A DNA stretch of 39,629 bases from a virus. The translations under genes and the position numbers were made by a program. Every line of letters starts with the position of its first letter. Position 1 is the stretch's first letter. The stretch is taken from positions 1 to 39,629 of the IMG/VR virus record IMGVR_UViG_3300034418_011568. One strand, 5' to 3'. Below, piece after piece: positions 1 to 39,629 of this stretch. Under the pieces are notes generated by a model that saw only the letters and a list, made by a program, of their open reading frames with translations, did not search any database and was not told where the DNA came from.

Positions 1-1
1 T

Positions 2-3000
2 CAAGCCCGCACAGAAAACGAGCGCTTCACCCCGCGCTACGGCTTCGACAGCACGCAAGACATCACCACGCTGGGCAGCATCATCCCGGTGGTCTATGCC
101 TTGCGTGAGGCAATCAGCGGCACCACTTATGGCGGCGTGCGCGTCAGCACTCCGATGCTGTGGTCGCAGATCTACAGTCTCGGTGGGTCGCAACTGCTGC
201 GTGCAATCTTTCTAATCGGCGAAGGCCCGATCAGCGCCGTGGATGCCGGCAATTTCGCCTCAGGAGGCAACACACTCAGCAGCTACGACTTTGGCGATGC
301 AACTGCAAATCAGGTTGGTTCGCGTCTTGCTGTTTATGGCCGATATGACAGCGGCTTGACCACGCGGATCGCTTCGGGTGATCAGATCTATGGCCGCAGC
401 GCCTCCACTGATGCAGGCAATGCCGAGAACGATGGCGGCGGCGATGTGTATCAAGTCTGGCGAAATGGCGCATGGCAGCCTGACTTCTGCTCTGCCACCA
501 GGCCCGGCAATCAGACCACCTTTGGCGTCTATGCCCTTTGCGGCAACGACTTTGGGATGCGCACGAATCCGAGTTTCGTGCCTCAGGTTCGTGCCCAGCT
601 GATCCCCGAGGGCGACGATGGCGACGCCAAGGTCAAGTGCGTTGTTGATGATGCGGCATGGTCGCAGCGCCTGAAGGCTCGGGCATTCTTTGGCTCCCGC
701 AGCGGCATCACATCCAGTGGCTTGGGCAGCATTGGCGGCACCACCAGCTACACGCTGTTTGCGAGCAGCGACAAGAACACCGCTTTTAGCCGCGACCTAA
801 AGAACCTGGAAACAATCAGCGACTGGGTACTAGAAAAGAAAACAATTATCAAAGACGGTGCAGGCGTCTACACCAAACCCAGCAGTAGGAGATGGAACAA
901 CATTTATGACAGCACCCGCGACCAATCAACCTCTATTACAACGCTTGAAAATAAAATATCGACGACTATTAACAGCGTCAATGTAGACGCAAACGGCAAG
1001 GGCACCCTTAACGTAACTATATCTTTTAACATCACAGGTTTTTACGATGACAACGATGGCACCGATACCATTAACGAAGATCTAGAGACACTTAAGTCTG
1101 CACGTTTTCAGCTTAAGTGGCGGAACCCACTAACGGCCAACGATCCCGAGGACGATGTGGTTGTTAAATACAACTTGAAAATCCTAGTAAGAAGCCGCAC
1201 AAAACAAGAATTCGAGACTGGTGGAACTATCGCTGCGCCAACGGTCACCTTCGGAACAGTTAATGGCGTAACGGTAGTCACAGACGTGACAGGTGGCGGA
1301 GGCACTGTCGACGACATTACGACAACAAACACCCGCTTTAAACCTACGTTCAAAATTCGTGGCTCTGGAGTAAACGCCGTAAATGAAGATTCTGCAACAG
1401 TTATCTCCATTACCCGAGATCTCAAATTCAACGCCAAGAAAGCCTATATCGAAAAAGCCGAGGACATCGCATCAACAGTCGCCGGCCGTCAAAAGGCTTG
1501 GGATGATTCCCTAATCGAAGGCGAGCTTTACAAGATCGGCTCTGGCCTTGCTGTTTGTGATTCCCGCAGCTCTGGCGTGTTTATCTCTGAGGCAGACACC
1601 ACCGGAGGCACCACAAACGCCATCACCGCCACCTTCAGGACTGTTCGCACCGGAACGGTCAACACCAACACCCAGGCGAACATCGAGACATCAGGCCTCG
1701 ACTGGGTAAACACCGATTCGGCTTTGCGTGAGTGGCGCAACGTCGCCACAACCGATGGCCACATCTTGCGTTGCGCCATCGCCAGCATCTCCACCACGCG
1801 CCCATGCCAAGCAGTCGAGCTTGGTATCCGTTCTCGGCTTGGCATTCGCATCAACGGCCTGACCAATTTCCGCGAAGCGTTGAGCTACTCGGACTGCGAC
1901 AACAGAGCGTGCTTGGATTACAAGAACGACATCGTGGAGCAGGGCAGCACACTACAGACCGATGTTTACCAATCCAACATCCTGAGCGCACCTGTCGAGC
2001 GCTACAGCTTCTTTGCGATCTATTACCGCGAGGCCGGCTCAGCAGCAGCTTTCACCAAGCTCAGCAATGCCTACGGAGTGCGTGGGGCAACACAGCAAAA
2101 CGTCTTCAACTACATCCAGCTGAGCATGCCCTCTGTGAAGCAGTGGGAGTTTCAGATTGAGCCGTACTCAGGATGGGAAATCCGCAACACCAGTGTTGGC
2201 ACCTTGTACGTGCTCGAAGCAAGCCTTGGCACTAGGCAAACAGTGTCCGAGGTTGGCGGCGTAACCGTAGTTTTCAATGGCGTATCAGTCGCTCAGTCTG
2301 CGGACACTTTCGCTATTCCTACGGGCCGGCGCCAGGCCAGCAAAAGCGGCCTCACCTACCCGAGAACTGACAGGGACGACTTCCCCAACGGCGATCTGTC
2401 CTACATCGACACCTGGGGCAAGCTGGCCGAAGCCTTCATCTATGAAGAGATCCAATCCTCTGCAGCGTCCGGCCCCGAGCATGAGGTGGTCTACGTCAAC
2501 GAGATCGTCCCCAACAGCCCGGCCCCGGTTTACGACAACTTGGCCCTGCTAGGCATCAACGTGCTGTCATCTGTGGAGTGGCAGCAGTTTGGCCAGTTCA
2601 GTTGCTACGTCACTGGCGGCAAGACATGCCGGCGGCTGCGTTCCGGCCAGACCTTAGGCCCGACGCACTTGTTCCCCGATGTGCTGCTGGATCTGATGAC
2701 CAACACCACCTATGGCGCTGGTGATCTGATCAAGGACAGCATGATCGACTTTGTGGCGTTTACCGCCGCCGCTGACTGGTGCAGCAGCCGGAAATACTTC
2801 TTTGATGGCGTCCAAGCTGATCGCGTCAACCTGCGCCAGTGGGCAGCCGACACCGCAGCGGCCAACCTGCTGCTCTTCGGCGAATCAGACGGCAAGTTCT
2901 ACTTGCGCCCGGCCCTGCAGTTCACAGCGGTGCCGATCAAAGGCCTGTTTACCGCTGGCAATATCGTCGAAGGCACCTTCAAGCTGCAGTACCTAGAGCC

Positions 3001-3670
3001 CGAAGAACGCGAGCCAATCCAGATTTCGGTGCGCTACCGGGAGGAACGGGCCAGCAGCGACCCAACAAACCCCGGCATCTTCCCAACCGAGCGCGAGGTG
3101 CTCGTGCGCGAGGTGGCACCATTCGGCAGCGCCACCGATCCGGTTGAGTCGCTTGATCTGTCGGATTACGTGACCAGCCGCGATCAGGCAATCGATGCCG
3201 CCAAGTACATCATCAGGATGCGGCGCATCCCGACCCATGTGATCAGCTTCCGCACCACGCACGAAGGTGCCCTGGCCAAGCTTGGCCCGAGCGATTACAT
3301 CCGAGTGGCGATGGATGAGACGCAATACGACGAGTTCAACAATGGCGTGGTCACAGCTCAGGGCGCAGTGGTCAGCACGCAGACCCTCTTCCCTGGCACT
3401 TACGACGTGATCGCGTGGAATGGCACCGAAGGCAGCCCACCGGCTGACGCCAGCTTGGTGATCAGCAGCGATGGCACCGCGACGCCTACTGGCGTGGTGT
3501 TCACCGTCAAGAAGGCTGCAACGCAGGTGCGCACCTATCAGATCGAGCGTGTCACACCTGATGAAGAGGGCACCTTTAGCATTGAGGCAGTTCACATGCC
3601 CACAAACTCCTCGGGAGTCCTAAAACTTGCCGAGGCGTTTGATAGCGGTTCAAGCTGGGTGATTGAGTAA
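2..3670 (+). CDS. Tail tip / host-specificity protein, J-like (5' end outside window)
   Basis: The frame is open from the left edge, so the true start lies upstream; the GTG at 89 is only an internal codon. At least 1,222 residues are present. The first third (near P-x-Y-G-F-D-S-T-Q and S-I-I-P-V-V-Y) and the last 450 residues (Y-V-N-E-I-V, V-R-Y-R-E-E-R, a D-Y-V-T-S-R-D-Q-A-I-D-A-A-K-Y segment, then a beta-rich end) resemble phage tail-tip attachment proteins of the lambda J type. These cap the tail and contact the host receptor. The segment from about 790 to 1500 has visibly more A/T-ending codons than the flanks and may be an inserted domain. The stop overlaps the next start by one base (TAATG). 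Tail-tip assignment is by overall pattern and gene position, not by a catalytic motif. Confidence 0.75.
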   Translation, partial: QARTENERFTPRYGFDSTQDITTLGSIIPVVYALREAISGTTYGGVRVSTPMLWSQIYSLGGSQLLRAIFLIGEGPISAVDAGNFASGGNTLSSYDFGDATANQVGSRLAVYGRYDSGLTTRIASGDQIYGRSASTDAGNAENDGGGDVYQVWRNGAWQPDFCSATRPGNQTTFGVYALCGNDFGMRTNPSFVPQVRAQLIPEGDDGDAKVKCVVDDAAWSQRLKARAFFGSRSGITSSGLGSIGGTTSYTLFASSDKNTAFSRDLKNLETISDWVLEKKTIIKDGAGVYTKPSSRRWNNIYDSTRDQSTSITTLENKISTTINSVNVDANGKGTLNVTISFNITGFYDDNDGTDTINEDLETLKSARFQLKWRNPLTANDPEDDVVVKYNLKILVRSRTKQEFETGGTIAAPTVTFGTVNGVTVVTDVTGGGGTVDDITTTNTRFKPTFKIRGSGVNAVNEDSATVISITRDLKFNAKKAYIEKAEDIASTVAGRQKAWDDSLIEGELYKIGSGLAVCDSRSSGVFISEADTTGGTTNAITATFRTVRTGTVNTNTQANIETSGLDWVNTDSALREWRNVATTDGHILRCAIASISTTRPCQAVELGIRSRLGIRINGLTNFREALSYSDCDNRACLDYKNDIVEQGSTLQTDVYQSNILSAPVERYSFFAIYYREAGSAAAFTKLSNAYGVRGATQQNVFNYIQLSMPSVKQWEFQIEPYSGWEIRNTSVGTLYVLEASLGTRQTVSEVGGVTVVFNGVSVAQSADTFAIPTGRRQASKSGLTYPRTDRDDFPNGDLSYIDTWGKLAEAFIYEEIQSSAASGPEHEVVYVNEIVPNSPAPVYDNLALLGINVLSSVEWQQFGQFSCYVTGGKTCRRLRSGQTLGPTHLFPDVLLDLMTNTTYGAGDLIKDSMIDFVAFTAAADWCSSRKYFFDGVQADRVNLRQWAADTAAANLLLFGESDGKFYLRPALQFTAVPIKGLFTAGNIVEGTFKLQYLEPEEREPIQISVRYREERASSDPTNPGIFPTEREVLVREVAPFGSATDPVESLDLSDYVTSRDQAIDAAKYIIRMRRIPTHVISFRTTHEGALAKLGPSDYIRVAMDETQYDEFNNGVVTAQGAVVSTQTLFPGTYDVIAWNGTEGSPPADASLVISSDGTATPTGVVFTVKKAATQVRTYQIERVTPDEEGTFSIEAVHMPTNSSGVLKLAEAFDSGSSWVIE

Positions 3671-4074
3671 TGGCAGTTGCATTCCCGAACATCGAGCCCA
3701 CCAGCCGCAACTTCACTGCGCCGCGATGGCCCACCACTGGGCTGACCACGCAATCGGGCGTGACAACACGGCGGCTCTGGGGCAGCAAGCCAACTCAAGC
3801 GCAGCTACAGCTGCAGTTCAGCAACATCACCGACGACAACGCAGCGCTGATTGTTGGCGCCTACAACGAAGCGCAAGGTGCGGTGACAGATCTCACTTTG
3901 CCGTCTGCAATCTTCAACGGCGCATCAACCAACTTGAGAGGCTGGCTCGACACAACATCGACCAACGCAGGAATGCTCTGGTTTTTCACTGAAGAGCCGC
4001 CAACCGTCGAAAGCGTCGCCCCAAACCGCTCAAGCGTGAGAGTGAATCTTGTCGCTGAACTTAGACTGACTTAA
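3670..4074 (+). CDS. Small tail protein of unknown role
   Basis: A 134-residue protein that starts on the stop codon of the tail-tip gene (TAATG), so it is probably translationally coupled. It begins M-A-V-A-F-P-N-I-E-P-T-S-R, an N-terminus I associate with minor tail proteins of cyanobacterial siphoviruses, and is predicted mostly beta. No membrane segment or enzyme motif is visible. Position between tail tip and tail-tube-like genes supports a virion or tail-assembly role; exact function unknown. Confidence 0.6.
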   Translation: MAVAFPNIEPTSRNFTAPRWPTTGLTTQSGVTTRRLWGSKPTQAQLQLQFSNITDDNAALIVGAYNEAQGAVTDLTLPSAIFNGASTNLRGWLDTTSTNAGMLWFFTEEPPTVESVAPNRSSVRVNLVAELRLT

Positions 4075-4088
4075 ACCACAGCGGACCG

Positions 4089-4505
4089 ATGGCCGTCAAG
4101 ACCAGCGCCACGGCGCTCCTTAAATTCAAGCTGGGCGGCGCCGCCACCTACACCACGATCGCCAAGGTGCGTGACGTGCGGCTGGACATCAGCCGCGACG
4201 CGCTGGAAACCACAGGTGTGGGCCAGACAGACCGAACCTACGCCTACGGTATCCGCAGCACCAGCGGCAGCGGCACCCTGCTTTACGACCCAGCAGATAC
4301 GGCCACAACCGATCTGATGCAGCAGATCCTTGAAAACACCGAGACACTTTCAGGCCTGCAGCTGGTGCTAAACACGGGGAGCAGCGATGGCACCATTTCA
4401 GGGGATGCCCTGATCACTGCTGTCGGCCCAGGCGTCAGCGCTGGTGATTTAATCACCGTCCCGATCAGCTTCACAATCTCCGGCAGCCCTACCGGCTCGT
4501 TCTGA
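4089..4505 (+). CDS. Tail tube-like (major tail) protein
   Basis: A 138-residue protein with the look of a phage tail tube subunit: small, beta-rich, containing the phrase V-R-D-V-R-L-D-I-S-R-D-A-L-E-T-T-G-V-G, a central segment L-L-Y-D-P-A-D-T-A-T-T-D-L-M-Q-Q-I, and a final beta strand P-I-S-F-T-I-S-G. Tail tube proteins polymerise into the hollow tube through which DNA leaves. In lambda-like phages this gene precedes the tail-tip gene; here it follows it, so it could instead be a tube-like terminator or a baseplate copy of the fold. Stop and next start overlap by one base (TGATGG). Confidence 0.55.
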   Translation: MAVKTSATALLKFKLGGAATYTTIAKVRDVRLDISRDALETTGVGQTDRTYAYGIRSTSGSGTLLYDPADTATTDLMQQILENTETLSGLQLVLNTGSSDGTISGDALITAVGPGVSAGDLITVPISFTISGSPTGSF

Positions 4506-5518
4506 TGGCACTCCTCGGCAACGGCGGCATCCTCGAACTGAGCCGAGAGTGGCCGGAGCCGATGGCGCTTGCAGCGGCGGCAGCCATTCACTCAGTCAGC
4601 CCATCGCGCATCAACCTTGGGAACCCGGACTACTGGACCGGGGACCGCGTTGTTCTGAATTTCCCCGGCGGTTCACCGTACGCAGGCGGCAACCCACCAG
4701 GCTCTGGCGTGTACTTCGGCGGCATCTTTGTGCTGAGTCAAGCCCGCCTGCACGTAACCGGGCCGAATGCCAACTACTATCAGGCCGATAATTCAGTCGC
4801 CTTCTACGACAGCAGCCCAATCAGCGAGTTCACTGATGGCTACATCAATGTAGATGAGTTAGGCAGATTTAGGTTGTTTGATTCAGAGCTTGGCGCGTAC
4901 AACTTAGACCCAAGCAGCGAGATCCCTGCCAATCCATTTTCAACGGTCAACTTTGTCGTGGCCCGCTATAGCAGCGACCCTGACTACCTAGCAGCCATTG
5001 GCAGCGCAGCTGCAAGCATTGCGAATGTGACGCTACCTAGCGACAACCAGCTGCTTGAAACAGTGACTGCAGTGCCGGCCGCTATCACTGCCATCTCCGA
5101 AGACCCAGACGGCCGAGGTTGGCTGATCCAGTGTGAGCTGACTGAGTGGGCGCTTGATGTGGATGCCGCCAATCTCGACATGACAGCCATTGGCGAAACC
5201 TTTGGTGAGAACTCCAAGGCATTGGTGCGTGGCGCAGGTTCGCTTCAGTTCTTGGTCGAAAACAAGCTGCAAGCCGGCGAGCAGACCAGCGCGACCCTGC
5301 TGCGCATAGTGCTGCTCACTCAACGCAACACCAAGGCCAGCGCGAGGTTTTACCTCTACAAGGAGCGCACTCCAGTCTCGCCGCAGATCGGCAGCACCGC
5401 CTACTACGGTTGCGATCTGCTGCTCACCAATTCGCGAATCAATGTGCGCTCAGGTGAACTCATAGCGGGTTCTACAGATTTCGTTGTGACCGGCGAGATC
5501 AAACTAAAGTTTGCCTAG
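4505..5518 (+). CDS. Probable virion structural protein, unknown function
   Basis: A 337-residue protein in the tail operon, coupled to the preceding gene by TGATG. The N-terminal 120 residues are rich in Gly, Pro, Asn and aromatic residues (G-N-P-D-Y-W-T-G-D-R-V), like virion proteins that begin with a tube-like domain. The C-terminal half is beta-rich and ends with V-V-T-G-E-I-K-L-K-F-A, reminiscent of a tail-tube-type strand. No enzyme motif or signal peptide is seen. I do not recognise the family; a structural role is inferred from context. Confidence 0.5.
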   Translation: MALLGNGGILELSREWPEPMALAAAAAIHSVSPSRINLGNPDYWTGDRVVLNFPGGSPYAGGNPPGSGVYFGGIFVLSQARLHVTGPNANYYQADNSVAFYDSSPISEFTDGYINVDELGRFRLFDSELGAYNLDPSSEIPANPFSTVNFVVARYSSDPDYLAAIGSAAASIANVTLPSDNQLLETVTAVPAAITAISEDPDGRGWLIQCELTEWALDVDAANLDMTAIGETFGENSKALVRGAGSLQFLVENKLQAGEQTSATLLRIVLLTQRNTKASARFYLYKERTPVSPQIGSTAYYGCDLLLTNSRINVRSGELIAGSTDFVVTGEIKLKFA

Positions 5519-5559
5519 TGCCCGTCGGTAGACTTCTGGCAGATAGTGACTGAAGTGGC

Positions 5560-8500
5560 GTGGCCTCTCTTGAGCTTGCTGGTGCTGCTGGCGCCCTAGA
5601 CAACATCAACGCCACGCAGGCGGAGTTCAGGGCTCAGATCGCCACGCTCAACGACCTGATGCGTCAGGTGGCCGGTGTCGCCAATGTCGCGGCCGGCAGT
5701 GCGCAACAGATTGACCCACTAACGGCGCCTTTCACGCTGTACGTCAACCCATACACCGGCCAAGACACCTTCGCGGGCGGCAGTTACAACACTTATGAGG
5801 CGCCACCTGGCAGCACCGATGCAGAGATCATCGAGGCAAAGCTGAAGCGCCTGGATCAGCAGCGTCTCACATGCGGCTTCAGCCCACAGCGCCCGTTCAA
5901 AACGATCAACCGTGCGGTGATCGAGGCCGCGATCATCACCAGCAAGAACTGGTACACGATCACAGATCCGAAGGCGCACCTCGACTGTGTGTCGATCATT
6001 TTGGCGCCTGGTGTCCACACGGTCTACAACGACCCCGGCAGCGGCACCCCGATCACATGGGTGGATGGCTACGAGCCAACACCGGAAGAACTGATCAAGT
6101 ACAACCCGACCAATGGCGGCATCCTCCTGCCCCGTGGGTGCTCGCTGTGCGGTCCTGATCTGCGCAAATGCACATTCCGCCCAACGTATGTGCCAACGCC
6201 TGCCGATGAGCTGGCAGACCGCAGCAACCGCAGCGAGATTTTCAAGATCACTGGCACTGGCTACTTTTTCGGCTTTACCTTCTTCGACAAGATCAACAGC
6301 ACCACCAGCCACCACCTACTGAGCGGTTTTGGTTTTGCTAGTGAGGCTGAGCTGGATGCCTTCTACACGAAGATCCGCACCTACGTCGGCAGCCCGGCCA
6401 ACCTCAGCAATGCGCTGACCGTCACCCGGCCCACTGAGTACCAGATCGTCGGCCCGATTGACGACACGCCCGATGAGGACTGGGACACCACCTCATCTGC
6501 GTCGCCTTACATCTTCAACTGCTCAGTGCGCTCTGAGTACGGCATGGGCGGCATCCATGCTGATGGCGCCAAGGTTGAAGGTCTGCGGTCGATGGTAACC
6601 GCGAACTACACGGGTGTGTCCCTTCAAAAGGACATGACCAGCTGGGAGCTGTACAACGGCACCACCTGGGTCGCAATGCCGAACTATGCCACCTATATCA
6701 GCAGCGACCCGAACGACGTTCGGATGAAGCCGACGCGGCGCAGCTACCACATCCGTGCGATCAATAACGCCTTCATCCAAGAGGTTTCGATCTTCGCCAT
6801 CGGCCAGGGCGTTCACCACTCCACTGAGAGCGGCGGCGAAGTCTCGATCACCAATAGCAACAGCTCGTTCGGTGGCTGCGTCGCCATCGCAAGCGGCTAC
6901 AAGTCTGCAGCATTCGATCTGGACAAAGAGTGGCGCATTGGATATTTCAAGGTGCCGCTCAATCTGAGCGAAAAGACCGGCAACATTCAGAAGTATTTCC
7001 TCGGCTCAATCAACAGCTATGCCGATGGGCAGTTCCGCTTTGATCTGAACGAGGCACTGGTGGCCGCTGATGGTTCGACGACGGTGCCCAAGATCCTCGG
7101 CGATCTCGGCTACACGTTGCGCGAGGACAGCTACATCTGGGTCGAGAACCCCAACGGCACTGATTGGCGGGCACGTCTGGCCGCAAATGCCTGGAGCACA
7201 AGCGACTCCGACCGGATTCTCATCAAAGACGTTCTGCAGGATGAAACCGGCGTTAGCCCCGGCATCCCGCAGAACAGCAGCATCAACCGAGCGATCGGCC
7301 GCCGCGTCTACGTGCGGCGTTTGATCGACAACCGCACAGCATCAGAACGGCGCTTGGCGATCGGCATGTTCGCCACCGAGGTGCCGACCCGCTTGGTGCA
7401 GCGTGAGTACGTGCTGCAGCTGGATCCAACACCGGCAACGTTGTTTGGCGATGTCGATCCATATGTGAATGGCACCTTGCCTACAAGCGATCCGCTGATC
7501 GTTACGACGGTATCGGCGATCGACTTTGATACTTCGGTCTATCCGCAGTTCGCACTAGGTGGCACATACAACACGCAGGAGGTGCAGCTGCGCCGCAGCA
7601 ATCCAAACATCACCTTTGCGAACAACACGTTCTACCGCGCTGGCACCACGGTCAAATACAACGAAAAGCATTTCACCGCGCTGCGTGATCTGACGACAGC
7701 GGCCAGCGGTGGCCCTGCTGCTGCTGATTGGCAGGAGAGCTACGTTCACATGCCGAGCGCTCACCAAGCCGATGAGAAGCTCGACAACCAGAGCTACAGC
7801 TTGGTGCTCGACAACGACACAGCAAACCAGCAGGCCAGCACAACACTGGGTTTCAACTTCACAACGCTGTGGACTGACGGCACTCCTGATGTGGTTGAGG
7901 CATCAATCCAAGATCAGTACCAAAGCAGCAACGACTATCAGGGCGCTTATTCGTTGCTTCTGCTGTTGGGCTTCAGTTCAGCTGCTGCCCACGCAGCGCT
8001 GCAGCCACGGGTGGCTGCTGATCGCAGGCGTGACGTGAACAACACCACGCAGTTCCCGACTGCGCCATCTGGCGGCTTGGCCACCGAGCGCAACTGCTGG
8101 GCAACCGAGTTCCGCCGGCCTTCTGTGCTGCGTCTGTTCGCCCACGCCTTCGAGTGGGCTGGCACGCTCAATTACTCGAAGGGCTTCCCAGCGGTGCAGC
8201 AGACGCTGAGTGCGCTGAACAAGTTCACCTATTACTTCACAAACGAGCTTGGCGGCCGCGTCTACCCCTCGGGCTTCAACGAAGAGGGATTCATCGTCAA
8301 GAGCAATGGCATTGAGGATCTGAGCACCGGCCAGACCCAAAGCCTGACTGCACTGGCGAATGTGGATGAAGACCCTGTTACTGAGTTCCCGAACGGCATC
8401 TCAGCACAGGGCGAGAGCTTCTTCAACGACATCACGATTACGGGAGAGGCCAACTTCACGCTGAGCGCCAACCTGTCATCTGCTGATTCGCCGCTTGGCC

Positions 8501-9066
8501 CGGTATCACTGGCCACGCTGACCGATATTGAGGGCACATCGGTTCCGGCCACTGATGCGGCGATCCTGGACAACAACCAGCCGAAGGCCATCACCAACCT
8601 TGGCCTGAACTACTGGCGAGAGTACAACTCGCTGCTGAGCGCCAAGGATTTCAGCTTCGAGGTGGGCACCGATGCAGATGAGGTGCCAGTCGCCGGGCTG
8701 CTGGGCCGGATGGCTTTTGTCGATGAGTGGTGCGGCTACGCCCAGGGCGGCGGCAGTGTTACGCAGCTGACCGACAAAGCTACGGGCGTGGAGCTGAACA
8801 CGCCTTGCGGTGAGATAACAATGAATGGCGCGGCATTGGCTGCGAATACAGCCGTTGCGTTTACGCTTACCAATAGCCAGATCAGCCCGCAGGATGTTGT
8901 CGCTGTCAGCATTAAGTCCGGCGCTACAGCTGGCGCTTATTCGGTCAGTACGTTGGACATCGCAAGCGGCTCGGTGAGTATGGTCTTGCGCAACCTCACC
9001 GCTGGATCACTGTCTGAGGCGGTGGTTCTCAACTTCGTGATCATCAAGTCCACCACTACCGCCTAA
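5560..9066 (+). CDS. Large tail fibre/spike protein with pectate-lyase-like N-terminal part
   Basis: 1,168 residues from a GTG start; an in-frame TGA at 5551 means no earlier start is available. Residues 60-260 carry the cyanophage fibre signature Y-V-N-P-Y-T-G-Q-D, then P-Q-R-P-F-K-T-I-N-R-A-V-I-E-A-A and I-I-L-A-P-G-V-H. In related proteins this is the start of a right-handed beta-helix of the pectate-lyase fold. Later residues keep beta-helix-like spacing (G-G-I-H-A-D-G-A-K-V-E-G-L) up to about 450. The last 250 residues look like a fibre end or trimerisation region. Probable role: adsorption, perhaps with polysaccharide binding or cleavage. I see no proven catalytic residues. A 41-base gap separates it from the preceding gene. 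Confidence 0.7.
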   Translation: MASLELAGAAGALDNINATQAEFRAQIATLNDLMRQVAGVANVAAGSAQQIDPLTAPFTLYVNPYTGQDTFAGGSYNTYEAPPGSTDAEIIEAKLKRLDQQRLTCGFSPQRPFKTINRAVIEAAIITSKNWYTITDPKAHLDCVSIILAPGVHTVYNDPGSGTPITWVDGYEPTPEELIKYNPTNGGILLPRGCSLCGPDLRKCTFRPTYVPTPADELADRSNRSEIFKITGTGYFFGFTFFDKINSTTSHHLLSGFGFASEAELDAFYTKIRTYVGSPANLSNALTVTRPTEYQIVGPIDDTPDEDWDTTSSASPYIFNCSVRSEYGMGGIHADGAKVEGLRSMVTANYTGVSLQKDMTSWELYNGTTWVAMPNYATYISSDPNDVRMKPTRRSYHIRAINNAFIQEVSIFAIGQGVHHSTESGGEVSITNSNSSFGGCVAIASGYKSAAFDLDKEWRIGYFKVPLNLSEKTGNIQKYFLGSINSYADGQFRFDLNEALVAADGSTTVPKILGDLGYTLREDSYIWVENPNGTDWRARLAANAWSTSDSDRILIKDVLQDETGVSPGIPQNSSINRAIGRRVYVRRLIDNRTASERRLAIGMFATEVPTRLVQREYVLQLDPTPATLFGDVDPYVNGTLPTSDPLIVTTVSAIDFDTSVYPQFALGGTYNTQEVQLRRSNPNITFANNTFYRAGTTVKYNEKHFTALRDLTTAASGGPAAADWQESYVHMPSAHQADEKLDNQSYSLVLDNDTANQQASTTLGFNFTTLWTDGTPDVVEASIQDQYQSSNDYQGAYSLLLLLGFSSAAAHAALQPRVAADRRRDVNNTTQFPTAPSGGLATERNCWATEFRRPSVLRLFAHAFEWAGTLNYSKGFPAVQQTLSALNKFTYYFTNELGGRVYPSGFNEEGFIVKSNGIEDLSTGQTQSLTALANVDEDPVTEFPNGISAQGESFFNDITITGEANFTLSANLSSADSPLGPVSLATLTDIEGTSVPATDAAILDNNQPKAITNLGLNYWREYNSLLSAKDFSFEVGTDADEVPVAGLLGRMAFVDEWCGYAQGGGSVTQLTDKATGVELNTPCGEITMNGAALAANTAVAFTLTNSQISPQDVVAVSIKSGATAGAYSVSTLDIASGSVSMVLRNLTAGSLSEAVVLNFVIIKSTTTA

Positions 9067-9075
9067 TTCCTCACC

Positions 9076-11886
9076 ATGGCCATCAAAGAGCTTTTCTACG
9101 ATCAACGCCCCCAGCTGCTGCTGGACCCGAGGGCGTCGCAGCGTATTGACCCGAGGTTTAAGTTTACGAGGGATTCGATCGGAACATATGTAGACCGCGA
9201 CGGCCTAATCACAACCGGAGCCGTTGGTACCCCACGCTTTGAGTATGATCCGATCACGGGAGACGAGCGGGGCTTACTTATACAGCCAGAAGCAACTAAT
9301 CTATTCACGTATTCTTCTGGGCAGAACGTCTCAGTATGGCAAAAGATTAGGGCTAGCATTACAGCGAATGCCGCTGTTGCGCCTGACGGGACAACCACGG
9401 CCGATCTCATAATTCCCAACAGTACCATTAACGGATACTCGCGACAGTTCGTTAACGTAACAGCCGGGAATAGCTATACTTTTAGCTTTTTTGCCAAAAG
9501 ACAAACAGAATATGACTATATTAGCGCACTAATTTCGCCGCAAGTTCCAACCGAGCCTTTCGTATGGTTCAACATGCAAACTGGCCAAGTTGGGACTATT
9601 ATAGGCACTGGAGTCTTAGGGGCAAGCATCCAGGCATTTCGCGACTCTTGGTATAGGTGTTCGGTTTCGTACACCGCAGTTTCCACCGTTAGCACTGGCT
9701 TTGTTATTTTCCCAACCAAATCCGATGGCTCATCAAATTACACACCGGGAGGTGGAGGTGTTTATATATGGGGCGCTCAACTTGAACAGAGCGATGGCCC
9801 CACTTCATATATCGCAACCACATCTTCACAAGTCACCCGCGCCGCCGATCTCCTCTCCGTCGAGTCCTCTCTCCCCTCTAGCGGCTCCGTCTACATCGAC
9901 GCCCGCGCCATCAGTGCCCGCGAGAACGACACGCTGCTTTCCCTCAAGAACAGCAGCAACGACAAGATCGACCTCGGGTTTTTCTCCAACGCTGCTACCT
10001 ACAACTCGGTGGCGCTGATCGCCAACTACGACGGCACTAGCAAATCATCCCTGCCGTTGCCGGTGCCCACTACCGACCGAGAGCGCAATATCATCACGTA
10101 CGGCTCGCAAAACTATCAGTACGGCAGCAGCACTGCACGCTTCGCCACATCGCTGAGCAGCTTAGTTCCAACTGACCTTAACAAGCTCTCGATTGGCCAC
10201 GATTCTGTAGATCCGAACAAGGCATTCAACGGCTATATCAACAGCGTGTACCTGTGGTCCGGTGAGCTGACGCCTGCAGTAGCCGAGGCACTGGTGCGCA
10301 GCGAACTCGATCCAATCAATGCTGATACGTTCGTGCCTACCGGCCCTGCTGGTTCGCTGTCGATCGTAATCAACACCCAAGGCGCTGCTGCTGACGGTGA
10401 CAAGGTGTTTGAGCTGCCCGCCGAAAGCGTCGCCAACGACAACGACATCGTGATTACTTGGGGCGATCAGACTGAATCCGGCCTTGAGAACGCTGCTGCT
10501 GAGCTTGGCGCTCCTGGCCTGACGAAGACATATACAGCCGCCGGCATCTATTCAATCTTTGTTGAAGGCCAGCTGGAGAACCTGCAGTTCAACAACAGCT
10601 CTAGCGCACCCGATCTATTGCAAATCGTCCGATGGGGCACAACTGCCAATGGCAACGATGTGTTCCTCAGCCCGAGCACGATGGCCAACGCCTTCTACGG
10701 CTGCAGCCAGCTGGACTTCTCCAGCGTTGCACGAACCACGAGTTTGCCAGACACGAGTGCGGTGGCGAACTGGACGCAGGCCTTTTACAACTGCAGCAGC
10801 ATCACGGGTATCTTCCCTCAGTTTAATTTCAGTGGAGCGACCAGCTTCGTTCGCGCATGGGCTGGTTGCAGCAGCATTACATCGTTCACGGCGGCAGGTG
10901 GTCAACCGCAGAATGTTACGCAATTTTTCCGCGCATGGGATGGATGTTCTGGCCTTACTAGTTTTCCGCTTATTGATACTTCTAGCGGTTTAAGTTTTAA
11001 TTCTGCATGGCAGAACTGTTCCAGCCTTACAAGCTTCCCTGCAATCAATACTGCCGCCAGCGTCGGATTCAATTCAACATGGCGTAACTGTTCTAGCCTT
11101 ACCAGCTTCCCCTTGATCAACACTGCATTTGGCATAGACTTTGGGTTTGCCTGGGGTGGCTGCTCAAGTCTCACAAGTTTCCCGCTAATCAATACATCTG
11201 CAGGTGAGAGCTTTATTGGCACTTGGTCAAATTGCAGTTCTCTTACAAGCTTTCCGCTGATCAATACTTCTTCTGGAACGTCCTTTGCGTCTGCCTGGCT
11301 GGGCTGCAGTTCTCTTACTAGCTTCCCTTTGATAGATACATCAAACGGCACAAGCTTTAATTCAGCCTGGCGCGATTGCATTGGCCTTGCAAGTTTTCCG
11401 CTTCTAAATACCTCCTCAGGGACTGACTTTGCTAGGGCTTGGTACGTATGCGTAAGCCTTGCAAGCTTTCCAGCAATCAATACTTCAGCGGGCACAAATT
11501 TTGGCCAGACTTGGTACGCCAACACGAGCCTGACAGCCTTCCCCTCTCTTGACTTTGATTCAGCTACGGGATCAGCATCTGACGCATCAACTGTTTTGAG
11601 TGGGTTTTACGGTGCTTGGCTCAGCTGCAGCAACCTCGCTAACTTCCCCGCCAACCTCTTTAACAACACCACCTGCACCCGTTATCTGCAGGCATTCCAA
11701 GGCTGCGCCCTGACCGCTGCATCAATCGAGAACATCCTGGTCAGCATCAACACTGCCAACACCAGCAACGGCAACCTCAGCCTCGAAGGTGGCACCAACG
11801 CAGCCCAGTCAACTTGGACCACTGCAGCCACCAATGCATACAACGCCTTGGTTGGCCGAGGCTGGACCATCACATTTAACCCCTGA
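9076..11886 (+). CDS. Tail fibre/adhesin with lectin-like domain and BspA-like LRR array
   Basis: 936 residues. The first 90 residues contain R-I-D-P-R-F-K-F-T-R, F-E-Y-D-P-I-T-G and G-L-L-I-Q-P-E-A-T-N, typical of phage fibre modules that precede a carbohydrate-binding jelly-roll; two such modules seem present between 40 and 410. From about 430 a domain with V-I-T-W-G-D-Q leads into leucine-rich repeats of the BspA/DUF285 type (S-L-T-S-F-P-L-I-N-T-S). Eight consecutive units are exactly 24 residues long, flanked by degenerate ones, and a short cap closes the protein. BspA-type repeats mediate surface binding in bacteria, so receptor binding is the likely role. Codons in 9140-9840 and in the repeats are more A/T-rich than in the neighbouring fibre gene, suggesting acquisition. 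Confidence 0.7.
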   Translation: MAIKELFYDQRPQLLLDPRASQRIDPRFKFTRDSIGTYVDRDGLITTGAVGTPRFEYDPITGDERGLLIQPEATNLFTYSSGQNVSVWQKIRASITANAAVAPDGTTTADLIIPNSTINGYSRQFVNVTAGNSYTFSFFAKRQTEYDYISALISPQVPTEPFVWFNMQTGQVGTIIGTGVLGASIQAFRDSWYRCSVSYTAVSTVSTGFVIFPTKSDGSSNYTPGGGGVYIWGAQLEQSDGPTSYIATTSSQVTRAADLLSVESSLPSSGSVYIDARAISARENDTLLSLKNSSNDKIDLGFFSNAATYNSVALIANYDGTSKSSLPLPVPTTDRERNIITYGSQNYQYGSSTARFATSLSSLVPTDLNKLSIGHDSVDPNKAFNGYINSVYLWSGELTPAVAEALVRSELDPINADTFVPTGPAGSLSIVINTQGAAADGDKVFELPAESVANDNDIVITWGDQTESGLENAAAELGAPGLTKTYTAAGIYSIFVEGQLENLQFNNSSSAPDLLQIVRWGTTANGNDVFLSPSTMANAFYGCSQLDFSSVARTTSLPDTSAVANWTQAFYNCSSITGIFPQFNFSGATSFVRAWAGCSSITSFTAAGGQPQNVTQFFRAWDGCSGLTSFPLIDTSSGLSFNSAWQNCSSLTSFPAINTAASVGFNSTWRNCSSLTSFPLINTAFGIDFGFAWGGCSSLTSFPLINTSAGESFIGTWSNCSSLTSFPLINTSSGTSFASAWLGCSSLTSFPLIDTSNGTSFNSAWRDCIGLASFPLLNTSSGTDFARAWYVCVSLASFPAINTSAGTNFGQTWYANTSLTAFPSLDFDSATGSASDASTVLSGFYGAWLSCSNLANFPANLFNNTTCTRYLQAFQGCALTAASIENILVSINTANTSNGNLSLEGGTNAAQSTWTTAATNAYNALVGRGWTITFNP
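10924..11499 (+). repeat. Eight tandem 72-bp units encoding 24-residue LRR repeats
   Basis: Each unit begins with Phe, has A/T-W at positions 4-5, Cys at position 8 in most units, then S-S-L-T-S-F-P and I-N-T/I-D-T. Eight units run without any length variation. Units differ at many synonymous sites, so the array is not a recent slippage product but has been kept in phase. Less regular units lie on both sides (about 10680-10923 and 11500-11700). Confidence 0.85.
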
Positions 11887-11888
11887 TC

Positions 11889-12095
11889 ATGGCCCTTTAC
11901 ACCTTTACCGAGCTGACCTACGCCATCATCCACAGCGATGATGGTTACCTCCAGTACAGCGAGATGACCGCAGGCACTGCACTAGAAACTCCTCGCACTG
12001 TTGAGCTGTTTACCGACGAAGATGAAGCCAAGGCCCGCGCCGAAGAGCTGGGCTACGTCTTTGTCGATCCTGATGCCATCCCTGACCTGCCATGA
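11889..12095 (+). CDS. Small hypothetical protein (68 aa)
   Basis: Starts two bases after the fibre stop and ends in a four-base ATGA overlap with the next gene, so it is part of the same translational chain. The sequence is acidic with no membrane segment; D-E-D-E-A-K-A-R-A-E-E-L-G-Y-V-F-V is a probable helix-strand end. Such small acidic proteins directly after fibre genes are sometimes fibre-assembly chaperones. That is only a guess from position. Confidence 0.55.
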   Translation: MALYTFTELTYAIIHSDDGYLQYSEMTAGTALETPRTVELFTDEDEAKARAEELGYVFVDPDAIPDLP

Positions 12096-12394
12096 CCTAC
12101 TTTCTGCGCTTTGAGCACGAAGGCATCTTCCAAGCTGCCTGCATGCACGCCGGCCTCTGGATCGACGACGACTCCCCGCGCCCGCTGCTGCTCTCCCATA
12201 CCCACATCCTTGATGTGATCGGCACCATCACCGAGGGCGGAGAGTGGGATCCAGACACCGGAGAGGTGATCACGCCTCCCGTTGTGCTGCCCGGCTGGCA
12301 CGTGAACGCCAAGTTCACCACCGGCCTGCCTGACGGCTGGGACACCTACTTGGTGACACCCGCCAGCCCGGTGCGCATTTTCGCTGGTGATTGA
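12092..12394 (+). CDS. Small hypothetical phage protein (100 aa)
   Basis: Overlaps the preceding gene by four bases and the next by eight. It contains D-P-D-T-G-E-V-I-T-P-P-V-V-L-P-G-W-H-V-N and P-D-G-W-D-T-Y-L-V, a pattern I recall in short proteins encoded beside tail-fibre genes of tailed phages. No transmembrane segment or catalytic motif is visible. Fibre-associated structural or assembly role is possible. Confidence 0.6.
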   Translation: MTYFLRFEHEGIFQAACMHAGLWIDDDSPRPLLLSHTHILDVIGTITEGGEWDPDTGEVITPPVVLPGWHVNAKFTTGLPDGWDTYLVTPASPVRIFAGD

Positions 12395-12635
12395 GCGGCA
12401 CTTGACCACCATCGGTGCAGCGGTGGCGGTGCTCACAGCAGTTGTGGGCACCACAATCGCCGTTGAAACGCGCTACGCCAAAAGCGCTGAGGTAAGGGCG
12501 CAGCTGGAGGAGTATTACGCAAAGCAGATCAAGCTTCGCATCCTCGAGATCGACCTGAAACCTGAGCCAACACCTGCTGACAGGGCTTTGCGGCAGTACC
12601 TGCAGCAGGAGTTGAGCGAAGAGAAGCGTAATTAG
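12387..12635 (+). CDS. Small membrane protein with cytoplasmic-type helix (82 aa)
   Basis: Starts at GTG 12387 inside the end of the previous gene. Residues 6-26 (T-T-I-G-A-A-V-A-V-L-T-A-V-V-G-T-T-I-A-V) form one hydrophobic helix, followed by a charged helical tail rich in Glu, Gln and Lys. One membrane helix plus a coiled tail fits a phage lysis accessory protein (spanin-like or holin-like) or another membrane anchor; no lipobox is present. Its position among several other tiny membrane proteins supports a lysis-related or host-membrane role, but this is inference. Confidence 0.5.
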   Translation: MIERHLTTIGAAVAVLTAVVGTTIAVETRYAKSAEVRAQLEEYYAKQIKLRILEIDLKPEPTPADRALRQYLQQELSEEKRN

Positions 12636-12760
12636 GCACTGCGGCGAGGTAATCGGCTAGTATTCGCAAGCAATCTTTTCGAGAGATCGCAAGCGTCCGT
12701 AGATGCCTGGCTGCGGCGAGGTTGGCACCGCGTGAGGACCAACCACCGGGCACCCCTTTT

Positions 12761-12850
12761 ATGTCTTGGCTACTCCTACTTTCCGCCTGGTTAGCCGGCA
12801 TGTTCCTGGCCTATGCTCTAGTGGCAATTACCCCACCAGATGATCTGTAG
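12761..12850 (+). CDS. Tiny single-span membrane peptide (29 aa)
   Basis: The frame reads M-S-W-L-L-L-L-S-A-W-L-A-G-M-F-L-A-Y-A-L, one clear transmembrane helix, ending P-P-D-D-L. No good ribosome binding site precedes it, but its stop TAG overlaps the GTG start of the next small gene, as expected for coupled genes. A second peptide of this type lies at 31069-31152. Role unknown; single-span peptides of this size are seen in phage lysis and membrane-takeover sets. Confidence 0.4.
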   Translation: MSWLLLLSAWLAGMFLAYALVAITPPDDL

Positions 12851-12984
12851 TGGCCGTTAAATCAAAAACCGCCCTGGGTAGAGTCGAAAATCAATCAGGT
12901 AAACCCAAGCGAACCCGGCAGGGTAATGGCACACGCAGCCGCCCTCGGGGTACACGTAAATTGCGGCGTGGTCAAGGTCGGTAG
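12850..12984 (+). CDS. Small highly basic protein (44 aa), cyanophage-type
   Basis: GTG start overlapping the stop of the preceding peptide. The product is very rich in Arg, Lys, Gly and Gln, with K-R-T-R-Q-G-N-G in the middle and R-R-G-Q-G-R at the end. I recall the T-R-Q-G-N ... G-Q-G pattern from small proteins in marine cyanophages, which supports it as a real gene despite its length. Probably nucleic-acid binding; no function is known to me. Confidence 0.55.
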   Translation: MAVKSKTALGRVENQSGKPKRTRQGNGTRSRPRGTRKLRRGQGR

Positions 12985-13008
12985 TATGTAGCTGAAGCCA
13001 CTGCGGCC

Positions 13009-13260
13009 ATGATTGAAGTCATCGCGGCAGTGGCCGGAGCATCCATCTCAGTTGCCGCGATGACTGCGGCGAGCTCGGGGAGACGAAATGAGGCTGCGCG
13101 CGATGCGGTTATACGACTCACGAGTGCGGTAGAGCACATCGGCACTCAGCTCGAGGTCTTACACCACGACATCAAAGAAGACAGAAAAGAGACTTTCAGC
13201 AGGCTTTCGACCGTGGAGCAACGGGTATCTAAACTGGAAGGGAGACCTAACCACTCATAG
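13009..13260 (+). CDS. Small protein with N-terminal membrane helix and coiled coil (83 aa)
   Basis: Residues 2-22 are hydrophobic (I-E-V-I-A-A-V-A-G-A-S-I-S-V-A-A-M-T), followed by a charged region with heptad spacing (E-H-I-G-T-Q-L-E-V-L-H-H-D-I-K-E and S-T-V-E-Q-R-V-S-K-L-E). A membrane anchor plus coiled coil resembles haemolysin XhlA-like or holin-like accessory proteins. Similar proteins occur, to my recollection, in picocyanobacterial phages. Lysis role is plausible but not shown. Confidence 0.6.
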   Translation: MIEVIAAVAGASISVAAMTAASSGRRNEAARDAVIRLTSAVEHIGTQLEVLHHDIKEDRKETFSRLSTVEQRVSKLEGRPNHS

Positions 13261-13262
13261 CC

Positions 13263-13400
13263 ATGGATCCAACTACAGCAACTGTCCTGGCGATTCTGGT
13301 AGCAGCAGGCAGCGAAATTATCACACTGCTTCCCATTAAGGAGAACAGCTGGGTTCAGCTCATCCTTAAAGCACTGAAGGTGGTTTTCCCAAAGCGCTGA
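13263..13400 (+). CDS. Small cyanophage protein (45 aa), possible frameshift extension
   Basis: ATG two bases after the previous stop. The product has a short hydrophobic helix (T-V-L-A-I-L-V-A-A-G-S-E-I-I) and then L-L-P-I-K-E-N-S-W-V-Q-L-I-L-K, with F-P-K-R at the end; I recall this motif from short cyanophage proteins. Near the end the message reads T-TTC-CCA, a classic -1 slippery pattern, and the -1 frame stays open for 64 more codons to 13585. A 10-bp hairpin follows 15 bases downstream. The zero-frame product is the primary call. Confidence 0.6.
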   Translation: MDPTTATVLAILVAAGSEIITLLPIKENSWVQLILKALKVVFPKR

Positions 13401-13648
13401 CTATAAAGCCACGCATAGACAGTGCCATAGATGCGTGGCTAGCGGATCAGCCGTTAGCACCAAAACCTTTTGTGGATCACGAACCAGTGAACGATGATCT
13501 ACAAACAGGTAAAAGCCGCCTTTTGGGCGGTGCCATGACCATCCGCTCACCTTGGTCTGACGCTCCGAAGCCTCCGTCGACTTAATTTACGTCGCTACTG
13601 CAAAGCGTCGCTCCGTTCATCTAGCCTCAGCCAAGGAGATCCTTCACT
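13401..13648 (+). other. Gene-poor gap with two hairpins
   Basis: No standard gene is seen here. The gap holds a perfect 10-bp inverted repeat (13407-13416 with 13431-13440, AGCCACGCAT and its complement, 14-base loop) and a smaller CCGCC/GGCGG hairpin at 13516-13530. The -1 frame of the preceding gene is open to 13585. A strong Shine-Dalgarno AAGGAG lies at 13633-13638, ten bases before the next ATG. No convincing promoter was found. Confidence 0.6.
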
Positions 13649-14002
13649 ATGGCAATCGAACCAGGAAAAATCCAACCAGGCAGACATGACTTTACTTTAC
13701 AGCGTAGAGCTGACTACAGCATGTCGCTACAGTTCAAAGACGACAGTGGATTTGCTGTTGATTTAACTGGATGGACAGTTTACGCCCAGGCGTGGAACCG
13801 AGAACGAACAGTCAAATACGCTGATTGGTCAGTTACATATACGGATCGCGCTACAGGACAAGTTGAAATGTCCCTAACTGACCAGCAAACTGCAACCTTT
13901 CCCGATGAGGCGTACTATGACGTTCTGCTTGAGACACCCGCTCTAATTCGAGATTACTGGATCGAGGGCGTTATCTATGTCTCAGAAGGTTATACAGCAT
14001 GA
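13649..14002 (+). CDS. Virion protein with BppU-like domain (117 aa)
   Basis: Preceded by AAGGAG. The sequence R-H-D-F-T-L-Q-R-R-A-D-Y-S-M-S-L-Q-F-K-D-D-S-G, then V-D-L-T-G-W-T-V-Y-A-Q-A-W and Y-Y-D-V-L-L-E, matches the beta-sandwich pattern of BppU-like baseplate/fibre-attachment domains and resembles proteins common in cyanophages. Likely a tail or capsid decoration subunit. Codons are clearly more A/T-ending than in the upstream tail genes. It overlaps the next gene by four bases (ATGA). Confidence 0.6.
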   Translation: MAIEPGKIQPGRHDFTLQRRADYSMSLQFKDDSGFAVDLTGWTVYAQAWNRERTVKYADWSVTYTDRATGQVEMSLTDQQTATFPDEAYYDVLLETPALIRDYWIEGVIYVSEGYTA

Positions 14003-14853
14003 CATCCGTAACTATTACAACGCAAACAGCATCTGTAGTAGTGACGAGCGCCCAAGGTGTCTCCGTCGTACCTGTCACGCAGCTTGCGAGCATTCAAATC
14101 CAGCGTGGGGTTGTTGCGCCTGGTGGCGTAGCACGTGATTTACTCGAAAAAGCCAGCGGCGCTGATTATCACACAAGATGGACATCCACCCCCGAGGTCG
14201 ATGCTCTGAGCTTCGACTTAACTACTAGTATTGAACCTACTAAAGGGCAACTTACTTGGAATGCAGATGAAGGCACGATAGCTCTAGGTAAAGATTCAAT
14301 AGTAAACTACATTGGAGAAGAGACTGTAGTACTATGTCGCAATGCAAGTAACACAGTTGAGATACCAAAAGGAACTGCTGTTAGATTTGCCGGTACTCTA
14401 GGAGCAAGCGGCAGGCTAAAAGTAGCCCCTATGATTTCCGACGGCAGTTTACCAGGTTATGTATTCTTTGGTATAACTCTTCAAGCTATCGCAGGTGCAA
14501 GCGATGGCTATGTATCCGTTTTCGGAAAGATTAAAGGTATAAACACCGAAGACTACGAAGAGGGAGATATTCTTTGGTGCGACCCAACAACCCCAGGTGG
14601 TTTAATTAACGTAGAACCTGCTGCGCCTAATCTAAAGCTTGCAGTGGCTGCAGTAATAAGCAAAAAGAACAATGGCAGTATATTCGTACGCTGGTCTACA
14701 GGTTCTCGTTTACAAGACTTGCACGATGTAGAAGCTAACGGAAGTAAAGCTGACGGTGACGTGCTCGAATATGACAGCACTACTAGTCGTTGGCAACCAA
14801 CGAATCGCCTTACTTTGCTAGAGGCTCGTGTAGCTGCGTTGGAGACCCCTTGA
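13999..14853 (+). CDS. Fibre-like virion protein (284 aa)
   Basis: The N-terminal 40 residues are simple beta-forming sequence rich in Thr, Val and Ser. The middle carries a repeat-like beta domain (G-Y-V-F-F-G-I-T-L-Q-A-I-A-G-A and Y-E-E-G-D-I-L-W-C-D-P). The end has S-R-L-Q-D-L-H-D-V-E and a short coiled coil (R-L-T-L-L-E-A-R-V-A-A-L-E), a typical trimeric fibre end. Coupled to the 117-residue gene by ATGA, so the two probably act together on the virion. Its A/T-rich codon use sets the pair apart from neighbours. Its stop abuts the stop of the convergent minus-strand gene with no spacer. Confidence 0.6.
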   Translation: MTSVTITTQTASVVVTSAQGVSVVPVTQLASIQIQRGVVAPGGVARDLLEKASGADYHTRWTSTPEVDALSFDLTTSIEPTKGQLTWNADEGTIALGKDSIVNYIGEETVVLCRNASNTVEIPKGTAVRFAGTLGASGRLKVAPMISDGSLPGYVFFGITLQAIAGASDGYVSVFGKIKGINTEDYEEGDILWCDPTTPGGLINVEPAAPNLKLAVAAVISKKNNGSIFVRWSTGSRLQDLHDVEANGSKADGDVLEYDSTTSRWQPTNRLTLLEARVAALETP

Positions 14854-14988
14854 TTATGTAAACGGTCCTGGGTCTCTACCCGTCGTAACCACCGCAACAG
14901 CCCTCCGGTAAAAAGAACAATCCGTTTTACCGGCCTTCTCGAGAGCGGCCTTTACTTTGGCCCAGTTTTCGCGTGTACGTTCGTCCAT
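14854..14988 (-). CDS. Small hypothetical protein after endolysin (44 aa)
   Basis: ATG shares a base with the endolysin stop (TGATG), so it is coupled to it. The product begins M-D-E-R-T-R-E-N-W-A-K-V and ends D-P-G-P-F-T, with K-T-D-C-S-F-Y-R-R-A-V-A in the middle; I recall similar short proteins in cyanophages. The frame could be read further upstream, but that would lie inside the endolysin. Function unknown. Confidence 0.6.
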   Translation of the reverse strand: MDERTRENWAKVKAALEKAGKTDCSFYRRAVAVVTTGRDPGPFT

Positions 14989-16136
14989 CAGTACGTCCAC
15001 TCCGCAGCAGCTCTTACCCCAGCACCCGGCACAAACCCACCGCCGCCACGACAATCAAGGTGAATAAACCCCCGAGAACGTCCATCGCCTAGTCCACCCG
15101 TCCACCTAACACGAATCCACCGGTAGAAGCTTTCTAGATTGCCGGTAACGGGGTAGAGATCAAAAGCCTCACCGGTTATGTGCTTTGATCCCGAGAAACC
15201 TCCGATTTGGCTATTAACAGGCTCGGGGCGATAGAAGGAGGTGATACCAAGCGGAGCCCCCCACGCCTCCCGCACACGCTGAAACTCTGCCGCAGTACGA
15301 AGCAAGCGAGCCTTTACTGAAGCGGCTGGGCCAGGCACGCGCCGCTTATCCCACTGCAGAATCTCTCCAACACTGAGGTTGGGAGTTACCAGGCAATTGA
15401 AGTCTTCCCAGTCAACCTGAGGCGCCATCGTGAGGCCAGTACCAACAACCTTGCGCCAATGTGGCTCAAACAAGAACCACTTGCCAGCGCCTGAAGCTAG
15501 TTCGACCTGCGTATGAGCGTCTGCAGGAACCTCGGAGTATGCGACGACTGCGTAGGTTTTCCCCTGCGGGCAGTACACCTTCTCTTTTTCCCCAAGCTCG
15601 GAAGATTGAATCGCCTTCTTTTTCAGGAACGTAGGCTGTACAGCTTCTATGCGATACAGGATCAGCTTGGGAGTTGCCTTAACTACTGGCGTTTCGGATT
15701 TTCCCTCCTCCTCCCCTCCGTTGTCCTCAATCAGCTGCAGCAGCTTCTGCGCATACTGCGGGTCTGTGGCGTAACCCTGTTTTACTAACTCGTTAGCAGC
15801 GGCCTCGATAGTCGGAGCGCGATCTACGCCTTCGTATTTATCCCAATCCTTATACCAACGAGTAACCAAGTAGCGGACGCAAGCCCCGAGATTGGGGAAG
15901 TCCATAAAGTCAGCCGAGATCGTTACCCACTTACCATCCACAAATTCTTGAGTCTTACGAGACGCCCCCTGACCCTTAAGTCCGAAGTAGTTGTTCTTTC
16001 CGCTTGTGTGCTTTCCGTAGCCCGACTCAAGCGCCCATTGTGCGGCCACGAGTGTGGACCACTTAGCACCTGCATCTTTAGCGGCTTGTTCGAGGCCTTC
16101 CCAAGTGTTGGGATATTGCCGAGCTCGGGAAGCCAT
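14988..16136 (-). CDS. Two-domain endolysin: glucosaminidase plus M15 peptidase
   Basis: 382 residues. Residues 10-130 form a FlgJ-type glucosaminidase domain with the probable catalytic Glu in A-L-E-S-G-Y-G (about 37) and N-N-Y-F-G-L-K-G after it; this cuts the glycan strand. The linker (about 150-260) looks like an SH3-type or other wall-binding region. Residues 270-375 match peptidase M15: S-F-Y-R-P-E-P-V-N, then zinc ligands in S-K-H (about 319), A-F-D-L-Y (about 327) and F-I-H-L-D (about 359). It would cleave cross-bridging peptides. It lies on the opposite strand to the tail genes, just downstream of a strong terminator. The small gene at 14854-14988 is coupled to it. Confidence 0.85.
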   Translation of the reverse strand: MASRARQYPNTWEGLEQAAKDAGAKWSTLVAAQWALESGYGKHTSGKNNYFGLKGQGASRKTQEFVDGKWVTISADFMDFPNLGACVRYLVTRWYKDWDKYEGVDRAPTIEAAANELVKQGYATDPQYAQKLLQLIEDNGGEEEGKSETPVVKATPKLILYRIEAVQPTFLKKKAIQSSELGEKEKVYCPQGKTYAVVAYSEVPADAHTQVELASGAGKWFLFEPHWRKVVGTGLTMAPQVDWEDFNCLVTPNLSVGEILQWDKRRVPGPAASVKARLLRTAAEFQRVREAWGAPLGITSFYRPEPVNSQIGGFSGSKHITGEAFDLYPVTGNLESFYRWIRVRWTGGLGDGRSRGFIHLDCRGGGGFVPGAGVRAAAEWTY

Positions 16137-16162
16137 CTATGGGGTGCATCTGCATTAAGTCT

Positions 16163-16190
16163 AAAAAGAAAACCCCGGTAAGTACCGGGG
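16163..16190 (-). terminator. Intrinsic terminator upstream of endolysin
   Basis: Read on the minus strand, CCCCGGTA and its complement form a near-perfect hairpin (16173-16190 on the plus strand) followed by TTTTCTTTTT. It would end transcripts coming from the antirepressor-like gene. It sits 26 bases before the endolysin start, leaving almost no room for a separate promoter. Confidence 0.85.
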
Positions 16191-16218
16191 CTGCGACATT
16201 TAATAAGTGCGACAAAAA

Positions 16219-17034
16219 TCAGACCAATTCCCGATATTCAATAACAGCTACGTTTAGATCATTACTATGCTTTTTAAGCCAATCAATCTCATAATCACAA
16301 ACATCGCACACCCTACCATTGACCAGTTGATGGTGAGTTTTCGGTAGTCGTCCATTTTCTTGCTTGTAGACGCGCTTGACAGCCTTGCCGAATTTAGAAG
16401 CAAGCTTTGTCGCTTCTTGTGGCGAGGCACCTGCAAGTTGCTGGAATGCCTCTTGTAGCGACAGCATTTTGGCTTCTGGAAGGGCAGCAATCGAGCCACC
16501 AGCGGAGCGCGCTGCATTATTGAGCACGATGTCCTTCAGCAGAAGCTGCGCACGGTCGTCAACGCCACCGAGGCGCTCGAGAAGGTCGAGGCTTCTCTCA
16601 ACAGTGTCGAGGACGTTAACGGGCGGTATAGCTACCGGAGTGTCCCGCACTTGGGACACTCCCAGGCGCTCCTTCAAATAAGCGTTGATGCCGACGCGAC
16701 TGAAGGCAAGCAGCACCGCCCGTGCCTGTGGGCTAGGGCTGGCTGCAGTAATGCCGTAGTGCTCGAGGATGAAGGGAGCTGCATCCTCGGGAATCCCACC
16801 AGTCTCACCCCATGTGGATACGGCAGCGGGGTCAAACCCTTGCGCCACAAGGGATCTCGCGCACGGAAGGGCATTCTCGGCAGCGGCTGATTTGAGACTG
16901 CGGCCAAGGGCTGCGTCACTGATACCCGCCATGGCAGCCATGCCACGGATCGAGATGCGGAAGGTGCCGTCGCTCTGAAGCTTGAACTGAGAGGCATCCC
17001 AGTTGCCGGGATGCGCTTGAATGGGGCTGGCCAT
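16219..17034 (-). CDS. Antirepressor-like phage regulatory protein
   Basis: 271 residues. The N-terminal part (F-R-I-S-I-R-G-M-A-A-M-A-G-I-S-D-A-A-L) resembles the DNA-binding start of phage and cyanobacterial proteins that test a target with a winged or helix-turn-helix fold, with A-R-S-L-V-A-Q-G-F-D after it. The centre has A-Q-L-L-L-K-D-I-V-L-N-N-A, and the end has the pattern V-K-R-V-Y-K-Q-E-N-G-R-L-P-K-T-H-H-Q-L-V-N-G, common in BRO/antirepressor-type C-terminal regions. Such proteins inactivate a repressor or act as regulators. Family-level call; partner unknown. An A-rich leader AAGAAAAA precedes the ATG. Confidence 0.55.
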   Translation of the reverse strand: MASPIQAHPGNWDASQFKLQSDGTFRISIRGMAAMAGISDAALGRSLKSAAAENALPCARSLVAQGFDPAAVSTWGETGGIPEDAAPFILEHYGITAASPSPQARAVLLAFSRVGINAYLKERLGVSQVRDTPVAIPPVNVLDTVERSLDLLERLGGVDDRAQLLLKDIVLNNAARSAGGSIAALPEAKMLSLQEAFQQLAGASPQEATKLASKFGKAVKRVYKQENGRLPKTHHQLVNGRVCDVCDYEIDWLKKHSNDLNVAVIEYRELV

Positions 17035-17094
17035 TTTTTCTTGGTGTGGAATGGTCCGGGGCCTGGGCGTGAGCGCGCCGCAGGTCCAAACACT

Positions 17095-17316
17095 TTACCG
17101 GGGTCGCACGTTTTTCCAGTAGCGCTCCTCGGCATTGGACTTCCAAGTCTCAAATTGAGACAGCCGAGCGGAAGCCCGAGCTCGGCGCTTGCGTAGGTTC
17201 CAGTCGTAGAAGAACTGGGCGTCTTCGACCAAGCGATGCAGCAACCCGTTCGGTAACCGTTCCGCTATACGAGACAACCTGCGCAAATACTGAGCTCGGG
17301 GATCCGCTTCGCTCAA
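17095..17316 (-). CDS. Small basic hypothetical protein (73 aa)
   Basis: Likely TTG start at 17316, just after the CyAbrB stop; an alternative TTG at 17364 would overlap that gene by 47 bases and adds residues copied from its end. The product is helical: D-P-R-A-Q-Y-L-R-R-L-S-R-I-A-E-R-L-P, then L-V-E-D-A-Q-F-F-Y-D-W-N, and an Arg/Lys-rich end. No known domain is recognised. Operon position between two regulators suggests a regulatory or replication accessory role. Confidence 0.5.
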   Translation of the reverse strand: MSEADPRAQYLRRLSRIAERLPNGLLHRLVEDAQFFYDWNLRKRRARASARLSQFETWKSNAEERYWKNVRPR

Positions 17317-17317
17317 T

Positions 17318-17662
17318 TCAGTTGTTGGAGGCGGTTGGCACCAGCTTGATGCAATCCTCTTCAATCAGAATCTTGAGCTCGTCGCCGTAATCCAGGCCAA
17401 ACTCACGGGAGTAGACCTTGCCCACGAGGATGGAACCGTTGCGATGAACGGTCGTCGTGAATTGAGCGACCTTACCGGGCTTCCGGCTTTGCTTGAGCTT
17501 TACACCCTTAGCCGAAAGAAGAGCTTCACACATTTGCTTAGTCAGCAAACGCTCATTACCCTTATCCGTAGTGTGCACATAGCCTGCAGCACGTGCTAGC
17601 TCAGTTTGATCCATGTCAGGGTTGGCTTTTACAAAAGCCACCAACTCTTGACCTGTCAGCAT
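17318..17662 (-). CDS. CyAbrB-like transcription regulator
   Basis: I place the start at ATG 17662, after the polymerase stop; the frame is open upstream but would run into the polymerase gene. The 114-residue product begins M-L-T-G-Q-E-L-V-A-F-V-K-A, has E-L-A-R-A-A-G-Y and K-Q-M-C-E-A-L-L-S-A-K-G-V, and ends with the swapped-hairpin DNA-binding fold: V-H-R-N-G-S-I-L-V-G and G-L-D-Y-G-D-E-L-K-I. This is the layout of cyanobacterial AbrB proteins, which in hosts control carbon/nitrogen metabolism. A phage copy probably competes with or mimics the host regulator. No clear ribosome site precedes it. Confidence 0.85.
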   Translation of the reverse strand: MLTGQELVAFVKANPDMDQTELARAAGYVHTTDKGNERLLTKQMCEALLSAKGVKLKQSRKPGKVAQFTTTVHRNGSILVGKVYSREFGLDYGDELKILIEEDCIKLVPTASNN

Positions 17663-17702
17663 GGGTTTAATGAAATACGATTTGATCGTAACACAAGTAT
17701 TT

Positions 17703-19652
17703 CTATTTCGCATCAGCCCAGGTAAGGCCTGAAGAAGCTTCCGCGACAATAGGAACGTGATGACACACAACAGAACCTGCTGCTTCCATAGCTGTAGTTA
17801 GTTTCTGCGCCCATTTATCAGCCTCAGCCTCTCGCACCTCGAGAACGACTTCGTCGTGAACCATAGAGATCAAAAAAGCTTCGCCAGCGGGTGCTTTCCC
17901 GATCTCGGTCCAGATTTTGGCGATAGCGATTTTGGCGATATCCCCTGCGGTGCCTTGGACCTGCGTATTTATCCGTGTGGTGTATTTGTCGTTAAAACCG
18001 ACAAGCTTGCGCTTCCGGCCGTAGCGCGTAAACACTGCGCTCGTGGTCCGGTTGCCTTCCTCTGTCTGCCACTTGTACAGCTGCGGATAAGCTTCTCTAA
18101 AGCCATCCACCAAAACTTTAGCTTCTTCTATCTCCATATCTACACCATATTGCGCAACAGCTTGCTTGCGCAGCGTAAAAGGTCCAGCTCCATATAATAG
18201 CCCAAAATTACAAAGTTTAGCTGAAGTTCTTTCACTCTTAGTAATTGTCTCTGGATCTTTGCCAGTTACCAGTGCAGCAGTCTCTGTGTGCAGATCTCGG
18301 CCCGCACGGTAGGCCTCACGCATGCGTTCCTCACCTGAAAGCTCTGCCGCAACGCGAAGCTCCACCTGCGAGAAGTCAGCCACCACAAGGCAGTAGCCAT
18401 CCCGAGCCCGGAATAACCTACGGAACTCCGCTTCGCGAGGCACTTGCTGAAGATTCGGAGATGCGCAGCTAAGCCTTCCGGTGTCAGTGCCCATCTGCTT
18501 GTAGTTGGCGTGGATCCTTCCGTCCGGGCCGATCGAAGAAAGCAGCTTCTCAATATGAGACACACGAGTCACAGCCGTTTTCCACTCCAAATACATCGCC
18601 ACCAGCTCGTACTGATCCTTGAGGAAGGCCAGTAGGTTCTGATCCAGGCTCGGTAGGCCTTTCTCGCTTGGCGGCAGCAGGATTCCCGCCTGCTCAAACC
18701 TCAACGCCATTTGCTGCGCCGAGCGCGGATTGAACCCTTTAAGCAGCTTTGTGCCTTTGCGTATCGACCCAGAGTCTTTCTCCCGGGTGTTAAGCGACCC
18801 ATCCTCATCTCGCGGCAGCCACATTGAGGGGTCATCTGGGTTTTCGCGCTTGAGCTCGAGGTCGAGTGCTTCCAAAAAAGTCAGCTTCAGTGTCTCGGCA
18901 TGCTCTTGCAGCGATGCGTGCAACGCAGCACCAGCTGCAGCATCAAACCCGAAGCCGTTCCATTGCATGCAAGCGATAGGCCGCAAAGCTTGCATCTCGA
19001 GCAGAAACACGTCGAACAGCGTCACCGAGCTCGATACTTCTGAACCTTTCAGCGAATCAACCAGCGAAGGCACCAACCTCGGGAGGCATACAGCGTCCCG
19101 CGCGGCGTACAGCACCATCTCATCAGAGATATCACCAGCCCATTTGGCCTTCTGCAGCTCCTTAGGCAGCTCTACGCGAAGGATGCGCTGCACGATGCTT
19201 CCGAGGTCGTTCTTATGCCCTGTGCCGTTGTTGACCACCTTGGCGGCGATCATCGTGTCGAAGATGGATCCACCGAGAAGAACGCCCTCTCCCTTCAGGA
19301 AGTTCAAGTCGAAGGCTGCGTTCTGGAGCACTTTGCGCTTGCGCCCCTCTAGCAAAGCCCTTAGCTGCTTCAAACCCGGTGCATGCCAGGGCAGTTGTCG
19401 TTTGCCCTCTGTGCGCCACGCCTCTACATCAACTACCAAGGCGTAGTCGCAAGTTGCGACTTGAATGAGACGCACGCGATTCGCGAGTGGATCAAGTCCT
19501 GTCGTCTCGGTGTCAACGCCGAGTGGCCCCTCAGCTTTTTCGAGCTCGATTACACGCCTGATGAGTAGTTGCGTAGCTTGCGGTCCACGTATGAAGTCGA
19601 AATCAACATTTTCTAAAGCTTTCTGGTGAGCAAGGGTGTCGTTGGAAGGCAT
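17703..19652 (-). CDS. DNA polymerase I (family A) with 3'-5' exonuclease
   Basis: 649 residues. The exonuclease domain has D-T-E-T-T-G-L-D-P (about 47), Q-N-A-A-F-D-L-N-F (about 110) and Y-A-A-R-D-A (about 183). The polymerase domain has T-D-T-G-R-L-S, motif A V-A-D-F-S-Q-V-E-L-R (about 425), the O-helix R-T-S-A-K-L-C-N-F-G-L-L-Y-G (about 480), and motif C V-H-D-E-V-V-L-E (about 600). The residue matching E. coli Phe762 is Phe. The 5'-3' nuclease is absent, as in other phage replicases. It copies the phage genome with the adjacent primase-helicase. The next gene downstream (CyAbrB) follows after 40 bases. Confidence 0.95.
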   Translation of the reverse strand: MPSNDTLAHQKALENVDFDFIRGPQATQLLIRRVIELEKAEGPLGVDTETTGLDPLANRVRLIQVATCDYALVVDVEAWRTEGKRQLPWHAPGLKQLRALLEGRKRKVLQNAAFDLNFLKGEGVLLGGSIFDTMIAAKVVNNGTGHKNDLGSIVQRILRVELPKELQKAKWAGDISDEMVLYAARDAVCLPRLVPSLVDSLKGSEVSSSVTLFDVFLLEMQALRPIACMQWNGFGFDAAAGAALHASLQEHAETLKLTFLEALDLELKRENPDDPSMWLPRDEDGSLNTREKDSGSIRKGTKLLKGFNPRSAQQMALRFEQAGILLPPSEKGLPSLDQNLLAFLKDQYELVAMYLEWKTAVTRVSHIEKLLSSIGPDGRIHANYKQMGTDTGRLSCASPNLQQVPREAEFRRLFRARDGYCLVVADFSQVELRVAAELSGEERMREAYRAGRDLHTETAALVTGKDPETITKSERTSAKLCNFGLLYGAGPFTLRKQAVAQYGVDMEIEEAKVLVDGFREAYPQLYKWQTEEGNRTTSAVFTRYGRKRKLVGFNDKYTTRINTQVQGTAGDIAKIAIAKIWTEIGKAPAGEAFLISMVHDEVVLEVREAEADKWAQKLTTAMEAAGSVVCHHVPIVAEASSGLTWADAK

Positions 19653-19675
19653 ACTCAGCTAAATGAAGGTGGTCA

Positions 19676-19864
19676 ATGGACAGGCTTGCGCTTACTTTCG
19701 CAAAAGAATCAGCACTTCGTCAAATTGATGAGTGCACCAATATAGCGGAACTAAAGGCTTTAACAAAGACGCTCATTAAGTCGCACTTTGAATCGCGGAG
19801 CTTCATAGCGACTCTGTTACTACGCGACAGTTCCGCCAGCTTCTCAGCCGATCACGAGATCTGA
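19676..19864 (+). CDS. Small plus-strand protein inside the minus-strand replication block (62 aa)
   Basis: ATG is preceded by AAGGTGG at a good distance, and the product is regular and helical: A-L-R-Q-I-D-E-C-T-N-I-A-E-L-K-A-L-T-K-T-L-I-K-S, then H-F-E-S-R-S-F-I-A-T-L-L. I think similar short proteins occur in cyanophages. It fills the space between polymerase and primase genes. Its stop TGA directly abuts the primase stop (TGATCA). No promoter of its own fits in the 23 bases to the polymerase start. Confidence 0.5.
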   Translation: MDRLALTFAKESALRQIDECTNIAELKALTKTLIKSHFESRSFIATLLLRDSSASFSADHEI

Positions 19865-22633
19865 TCAGCCCCAATCATCGGCTTCCCACTCTCGATAGTC
19901 CTCCGTAGCAGGGGCACTGTCAGGCCTGTCCCTATATACCCCAGGGAAAGTGTCCAAAACCTCGAGCTCGTTCTCCGAAACCGCTGTGCTGGAAAGGGTT
20001 TCAGCCTCGGAGGTTTTGGACACCCCCTTTTCAGTGTCCAAAATGTCCAAAACCTCTGGGCCGTTTTGAGGGGGGTTTTTCCACAGTTTTTCCACAGGCT
20101 CCTGCTGGGTCGCACCGGTCTCAGATGCGACAGGCTCCTCCTGGGTGTTTTCGACCTCGGGAGTTTTGGACACTTGGGGGTTTTGGACATTTTCTGCCTC
20201 ACCCTGTCCAAAACTCAAATCCCTTCCCCCAGAACCGTTCTCGAAGAAAATAGGGGGGTTTTGGACACTCAGAGGCTCGTATATAGAGCGCTTGACAGAA
20301 AAACCTGTGCAAGGGCGTCCCCCTTTCTGTCCCTTCTGTCTCATCTTCGATTCCTCCACGAGGCCGGCCACAACCCACCGCTGCACCCACCGCTTCACGG
20401 TCTTCTCACTGACGATCGTTCCTGGCCCTCTACGCCCCGCTAGGCGGCTGTTAAGGGCGTAGCGAAGATCCTTAGCAGTCATCGGCCCATCAGCCTCCTT
20501 AAGGATCCCGAGAACGAGCGTCCGTGGTGTTTCATCGCCTCTCCCTCCGTTTTCCCTGGTAACGGTTGGTGTGAGGTCTTCGATGCTCAGCGCCTCTTCG
20601 ATGTCCTCCCGCACCAGGAAGCGGTCACCACCCCGCATGCCCCGGCTCTTATCAATTTCGAGGATGAGCGCATGGTCGCCATACTCGGCGCGCTCTTCAT
20701 CTGTCAGATCCTTGAGCTCCCAGGTCTCGTGAACCGCGTTACGCAGGGTGTCTGAGCCACGGAACTTGGATCCGTCCTTGGTGTTGTGGTGGATCCATAG
20801 GAAGGTCGTAGGAGGAAAGGCCGTGCCGTTCTCCCTCGCGAGCCGGTAAAGCGTGTTGGAGTACTCCTTCTCGTACTCCTTAGCGGCGATCATCGTGCTC
20901 ACTGAGGTGAGCGAGTCGACCACCACGAGGACGGGTTTAATCTCCTGCAGCCAACGCAGGAGCACCCTGTACTGGCTCTGCTGCCACTGAGGCTTGAAGC
21001 GGAACCAGCTATCTGCCCCTGTGGAGTCGATGCCCTGCTGGTCGAGATACTCGGCGTAATCGGTCATCGACATGTCATTGCCGATGAAAAGCACGTTGCC
21101 CGAGGTCGTGGGCTGTACAGAGATGCCCCGCACCTTCATGGGCAGCTTCTGGCCAACGATCTTTGCCAGCAGCACCGCCAGGCGGGTTTTACCCATACCG
21201 CCCCGAGCGTGCAGAAGGATCGAGCTCGGCGCAGAAACAAAGTCAGGGATGAGGTAGTCGCGCTGACCGCGAACCTTCTCCTGCCAGTTCGGATCCTCTT
21301 CAACCTGCTCTTGGTGCAGCAAGAAACGCTCGAGAGCGGCTTCAACAGCAGGACCAGACTTATAGACGTGGGTAAGGCCTGAATCACGAACCAGCTCCAT
21401 CAGCTGGTAGTGAGCCAATTCAGCGTTGTCGTAGCCGTTGATGATCTTCTCGGCTGCGGTGAAGAACTCGTGCCCTGAGAGGCGCTTTAAGGGCGCATCC
21501 TTGATGGTGACTTCTGTAGCGGTGGCGCAAGCCGGGTAGTCGTATCCGAGGGCGGTAGCGATCTCCGCGACGTAAGCCTCGAGGTCTGCACCTGTCGGCT
21601 TGCCGGCGTGCATGTCTTCGGTGCGGATCTTGTGCACGAAGCTCAGAACATCACCGCCTACCCCGCAGGCTTTGCAGTCCCAGCAGCCGGTTTCAGTTGC
21701 GTACTGAAAGGTCGTGCCGCTATTACCGCCGTGCCAAGGGCATCCGCTCATGCGCTGCGGCTTATCACCATTCCGCTCTTTCCAGCCGTATTCATCAAAA
21801 ACGGAGTGGCGAAACACGAGCTCATCCAACCGAGGCCGAAGCAGTGCCTGAACCTCTTCCTTGAAGAACCAGCCCCGGATCTGCCGTGGCGGAACGGCGG
21901 TTTGCCCCCCGAGCTCGTCCTTGAGCTCTTTCTGCTGCGCCTCCGAAAGCCACTGGACAGGCTTCCTATGAGGCCGGAGCACATCGAGCACCCAAGCCGG
22001 AGCTGCAGCTACTTGACCCTCGTTGTAGTTGAGGAAGCGATAGGGCTTCTTCGTATCTGGGTGAGGTGAGCCGGGAACAACGCTTTGGCATGCGTTGAAG
22101 CGCAGCACAACCTCTTGGTACTGCTCTCCGGTGATTGCGTCAAAGTCACCACCGGCTCCCCGGTTGGTGTCACCTTGCCCCAAGTGCCAGGAACCATCGT
22201 CAGTGCGAAGAATTAAGGTTTTTACATGCCCTAGCTCTTCCGTCTGATGCTCCGGCACGCGGTAGAGGATTTGACGACGCCCAGGTTTCCCCGAGGTCGT
22301 CGACATGGTGCGTTCTTCACCGAAAGGCTCGTATTCATCACCAGCTACTGCGCGATAGCGAGCGTCTGCCGTTTCGCCATCAATATCCAGAGCGATGAGG
22401 CCACCCGAGAACGAGCCCGTAACCACCCCGAGGCCGACGTAATCGCGCCTCAGCTGGTAGGCCGCCATGCACTCAACTCGTGACAGCGGTTTAGTGGTCC
22501 ATTCTTTGATGTAGGTCTCTTTCCCAGCTACGGGAACAAAGGTCCACTCATCAGGGAAGACACCACGGCGAAGCAGCTCAATAGCTCGTCCTTCTAAAAG
22601 GGCCGAGTTATTGCCTTTGGTTTGTTCGTCCAT
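19865..22633 (-). CDS. Primase-polymerase/helicase fusion
   Basis: 922 residues from ATG 22633 (a TTG 18 bases upstream is possible). The N-terminal prim-pol domain has G-L-I-A-L-D-I-D-G (about 80), the metal-binding D-x-D. A zinc-binding primase segment follows, C-P-W-H-G-G ... C-W-D-C-K-A-C-G (about 300-325). A RepA/DnaB-like ATPase has Walker A G-G-M-G-K-T-R (about 480) and Walker B V-L-V-V-V-D-S-L (about 570). Residues 690-770 look like a winged helix (E-K-T-V-K-R-W-V-Q-R-W). The last 150 residues are low-complexity Pro/Glu/Thr-rich and overlie a cluster of GTTTTGGACA motifs. It primes and unwinds for the polymerase. Confidence 0.9.
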   Translation of the reverse strand: MDEQTKGNNSALLEGRAIELLRRGVFPDEWTFVPVAGKETYIKEWTTKPLSRVECMAAYQLRRDYVGLGVVTGSFSGGLIALDIDGETADARYRAVAGDEYEPFGEERTMSTTSGKPGRRQILYRVPEHQTEELGHVKTLILRTDDGSWHLGQGDTNRGAGGDFDAITGEQYQEVVLRFNACQSVVPGSPHPDTKKPYRFLNYNEGQVAAAPAWVLDVLRPHRKPVQWLSEAQQKELKDELGGQTAVPPRQIRGWFFKEEVQALLRPRLDELVFRHSVFDEYGWKERNGDKPQRMSGCPWHGGNSGTTFQYATETGCWDCKACGVGGDVLSFVHKIRTEDMHAGKPTGADLEAYVAEIATALGYDYPACATATEVTIKDAPLKRLSGHEFFTAAEKIINGYDNAELAHYQLMELVRDSGLTHVYKSGPAVEAALERFLLHQEQVEEDPNWQEKVRGQRDYLIPDFVSAPSSILLHARGGMGKTRLAVLLAKIVGQKLPMKVRGISVQPTTSGNVLFIGNDMSMTDYAEYLDQQGIDSTGADSWFRFKPQWQQSQYRVLLRWLQEIKPVLVVVDSLTSVSTMIAAKEYEKEYSNTLYRLARENGTAFPPTTFLWIHHNTKDGSKFRGSDTLRNAVHETWELKDLTDEERAEYGDHALILEIDKSRGMRGGDRFLVREDIEEALSIEDLTPTVTRENGGRGDETPRTLVLGILKEADGPMTAKDLRYALNSRLAGRRGPGTIVSEKTVKRWVQRWVVAGLVEESKMRQKGQKGGRPCTGFSVKRSIYEPLSVQNPPIFFENGSGGRDLSFGQGEAENVQNPQVSKTPEVENTQEEPVASETGATQQEPVEKLWKNPPQNGPEVLDILDTEKGVSKTSEAETLSSTAVSENELEVLDTFPGVYRDRPDSAPATEDYREWEADDWG
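19951..20268. repeat. Iteron-like cluster of GTTTTGGACA (8 copies)
   Basis: Copies as GTTTTGGACA: 20013-20022, 20163-20172, 20180-20189, 20258-20267. Copies as the complement TGTCCAAAAC: 19951-19960, 20044-20053, 20205-20214, and one with a final T at 20035-20044. Most extend to GTGTCCAAAAC. They lie within the 3' part of the primase gene and are read in different frames, so the DNA rather than the peptide is repeated. Candidate replication origin or protein-binding array. Confidence 0.75.
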
Positions 22634-22663
22634 TAAGGTAGATAGAAGCAAGTGAAGGCCCTC

Positions 22664-22692
22664 GACCCTCTGCGTTCAGCGGGGGGTTTTTT
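22664..22692 (+). terminator. Weak plus-strand terminator in the divergent control region
   Basis: CCTCTGC (22667-22673) can pair with GCGGGGG (22679-22685) with two G-U pairs, followed by GTTTTTT. It would block plus-strand (antisense) transcription from entering the ssb operon. No plus-strand gene lies just upstream, so it may act as an insulator. Confidence 0.45.
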
Positions 22693-22744
22693 CGTGGGCG
22701 TGTTTCACCGTAACCAGCTTCCTGAGCCGCTACAAGCGATGTGA

Positions 22745-22764
22745 ATGAGTCCGGTGAGACTCAT
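22745..22764. promoter_or_regulatory. Operator-like palindrome ATGAGT-N8-ACTCAT
   Basis: Six-base arms at 22745-22750 and 22759-22764. Its right half contains the nine-base palindrome TGAGACTCA (22755-22763), which occurs again at 26562-26570 in the other regulatory gap. It lies between the primase start and the ssb promoter, so one regulator could act both ways. Confidence 0.5.
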
Positions 22765-22792
22765 ACTTTCCTGCGGAATATCACCAACAGCA

Positions 22793-22821
22793 TTGACATC
22801 CTCATACCTACCCCCTACCAT
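22793..22821 (+). promoter_or_regulatory. Strong sigma70-type promoter for the ssb operon
   Basis: TTGACA at 22793-22798, 17-base spacer, TACCAT at 22816-22821. The -35 is a perfect consensus and the -10 keeps T, A and the final A-T. Transcription would start near 22828, about 60 bases before the SSB-like gene. Confidence 0.75.
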
Positions 22822-22886
22822 CTGCTCACGAGGCCGGATCCATCCGCGCCTCTGGCACATCACCCACATTTTCGGGATTTCGCCAC

Positions 22887-23414
22887 ATGTCTACGTTTCT
22901 TTCTGCCGCTGCCATTGAGGAGATCTCCAAGGAGTCTTCCGGCTCTGGGCGCTATTTGAACCCCGCCAAGATCACTGAAGAGGTGCGTGTTCGCTTCTTC
23001 GGCTCTGGTGTTACCGGTTTCGAGGCTTGGACGGTCGATAACAAGCCGGTTCGCTGGGAGAGCAAGCCTGAAGAGCTGCCTTCAAACATCCGCCAACAAG
23101 AGGGTTACCAAACCATCAAGCGATTTCTCGCTGGTGTGGTTTACGACTACTCAGCTGGCGACTTCAAGATTCTGCAGATCACGCAGAAGACCTTGATGGA
23201 TCAGCTCTTTAAGTTCATCTCTGATGCGGATTACGGTGATCCAACCGGATACGACATCAAGATCAGCCGAACTGGTGAAGGCAAGAAAACCGAGTACACA
23301 CTCGTTGCTGCACCACCGAAAGACGTAAAAGCTGACATCCGTCAGCGCTACGACGATCTGAAGTGCAACTTGTATCTCCTCTTTGACGGAGAGGATCCCT
23401 TCTCCGAAGCCTGA
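22887..23414 (+). CDS. Single-stranded DNA-binding protein-like
   Basis: 175 residues. It has R-V-R-F-F-G-S-G-V-T-G-F-E-A-W, F-L-A-G-V-V-Y-D-Y-S-A-G-D-F-K-I-L-Q-I-T-Q and D-Y-G-D-P-T-G-Y-D-I-K-I-S-R, the arrangement of an OB-fold phage SSB of the gp32/gp2.5 kind. It ends D-G-E-D-P-F-S-E-A, an acidic tail like those used by SSBs to contact polymerase and helicase. It is the first gene behind the strong promoter at 22793 and is followed by a terminator, which fits abundant early expression. The gene symbol is not certain. Confidence 0.75.
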   Translation: MSTFLSAAAIEEISKESSGSGRYLNPAKITEEVRVRFFGSGVTGFEAWTVDNKPVRWESKPEELPSNIRQQEGYQTIKRFLAGVVYDYSAGDFKILQITQKTLMDQLFKFISDADYGDPTGYDIKISRTGEGKKTEYTLVAAPPKDVKADIRQRYDDLKCNLYLLFDGEDPFSEA

Positions 23415-23423
23415 CCCATTAAC

Positions 23424-23452
23424 GGGGGGCTACGGCCCCCTTTCTTCTTTCT
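23424..23452 (+). terminator. Intrinsic terminator after ssb
   Basis: GGGGGC and GCCCCC enclose a TACG loop (23425-23440), giving the very stable C(UACG)G tetraloop, followed by TTTCTTCTTTCT. It partly separates the ssb gene from the downstream XRE gene, which starts seven bases later. Confidence 0.8.
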
Positions 23453-23458
23453 CTCCCA

Positions 23459-23692
23459 ATGGAAACCACCAAAATCCTCGGACGCAACATCCGCTTTCAC
23501 TTATTCCGCACTCAACTGACGCTGCGCGAAGTCGCCGAGGCCTCAGGGATCTCTTCTTACTCCCTGGGCCGCATGGCTAGCGGCAAGACCAAGCTGATCG
23601 ACCCGAACGTTCTCGCCGATCTCATGCGCGTCTTCAAATGCGACGCCAACTCGCTGCTTCTACCGATCGAGGGCGTCCCCTATGGCAACTGA
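23459..23692 (+). CDS. XRE/Cro-type helix-turn-helix regulator
   Basis: 77 residues. I-L-G-R-N-I-R-F-H, then L-R-E-V-A-E-A-S-G-I-S-S-Y-S-L-G-R-M-A-S-G and a third-helix end V-L-A-D-L-M-R-V-F form a standard XRE helix-turn-helix. It lacks any dimerisation domain, so it may act as a small Cro-like protein. It lies directly after the ssb terminator and overlaps the nuclease gene by eleven bases. It is the best local candidate to bind the TGAGACTCA palindromes. Confidence 0.85.
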   Translation: METTKILGRNIRFHLFRTQLTLREVAEASGISSYSLGRMASGKTKLIDPNVLADLMRVFKCDANSLLLPIEGVPYGN

Positions 23693-24362
23693 TCTAATCC
23701 GAGGCTTACCTAAGTACGAACCCATCCGCTCGCACCATGAAGGTGAGCGCAGCTATTCCACACCGATCGGCGAATGCCGCTCTGTGACCACAATTCTTAG
23801 CGCCACTCGGGACGACTCCGGCCTGCAAGCCTGGCGTGAGTCAGTCGGAGAGGCCAAAGCTGACTTCATCTGCAACTTGGCCAGCTTTCGCGGCACCCGT
23901 CACCACGACTACGTGGAGCGGTTCCTGATGGATGGCACCGAGCCCGAGTTCGATTTTCTCAACACGCCTTACTGGAAGAGCACCCGCGACTTTCTGCGTC
24001 GTGTGCGCAAGCCTCTTGTGTCAGAGGGAGCCATCTACCATCCGCTCCGCTACGCAGGCACCTTCGACTGCATCGCTTACTTAGACGACGACGGCGAACA
24101 GCCTTCGCTCTTGGACTGGAAGACAGCAGACAAGCTGCGCAATCCCGCCAAGATGTACGAGTATTCGCTGCAGGTTGCTGCGTATGTCGCAGCTTCCAAC
24201 TACGTCTACAAAACCCACGGTCTGGACATCAAACGAGCCTTGATCGTTGTGGCCATCCCTGATGAGAAGCCTCAGATCGAGGAGCTGTCGCCGCGCAAGC
24301 TCACGCAGTACATGCAGCACTTCGAAGCACGGCTCAGGCGATTCACCCGAGCACGCGCATGA
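23682..24362 (+). CDS. PD-(D/E)XK (Cas4/RecB-like) exonuclease
   Basis: 226 residues. Motifs in order: R-G-T-R-H-H-D-Y-V-E (about 70), Y-A-G-T-F-D-C-I-A-Y-L (about 126), S-L-L-D-W-K-T-A-D-K (about 140), and Y-S-L-Q-V-A-A-Y (about 162). G-x-x-D ... D-W-K-T ... Q-x-x-x-Y is the RecB-type nuclease signature. In phages these enzymes act in recombination or DNA degradation, and host-DNA recycling would fit with the nucleotide genes nearby. It overlaps the next gene by four bases. Confidence 0.85.
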   Translation: MATDLIRGLPKYEPIRSHHEGERSYSTPIGECRSVTTILSATRDDSGLQAWRESVGEAKADFICNLASFRGTRHHDYVERFLMDGTEPEFDFLNTPYWKSTRDFLRRVRKPLVSEGAIYHPLRYAGTFDCIAYLDDDGEQPSLLDWKTADKLRNPAKMYEYSLQVAAYVAASNYVYKTHGLDIKRALIVVAIPDEKPQIEELSPRKLTQYMQHFEARLRRFTRARA

Positions 24363-24748
24363 CTGAGCACACACCAATCCACACTTTGACGACCAACGTC
24401 ATCGGTGGCGCCTCTCTTATGCAGCACGCAAATGCCTGCGGCATCGACGGAACCGAATTAGAGGATCCAGACAGCCCGATCACCTACGAGCTCTACACCC
24501 ACCTCACGACCGAGCTTGGCCTCGATTTCGAGGTGACCGCATCTCACGTTCTGCTTTCGATCGTCCATCTACTGCAAGACGACGAAGTGCGTACTTACAA
24601 CGTGCAGCGCTTAGCGAAGATGCTGTGGCAGATCCTCGGAGATCCAGACGGTAACGGCGATGAGCCGCCCGCTGTTTACACCGAGGCCGGCAAGGCTATG
24701 TACGCCTGGATTCTTGTCCTGCTTCATCCAATCAAAATCCAAAACTGA
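24359..24748 (+). CDS. Hypothetical protein between nuclease and dNMP kinase (129 aa)
   Basis: It is acidic and mostly helical, with V-T-A-S-H-V-L-L-S-I-V-H-L-L and A-M-Y-A-W-I-L-V-L-L-H at the end. It overlaps the nuclease gene by ATGA. No known motif is visible. Operon position suggests a DNA-metabolism accessory. Confidence 0.6.
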   Translation: MTEHTPIHTLTTNVIGGASLMQHANACGIDGTELEDPDSPITYELYTHLTTELGLDFEVTASHVLLSIVHLLQDDEVRTYNVQRLAKMLWQILGDPDGNGDEPPAVYTEAGKAMYAWILVLLHPIKIQN

Positions 24749-24750
24749 TC

Positions 24751-25362
24751 ATGCTCATCGGTATCTACTCATCTACCGCTGGTAGCGGCAAATCTTCGAT
24801 TGCCGGTCACTTGGTGACCCACTACGGCTTTACCCATTTGAGCTTTGCCGAACCGCTTAAGGCGATGGTCGGCACGCTGCTGCGGGAGTTTGGCTACAGC
24901 CTGCAGGATGCGCACCACATGACCCACGTAGCCAAGAGCGCGCCGATACCCGAGATCGATGATCGCCTCGATGCGCGCCATCTTCTTAGGACGCTTGGCA
25001 CCGAATGGGGCCGCGACTGCGTTCACCCTGAATTGTGGCTTCGCTGCTGGACTTTTCGCTATATGCAGCTACAACTGCAGGGAGTTGAGCGCGTTGTCGT
25101 AGACGACATGCGTTTCCCGAACGAAGCTGCGCTGCTTGACCGCTTTGGTGGGCAGCTGTGGAAGGTAAACCGCCCCGAGGCTGATGCTGGTACAGCGCAC
25201 CGTTCAGAGGGAAGTTTGGATCACCTTACTTCTCTAGCTGACCCAGAGAATGATTACTCTATTGGCTTTTTGCACACCATAGAAAACGATGGCTATTTGG
25301 ATGAGTTAATCGCTGAAGTTGATGATATTATGTCTTTCACTAACTTTGCTCTTTCCCTTTAA
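24751..25362 (+). CDS. Deoxynucleoside monophosphate kinase-like
   Basis: 203 residues. The P-loop is S-T-A-G-S-G-K-S-S (about 8-16). Then F-A-E-P-L-K-A-M, L-G-T-E-W-G-R-D and V-V-V-D-D-M-R-F-P-N-E-A match T4 gp1-type dNMP kinases, which phosphorylate dNMPs for phage DNA synthesis. Two bases separate it from the previous gene, and its stop overlaps the next ATG (TAATG). Codons in the last 40 residues become A/T-richer. Confidence 0.8.
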   Translation: MLIGIYSSTAGSGKSSIAGHLVTHYGFTHLSFAEPLKAMVGTLLREFGYSLQDAHHMTHVAKSAPIPEIDDRLDARHLLRTLGTEWGRDCVHPELWLRCWTFRYMQLQLQGVERVVVDDMRFPNEAALLDRFGGQLWKVNRPEADAGTAHRSEGSLDHLTSLADPENDYSIGFLHTIENDGYLDELIAEVDDIMSFTNFALSL

Positions 25363-25556
25363 TGGACTCACAATTTCTCCTCATGCTTCCTCAGTACATT
25401 CGGCTGGCCACCAGCGCCTCAGCTGAAACAATCCGAAACAACAAATTAACCAATGCCTACAGCGATACTTACTTCAAGATCGCGCGCCAACAGGGCCTAG
25501 CGCATGCACGCGCTTGGCTACTGGGCTCCCTTATTCGAGATCTGCACACTGCTTGA
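25362..25556 (+). CDS. Small hypothetical protein (64 aa)
   Basis: Translation is coupled to the kinase (TAATG). Helical, with Y-F-K-I-A-R-Q-Q-G-L-A-H-A-R-A-W-L-L-G-S-L-I. No domain is recognised. Confidence 0.55.
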   Translation: MDSQFLLMLPQYIRLATSASAETIRNNKLTNAYSDTYFKIARQQGLAHARAWLLGSLIRDLHTA

Positions 25557-25568
25557 GTTGCCCTCACC

Positions 25569-26459
25569 ATGGCGGATCCCATAAGTCAGTATCTAAATGA
25601 CATCGCGCGTCACCCGATCTTGTCGCGCGAAGCTCAGCTGCGCCACGCTTACCGAATCCGAGCTTGGATCTTTTACGTTCCACCAGGCAGCACTGAGCCC
25701 GATCGAAACGCAGCACCTCCACTGATCGAACGTCGCGGCAGGCGATCACTCGACGTGATGGTTCGCACCAACCTGCGCCTGGTGGTTCACCTAGCCAAGC
25801 GGTATCAGAACCGAGGCCTTGAACTCAACGATCTAATCCAAGAAGGCAGCTTGGGGCTTATCCGCGGAATCGAGCTATTCGATCCCACCCGCGGCTACGC
25901 CCTGAGCACCTACAGCTACTGGTGGATCCGCCAATCAATCTCGAGGGCGATCTACAACTCCTCCCGGACGATCCGCCTACCGGTGAACGTCCAGGACAAT
26001 GCCTCGAAGATCCGCCGAATGATCAGCAACCACACTGCGATCACTGGCCGGCATCCAACACTGGAGGAGATCTCGGAAGCAACCGAGCTCGAACCGTCTC
26101 GGATCACCGACACCCTGCATCAATGCGCTTTCACCGATTGCCGCTCTATGGATGCGCTGTGTCACCTGACTGACAGCTCGATTGCCGATGTGATTTCAGC
26201 CGAAGATCCAACCGAGGCCGAGTCTCCCGAGCTTGCTGCGTTATCTGCTGAACGCGAAGCGAAACTCCAGGAAGCGCTTAGCCGGCTGCCCCCGCGTCAA
26301 CGCCGTCTTGTGTATGCGGTGAACTTCGAGCAGGCAACGTTTCAGCAGGTAGCGAACGAATTTGGTATATCAAGAAGCCGTGTATCTACACTTTATCAAC
26401 GCGCACTGCGTCAACTAAGAGGAAATCTCAACTGCAGCTGGGAAGCTTTTGAGCGTTGA
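25569..26459 (+). CDS. Sigma-70 family RNA polymerase sigma factor
   Basis: 296 residues. D-P-I-S-Q-Y-L-N-D-I near the start matches sigma region 1.2. Region 2 has N-L-R-L-V-V-H-L-A-K-R-Y, D-L-I-Q-E-G-S-L-G-L and F-S/A-L-S-T-Y-S-Y-W-W-I-R-Q-S-I (residues about 75-130); region 3 follows, and region 4 has L-P-P-R-Q-R-R-L-V-Y and V-A-N-E-F-G-I-S-R-S-R-V (about 235-280). It carries all parts needed to bind core polymerase and recognise -10 and -35 elements, and is closest in pattern to cyanobacterial group 2 factors. It probably redirects host RNA polymerase to phage promoters. It closes the replication operon and faces the promoter cluster at 26.6-26.9 kb. Confidence 0.92.
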   Translation: MADPISQYLNDIARHPILSREAQLRHAYRIRAWIFYVPPGSTEPDRNAAPPLIERRGRRSLDVMVRTNLRLVVHLAKRYQNRGLELNDLIQEGSLGLIRGIELFDPTRGYALSTYSYWWIRQSISRAIYNSSRTIRLPVNVQDNASKIRRMISNHTAITGRHPTLEEISEATELEPSRITDTLHQCAFTDCRSMDALCHLTDSSIADVISAEDPTEAESPELAALSAEREAKLQEALSRLPPRQRRLVYAVNFEQATFQQVANEFGISRSRVSTLYQRALRQLRGNLNCSWEAFER

Positions 26460-26609
26460 AAGCCGTACATACATATACATTTTTTCTAGGCCAGGAAGTG
26501 AGATGTACAGATGTACCCCCGTCTCACCGGGACGCAAGGCGAGACCAGGGTTGAGATCGCATGAGACTCACAGCCGCTTGGTGAGTCGCATGAGACACAG
26601 CCAAGACGC
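26460..26609. promoter_or_regulatory. Operator-like repeat cluster after the sigma gene
   Basis: It contains direct repeats CGCATGAGAC at 26558-26567 and 26587-26596, the palindrome TGAGACTCA at 26562-26570, the inverted pair GACTCAC (26565-26571) and GTGAGTC (26581-26587), and the left arm of a 15-bp inverted repeat, 26531-26545, whose other arm is at 26694-26708. The repeats lie just upstream of the promoter at 26610. No credible protein gene is present. Confidence 0.5.
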
Positions 26610-26638
26610 TTGACCCTTGCGTCAGGCCGTGCCATACT
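26610..26638 (+). promoter_or_regulatory. Sigma70-type promoter candidate (P1)
   Basis: TTGACC, 17-base spacer, CATACT. The -35 differs from consensus at the last base, the -10 matches at four of six. It lies right after the operator-like repeats. Start expected near 26645. Confidence 0.5.
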
Positions 26639-26730
26639 GGATCCACGCGCGCACATCATGCGCGTTTCCGTTTGTTCAGGCAAGCCGTCTCGCGTCTCGC
26701 CTTGCGTCTCAAACGCAACGAGCGGATGTC

Positions 26731-26759
26731 TTGACGCTTGCGCCACTAGGTGCAATCAT
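26731..26759 (+). promoter_or_regulatory. Sigma70-type promoter candidate (P2)
   Basis: TTGACG, 17-base spacer, AATCAT. It shares the 12 bases GTGCAATCATTC over its -10 with P3 and TTGACSCTTGCG over its -35 with P1. Start expected near 26766. Confidence 0.5.
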
Positions 26760-26849
26760 TCATGGCATCGGAGAACAGCCGCCCCGCGGAGCCTAGGCCT
26801 AAGGCCAGCTCCCCGCGGCTGTGCGCCGGTACCGGCTCCGGCCGGTTAC

Positions 26850-26878
26850 TTGACGGATCCCCAGATCTGTGCAATCAT
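26850..26878 (+). promoter_or_regulatory. Sigma70-type promoter candidate (P3)
   Basis: TTGACG, 17-base spacer, AATCAT, the same hexamers and spacing as P2, exactly 119 bases downstream. The spacer sequences differ except for the last four bases. Start expected near 26885, about 600 bases before the terminator. Confidence 0.55.
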
Positions 26879-26884
26879 TCTTCC

Positions 26885-27489
26885 AGTTGATCAAGCCACC
26901 AATGCATTAACAACACAGCGCAGCCGATAAAGCGCGGCCGGCCGGGCGGTTCCCGGAGTTGTCAGCTAAGCCACGGCTCTAGAGCACCCCGAGTGCGATG
27001 GAGGCTACCGATGGGCTGCAGCGACGCATCCTTAAATCCCTGAGGGTCCGATCACCGTGTCGGGCTACAGCGAACAAGGGCAACACTTCCGCCTCGGCTA
27101 TCACGCCGAGCTGTAGCGGATGAGCCTGGAGTAGTTACGAAATCACGGGAGGGGCACGGGGTGCGTTAGGTGGAGAGGCCGGCGATAGGCCAGATTCCAC
27201 CGAGAGCGAGCAGGATCCTTGCGCGGTAGGGGCCGGACTTTGTGAGATATCAAGCGAGCGCGATTCTGCAGTGCGCTCGTGCTAGCGGTTAACCCCGCTA
27301 GTTAGGTGCGCCAGCCCCTTAACGTCTGGCCTGCAGGCATGGTGGTTCTGATCCACCCGGTGCTAAGTCCCGCTGACTAGTAGCGGTCGCAGCGTGCCGA
27401 CCGTGGCAATGGGCATTCGGCTCTGCCTAGCACGCACAAACCATCTCCCCCAGAAGTTCCCCCTGGCGCACTGCGTCCGGGGGTCTTTT
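26885..27489 (+). ncRNA. Candidate large structured RNA
   Basis: No plausible protein gene lies here. It begins after promoters and ends in an intrinsic terminator. Perfect helices that I can pair: 27064-27070 with 27111-27117, enclosing 27093-27098 with 27105-27110; 27169-27174 with 27196-27201 (inner GGCC pairs); 27255-27261 with 27273-27279; 27282-27288 with 27295-27301; 27310-27314 with 27326-27330; 27341-27345 with 27353-27357; and 27360-27365 with 27428-27433, enclosing 27384-27389 with 27398-27403. Size and phage setting recall the giant RNAs GOLLD and ROOL, but I cannot confirm any family. It might also be an unnamed class. Confidence 0.6.
27459..27489 (+). terminator. Intrinsic terminator of the candidate RNA
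   Basis: CCCCC (27459-27463) and GGGGG (27479-27483) close a stem that continues with GGCGCA/TGCGTC pairing, followed by TCTTTT. It separates the RNA region from the small-gene operon that starts 48 bases later. Confidence 0.75.
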
Positions 27490-27511
27490 GGCTGAGGTGC
27501 TTTGCATCTCT

Positions 27512-27536
27512 ATCCCTCTAGCTGTGAGTTTCAGCC
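27512..27536 (+). promoter_or_regulatory. Duplicated leader element, copy 1
   Basis: ATCCCTCT, AGCTGTGAGTT and TCAGCC directly before ATG 27537. The same blocks, with insertions of 2, 1 and 1 bases, stand before ATG 28402. Probably a translation- or RNA-level control element; no Shine-Dalgarno is obvious. Confidence 0.5.
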
Positions 27537-27755
27537 ATGCGTTTCGACTCTCGCCGGGCCACCTGCCCCGGCTACCTGGAGTTCATCTGGCGCACCGACA
27601 TCGAGCGCCCCGCGGGCACCAACCCGCAAGCCATCGCCTACATCACCGAGATCGACGGCGCCTTCCACGGCTGCTACGGCATCCACACCGTGGCTGGCCG
27701 CACCGTCCATGCGGTCAAAACCGAACTGTTCTCTCTCATCGAGGCCGGCCAATGA
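27537..27755 (+). CDS. Small hypothetical protein (72 aa)
   Basis: First gene after the RNA terminator, started by the leader element. The product has C-P-G-Y-L-E-F-I-W-R, Y-I-T-E-I-D-G-A-F-H-G-C-Y and V-H-A-V-K-T-E-L-F-S-L; likely a small alpha/beta fold. It overlaps the next gene by ATGA. Codons are strongly C-ending, like the rest of this block. Confidence 0.65.
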   Translation: MRFDSRRATCPGYLEFIWRTDIERPAGTNPQAIAYITEIDGAFHGCYGIHTVAGRTVHAVKTELFSLIEAGQ

Positions 27756-27955
27756 TCACCGAGCACGCCACCCCCGAAGACTTCGCCAAGTGGCGGAGCC
27801 ACGCAGAAACCCTCTGCACCGTTTCCCTGCGCTACGTCATCGCCGACTGCCGTTCCGCGGCGGCCGGCTTGCGCCATAGCAACCCCATTCGTGAGGGCTA
27901 CTACGAGGACCAAGCCTTCACCTACGCCGACGAACTCGCCCGCCGCAAGCCATGA
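27752..27955 (+). CDS. Small hypothetical protein (67 aa)
   Basis: Start at ATG 27752, overlapping the previous stop (ATGA); the frame is open upstream but that part overlies the preceding gene. The product is polar and helical (A-T-P-E-D-F-A-K-W-R-S-H). Its stop overlaps the next ATG. Confidence 0.6.
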   Translation: MITEHATPEDFAKWRSHAETLCTVSLRYVIADCRSAAAGLRHSNPIREGYYEDQAFTYADELARRKP

Positions 27956-28119
27956 CCGCACAGCTTCCCATCCACCCGGAGGACTTCGACGCCCTCCTCA
28001 AATACTTCGCCCGCGCAAACCAGTTCCACTACGACGGCTACTGCACCGAGGACGAGTTTGAAGCCGTCCAGGAGTACATCGACCAGATCAAAGACCTCGC
28101 CCTGAACTACCGCCAATGA
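27952..28119 (+). CDS. Small acidic hypothetical protein (55 aa)
   Basis: ATG overlaps the previous stop (ATGA). Acidic, helical, with E-D-F-D-A-L-L-K-Y-F-A-R-A-N and A-V-Q-E-Y-I-D-Q-I-K-D-L. Coupled to both neighbours by four-base overlaps. Confidence 0.6.
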   Translation: MTAQLPIHPEDFDALLKYFARANQFHYDGYCTEDEFEAVQEYIDQIKDLALNYRQ

Positions 28120-28319
28120 AAACCCACTTCAACAACGTCTTTCAACCACCCGTCACCCCCGATCAACTGCGCTCCGTAGGTGTGGACCCAACCGACCTCT
28201 ACTGGTCACCAACATTCCACAGCTGGATGTTCTGCGGCCCCCTGGCCGCCCAGTACCCCTACGCCACAACCGGCGCAACCCTCGCCCGCCTCGGCCTCAC
28301 TCCGCACCCCGACGCCTGA
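28116..28319 (+). CDS. Small hypothetical protein (67 aa)
   Basis: Coupled by ATGA. P-P-V-T-P-D-Q-L-R-S-V-G-V-D and W-M-F-C-G-P-L-A. No domain recognised. A hairpin follows the stop. Confidence 0.6.
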   Translation: MKTHFNNVFQPPVTPDQLRSVGVDPTDLYWSPTFHSWMFCGPLAAQYPYATTGATLARLGLTPHPDA

Positions 28320-28328
28320 CGCACCCCC

Positions 28329-28354
28329 GGAGCCCTTCCCTCGCGGTGGGCTCC
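28329..28354 (+). other. Hairpin GGAGCCC/GGGCTCC between genes
   Basis: Perfect seven-base arms at 28329-28335 and 28348-28354, 12-base loop, no T tract. It precedes the second copy of the leader element and could slow transcription or protect RNA ends. Confidence 0.45.
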
Positions 28355-28372
28355 CTGGGCGCCTCGCGCCTC

Positions 28373-28401
28373 ATCCCTCTCAAGCTGTGAGTTATCAGCC
28401 T
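28373..28401 (+). promoter_or_regulatory. Duplicated leader element, copy 2
   Basis: ATCCCTCT, AGCTGTGAGTT and TCAGCC before ATG 28402, the same order as at 27512-27536. Confidence 0.5.
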
Positions 28402-28797
28402 ATGGCTAACTACATCGCCTCAGCGCGGTCCAACAAGTTCCGCGTCAAGGACATCGCCGCGCTCGAAGCCGTCATGCCATCCGACGTAGAGGTCTGCGTC
28501 GAATCCATCCCCGACAACGAGGTCTGCCTGCTCGTCACCAACTCCGACGGTGGCGGCTGGCCTTCGATGATCTACGACGAAACCACGGACGACCACATCG
28601 ACTGGGATGTCGAGTCCGCCGTCGCCCCGCACCTCCTCGACGGCCAGTGGTGCGTCATCAAGGAAGTCGGTGCCGAGAAGCTGCGCTACCTCATCGGCTA
28701 CGCCACTGCTTTCAACAACAAAGGAGAGGTAATCACCATCTCCCTCGATGACATCTTCACCGAGCTTCCCGACGGCGTGTCTACCTGCGACTACTGA
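28402..28797 (+). CDS. Hypothetical protein (131 aa)
   Basis: I choose ATG 28402, after the duplicated leader; the open frame begins further upstream but there overlies the preceding gene with Pro-rich, unlikely protein. Acidic, with M-P-S-D-V-E-V-C-V-E-S-I-P-D-N-E and W-C-V-I-K-E-V-G-A-E-K-L-R-Y-L. No motif known to me. It ends before a hairpin with a TACG loop. Confidence 0.6.
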   Translation: MANYIASARSNKFRVKDIAALEAVMPSDVEVCVESIPDNEVCLLVTNSDGGGWPSMIYDETTDDHIDWDVESAVAPHLLDGQWCVIKEVGAEKLRYLIGYATAFNNKGEVITISLDDIFTELPDGVSTCDY

Positions 28798-28798
28798 C

Positions 28799-28819
28799 CC
28801 AGCTACGGCTGGTTTCATT
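28799..28819 (+). terminator. Possible terminator with UACG tetraloop
   Basis: CCAGC, loop TACG, GCTGG (28799-28812), then TTTCATT. The same tetraloop as the terminator at 23424. A second hairpin, GAGCTC twice, follows at 28822-28839. Confidence 0.4.
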
Positions 28820-28864
28820 ACGAGCTCTAAGTAGAGCTCCTTCGCTCATCCACTTCGCTACGTC

Positions 28865-29566
28865 ATGACCAACTCCAACGGCCTCATCCTCTACGAGGGC
28901 CCGTCCCCCATCGACGGCGCTCCCATCGTCTGCATCATCACCGGTTTAACCGAGCACTCCGGCAACGACAAGACCGGCACCATGCTCCAAACCTGGATCC
29001 TCCGCCAGGACATTGCCCCCACCGTCGGCTACCGCGACGGCTCCAACGTCTCCGTCTGCGGCGGCTGTCACCACTTCACCCATAAGACCTGCTACGTCAT
29101 CTGGTATCAGGCACCCCTCAGCGTCTGGCGCTGCTACAAGCGCGGCAACTACGCCCGGCTGACCGACTACGCCGTCCTCGACGGCTTCGACTTACGCATC
29201 GGCTCCGCCGGCGACCCCTACTGCGTCCCCGAGTCCGTCTGGCGCGCCTGCCTGACCCGCACCCGCAACCACACCGGCTACACCGCCCAATGGCGGCGCA
29301 CCGACGCGCAGGGCTACCGCGACTTCCTCCAAGCCTCCTGCCACGGGATGCGCGACTACCTCGACGCCACCGCCCACGGCTGGCAGCCCTACCTCGTCGT
29401 CCCCGTAGGTGAGCCCCTCCCTGCCGGCGTCACCCTTTGCCCCGCCTCCACCGAGGCCGGCCACGTCACCACCTGCTCTGCCTGCCACGCCTGCGATGGC
29501 AGCACCGGCGCTTACGGCATCCACGCCCACGGCGCATCCGCCAATCGCTTCGCCCTACGCAACTAA
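28865..29566 (+). CDS. Cysteine-rich conserved hypothetical protein (233 aa)
   Basis: The phrase N-D-K-T-G-T-M-L-Q-T-W-I-L-R, then V-C-G-G-C-H-H ... C-Y-V, and W-R-C-Y-K-R-G-N-Y recalls a family found in many phages and plasmids. A last pair of cysteine motifs, C-S-A-C-H-A-C, lies near the end. Metal binding is likely; function unknown. Codons are strongly C-ending. Confidence 0.7.
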   Translation: MTNSNGLILYEGPSPIDGAPIVCIITGLTEHSGNDKTGTMLQTWILRQDIAPTVGYRDGSNVSVCGGCHHFTHKTCYVIWYQAPLSVWRCYKRGNYARLTDYAVLDGFDLRIGSAGDPYCVPESVWRACLTRTRNHTGYTAQWRRTDAQGYRDFLQASCHGMRDYLDATAHGWQPYLVVPVGEPLPAGVTLCPASTEAGHVTTCSACHACDGSTGAYGIHAHGASANRFALRN

Positions 29567-29569
29567 GCC

Positions 29570-29752
29570 ATGACCCGCTACCCCTACCGCCCCCACCGCT
29601 CGCGCCGCCGCCCCACCCCGCCGTGGATCCGCGCCGAGCACATCGCCGGCGTGCTCCTAGGCCTGGCGCTCGCCGCTATGGCGATCGACCACGGCTATCA
29701 GCGCCCAACGCAGACGCTACCCCCCACACCCACTGTCTTCCTCGCACCATGA
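29570..29752 (+). CDS. Small single-span membrane protein (60 aa)
   Basis: Starts three bases after the previous stop. Basic N-terminus (R-Y-P-Y-R-P-H-R-S-R-R-R), then A-G-V-L-L-G-L-A-L-A-A-M-A-I as a membrane helix, then Pro/Thr-rich residues outside. Positive-inside layout predicts N-in. It overlaps the next gene by ATGA. Confidence 0.55.
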   Translation: MTRYPYRPHRSRRRPTPPWIRAEHIAGVLLGLALAAMAIDHGYQRPTQTLPPTPTVFLAP

Positions 29753-29955
29753 CCTACTGCCCTGACCCCCGGCCGCTTTCACCACCAGACCCCGAGCCTG
29801 AGGATCCGCCGATCCGCGTGTGGCATTTCCTTTCTGAGGATCTCGAGCACGAGCACTGGGTTGAGGATCCCGCCGAAGTCGGCCCGCTACTGCAGGCGTT
29901 CGACAACCTCGGGATCACGTACAACATGACCTCTTATGTGGAGAGATCGCACTAA
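29749..29955 (+). CDS. Small acidic hypothetical protein (68 aa)
   Basis: Start at ATG 29749 with ATGA overlap; upstream in-frame sequence lies over other genes. Pro/Asp-rich start, then R-V-W-H-F-L-S-E-D-L-E-H-E-H-W-V. No family recognised. Confidence 0.6.
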   Translation: MTYCPDPRPLSPPDPEPEDPPIRVWHFLSEDLEHEHWVEDPAEVGPLLQAFDNLGITYNMTSYVERSH

Positions 29956-29997
29956 ACCGCGATCCTCTGCTACTTTACTTGCGTTCTTCACTAATTC

Positions 29998-30330
29998 ATG
30001 CGTAACACTCGCTCCTACAGCCCAACCGGCGCCATAGGCAAGCGCCTTACTGCAGCACACGAGCTGCAGCTGCAGGTTCAGCAGCTGACTGCAGAGCTCA
30101 CCGCCCACCGTGTGTGGTTGTGTGAGCGGATGCAGCGCCTTGACATCGACCGTATCGAGCAGGGCGATCTGGTGGTGACCCGTAAGGTCCGCCACCGCTG
30201 GACCTACACCCCCGAGACCGAGATCTCGATGGATGCGCTGCGCAAGCTGCAGCTACGCGAGCAGGCCGAAGGCCTGGCCGCTGATTCGCCCACTGTTTAT
30301 GTCGCCCTTTCAACCCGAGTTTCCCAATGA
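29998..30330 (+). CDS. Hypothetical protein with coiled-coil start (110 aa)
   Basis: Helix H-E-L-Q-L-Q-V-Q-Q-L-T-A-E-L, then D-L-V-V-T-R-K-V-R-H-R-W-T-Y and D-S-P-T-V-Y-V-A-L at the end. The layout (helical start and a short beta domain) resembles phage proteins that accompany recombination or annealing genes, a match I would not name. ATGA overlap with the next gene. Confidence 0.65.
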   Translation: MRNTRSYSPTGAIGKRLTAAHELQLQVQQLTAELTAHRVWLCERMQRLDIDRIEQGDLVVTRKVRHRWTYTPETEISMDALRKLQLREQAEGLAADSPTVYVALSTRVSQ

Positions 30331-30527
30331 GCTACACCCAGCTGACACCGCACCAGCGCCATCTCACGGTTGAGTCGATGGAGATGCACGGCGGCGGCTT
30401 TTGCCGAGCCTTAGCGCATGCCTGGTACAAAGCGGATCCCCGCAACAAACAGCGGATAGAGCGTGCGTTTAGCGACATGCTCGAGGATTTCGCGCCCGGC
30501 TCTGGCTTTTACATCGGAGAGGAATGA
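30327..30527 (+). CDS. Small hypothetical protein (66 aa)
   Basis: ATGA-coupled. G-G-G-F-C-R-A-L-A-H-A-W-Y-K-A-D and F-S-D-M-L-E-D-F. Small helical protein of a kind common in phage accessory regions. Confidence 0.6.
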   Translation: MSYTQLTPHQRHLTVESMEMHGGGFCRALAHAWYKADPRNKQRIERAFSDMLEDFAPGSGFYIGEE

Positions 30528-30787
30528 TGCCTGAACCCACTGTTTTCCCCACGGTGCATCTCAACGGCACCAGCCGCGAGATGCTCTCCGCGCGCTACTT
30601 CAAAGCCTGGCGTGAGCTGAACAACGCCATCGCCGCGTTTAACGCGATCGAGTTCAACTGCCGGGACTACTACGTGCAACCCGCTGGCGCCTGGGCGCAG
30701 GCCACCACGGAGCGCACCGCGGCCGGCCGCAAGCTGCAGGAGGTCAGCAACTACCTCGAAGCCCACTTACTCCACCTAGGCGAATGA
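30524..30787 (+). CDS. Hypothetical protein (87 aa)
   Basis: Starts at ATG 30524 or the adjacent ATG 30527. S-A-R-Y-F-K-A-W-R-E-L-N-N-A-I-A-A-F and T-A-A-G-R-K-L-Q-E-V-S-N-Y-L; a two-helix hairpin is likely. Coupled to both neighbours. Confidence 0.6.
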   Translation: MMPEPTVFPTVHLNGTSREMLSARYFKAWRELNNAIAAFNAIEFNCRDYYVQPAGAWAQATTERTAAGRKLQEVSNYLEAHLLHLGE

Positions 30788-31053
30788 GCGACCCCGCCTT
30801 CAACCTGGCGCAGCTCGAGCGCTGCCCCAACTGGTACGAGCACCTCGGCGCCGTCGAGGCTGCCATGGCCGAGGACGATCGCATCGCCAAGGCACGCAGC
30901 GCCGCCGGCTGGGAAGCCGACGAAGGCGGCTGGTATTCCCCGTGCGGCATTTCCGAGATCGATTGGGAGCACGAGCACGGCTATCCATTCCCGGAGGATC
31001 CGACCTACCAGGAATGGGCAGCAGAGTTCTACAGCGCACCTACAGTCACTTAG
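30784..31053 (+). CDS. Acidic hypothetical protein (89 aa)
   Basis: ATGA-coupled. Rich in Glu/Asp/Trp (A-D-E-G-G-W-Y-S-P, E-I-D-W-E-H-E-H-G-Y). Strong negative charge suggests a DNA mimic or inhibitor, but nothing specific shows it. Confidence 0.6.
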   Translation: MSDPAFNLAQLERCPNWYEHLGAVEAAMAEDDRIAKARSAAGWEADEGGWYSPCGISEIDWEHEHGYPFPEDPTYQEWAAEFYSAPTVT

Positions 31054-31068
31054 TCAGTAGGTGCTGCC

Positions 31069-31152
31069 ATGCCCCCGGTAATTGTCTTCGGCCTTACCTG
31101 GATGTTAGGTATGCTGTTTGTCACTATTTACCTGACACAGATAGCTAACTGA
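31069..31152 (+). CDS. Tiny single-span membrane peptide (27 aa)
   Basis: The frame reads P-P-V-I-V-F-G-L-T-W-M-L-G-M-L-F-V-T-I-Y-ending in T-Q-I-A-N, one membrane helix. Similar in kind to the peptide at 12761-12850. Starts 15 bases after the previous stop; ribosome site GTGCTGCC is poor. Confidence 0.35.
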   Translation: MPPVIVFGLTWMLGMLFVTIYLTQIAN

Positions 31153-31182
31153 CCCTACAAATCCAACTCTTAATTGATTCCA

Positions 31183-32253
31183 ATGACTTACAGCAACGCT
31201 GTTTCCCAAGCCTACGCAGCCGACGGCCGCGGCCCAGCGGTTTACGGCAAGTACCGCGAACGCGGCTACACCGTGAACCCACTGACCGCTCAGGTGGGCA
31301 CGATTGTCCCCGAACGGTGCACAGCTTCAGAGGCCTTTGCCATCGCTGGCCTTGATTGGACCGCTGACCGCCGCCCGGTGACGTTCATGGGCGCCGACGG
31401 CCCGGTGCAATCACCCGAGCACGTTGCGATTGTCCGCAGCGACACTGATGCGCTGCTGGGAATCCACGGCGCGGGCTACACACCGGTTCAGAACGATGCG
31501 CTGGTGCGGATCCTGGACTATTTGCACGAGGATGCCACGATCGAGAACGTGCTCTCGCTACGCGGCGGCCGCAAGGTGTTTGCCACAGCGACCATCGACA
31601 CCGAGAGCGAGGTATTGCCTGGCGACACGGTGCGCCGTTACTTGCACCTGTTCAACTCCCACGATGGGAGCAGCGGCTTCGGTGTGTTCTTCAGCGACAT
31701 CCGTCTGCGCTGCGCTAATCAGCTGTCTTATCTGACAGGCAAGGCTGCAGGCGCTGCGGTTAGCAAAGGCGCGGGCCTGCGTGCCCGGCACACTGCATCG
31801 GTTACGCAGTTCGCTGAGCGTCTGCCACAGCTGATCGACCTAGAGCGCCGTAGCTTCCGCCAATCAATTGACGAACTGCGCGATCTGACTAGTGTGCAGG
31901 TGACCCAAGAGGTCGCCCGCCGTGTGCTCGAGGCCACTTACGCCGACAAGCTCGCGGTGCCTTACAAGGACAAATCAGGCGCCACACGGCCCCGCACGAT
32001 CGGCGATCTTACCGAGGTCGACACGGTCCGCAGCCACTTTTCCGGTGACACCGGCTATGGCATTCGTGACCTAGCCGGCTGCGCTGGGACGCTTTACGGG
32101 TTGTTCAATGCGATCACGCAATGTGAGACGCACAACCTGGGTCGTGCGAAGGACGAAACGGAGCGTGCCCGCGCCCGTCTGGAGTCGCTGTGGGGTGGCA
32201 CATCAGCCAAGCGCATCACCCGAGCACGTGAGGCATGCCTGGCGTTGGTTTGA
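31183..32253 (+). CDS. DUF932-type phage/plasmid protein
   Basis: ATG 31183 is preferred to a TTG nine bases upstream. 356 residues. Motifs A-I-A-G-L-D-W-T, T-P-V-Q-N-D-A-L-V-R-I, F-N-S-H-D-G-S-S-G and I-R-L-R-C-A-N-Q-L fit the DUF932 family (phage/plasmid-like protein of TIGR03299 type). The end is helical. The exact role is unknown; it is often placed among replication or plasmid genes. Its codon use returns to the genome average, unlike the C-rich block before. Confidence 0.8.
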   Translation: MTYSNAVSQAYAADGRGPAVYGKYRERGYTVNPLTAQVGTIVPERCTASEAFAIAGLDWTADRRPVTFMGADGPVQSPEHVAIVRSDTDALLGIHGAGYTPVQNDALVRILDYLHEDATIENVLSLRGGRKVFATATIDTESEVLPGDTVRRYLHLFNSHDGSSGFGVFFSDIRLRCANQLSYLTGKAAGAAVSKGAGLRARHTASVTQFAERLPQLIDLERRSFRQSIDELRDLTSVQVTQEVARRVLEATYADKLAVPYKDKSGATRPRTIGDLTEVDTVRSHFSGDTGYGIRDLAGCAGTLYGLFNAITQCETHNLGRAKDETERARARLESLWGGTSAKRITRAREACLALV

Positions 32254-32295
32254 CCTTGTAGCTCCTCTCTAGTGTTAAGCAAACTCCTTTGCCGA

Positions 32296-32700
32296 ATGCA
32301 AATCCCTGACAATCCTGAAGCCCTGTTCGATCAGCTGAGCGACAGCAGCGTCAGGGAGATTTTTCCCAACTACGACAGCCTGCGTCCGCGTCACCGCAAG
32401 CTAGTTCACCTGCTCCACACGGAGCTAACCAAGGGTGAGCTGAGCGATGCGTCGTTCATGGACACGATCGCTTTTATCACTGTGCTTTGGCGTTGCTTTA
32501 ACCGGACCGCCTGCTTACAGATGGAACAGCTGATCGAGAACAACGACGAGCTGGAGACGCAGTGGATCAACGCTGCCCTGGACTACGCCCGCGTTGAGCA
32601 GTTCATCGACTCTTGCATGAACCTTTATGACTCAGCTCCCGATCTGACCGAGCTTGATGGGGAGAGCACGTACCACCTCCACCGGAGGTCGTCAGACTGA
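32296..32700 (+). CDS. Hypothetical protein (134 aa)
   Basis: ATG 32296 chosen over a GTG at 32272. Helical: D-N-P-E-A-L-F-D-Q-L, H-R-K-L-V-H-L-L-H-T-E-L and E-Q-F-I-D-S-C-M-N-L-Y. No domain is recognised. Confidence 0.6.
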   Translation: MQIPDNPEALFDQLSDSSVREIFPNYDSLRPRHRKLVHLLHTELTKGELSDASFMDTIAFITVLWRCFNRTACLQMEQLIENNDELETQWINAALDYARVEQFIDSCMNLYDSAPDLTELDGESTYHLHRRSSD

Positions 32701-32704
32701 TAGA

Positions 32705-32749
32705 GCCGGTTCGCGCCGCTCGCTGACCGCCTCCGGCCAATCTCTTTTT
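32705..32749 (+). terminator. Weak terminator candidate
   Basis: GCCGG and CCGGC close a 23-base loop and are followed by TCTCTTTTTC. Weak stem. Confidence 0.3.
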
Positions 32750-32775
32750 CTTCACGGCGCTGCCGTTGCTTTCGC

Positions 32776-32961
32776 ATGTCTTCTGCTGCGTTTGCTTTGT
32801 ATGACTTGTGCAACCCGGTAACGGGCATTGTGCTGTATCGAACCTATGCCACTACAAATGAAATCCTGAATGCCAATGCACGCCTCCGAGATCGCGGCAT
32901 CACAAACCGGTACTACCCGGCAGGCACGTACCACGCGCCTTTACTACACGATCCGCGCTGA
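32776..32961 (+). CDS. Small hypothetical protein (61 aa)
   Basis: A-L-Y-D-L-C-N-P-V-T-G-I-V-L-Y-R-T and N-A-R-L-R-D-R-G. Its final 86 bases are shared, in another frame, with the start of the next gene. Confidence 0.5.
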   Translation: MSSAAFALYDLCNPVTGIVLYRTYATTNEILNANARLRDRGITNRYYPAGTYHAPLLHDPR

Positions 32962-33145
32962 GCACGGATACCTGGCTGCTTCTCATAGCAGTGAGGGTCC
33001 ACCGATTGTGGTGCTCCCCACTGCTGAAGGCGCCACTCGCTTCATCGACTTCATTACTGCCACGCGCCGCGCCGCTGCTTTGCAGCAGCTTGGCTGGCGT
33101 GATCTACGTGTAGTCGCAATCGAACTTCCTATTAAGACGCAATGA
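32876..33145 (+). CDS. Hypothetical protein overlapping the previous gene (89 aa)
   Basis: ATG 32876 or 32870. The part after 32961, Y-Y-T-I-R-A-E-H-G-Y-L-A-A-S-H-S-S-E-G-P-P and R-V-V-A-I-E-L-P, looks like real protein. The 86-base overlap is long for this phage, and no later start codon is available. ATGA overlap with the next gene. Confidence 0.5.
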   Translation: MHASEIAASQTGTTRQARTTRLYYTIRAEHGYLAASHSSEGPPIVVLPTAEGATRFIDFITATRRAAALQQLGWRDLRVVAIELPIKTQ

Positions 33146-33531
33146 CGCTCCCTGCATCCCGCTACCAAGCGATGATCAAGCGAGCCGAAATCCACTATGC
33201 CCGTCAGGGCTTTGTTAAGTGGTCGGATCTCGCTTTTGAGCTTGGCGTTAGCCGCCAGCGCATTTTGCAGATGATGCAGCAAGCGGTCTGCCTTGGCCAT
33301 CTGACCGAGGACGATCTAGACCGCTACCGCTCTGAAGCTGCACGCCGTGCCGCCGCGCGTACCAATGAGGAACTGCGCCGCGGCCTTAGTCGACTGAAGG
33401 TGAGCGTCGTGCTTACCCCCGAGAACCTCGAGTGGCTTAGCAAGACGCACGCCGATGCGCCTCACGGCACAACAGTCGGCGACCTGATTAACACCGCAAT
33501 CACCCACTACCGGAACAACAACGATGTCTGA
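33142..33531 (+). CDS. Putative DNA-binding protein (129 aa)
   Basis: W-S-D-L-A-F-E-L-G-V-S-R-Q-R-I-L-Q-M-M fits a helix-turn-helix; the end T-P-E-N-L-E-W-L-S-K and V-G-D-L-I-N-T-A-I looks like a ribbon-helix-helix-type tail. Arg-rich middle. Probably regulatory. Overlaps the following gene by eight bases. Confidence 0.6.
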   Translation: MTLPASRYQAMIKRAEIHYARQGFVKWSDLAFELGVSRQRILQMMQQAVCLGHLTEDDLDRYRSEAARRAAARTNEELRRGLSRLKVSVVLTPENLEWLSKTHADAPHGTTVGDLINTAITHYRNNNDV

Positions 33532-33691
33532 TGAGCGTTTTTGGAACACCGTGCACCGTTACTGCGCGGAGCTTGCCCCTGTGGTTGGCCCGATCTTCGG
33601 AGCTGCCGCTGACTTAGCCGGAGCGCTTGATCGCGCCGGTGCGGCGAGTAACACGCCTGCCAGGCTGCCTGCAGCCCCCGAGGACGACTGA
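33524..33691 (+). CDS. Small hypothetical protein (55 aa)
   Basis: Overlaps the previous gene. R-F-W-N-T-V-H-R-Y-C-A-E-L and G-P-I-F-G-A-A-A-D-L-A-G-A-L; amphipathic helices. Function unknown. Confidence 0.5.
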   Translation: MSDERFWNTVHRYCAELAPVVGPIFGAAADLAGALDRAGAASNTPARLPAAPEDD

Positions 33692-33700
33692 CTTACCGCT

Positions 33701-33952
33701 TTGCACTCCCACACCGACCCACTGACCCTTGCTGATGAGGCGTTCCTCGAGCGCGCCCACACAATGTGCGCTAGCAAGGTGCCTCACTTGAACCGCCAAT
33801 CGGCCATCGCGCATCTGAAGCGCGGTGGCTATGCGGGGACACCGTATGCCTGTCCGCTGTGCGGTAACTGGCACACGACGACGTATGACCGGGCCGCAGC
33901 TAAGCGCTTTTCTCGGCGCTTGTCTCGGCTATTACGCGATGAGACTGCCTAA
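33701..33952 (+). CDS. Small zinc-ribbon-like protein (83 aa)
   Basis: TTG start nine bases after the previous stop. K-V-P-H-L-N-R-Q-S-A, then Y-A-C-P-L-C-G-N-W-H-T-T-T, a C-x2-C-x2-W-H pattern of metal-binding phage proteins. Arg-rich end. Nucleic-acid binding is probable. Stop overlaps the next ATG (TAATG). Confidence 0.6.
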   Translation: MHSHTDPLTLADEAFLERAHTMCASKVPHLNRQSAIAHLKRGGYAGTPYACPLCGNWHTTTYDRAAAKRFSRRLSRLLRDETA

Positions 33953-34113
33953 TGAAGCTGTATCAAGCCCGTTTGCAAACTATGACTGTTGCCGTCATGG
34001 CGCACGATTTAGAAGACGCTAAACTCTGCCTACAGGAGACTTATCCAAATCAGACTATTCTTAGTTTGATTATTGCTCCTGAATGGTTCGAGACACCCGA
34101 AGATCAACTTTAA
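33952..34113 (+). CDS. Small hypothetical protein (53 aa)
   Basis: TAATG coupling. A-V-M-A-H-D-L-E-D-A-K-L-C-L, then I-L-S-L-I-I-A-P-E-W-F-E. A/T-richer than its neighbours. No family recognised. Confidence 0.55.
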   Translation: MKLYQARLQTMTVAVMAHDLEDAKLCLQETYPNQTILSLIIAPEWFETPEDQL

Positions 34114-34134
34114 GTATTCACCGAGCATCACTTA

Positions 34135-34404
34135 ATGAACGAAGCAACCCGCCTCGATCAGCAACGCGCTGACATGATGGAAGCGCTTTACGTGGCAAGC
34201 GGCCGCACCTGCAGCACCTACACAGGTTTGTGGGAGGAGTTCTGCTACGACATCGCGGCCAACTTCCGCGACACGTACTACCCGGATCTGCTTAACCGCG
34301 TGGTGCGTGCAATGGACGCCACCGAGTCTGTGATGACGCAGAAAGCAGCGCAGCAGGCCATTGAGGTGTGCCGTCAGCAGCTGCTGGGAGACAAGTGGCG
34401 ATGA
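34135..34404 (+). CDS. Hypothetical protein (89 aa)
   Basis: Helical. R-T-C-S-T-Y-T-G-L-W-E-E-F, Y-Y-P-D-L-L-N-R-V-V-R-A-M. ATGA overlap with the next gene. Confidence 0.6.
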   Translation: MNEATRLDQQRADMMEALYVASGRTCSTYTGLWEEFCYDIAANFRDTYYPDLLNRVVRAMDATESVMTQKAAQQAIEVCRQQLLGDKWR

Positions 34405-34691
34405 ATTATCACGCTCTTGCGCTGGAGCTGACCGAGCGCCTCTCCGAGCACGTTCCCGCTGACGATGAGTTCTTGCGTTACGTCCGCCGTGTGCTGACGC
34501 CACCAGTTGGCTGCGGCTTTAAGCGTGGCGAAAGCAATCCAGCAAATGTATTAACAGCGGACAACGTGCGCGAAATGCGCCGCCTGCGTAGCGACGGCCT
34601 TACGTTTGGTCAGCTGTCTATCCGCTATGGAATCAGCAGCAAACAGTGCTGGCGCATATGTAAAGGTCAGCAGTGGGGCTGGGTGGAATGA
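34401..34691 (+). CDS. Helix-turn-helix protein (96 aa)
   Basis: Start at ATG 34401 overlapping the previous stop. The end V-L-T-A-D-N-V-R-E-M-R-R-L and L-T-F-G-Q-L-S-I-R-Y-G-I-S-S-K-Q-C-W-R-I is a helix-turn-helix like those of NUMOD modules. No nuclease domain is attached. Regulatory or a remnant of a homing enzyme. Confidence 0.6.
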   Translation: MNYHALALELTERLSEHVPADDEFLRYVRRVLTPPVGCGFKRGESNPANVLTADNVREMRRLRSDGLTFGQLSIRYGISSKQCWRICKGQQWGWVE

Positions 34692-34861
34692 CTAAAGCCG
34701 ACGGCGACCAAATGTGTGCCAACTGCCTTTATTGGCGCGAGCCGGAGTGCCGTCGACATGCACCTCACCCCGAGAACGGCAGTCACGCTCTATGGCCCTC
34801 TACGTGCCCCCAAGACTGGTGCGGCGAGTGGGTGTCTTACACGAAGGACCATTATGACTAA
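34688..34861 (+). CDS. Small cysteine-rich protein (57 aa)
   Basis: Coupled by ATGA. C-A-N-C-L-Y-W-R-E-P-E-C and T-C-P-Q-D-W-C-G-E-W, probable zinc knuckle. Ends inside the following gene by eight bases. Confidence 0.6.
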   Translation: MTKADGDQMCANCLYWREPECRRHAPHPENGSHALWPSTCPQDWCGEWVSYTKDHYD

Positions 34862-35024
34862 CGCTGTCGTTCTCAGCCGCACCGATCGCGATCACGGCTA
34901 CATCGAGACCCTCCAACCCGAGCGCGGTGAGATCTATTACCGCAGCTGCGTGGGTGGCGTATGTCGCTATTCGAGCGATTTATGGCAGGCTGAGATGTAC
35001 TTAGATCAGATGCTTAATCCCTGA
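34854..35024 (+). CDS. Small hypothetical protein (56 aa)
   Basis: R-T-D-R-D-H-G-Y-I-E-T-L-Q-P and I-Y-Y-R-S-C-V-G-G-V-C-R-Y; likely beta-hairpin fold. Overlaps the previous gene by eight bases. Confidence 0.55.
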   Translation: MTNAVVLSRTDRDHGYIETLQPERGEIYYRSCVGGVCRYSSDLWQAEMYLDQMLNP

Positions 35025-35038
35025 GCCATTCAGAACAA

Positions 35039-35296
35039 ATGACTGACAATCAAGTTCCCTTTTACCGCTCTTATTTGCTTCACAACAAAAACGTTTTCCT
35101 AGACAAGCTTTCCGAGCTTTCCGACACCGAACTGCACATGCTCAACATTGAGACCAAGGCTGCACTGCAGGATGCCCGCCATGAGTTCGACGTTCTAGAG
35201 AACAAGAATTCCCCCGAGGCCGGCCCAATCTTCCGCCGTATGAAGCTTGCGGGCTACTTCCAGGCCGCGATCAAGCTGGAGATGGAAGCTCAATAG
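35039..35296 (+). CDS. Hypothetical protein (85 aa)
   Basis: Helical, acidic: L-D-K-L-S-E-L-S-D-T-E-L-H-M-L and A-A-I-K-L-E-M. Its stop lies one base before the first copy of a 38-bp repeat. Confidence 0.6.
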   Translation: MTDNQVPFYRSYLLHNKNVFLDKLSELSDTELHMLNIETKAALQDARHEFDVLENKNSPEAGPIFRRMKLAGYFQAAIKLEMEAQ

Positions 35297-35297
35297 T

Positions 35298-35335
35298 CCT
35301 TCTTGAAATCCTGCCTGACGAAGATGGTTGACTAC
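35298..35335 (+). repeat. 38-bp direct repeat, copy 1
   Basis: Identical over 38 bases to 35990-36027. Here it covers the start of the next gene (ATG 35324). In copy 2 it covers the end of one gene and the start of another. Confidence 0.95.
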
Positions 35336-35821
35336 AAGTTTGTGCCACCGCCGCACCTGCTCAAAAAGTTCTCCGAACAAGCACGAGAGGACAGTCAAAA
35401 GCGCGGACGCCCTGGTTACTGCAAGACGTTTGCCAAGCTCTGCATCGACTGGGCGCTGAACTCCAAATCATCTCCTAATAATCTCCAAATTGGGAGTTCC
35501 GACATCACGCCACCTCCAGAGTTGGAAAAGCAGTGGTTTGCCGCTTGGGAGCGCGGTGATAATGAAGAACTTTCTTTCGCAGATTTTGTTATTCCCCGTG
35601 CCGCAGCTTGGGGCGCAGACCAAGAGCTAGAGGCGTGCTGTGCGTTGCTGGATAAGTTCAACGACGGTTTTTGGTGCGAGGAACTCCGCGCCGCCCGCCG
35701 CCCCAAGCCGCCGAGCTTGAAAGAGCAGGCTCTCGCAGCCGCACGCATCGAGCTAAATCCCGATGGCAAGAACGGTGCTCTTATCATCCACGCCCTTGAG
35801 CAACTTCCCGATCACTGTTAG
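35324..35821 (+). CDS. Hypothetical protein (165 aa) in repeat-bounded cassette
   Basis: ATG 35324 lies in the 38-bp repeat; a TTG at 35303 is possible. Residues 5-40 are basic (P-P-P-H-L-L-K-K-F-S-E-Q, K-R-G-R-P-G-Y); the end, L-K-E-Q-A-L-A-A-A-R-I-E-L and A-L-I-I-H-A-L-E-Q-L-P, resembles the ends of the next two genes. That suggests a family sharing a C-terminal motif. Function unknown. Confidence 0.6.
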   Translation: MVDYKFVPPPHLLKKFSEQAREDSQKRGRPGYCKTFAKLCIDWALNSKSSPNNLQIGSSDITPPPELEKQWFAAWERGDNEELSFADFVIPRAAAWGADQELEACCALLDKFNDGFWCEELRAARRPKPPSLKEQALAAARIELNPDGKNGALIIHALEQLPDHC

Positions 35822-35840
35822 TTATTACCACTAATCACCC

Positions 35841-36023
35841 ATGACCCAACAACACCCAGCCCCGTTTGAAGACTTCTCCACCGAACTTCAAGATCCTTGG
35901 CCTGTGGTCGAGCGCTTGCGCATGGCGCTACGCGAGGCAGAACGCTACTGCCTCGGCGCTGAGAACACAACCGGCCATTGCATCACAGCCCTTCTTGAAA
36001 TCCTGCCTGACGAAGATGGTTGA
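35841..36023 (+). CDS. Small acidic protein (60 aa) ending in A-L-L-E-I-L-P-D
   Basis: V-V-E-R-L-R-M-A-L-R-E-A-E-R-Y-C and C-I-T-A-L-L-E-I-L-P-D-E-D-G. Its last 11 codons lie in the 38-bp repeat. The stop overlaps the next start (ATGGTTGA). Confidence 0.55.
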   Translation: MTQQHPAPFEDFSTELQDPWPVVERLRMALREAERYCLGAENTTGHCITALLEILPDEDG

Positions 36024-36027
36024 CTAC
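35990..36027 (+). repeat. 38-bp direct repeat, copy 2
   Basis: Identical to 35298-35335. It holds the 3' end of one gene and the ATG of the next. Confidence 0.95.
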
Positions 36028-36102
36028 CTAGACGACAACGCTTTGTCCATCATCCGCCGCGCACTGGAGCAGATTCCCGCTGCTTCATTGTTGCCGGCGT
36101 GA
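36019..36102 (+). CDS. Tiny protein (27 aa), probable remnant
   Basis: It starts M-V-D-Y, the same first residues as the 165-residue protein, then A-L-S-I-I-R-R-A-L-E-Q-I-P, similar to that protein's end. It looks like a form with the middle deleted or an ancestral short gene. A CCGCC/GGCGG hairpin follows. Confidence 0.4.
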   Translation, partial: VDYLDDNALSIIRRALEQIPAASLLPA

Positions 36103-36145
36103 TCCGCCACTGGCGGCCGGAGCCCACTGTTAGTCCTGAATTCAA

Positions 36146-36337
36146 ATGCCCCACGTCTCTCCACTTCTAATCACCATCCGCTCCACCGAGGACGGCTACT
36201 ACCACTGGGAGCTCCACGACGGTCCTGATGGTGCTTTCACTTATGCGGGCACCGCCCCGTTGCTGGAGCGCTGCTTTGAGGACATCGTGCGAGCCCAGTG
36301 GAGCCTGGCCGAGAACCTCACCAAGGAAAACCTTTAG
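36146..36337 (+). CDS. Small hypothetical protein (63 aa)
   Basis: I-T-I-R-S-T-E-D-G-Y-Y-H-W-E-L and L-E-R-C-F-E-D-I-V-R-A-Q-W-S. Small alpha/beta protein of unknown role before dCTP deaminase. Confidence 0.6.
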   Translation: MPHVSPLLITIRSTEDGYYHWELHDGPDGAFTYAGTAPLLERCFEDIVRAQWSLAENLTKENL

Positions 36338-36348
36338 CCACCCCTTAC

Positions 36349-36957
36349 GTGATTCTTTCCGACACCGAGATCAAACGCCTGGCCACCGAGGCCGGGATGA
36401 TCACGCCTTTCATTCCAGGCCTAGTCCGCACGCGGCGCGACGATGTGCGTGTGCTTAGCTATGGCGCCTCGAGCTATGGGTACGACCTGCGCCTTAGTGA
36501 ACGCGAGTTCTACACCTTCCAGGGGCTATACGAGCTCGGCAGTGACCGCACTGCGGTGATCGACCCGAAGAACTTTCAAAGCGCACACCTGGTTCCGGTG
36601 CCGCTGCGGTACACACCCGAGGGCGAGTCCTATTTCGTCCTTCCGGCGCATAGCTACGGCCTTGGCGTCGCCATTGAGCATCTGGCGCTGCCGCCCGACG
36701 TAACTGCGCTTTTCATAGGTAAAAGTACTTACGCACGCTGCGGCGTGATTGCCAATACGACCCCAGGCGAAGCGGGATGGCATGGCCACCTGACCTTGGA
36801 GTTCAGCAATAGCAGCAGCTCACCGTGCCGCATCTATGCAGGCGAGGGCATTGTGCAGGCGCTGTTCTTCCGCGGCGCACCATGCGAGACCTGTTATGCG
36901 ACCCGTGCAGGTAAGTACCAGGACCAACCCGAGCGCGTAATAACTGCCCGCATTTGA
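36349..36957 (+). CDS. dcd: dCTP deaminase
   Basis: GTG 36349 gives 202 residues, close to the 193 of E. coli; upstream in-frame codons overlie the previous gene. It starts V-I-L-S-D-T-E-I-K-R-L and has S-S-Y-G-Y-D-L-R-L, G-K-S-T-Y-A-R-C-G-V, and the catalytic-site segment G-E-A-G-W-H-G-H-L-T-L-E-F with the conserved Glu. It converts dCTP to dUTP, feeding dTTP synthesis. It acts with the dNMP kinase at 24751. Confidence 0.92.
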   Translation: MILSDTEIKRLATEAGMITPFIPGLVRTRRDDVRVLSYGASSYGYDLRLSEREFYTFQGLYELGSDRTAVIDPKNFQSAHLVPVPLRYTPEGESYFVLPAHSYGLGVAIEHLALPPDVTALFIGKSTYARCGVIANTTPGEAGWHGHLTLEFSNSSSSPCRIYAGEGIVQALFFRGAPCETCYATRAGKYQDQPERVITARI

Positions 36958-36991
36958 GCTTGCCTTGCTTCAAAACAGGCGGTAAGTTCTC

Positions 36992-37012
36992 CCTATAGTA
37001 TGAACTTATAGG
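36992..37012 (+). promoter_or_regulatory. -10-like TATAGT within a CCTATA/TATAGG palindrome
   Basis: TATAGT at 36994-36999 matches the -10 consensus at five of six, but no good -35 stands 16-18 bases upstream. CCTATA (36992-36997) and TATAGG (37007-37012) form an inverted repeat over it. It may drive the terminase genes under an activator or repressor. Confidence 0.4.
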
Positions 37013-37025
37013 AACCTTTAACCCT

Positions 37026-37511
37026 GTGGCAGATCGCGTTTACGGCCCGGATGGACTTAACGAAAGGCAGCGCATTGCTGCCACTTTTCTTGCGCAGGGA
37101 AAGACCATCCGAGAGACCGCGCGTCAGCTTGGAGTAAGCGAAAAGTCGGTCTACACATGGCGGCAGCGCCCAGCGGTGCAGCAAGCCATTGCCCGGATTC
37201 AGCAGGACCTGCTTTCCGAGACCGGTGGCATGAACATCAGCACAATTCCTGATGCCATCCGTGTTCTCGATGAGATCATCAATAACGACGACGCCCGCGC
37301 TGCTGATCGCATCGCCGCTGCCCGCACGTTGATGAGCGGTGCGCAGGCTTATCAAGAGCGCCGCATCCTGGAGCGCCAGATTGCTGACCTAGAGCGCCAG
37401 CTGCTGCGGCTTACGGCCGCCAATGACGCGGTAGCAGATGCACCATCCGCTGCCCCCGAGGACGACGACCTACTGCTGCCTTCTGCTGATCCTGCGGACT
37501 TCGAAAGCTGA
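37026..37511 (+). CDS. Terminase small subunit
   Basis: GTG start, 161 residues. Helix-turn-helix G-K-T-I-R-E-T-A-R-Q-L-G-V-S-E-K-S-V-Y-T-W, then helical R-I-L-E-R-Q-I-A-D-L-E-R-Q-L with acidic end. Immediately precedes and overlaps the large terminase by one base (TGATGG). It recognises the packaging site. Confidence 0.85.
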   Translation: MADRVYGPDGLNERQRIAATFLAQGKTIRETARQLGVSEKSVYTWRQRPAVQQAIARIQQDLLSETGGMNISTIPDAIRVLDEIINNDDARAADRIAAARTLMSGAQAYQERRILERQIADLERQLLRLTAANDAVADAPSAAPEDDDLLLPSADPADFES

Positions 37512-38920
37512 TGGCATCTGTTTCTAGCCTCCGCAAGCGCGTAGAGCGCCTTCAGACCGAACTAGCCCGCCGTCAAGCCCGTGCTGCGCTGTACGAGCCT
37601 GCTAGTCCTACGCAGGGGCAGCTCCCCGGCGTGGAGGCTTGGCCGTCGTTCGCACGACGCACGTGGATCCGCACGAGCGGCACGATCGCGCCCTTCGATC
37701 CGTATGCGTACCAGATAGATCTGATCCGTTCGATCAACGAGAACCCGAACACGCTGGTCAATAAGTCCCGACAGACCGGCGTATCCGAGACCGTATGCAA
37801 CTACCTGCTGTGCCGCGCCCTCACCGAGCGTGGCTTTGCTGCGGTGATCTTCTCCAAGACGCAGCAGGACGCCTCCGAGCTTGGCCGCCGCGTGCGTGCG
37901 ATGGCGAATAGCCTCCGCGGCGAGTCGGTGCGCTATCTGACTGATAGCACCACGCAACTCGCATTCGAAGGCCGCGGCACGCTGTATTTCCTGCCGGCGT
38001 CACCCCGCGCCGCTCGTGGTATCCCCAGCTGCTCCGTCCTCTTCATGGACGAGGCCGCCTTCCTCGAGGGTGCTGCCGAGATCTACCGCGGCGCTATGCC
38101 CACGCTGTCCATGGTGGGCGACGACGCCAAGGTGATCGTGGTGTCCACACCCGACACGGAGCTGGACTGGTTCGGCCAGCTGTGGCACGCGGACGAGGGT
38201 GACTGGAACAAGGTCGCCATCCATTACTCGCAGCATCCGATTTACGGTGCAGACCCCGACTGGGCACGCCGTACACGTGAGTCGCGTCGGATGACACTGG
38301 CAGCCTGGAACTCCGAGTACGAGCTCACCTTCGGCGCCACTGACACGCAGATCTACCCCACCGAGCTGGTTGCCCAGGCTTCCCGCGGCCACTGGCGGGA
38401 GTGCGGCTCCATCAACCGCACTTATGTGATTGGGGTCGACCCGAATGCTGGAGGCAACGACTACTTCGTTGCAATGGTTCTGGACGTGACGAGCGCTCCC
38501 TACGAGGTCGTCGGAATGTACCGAGAGAACGGCAAGAGCACCGATTACAGCTTGAAACATGTAAAAGCCTTAATTGAGGACTACATGCCACAGCGCGTAA
38601 TTGTGGAGAAGCAGGCGATGGGCGCTGTTATCGCTGAAGCACTGCAGCATGTGCTGCCAAATTATGCCATTGAAACCTTTAACACCAGTCGTGCGTCCAA
38701 GACAGTGGCAACGGATCGAATTTTGTATTTGCTTGAGCGGGAAGAGCTGCTGTTTCCTGCGGGGATCATCGCGGACGAACTCCGAGCGTTTCAGCAACGC
38801 GAGAACGGCAGCCGCGAGGCCGCCAGCGGAGCGCACGACGACACTGTGATGGCGCTGGCTTTTGCCTGTTCGCTGATCCCGGAGACGCCTGCTACTGCGA
38901 GCTTCTTCGACAATATCTAG
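37511..38920 (+). CDS. Terminase large subunit
   Basis: 469 residues. Walker A N-K-S-R-Q-T-G-V-S-E-T (about 85), adenine-binding Y-Q-I-D-L-I before it, Walker B V-L-F-M-D-E-A-A (about 175), motif III V-V-S-T-P, and nuclease residues in I-G-V-D-P-N-A-G-G (about 306), V-E-K-Q-A and H-D-D-T-V-M-A-L (about 443). It pumps DNA into the prohead and cuts it. It shares CTAG with the convergent HNH stop. Confidence 0.95.
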   Translation: MASVSSLRKRVERLQTELARRQARAALYEPASPTQGQLPGVEAWPSFARRTWIRTSGTIAPFDPYAYQIDLIRSINENPNTLVNKSRQTGVSETVCNYLLCRALTERGFAAVIFSKTQQDASELGRRVRAMANSLRGESVRYLTDSTTQLAFEGRGTLYFLPASPRAARGIPSCSVLFMDEAAFLEGAAEIYRGAMPTLSMVGDDAKVIVVSTPDTELDWFGQLWHADEGDWNKVAIHYSQHPIYGADPDWARRTRESRRMTLAAWNSEYELTFGATDTQIYPTELVAQASRGHWRECGSINRTYVIGVDPNAGGNDYFVAMVLDVTSAPYEVVGMYRENGKSTDYSLKHVKALIEDYMPQRVIVEKQAMGAVIAEALQHVLPNYAIETFNTSRASKTVATDRILYLLEREELLFPAGIIADELRAFQQRENGSREAASGAHDDTVMALAFACSLIPETPATASFFDNI

Positions 38921-39246
38921 GCAGCTGCCCAGCCTTGCGAGTCCGCTTCAACCCAGAGTCTGATAGCGGCTTCACGGCGTGGCGACCAAGCGCTTTGGCG
39001 ACGAAACCAGGCACGCCAGTCGAGCTCACTGCCTTTAGCGCGATTGCAGGCAGCGCAGCAGCACACCATGTTGCTGCGATCACTGCGTCCACCTCTGCAC
39101 CGAGGGCGAACATGATCGAGCGTGTCTCCTGGTTTGCCGCAATAAGCGCAAAGGGACCCCCAGCTGTTGAGGATCCCTTCGCGAAATCTTTGCTTGGCCT
39201 GCCGCTTGGTTAGAAGATGTGGTCCATCGATTTGATGGTCAACCAT
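38917..39246 (-). CDS. HNH endonuclease
   Basis: 109 residues. C-A-Y-C-G-K-P-G-D-T-L-D-H-V-R-P, then S-N-M-V-C-C-C-A-A-C-N-R-A-K-G: the H-N-H with two zinc CxxC pairs. It is convergent with terminase. HNH proteins near terminases can assist cos cleavage, but the antisense orientation also fits a free-standing homing nuclease. A TTGACA stands 40 bases upstream on the minus strand (39291-39286). Confidence 0.9.
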   Translation of the reverse strand: MVDHQIDGPHLLTKRQAKQRFREGILNSWGSLCAYCGKPGDTLDHVRPRCRGGRSDRSNMVCCCAACNRAKGSELDWRAWFRRQSAWSPRREAAIRLWVEADSQGWAAA

Positions 39247-39300
39247 TCCCCTTCAGGTGGCTGTTTCAGATTAGCGAGGGGAGGCTGTCAACCCCCATAC

Positions 39301-39392
39301 AAGTACGTTACCGGGTGCAAATGTACGTTACCAGATGCAGCCGCACGTTACCAGATGCATTTTTGCGTTACCATATTCACCTGCATCTGGTA
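39301..39392. repeat. Four 20-bp direct repeats plus one inverted copy
   Basis: GTTACC begins at 39307, 39327, 39347 and 39367, exactly 20 bases apart. The core is ACGTTACCAGATGCA, best kept in units 2 and 3. An inverted 12-base copy is at 39381-39392. It lies between the HNH and portal starts. Confidence 0.85.
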
Positions 39393-39462
39393 CTACTTAT
39401 CTATGACGCCATCCACAAAGCAGCTATTCTGCTAACAGCTCCTCCCCGAGCCCGCTTGTGCC

Positions 39463-39629
39463 ATGACTACTGCATCCTCAGACAATTACCGGAATGACGG
39501 TGCATTAGTTAATGCCCTAACGGGTCTAGGTGTGCCGTCAAAAGATAAAACAACCGCAACAAGTGTCAGCTTTCAGACTCTGCTAACCGAGGCTGAACTC
39601 GAATCTCTATACACCAATGGCATCCCGCG
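39463..39629 (+). CDS. Portal protein, N-terminal part (cut by window end)
   Basis: The frame is open to the right edge. N-Y-R-N-D-G-A-L-V-N-A-L-T-G-L-G, then T-E-A-E-L-E-S-L-Y-T-N-G-I-P matches the start of DUF1073/HI1409-type phage portals, which form the ring through which DNA enters. Location after terminase supports it. Confidence 0.75.
   Translation, partial: MTTASSDNYRNDGALVNALTGLGVPSKDKTTATSVSFQTLLTEAELESLYTNGIP

Follow-up and report, generated by a model that had tools for sequence, protein, structure and literature searches.

In a virus of picocyanobacteria, the docking sites of the protein that starts replication appear to lie inside that protein's own gene. In the window analysed here, the 39,629-base virus record IMGVR_UViG_3300034418_011568, the word GTTTTGGACA occurs as seven exact copies and one copy with a single mismatch between positions 19951 and 20267, in both orientations, within the gene of a primase-helicase-initiator protein. 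We consider it very probable that these iterons are bound by the initiator's own winged-helix (wHTH) domain and that the array is a replication origin lying within the initiator gene. The exact copies lie on the plus strand at 20013–20022, 20163–20172, 20180–20189 and 20258–20267 and on the minus strand at 19951–19960, 20044–20053 and 20205–20214; the one-mismatch copy, ATTTTGGACA (20035–20044, minus strand), abuts the iteron at 20044–20053. The first-pass annotation had described eight ten-base copies within 318 bases in both orientations; the clustering and the orientations stand, and the count becomes seven exact plus one near-exact. Chance alone would give about 0.08 exact copies in the entire record, both strands counted, far below the 7 observed in ~318 bases. 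The genome-wide count that had been suggested earlier as a check, run over all 39,629 bases at 0–1 mismatches, gave copies only at 19951–20267 and 0 further copies outside the array, and the pattern read backwards, as a control, gave 0 matches in the record.

The gene (19865–22651, minus strand) encodes a PrimPol domain, a CHC2-like zinc ribbon, an AAA_25/RepA-like helicase, a winged helix and a disordered tail. The protein has 928 amino acids counted from a TTG, although the ATG at 22633 is the likelier start. Pfam matches are to Prim-Pol (4e-12), AAA_25 (1.5e-10) and Zn_ribbon_DnaG (1e-4), the nearest structure to the helicase part is RSF1010 RepA (1nlf, Foldseek E 2.7e-10), and Pfam and Foldseek together place the PrimPol domain and a RecA-type helicase in one chain. 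The helicase, being AAA_25/RepA-like, is not of the SF3 type found in P4-alpha-like initiators, and homology of this PrimPol–AAA_25–wHTH protein to lambda O was not found. The winged helix (20294–20527, minus strand; residues ~709–786) is predicted by AlphaFold to consist of three helices and a two-stranded wing, with a core pLDDT of 85–93, and the full-length model has the same elements; its structural matches, at a generic level, are Fur/PerR, archaeal Orc1 and other solved winged helices. Within it lie the recognition helix EKTVKRWVQRWVV (20369–20407, minus strand) and the wing, a beta hairpin with an AT-hook-like KGGRP (20294–20359, minus strand). In the full-length model the folded domains extend to residue ~786 and are followed by a C-terminal tail that is predicted to be disordered (residues ~790–928, pLDDT 24–33; 19868–20284, minus strand). 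All iterons fall in the stretch that codes for this tail, directly after the winged helix, in keeping with the earlier suggestion that a flexible tail tolerates the motif. The next gene downstream encodes a family A DNA polymerase (17703–19652, minus strand; Pfam DNA_pol_A 2.3e-75).

The array recurs at the same place in relatives that carry the primase gene, which comprise about 85 IMG/VR contigs and several picocyanobacterial genomes (Vulcanococcus, Cyanobium and Synechococcus). One motif finder was misled by codon usage in GC-rich relatives, where it returned words such as CCGAGG; we therefore used a second one, which assumes a Markov background. Of 47 non-redundant relatives, 44 have an array at z ≥ 3; two control stretches taken from the same genes gave 1 of 47 and 0 of 47. 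All close relatives (76–83% protein identity) but one, L029, hold 6–7 exact GTTTTGGACA copies at the same offsets, with none elsewhere in the DNA compared. More distant relatives use other words, in 4–9 copies at the same place and with a layout of alternating orientations. A non-exhaustive list of these words (more exist) gives TTTACGGACA in L029, GGTTTTGCTCA in L032, GGTTTTGGTCA in L033 and L043, TTAACGACA in L041 and L182, GAACGATGGACA in L045 and L078, AGCAATGGACA in L046, L084, L087 and L088, GATGAACGGACA in L062, L068 and L100, GGTTCGGACA in L055 and L057, and ACGAGGGACA and AACGAGCGACA in L095 and L096, respectively, two loci of a single Vulcanococcus limneticus LL genome. These two loci have similar wings, and their words differ in the half assigned to the recognition helix. 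An IMG/VR scan for two opposed iteron copies returned 30 contigs, 27 of which are relatives with the primase. Iteron-bearing elements lacking a primase, such as satellites, were considered for the remaining 3 (L195, L206 and L210) and rejected, as each holds one isolated pair at chance level.

Several lines of evidence bear on what the array does. First, short repeats clustered at one place, in or next to an initiator gene, are the pattern of iteron origins, and the array is the sole one in the genome in the window and in five further contigs of 39–66 kb. The suggestion in the first-pass annotation of a replication origin or phage initiator site remains the best reading of the sequence. The main competing explanation accepts that the primase wHTH binds the sites and assigns them a role in controlling copy number, in incompatibility or in autoregulation (the downstream polA operon being one example of a target), with the origin elsewhere. 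The position of the array between the primase core and polA suits such a role, and bound iterons commonly regulate as well; we nevertheless judge it unlikely, as the genome offers no other array, as the arrays of two relatives, L043 and L094, lie outside the initiator gene yet still adjoin it, and as repeats of this kind serve as origins for architecturally related initiators (SaPI Rep and SCCmec Cch2, PMC7581432; lambda O, PMC3985674). GC skew is monotone along the whole record and gives no indication of an origin.

Known systems offer parallels to an origin bound by the initiator itself. Lambda O carries four 18–19 bp iterons in the middle of its gene (PMC3985674, PMC3349717, PMC7466680) and so shares with the window the placement of iterons within initiator coding sequence. 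Unlike the window protein, lambda O has no primase or helicase, and its iterons are longer, mid-gene and beside a 38 bp AT-rich stretch, whereas the sites here are ~10–11 bp, lie in both orientations and follow the DNA-binding domain, in the tail. The clades share no conserved AT-rich unwinding element; in some of them the DNA downstream of the stop codon is AT-richer. SaPI Rep and SCCmec Cch2 read short iterons through a DNA-binding domain at the C-terminus (PMC7581432). Their iterons follow the helicase gene directly instead of lying in it, and their helicases run 3′ to 5′; here the array is mostly in the gene, the chain includes a fused PrimPol and its helicase is similar to RSF1010 RepA. 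P4 alpha and pRN1 ORF904 are single-chain primase-helicases with a C-terminal winged helix (PMC4234260), an arrangement that the window protein shares. They differ in the TOPRIM primase of P4 alpha, in the SF3 helicase of ORF904 and in the origin of pRN1, which consists of a stem-loop past the gene (PMC4234260) rather than an iteron array. The closest helicase fold is that of RSF1010 RepA. RSF1010 has an iteron-directed origin; its RepA, RepB′ and RepC are three separate proteins, whereas here there is one chain with the sites inside its gene. The best explanation is that the window protein works like an O protein without being one and is built on a P4-alpha/RSF1010-like single-chain initiator. 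A literature search on the motif, on DUF3987 proteins with iterons and on origins in primase genes, with most subscription journals outside its coverage, returned no description of this system.

Second, the word covaries with the winged helix of the same protein. Taking the 43 sequences in which the word is clearly anchored, and omitting relatives in which it is not, we compared word distances with protein distances in 12-residue windows by partial Mantel tests controlling for the rest of the protein, using motif strings hand-curated from computed consensuses. The recognition helix was the best of ~190 windows for the 3′ half of the motif (partial r 0.63) and the wing the best of ~190 for the 5′ half (partial r 0.51), each with 0 of 500 permutations reaching the value; the sequences are related by descent, which permutations handle only in part. 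The best values still gave 0 of 500 when words were shuffled within clades only, and the cross terms were −0.13 (wing with 3′ half) and −0.04 (recognition helix with 5′ half). Inside clades the split of the word between wing and helix is less clean: wing–5′, wing–3′, helix–5′ and helix–3′ values were 0.85, 0.35, 0.12 and 0.72 in clade 1 and 0.59, 0.18, 0.47 and 0.47 in clade 2. Individual sequences follow the same division. The helix SSKTVKRWLDRW always occurs with GGACA, the 5′ part being ATGAAC if the wing is QRRP and AGCAAT if it is SDKP or ADKP, and the wing KGGRP always occurs with GGTTTT, the 3′ part being GGACA, GGTCA, GCTCA or TGACA and varying with the helix. In leave-one-out prediction with training limited to sequences of <60% core identity, the nearest wing gave the right 5′ half in 31% of cases versus 6% for the nearest core, and the nearest helix the right 3′ half in 62% versus 49%, which supports a link between wHTH and word that extends beyond kinship. 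Blind prediction of words on held-out relatives worked only with a close wing known. Taken as sequence evidence, the covariation strongly supports binding of the iterons by the primase wHTH, the reading as phage initiator sites that the first-pass annotation had put forward.

Third, pairs of near-identical phages differ in the wing and the iterons together. L062 and L075 are 96–100% identical over ~11 kb including polA, apart from two stretches, the codons of the wing and the array itself; the linker that joins the wing to the first iteron is identical, so two separated, functionally paired pieces differ. The L075 array is mixed, with some sites unconverted. L013 and L029 are 91–100% identical along the gene and beyond and 58–68% identical from the wing to the last iteron, with the break coming immediately past the recognition helix and identity returning beyond the last iteron. 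The pair L084/L092 has a similar pattern. These swaps point to matched replacement of a reader and its sites, and they argue against a reader encoded elsewhere in the near-identical DNA. They also weigh against the proposal that some other protein of the phage or the host, for instance CyAbrB, a repressor or the small terminase, uses the repeats as operators or for partition or packaging. Short sites that cluster in both orientations would suit a transcription factor or packaging protein too, but we regard this proposal as very improbable given that the word covaries with the primase wing and recognition helix rather than with the rest of the protein, that wing and iterons differ across swap pairs in which ~11 kb including polA is nearly identical, and that a host factor has no need for a new word in each phage lineage. 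CyAbrB, named earlier as a candidate binder, is unsupported because phages differ in the word in step with their primase wHTH, and other host factors are rejected on the same ground.

Fourth, the array is conserved as DNA rather than as peptide, as the following comparisons support. On the primase strand the copies use all three frames and read as SVQNP, SFGQG, NVQNP, VSKTP, VLDIL, ILDTE, VSKTS and VLDTF; the peptide readings reported earlier, and the difference in frame between the copies at 20163 and 20180, are correct. In L043 and L094 the reading frame ends earlier, and the whole array, with the same +−+−+− layout, lies beyond the stop codon. In the window's clade, conservation of third codon positions is 93% within the motif, 80% elsewhere in the tail and 77% in the wHTH. 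Relatives that keep the peptide and lose the motif would have spoken against selection on the DNA; instead, close relatives keep the motif with extra-conserved third positions, which favours such selection, as had been proposed. A protein-level repeat or codon-usage artefact, which the low complexity of the tail and the codon-usage-like CCGAGG words of some relatives might suggest, has a negligible probability in view of the unrelated peptides in three frames, the arrays after stop codons and the empty control stretches, the first two of which rule out a peptide repeat as the cause of the array.

If the array is the origin of the phage and the wHTH its reader, a mechanism can be proposed in which one chain joins a PrimPol primase, a zinc ribbon, a hexameric RecA-type helicase and the wHTH. 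We infer that the wHTH physically binds the iterons and would occupy 6–8 sites. The recognition helix would read the major groove of the GGACA half, and the T-tract half would be read by the AT-hook-like wing. Bound wHTHs would gather the protein on both strands, so that the helicase could be loaded and priming could take place on the spot. Loading, priming and origin firing are proposed from the domain content and from known systems, and the function of the array as the phage replication origin would follow by the same analogy.

Similar arrays occur outside this phage group. Among DUF3987-type initiator genes of plasmids, strong in-gene arrays, each with its own words, were found in Planktothrix (13–14 copies), Allocoleopsis (13), Tolypothrix (6–7) and Fremyella; Nostoc is borderline and the Calothrix plasmids are weak, and five other plasmids checked, including the CyRepA1 plasmid of S. 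elongatus, had no in-gene array. The DUF3987/PrimPol in-gene arrays of cyanobacterial plasmids L220, L221, L222, L223 and L226 include TGTAGACAA, CATCCCTAA and GTAGACAAT and are translated as, for example, TVDKTVD and NLGMLGM. In Synechococcus phage S-LBS1 (L217, MG271909.1), the ~380 bases directly after the primase stop codon contain TGCCTAACCT 17 times, in both orientations; the paper on the phage genome makes no mention of repeats. These copies are likely to be the origin of an isolated phage.

A broader proposal, to which we give an even chance, is that the wing and iteron block forms a fast-diversifying replicon-identity cassette. It would bar co-infecting or co-resident relatives from each other's origin and could be re-keyed in one step by a swap; its two-part code, with the helix reading one half-site and the wing the other, would be readable from natural variants, and the design would recur in cyanobacterial plasmids. 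Incompatibility as the driver of word diversity is our working hypothesis. A precedent comes from lambda, where phages with a different replication module (that of P22) escape interference directed at rep-lambda, an origin-linked exclusion (PMC3349717). The natural swaps provide ready tests of a change in initiator specificity and of incompatibility as its driver, and the two loci of Vulcanococcus limneticus LL, with their different words, bear on the same question. For dozens of uncultured phages of picocyanobacteria, sequence alone is enough to propose an origin, its reader and the specificity of the pair. Datasets from which a winged-helix recognition code might be derived are rare, and this set is one; it would also suit vector building in picocyanobacteria.

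Mid-array, the window contains two tandem copies of GTTTTTCCACA (20075–20096, plus strand), also given as TTTTTCCACA, that are kept in the window's clade and resemble DnaA boxes, an assignment that is tentative. TTWTCCACA occurs 16 times in 39.5 kb of tails versus 6 times in 940 kb elsewhere, with few independent cases, and its enrichment is limited to the window's clade and L182. Elsewhere, the window encodes an endolysin in which a glucosaminidase is fused to an M15 peptidase (14988–16136, minus strand), a 271-amino-acid protein beside polA with no Pfam or PHROGs match (16219–17034, minus strand) and a complete phage-encoded sigma-70-type factor (25569–26459, plus strand).
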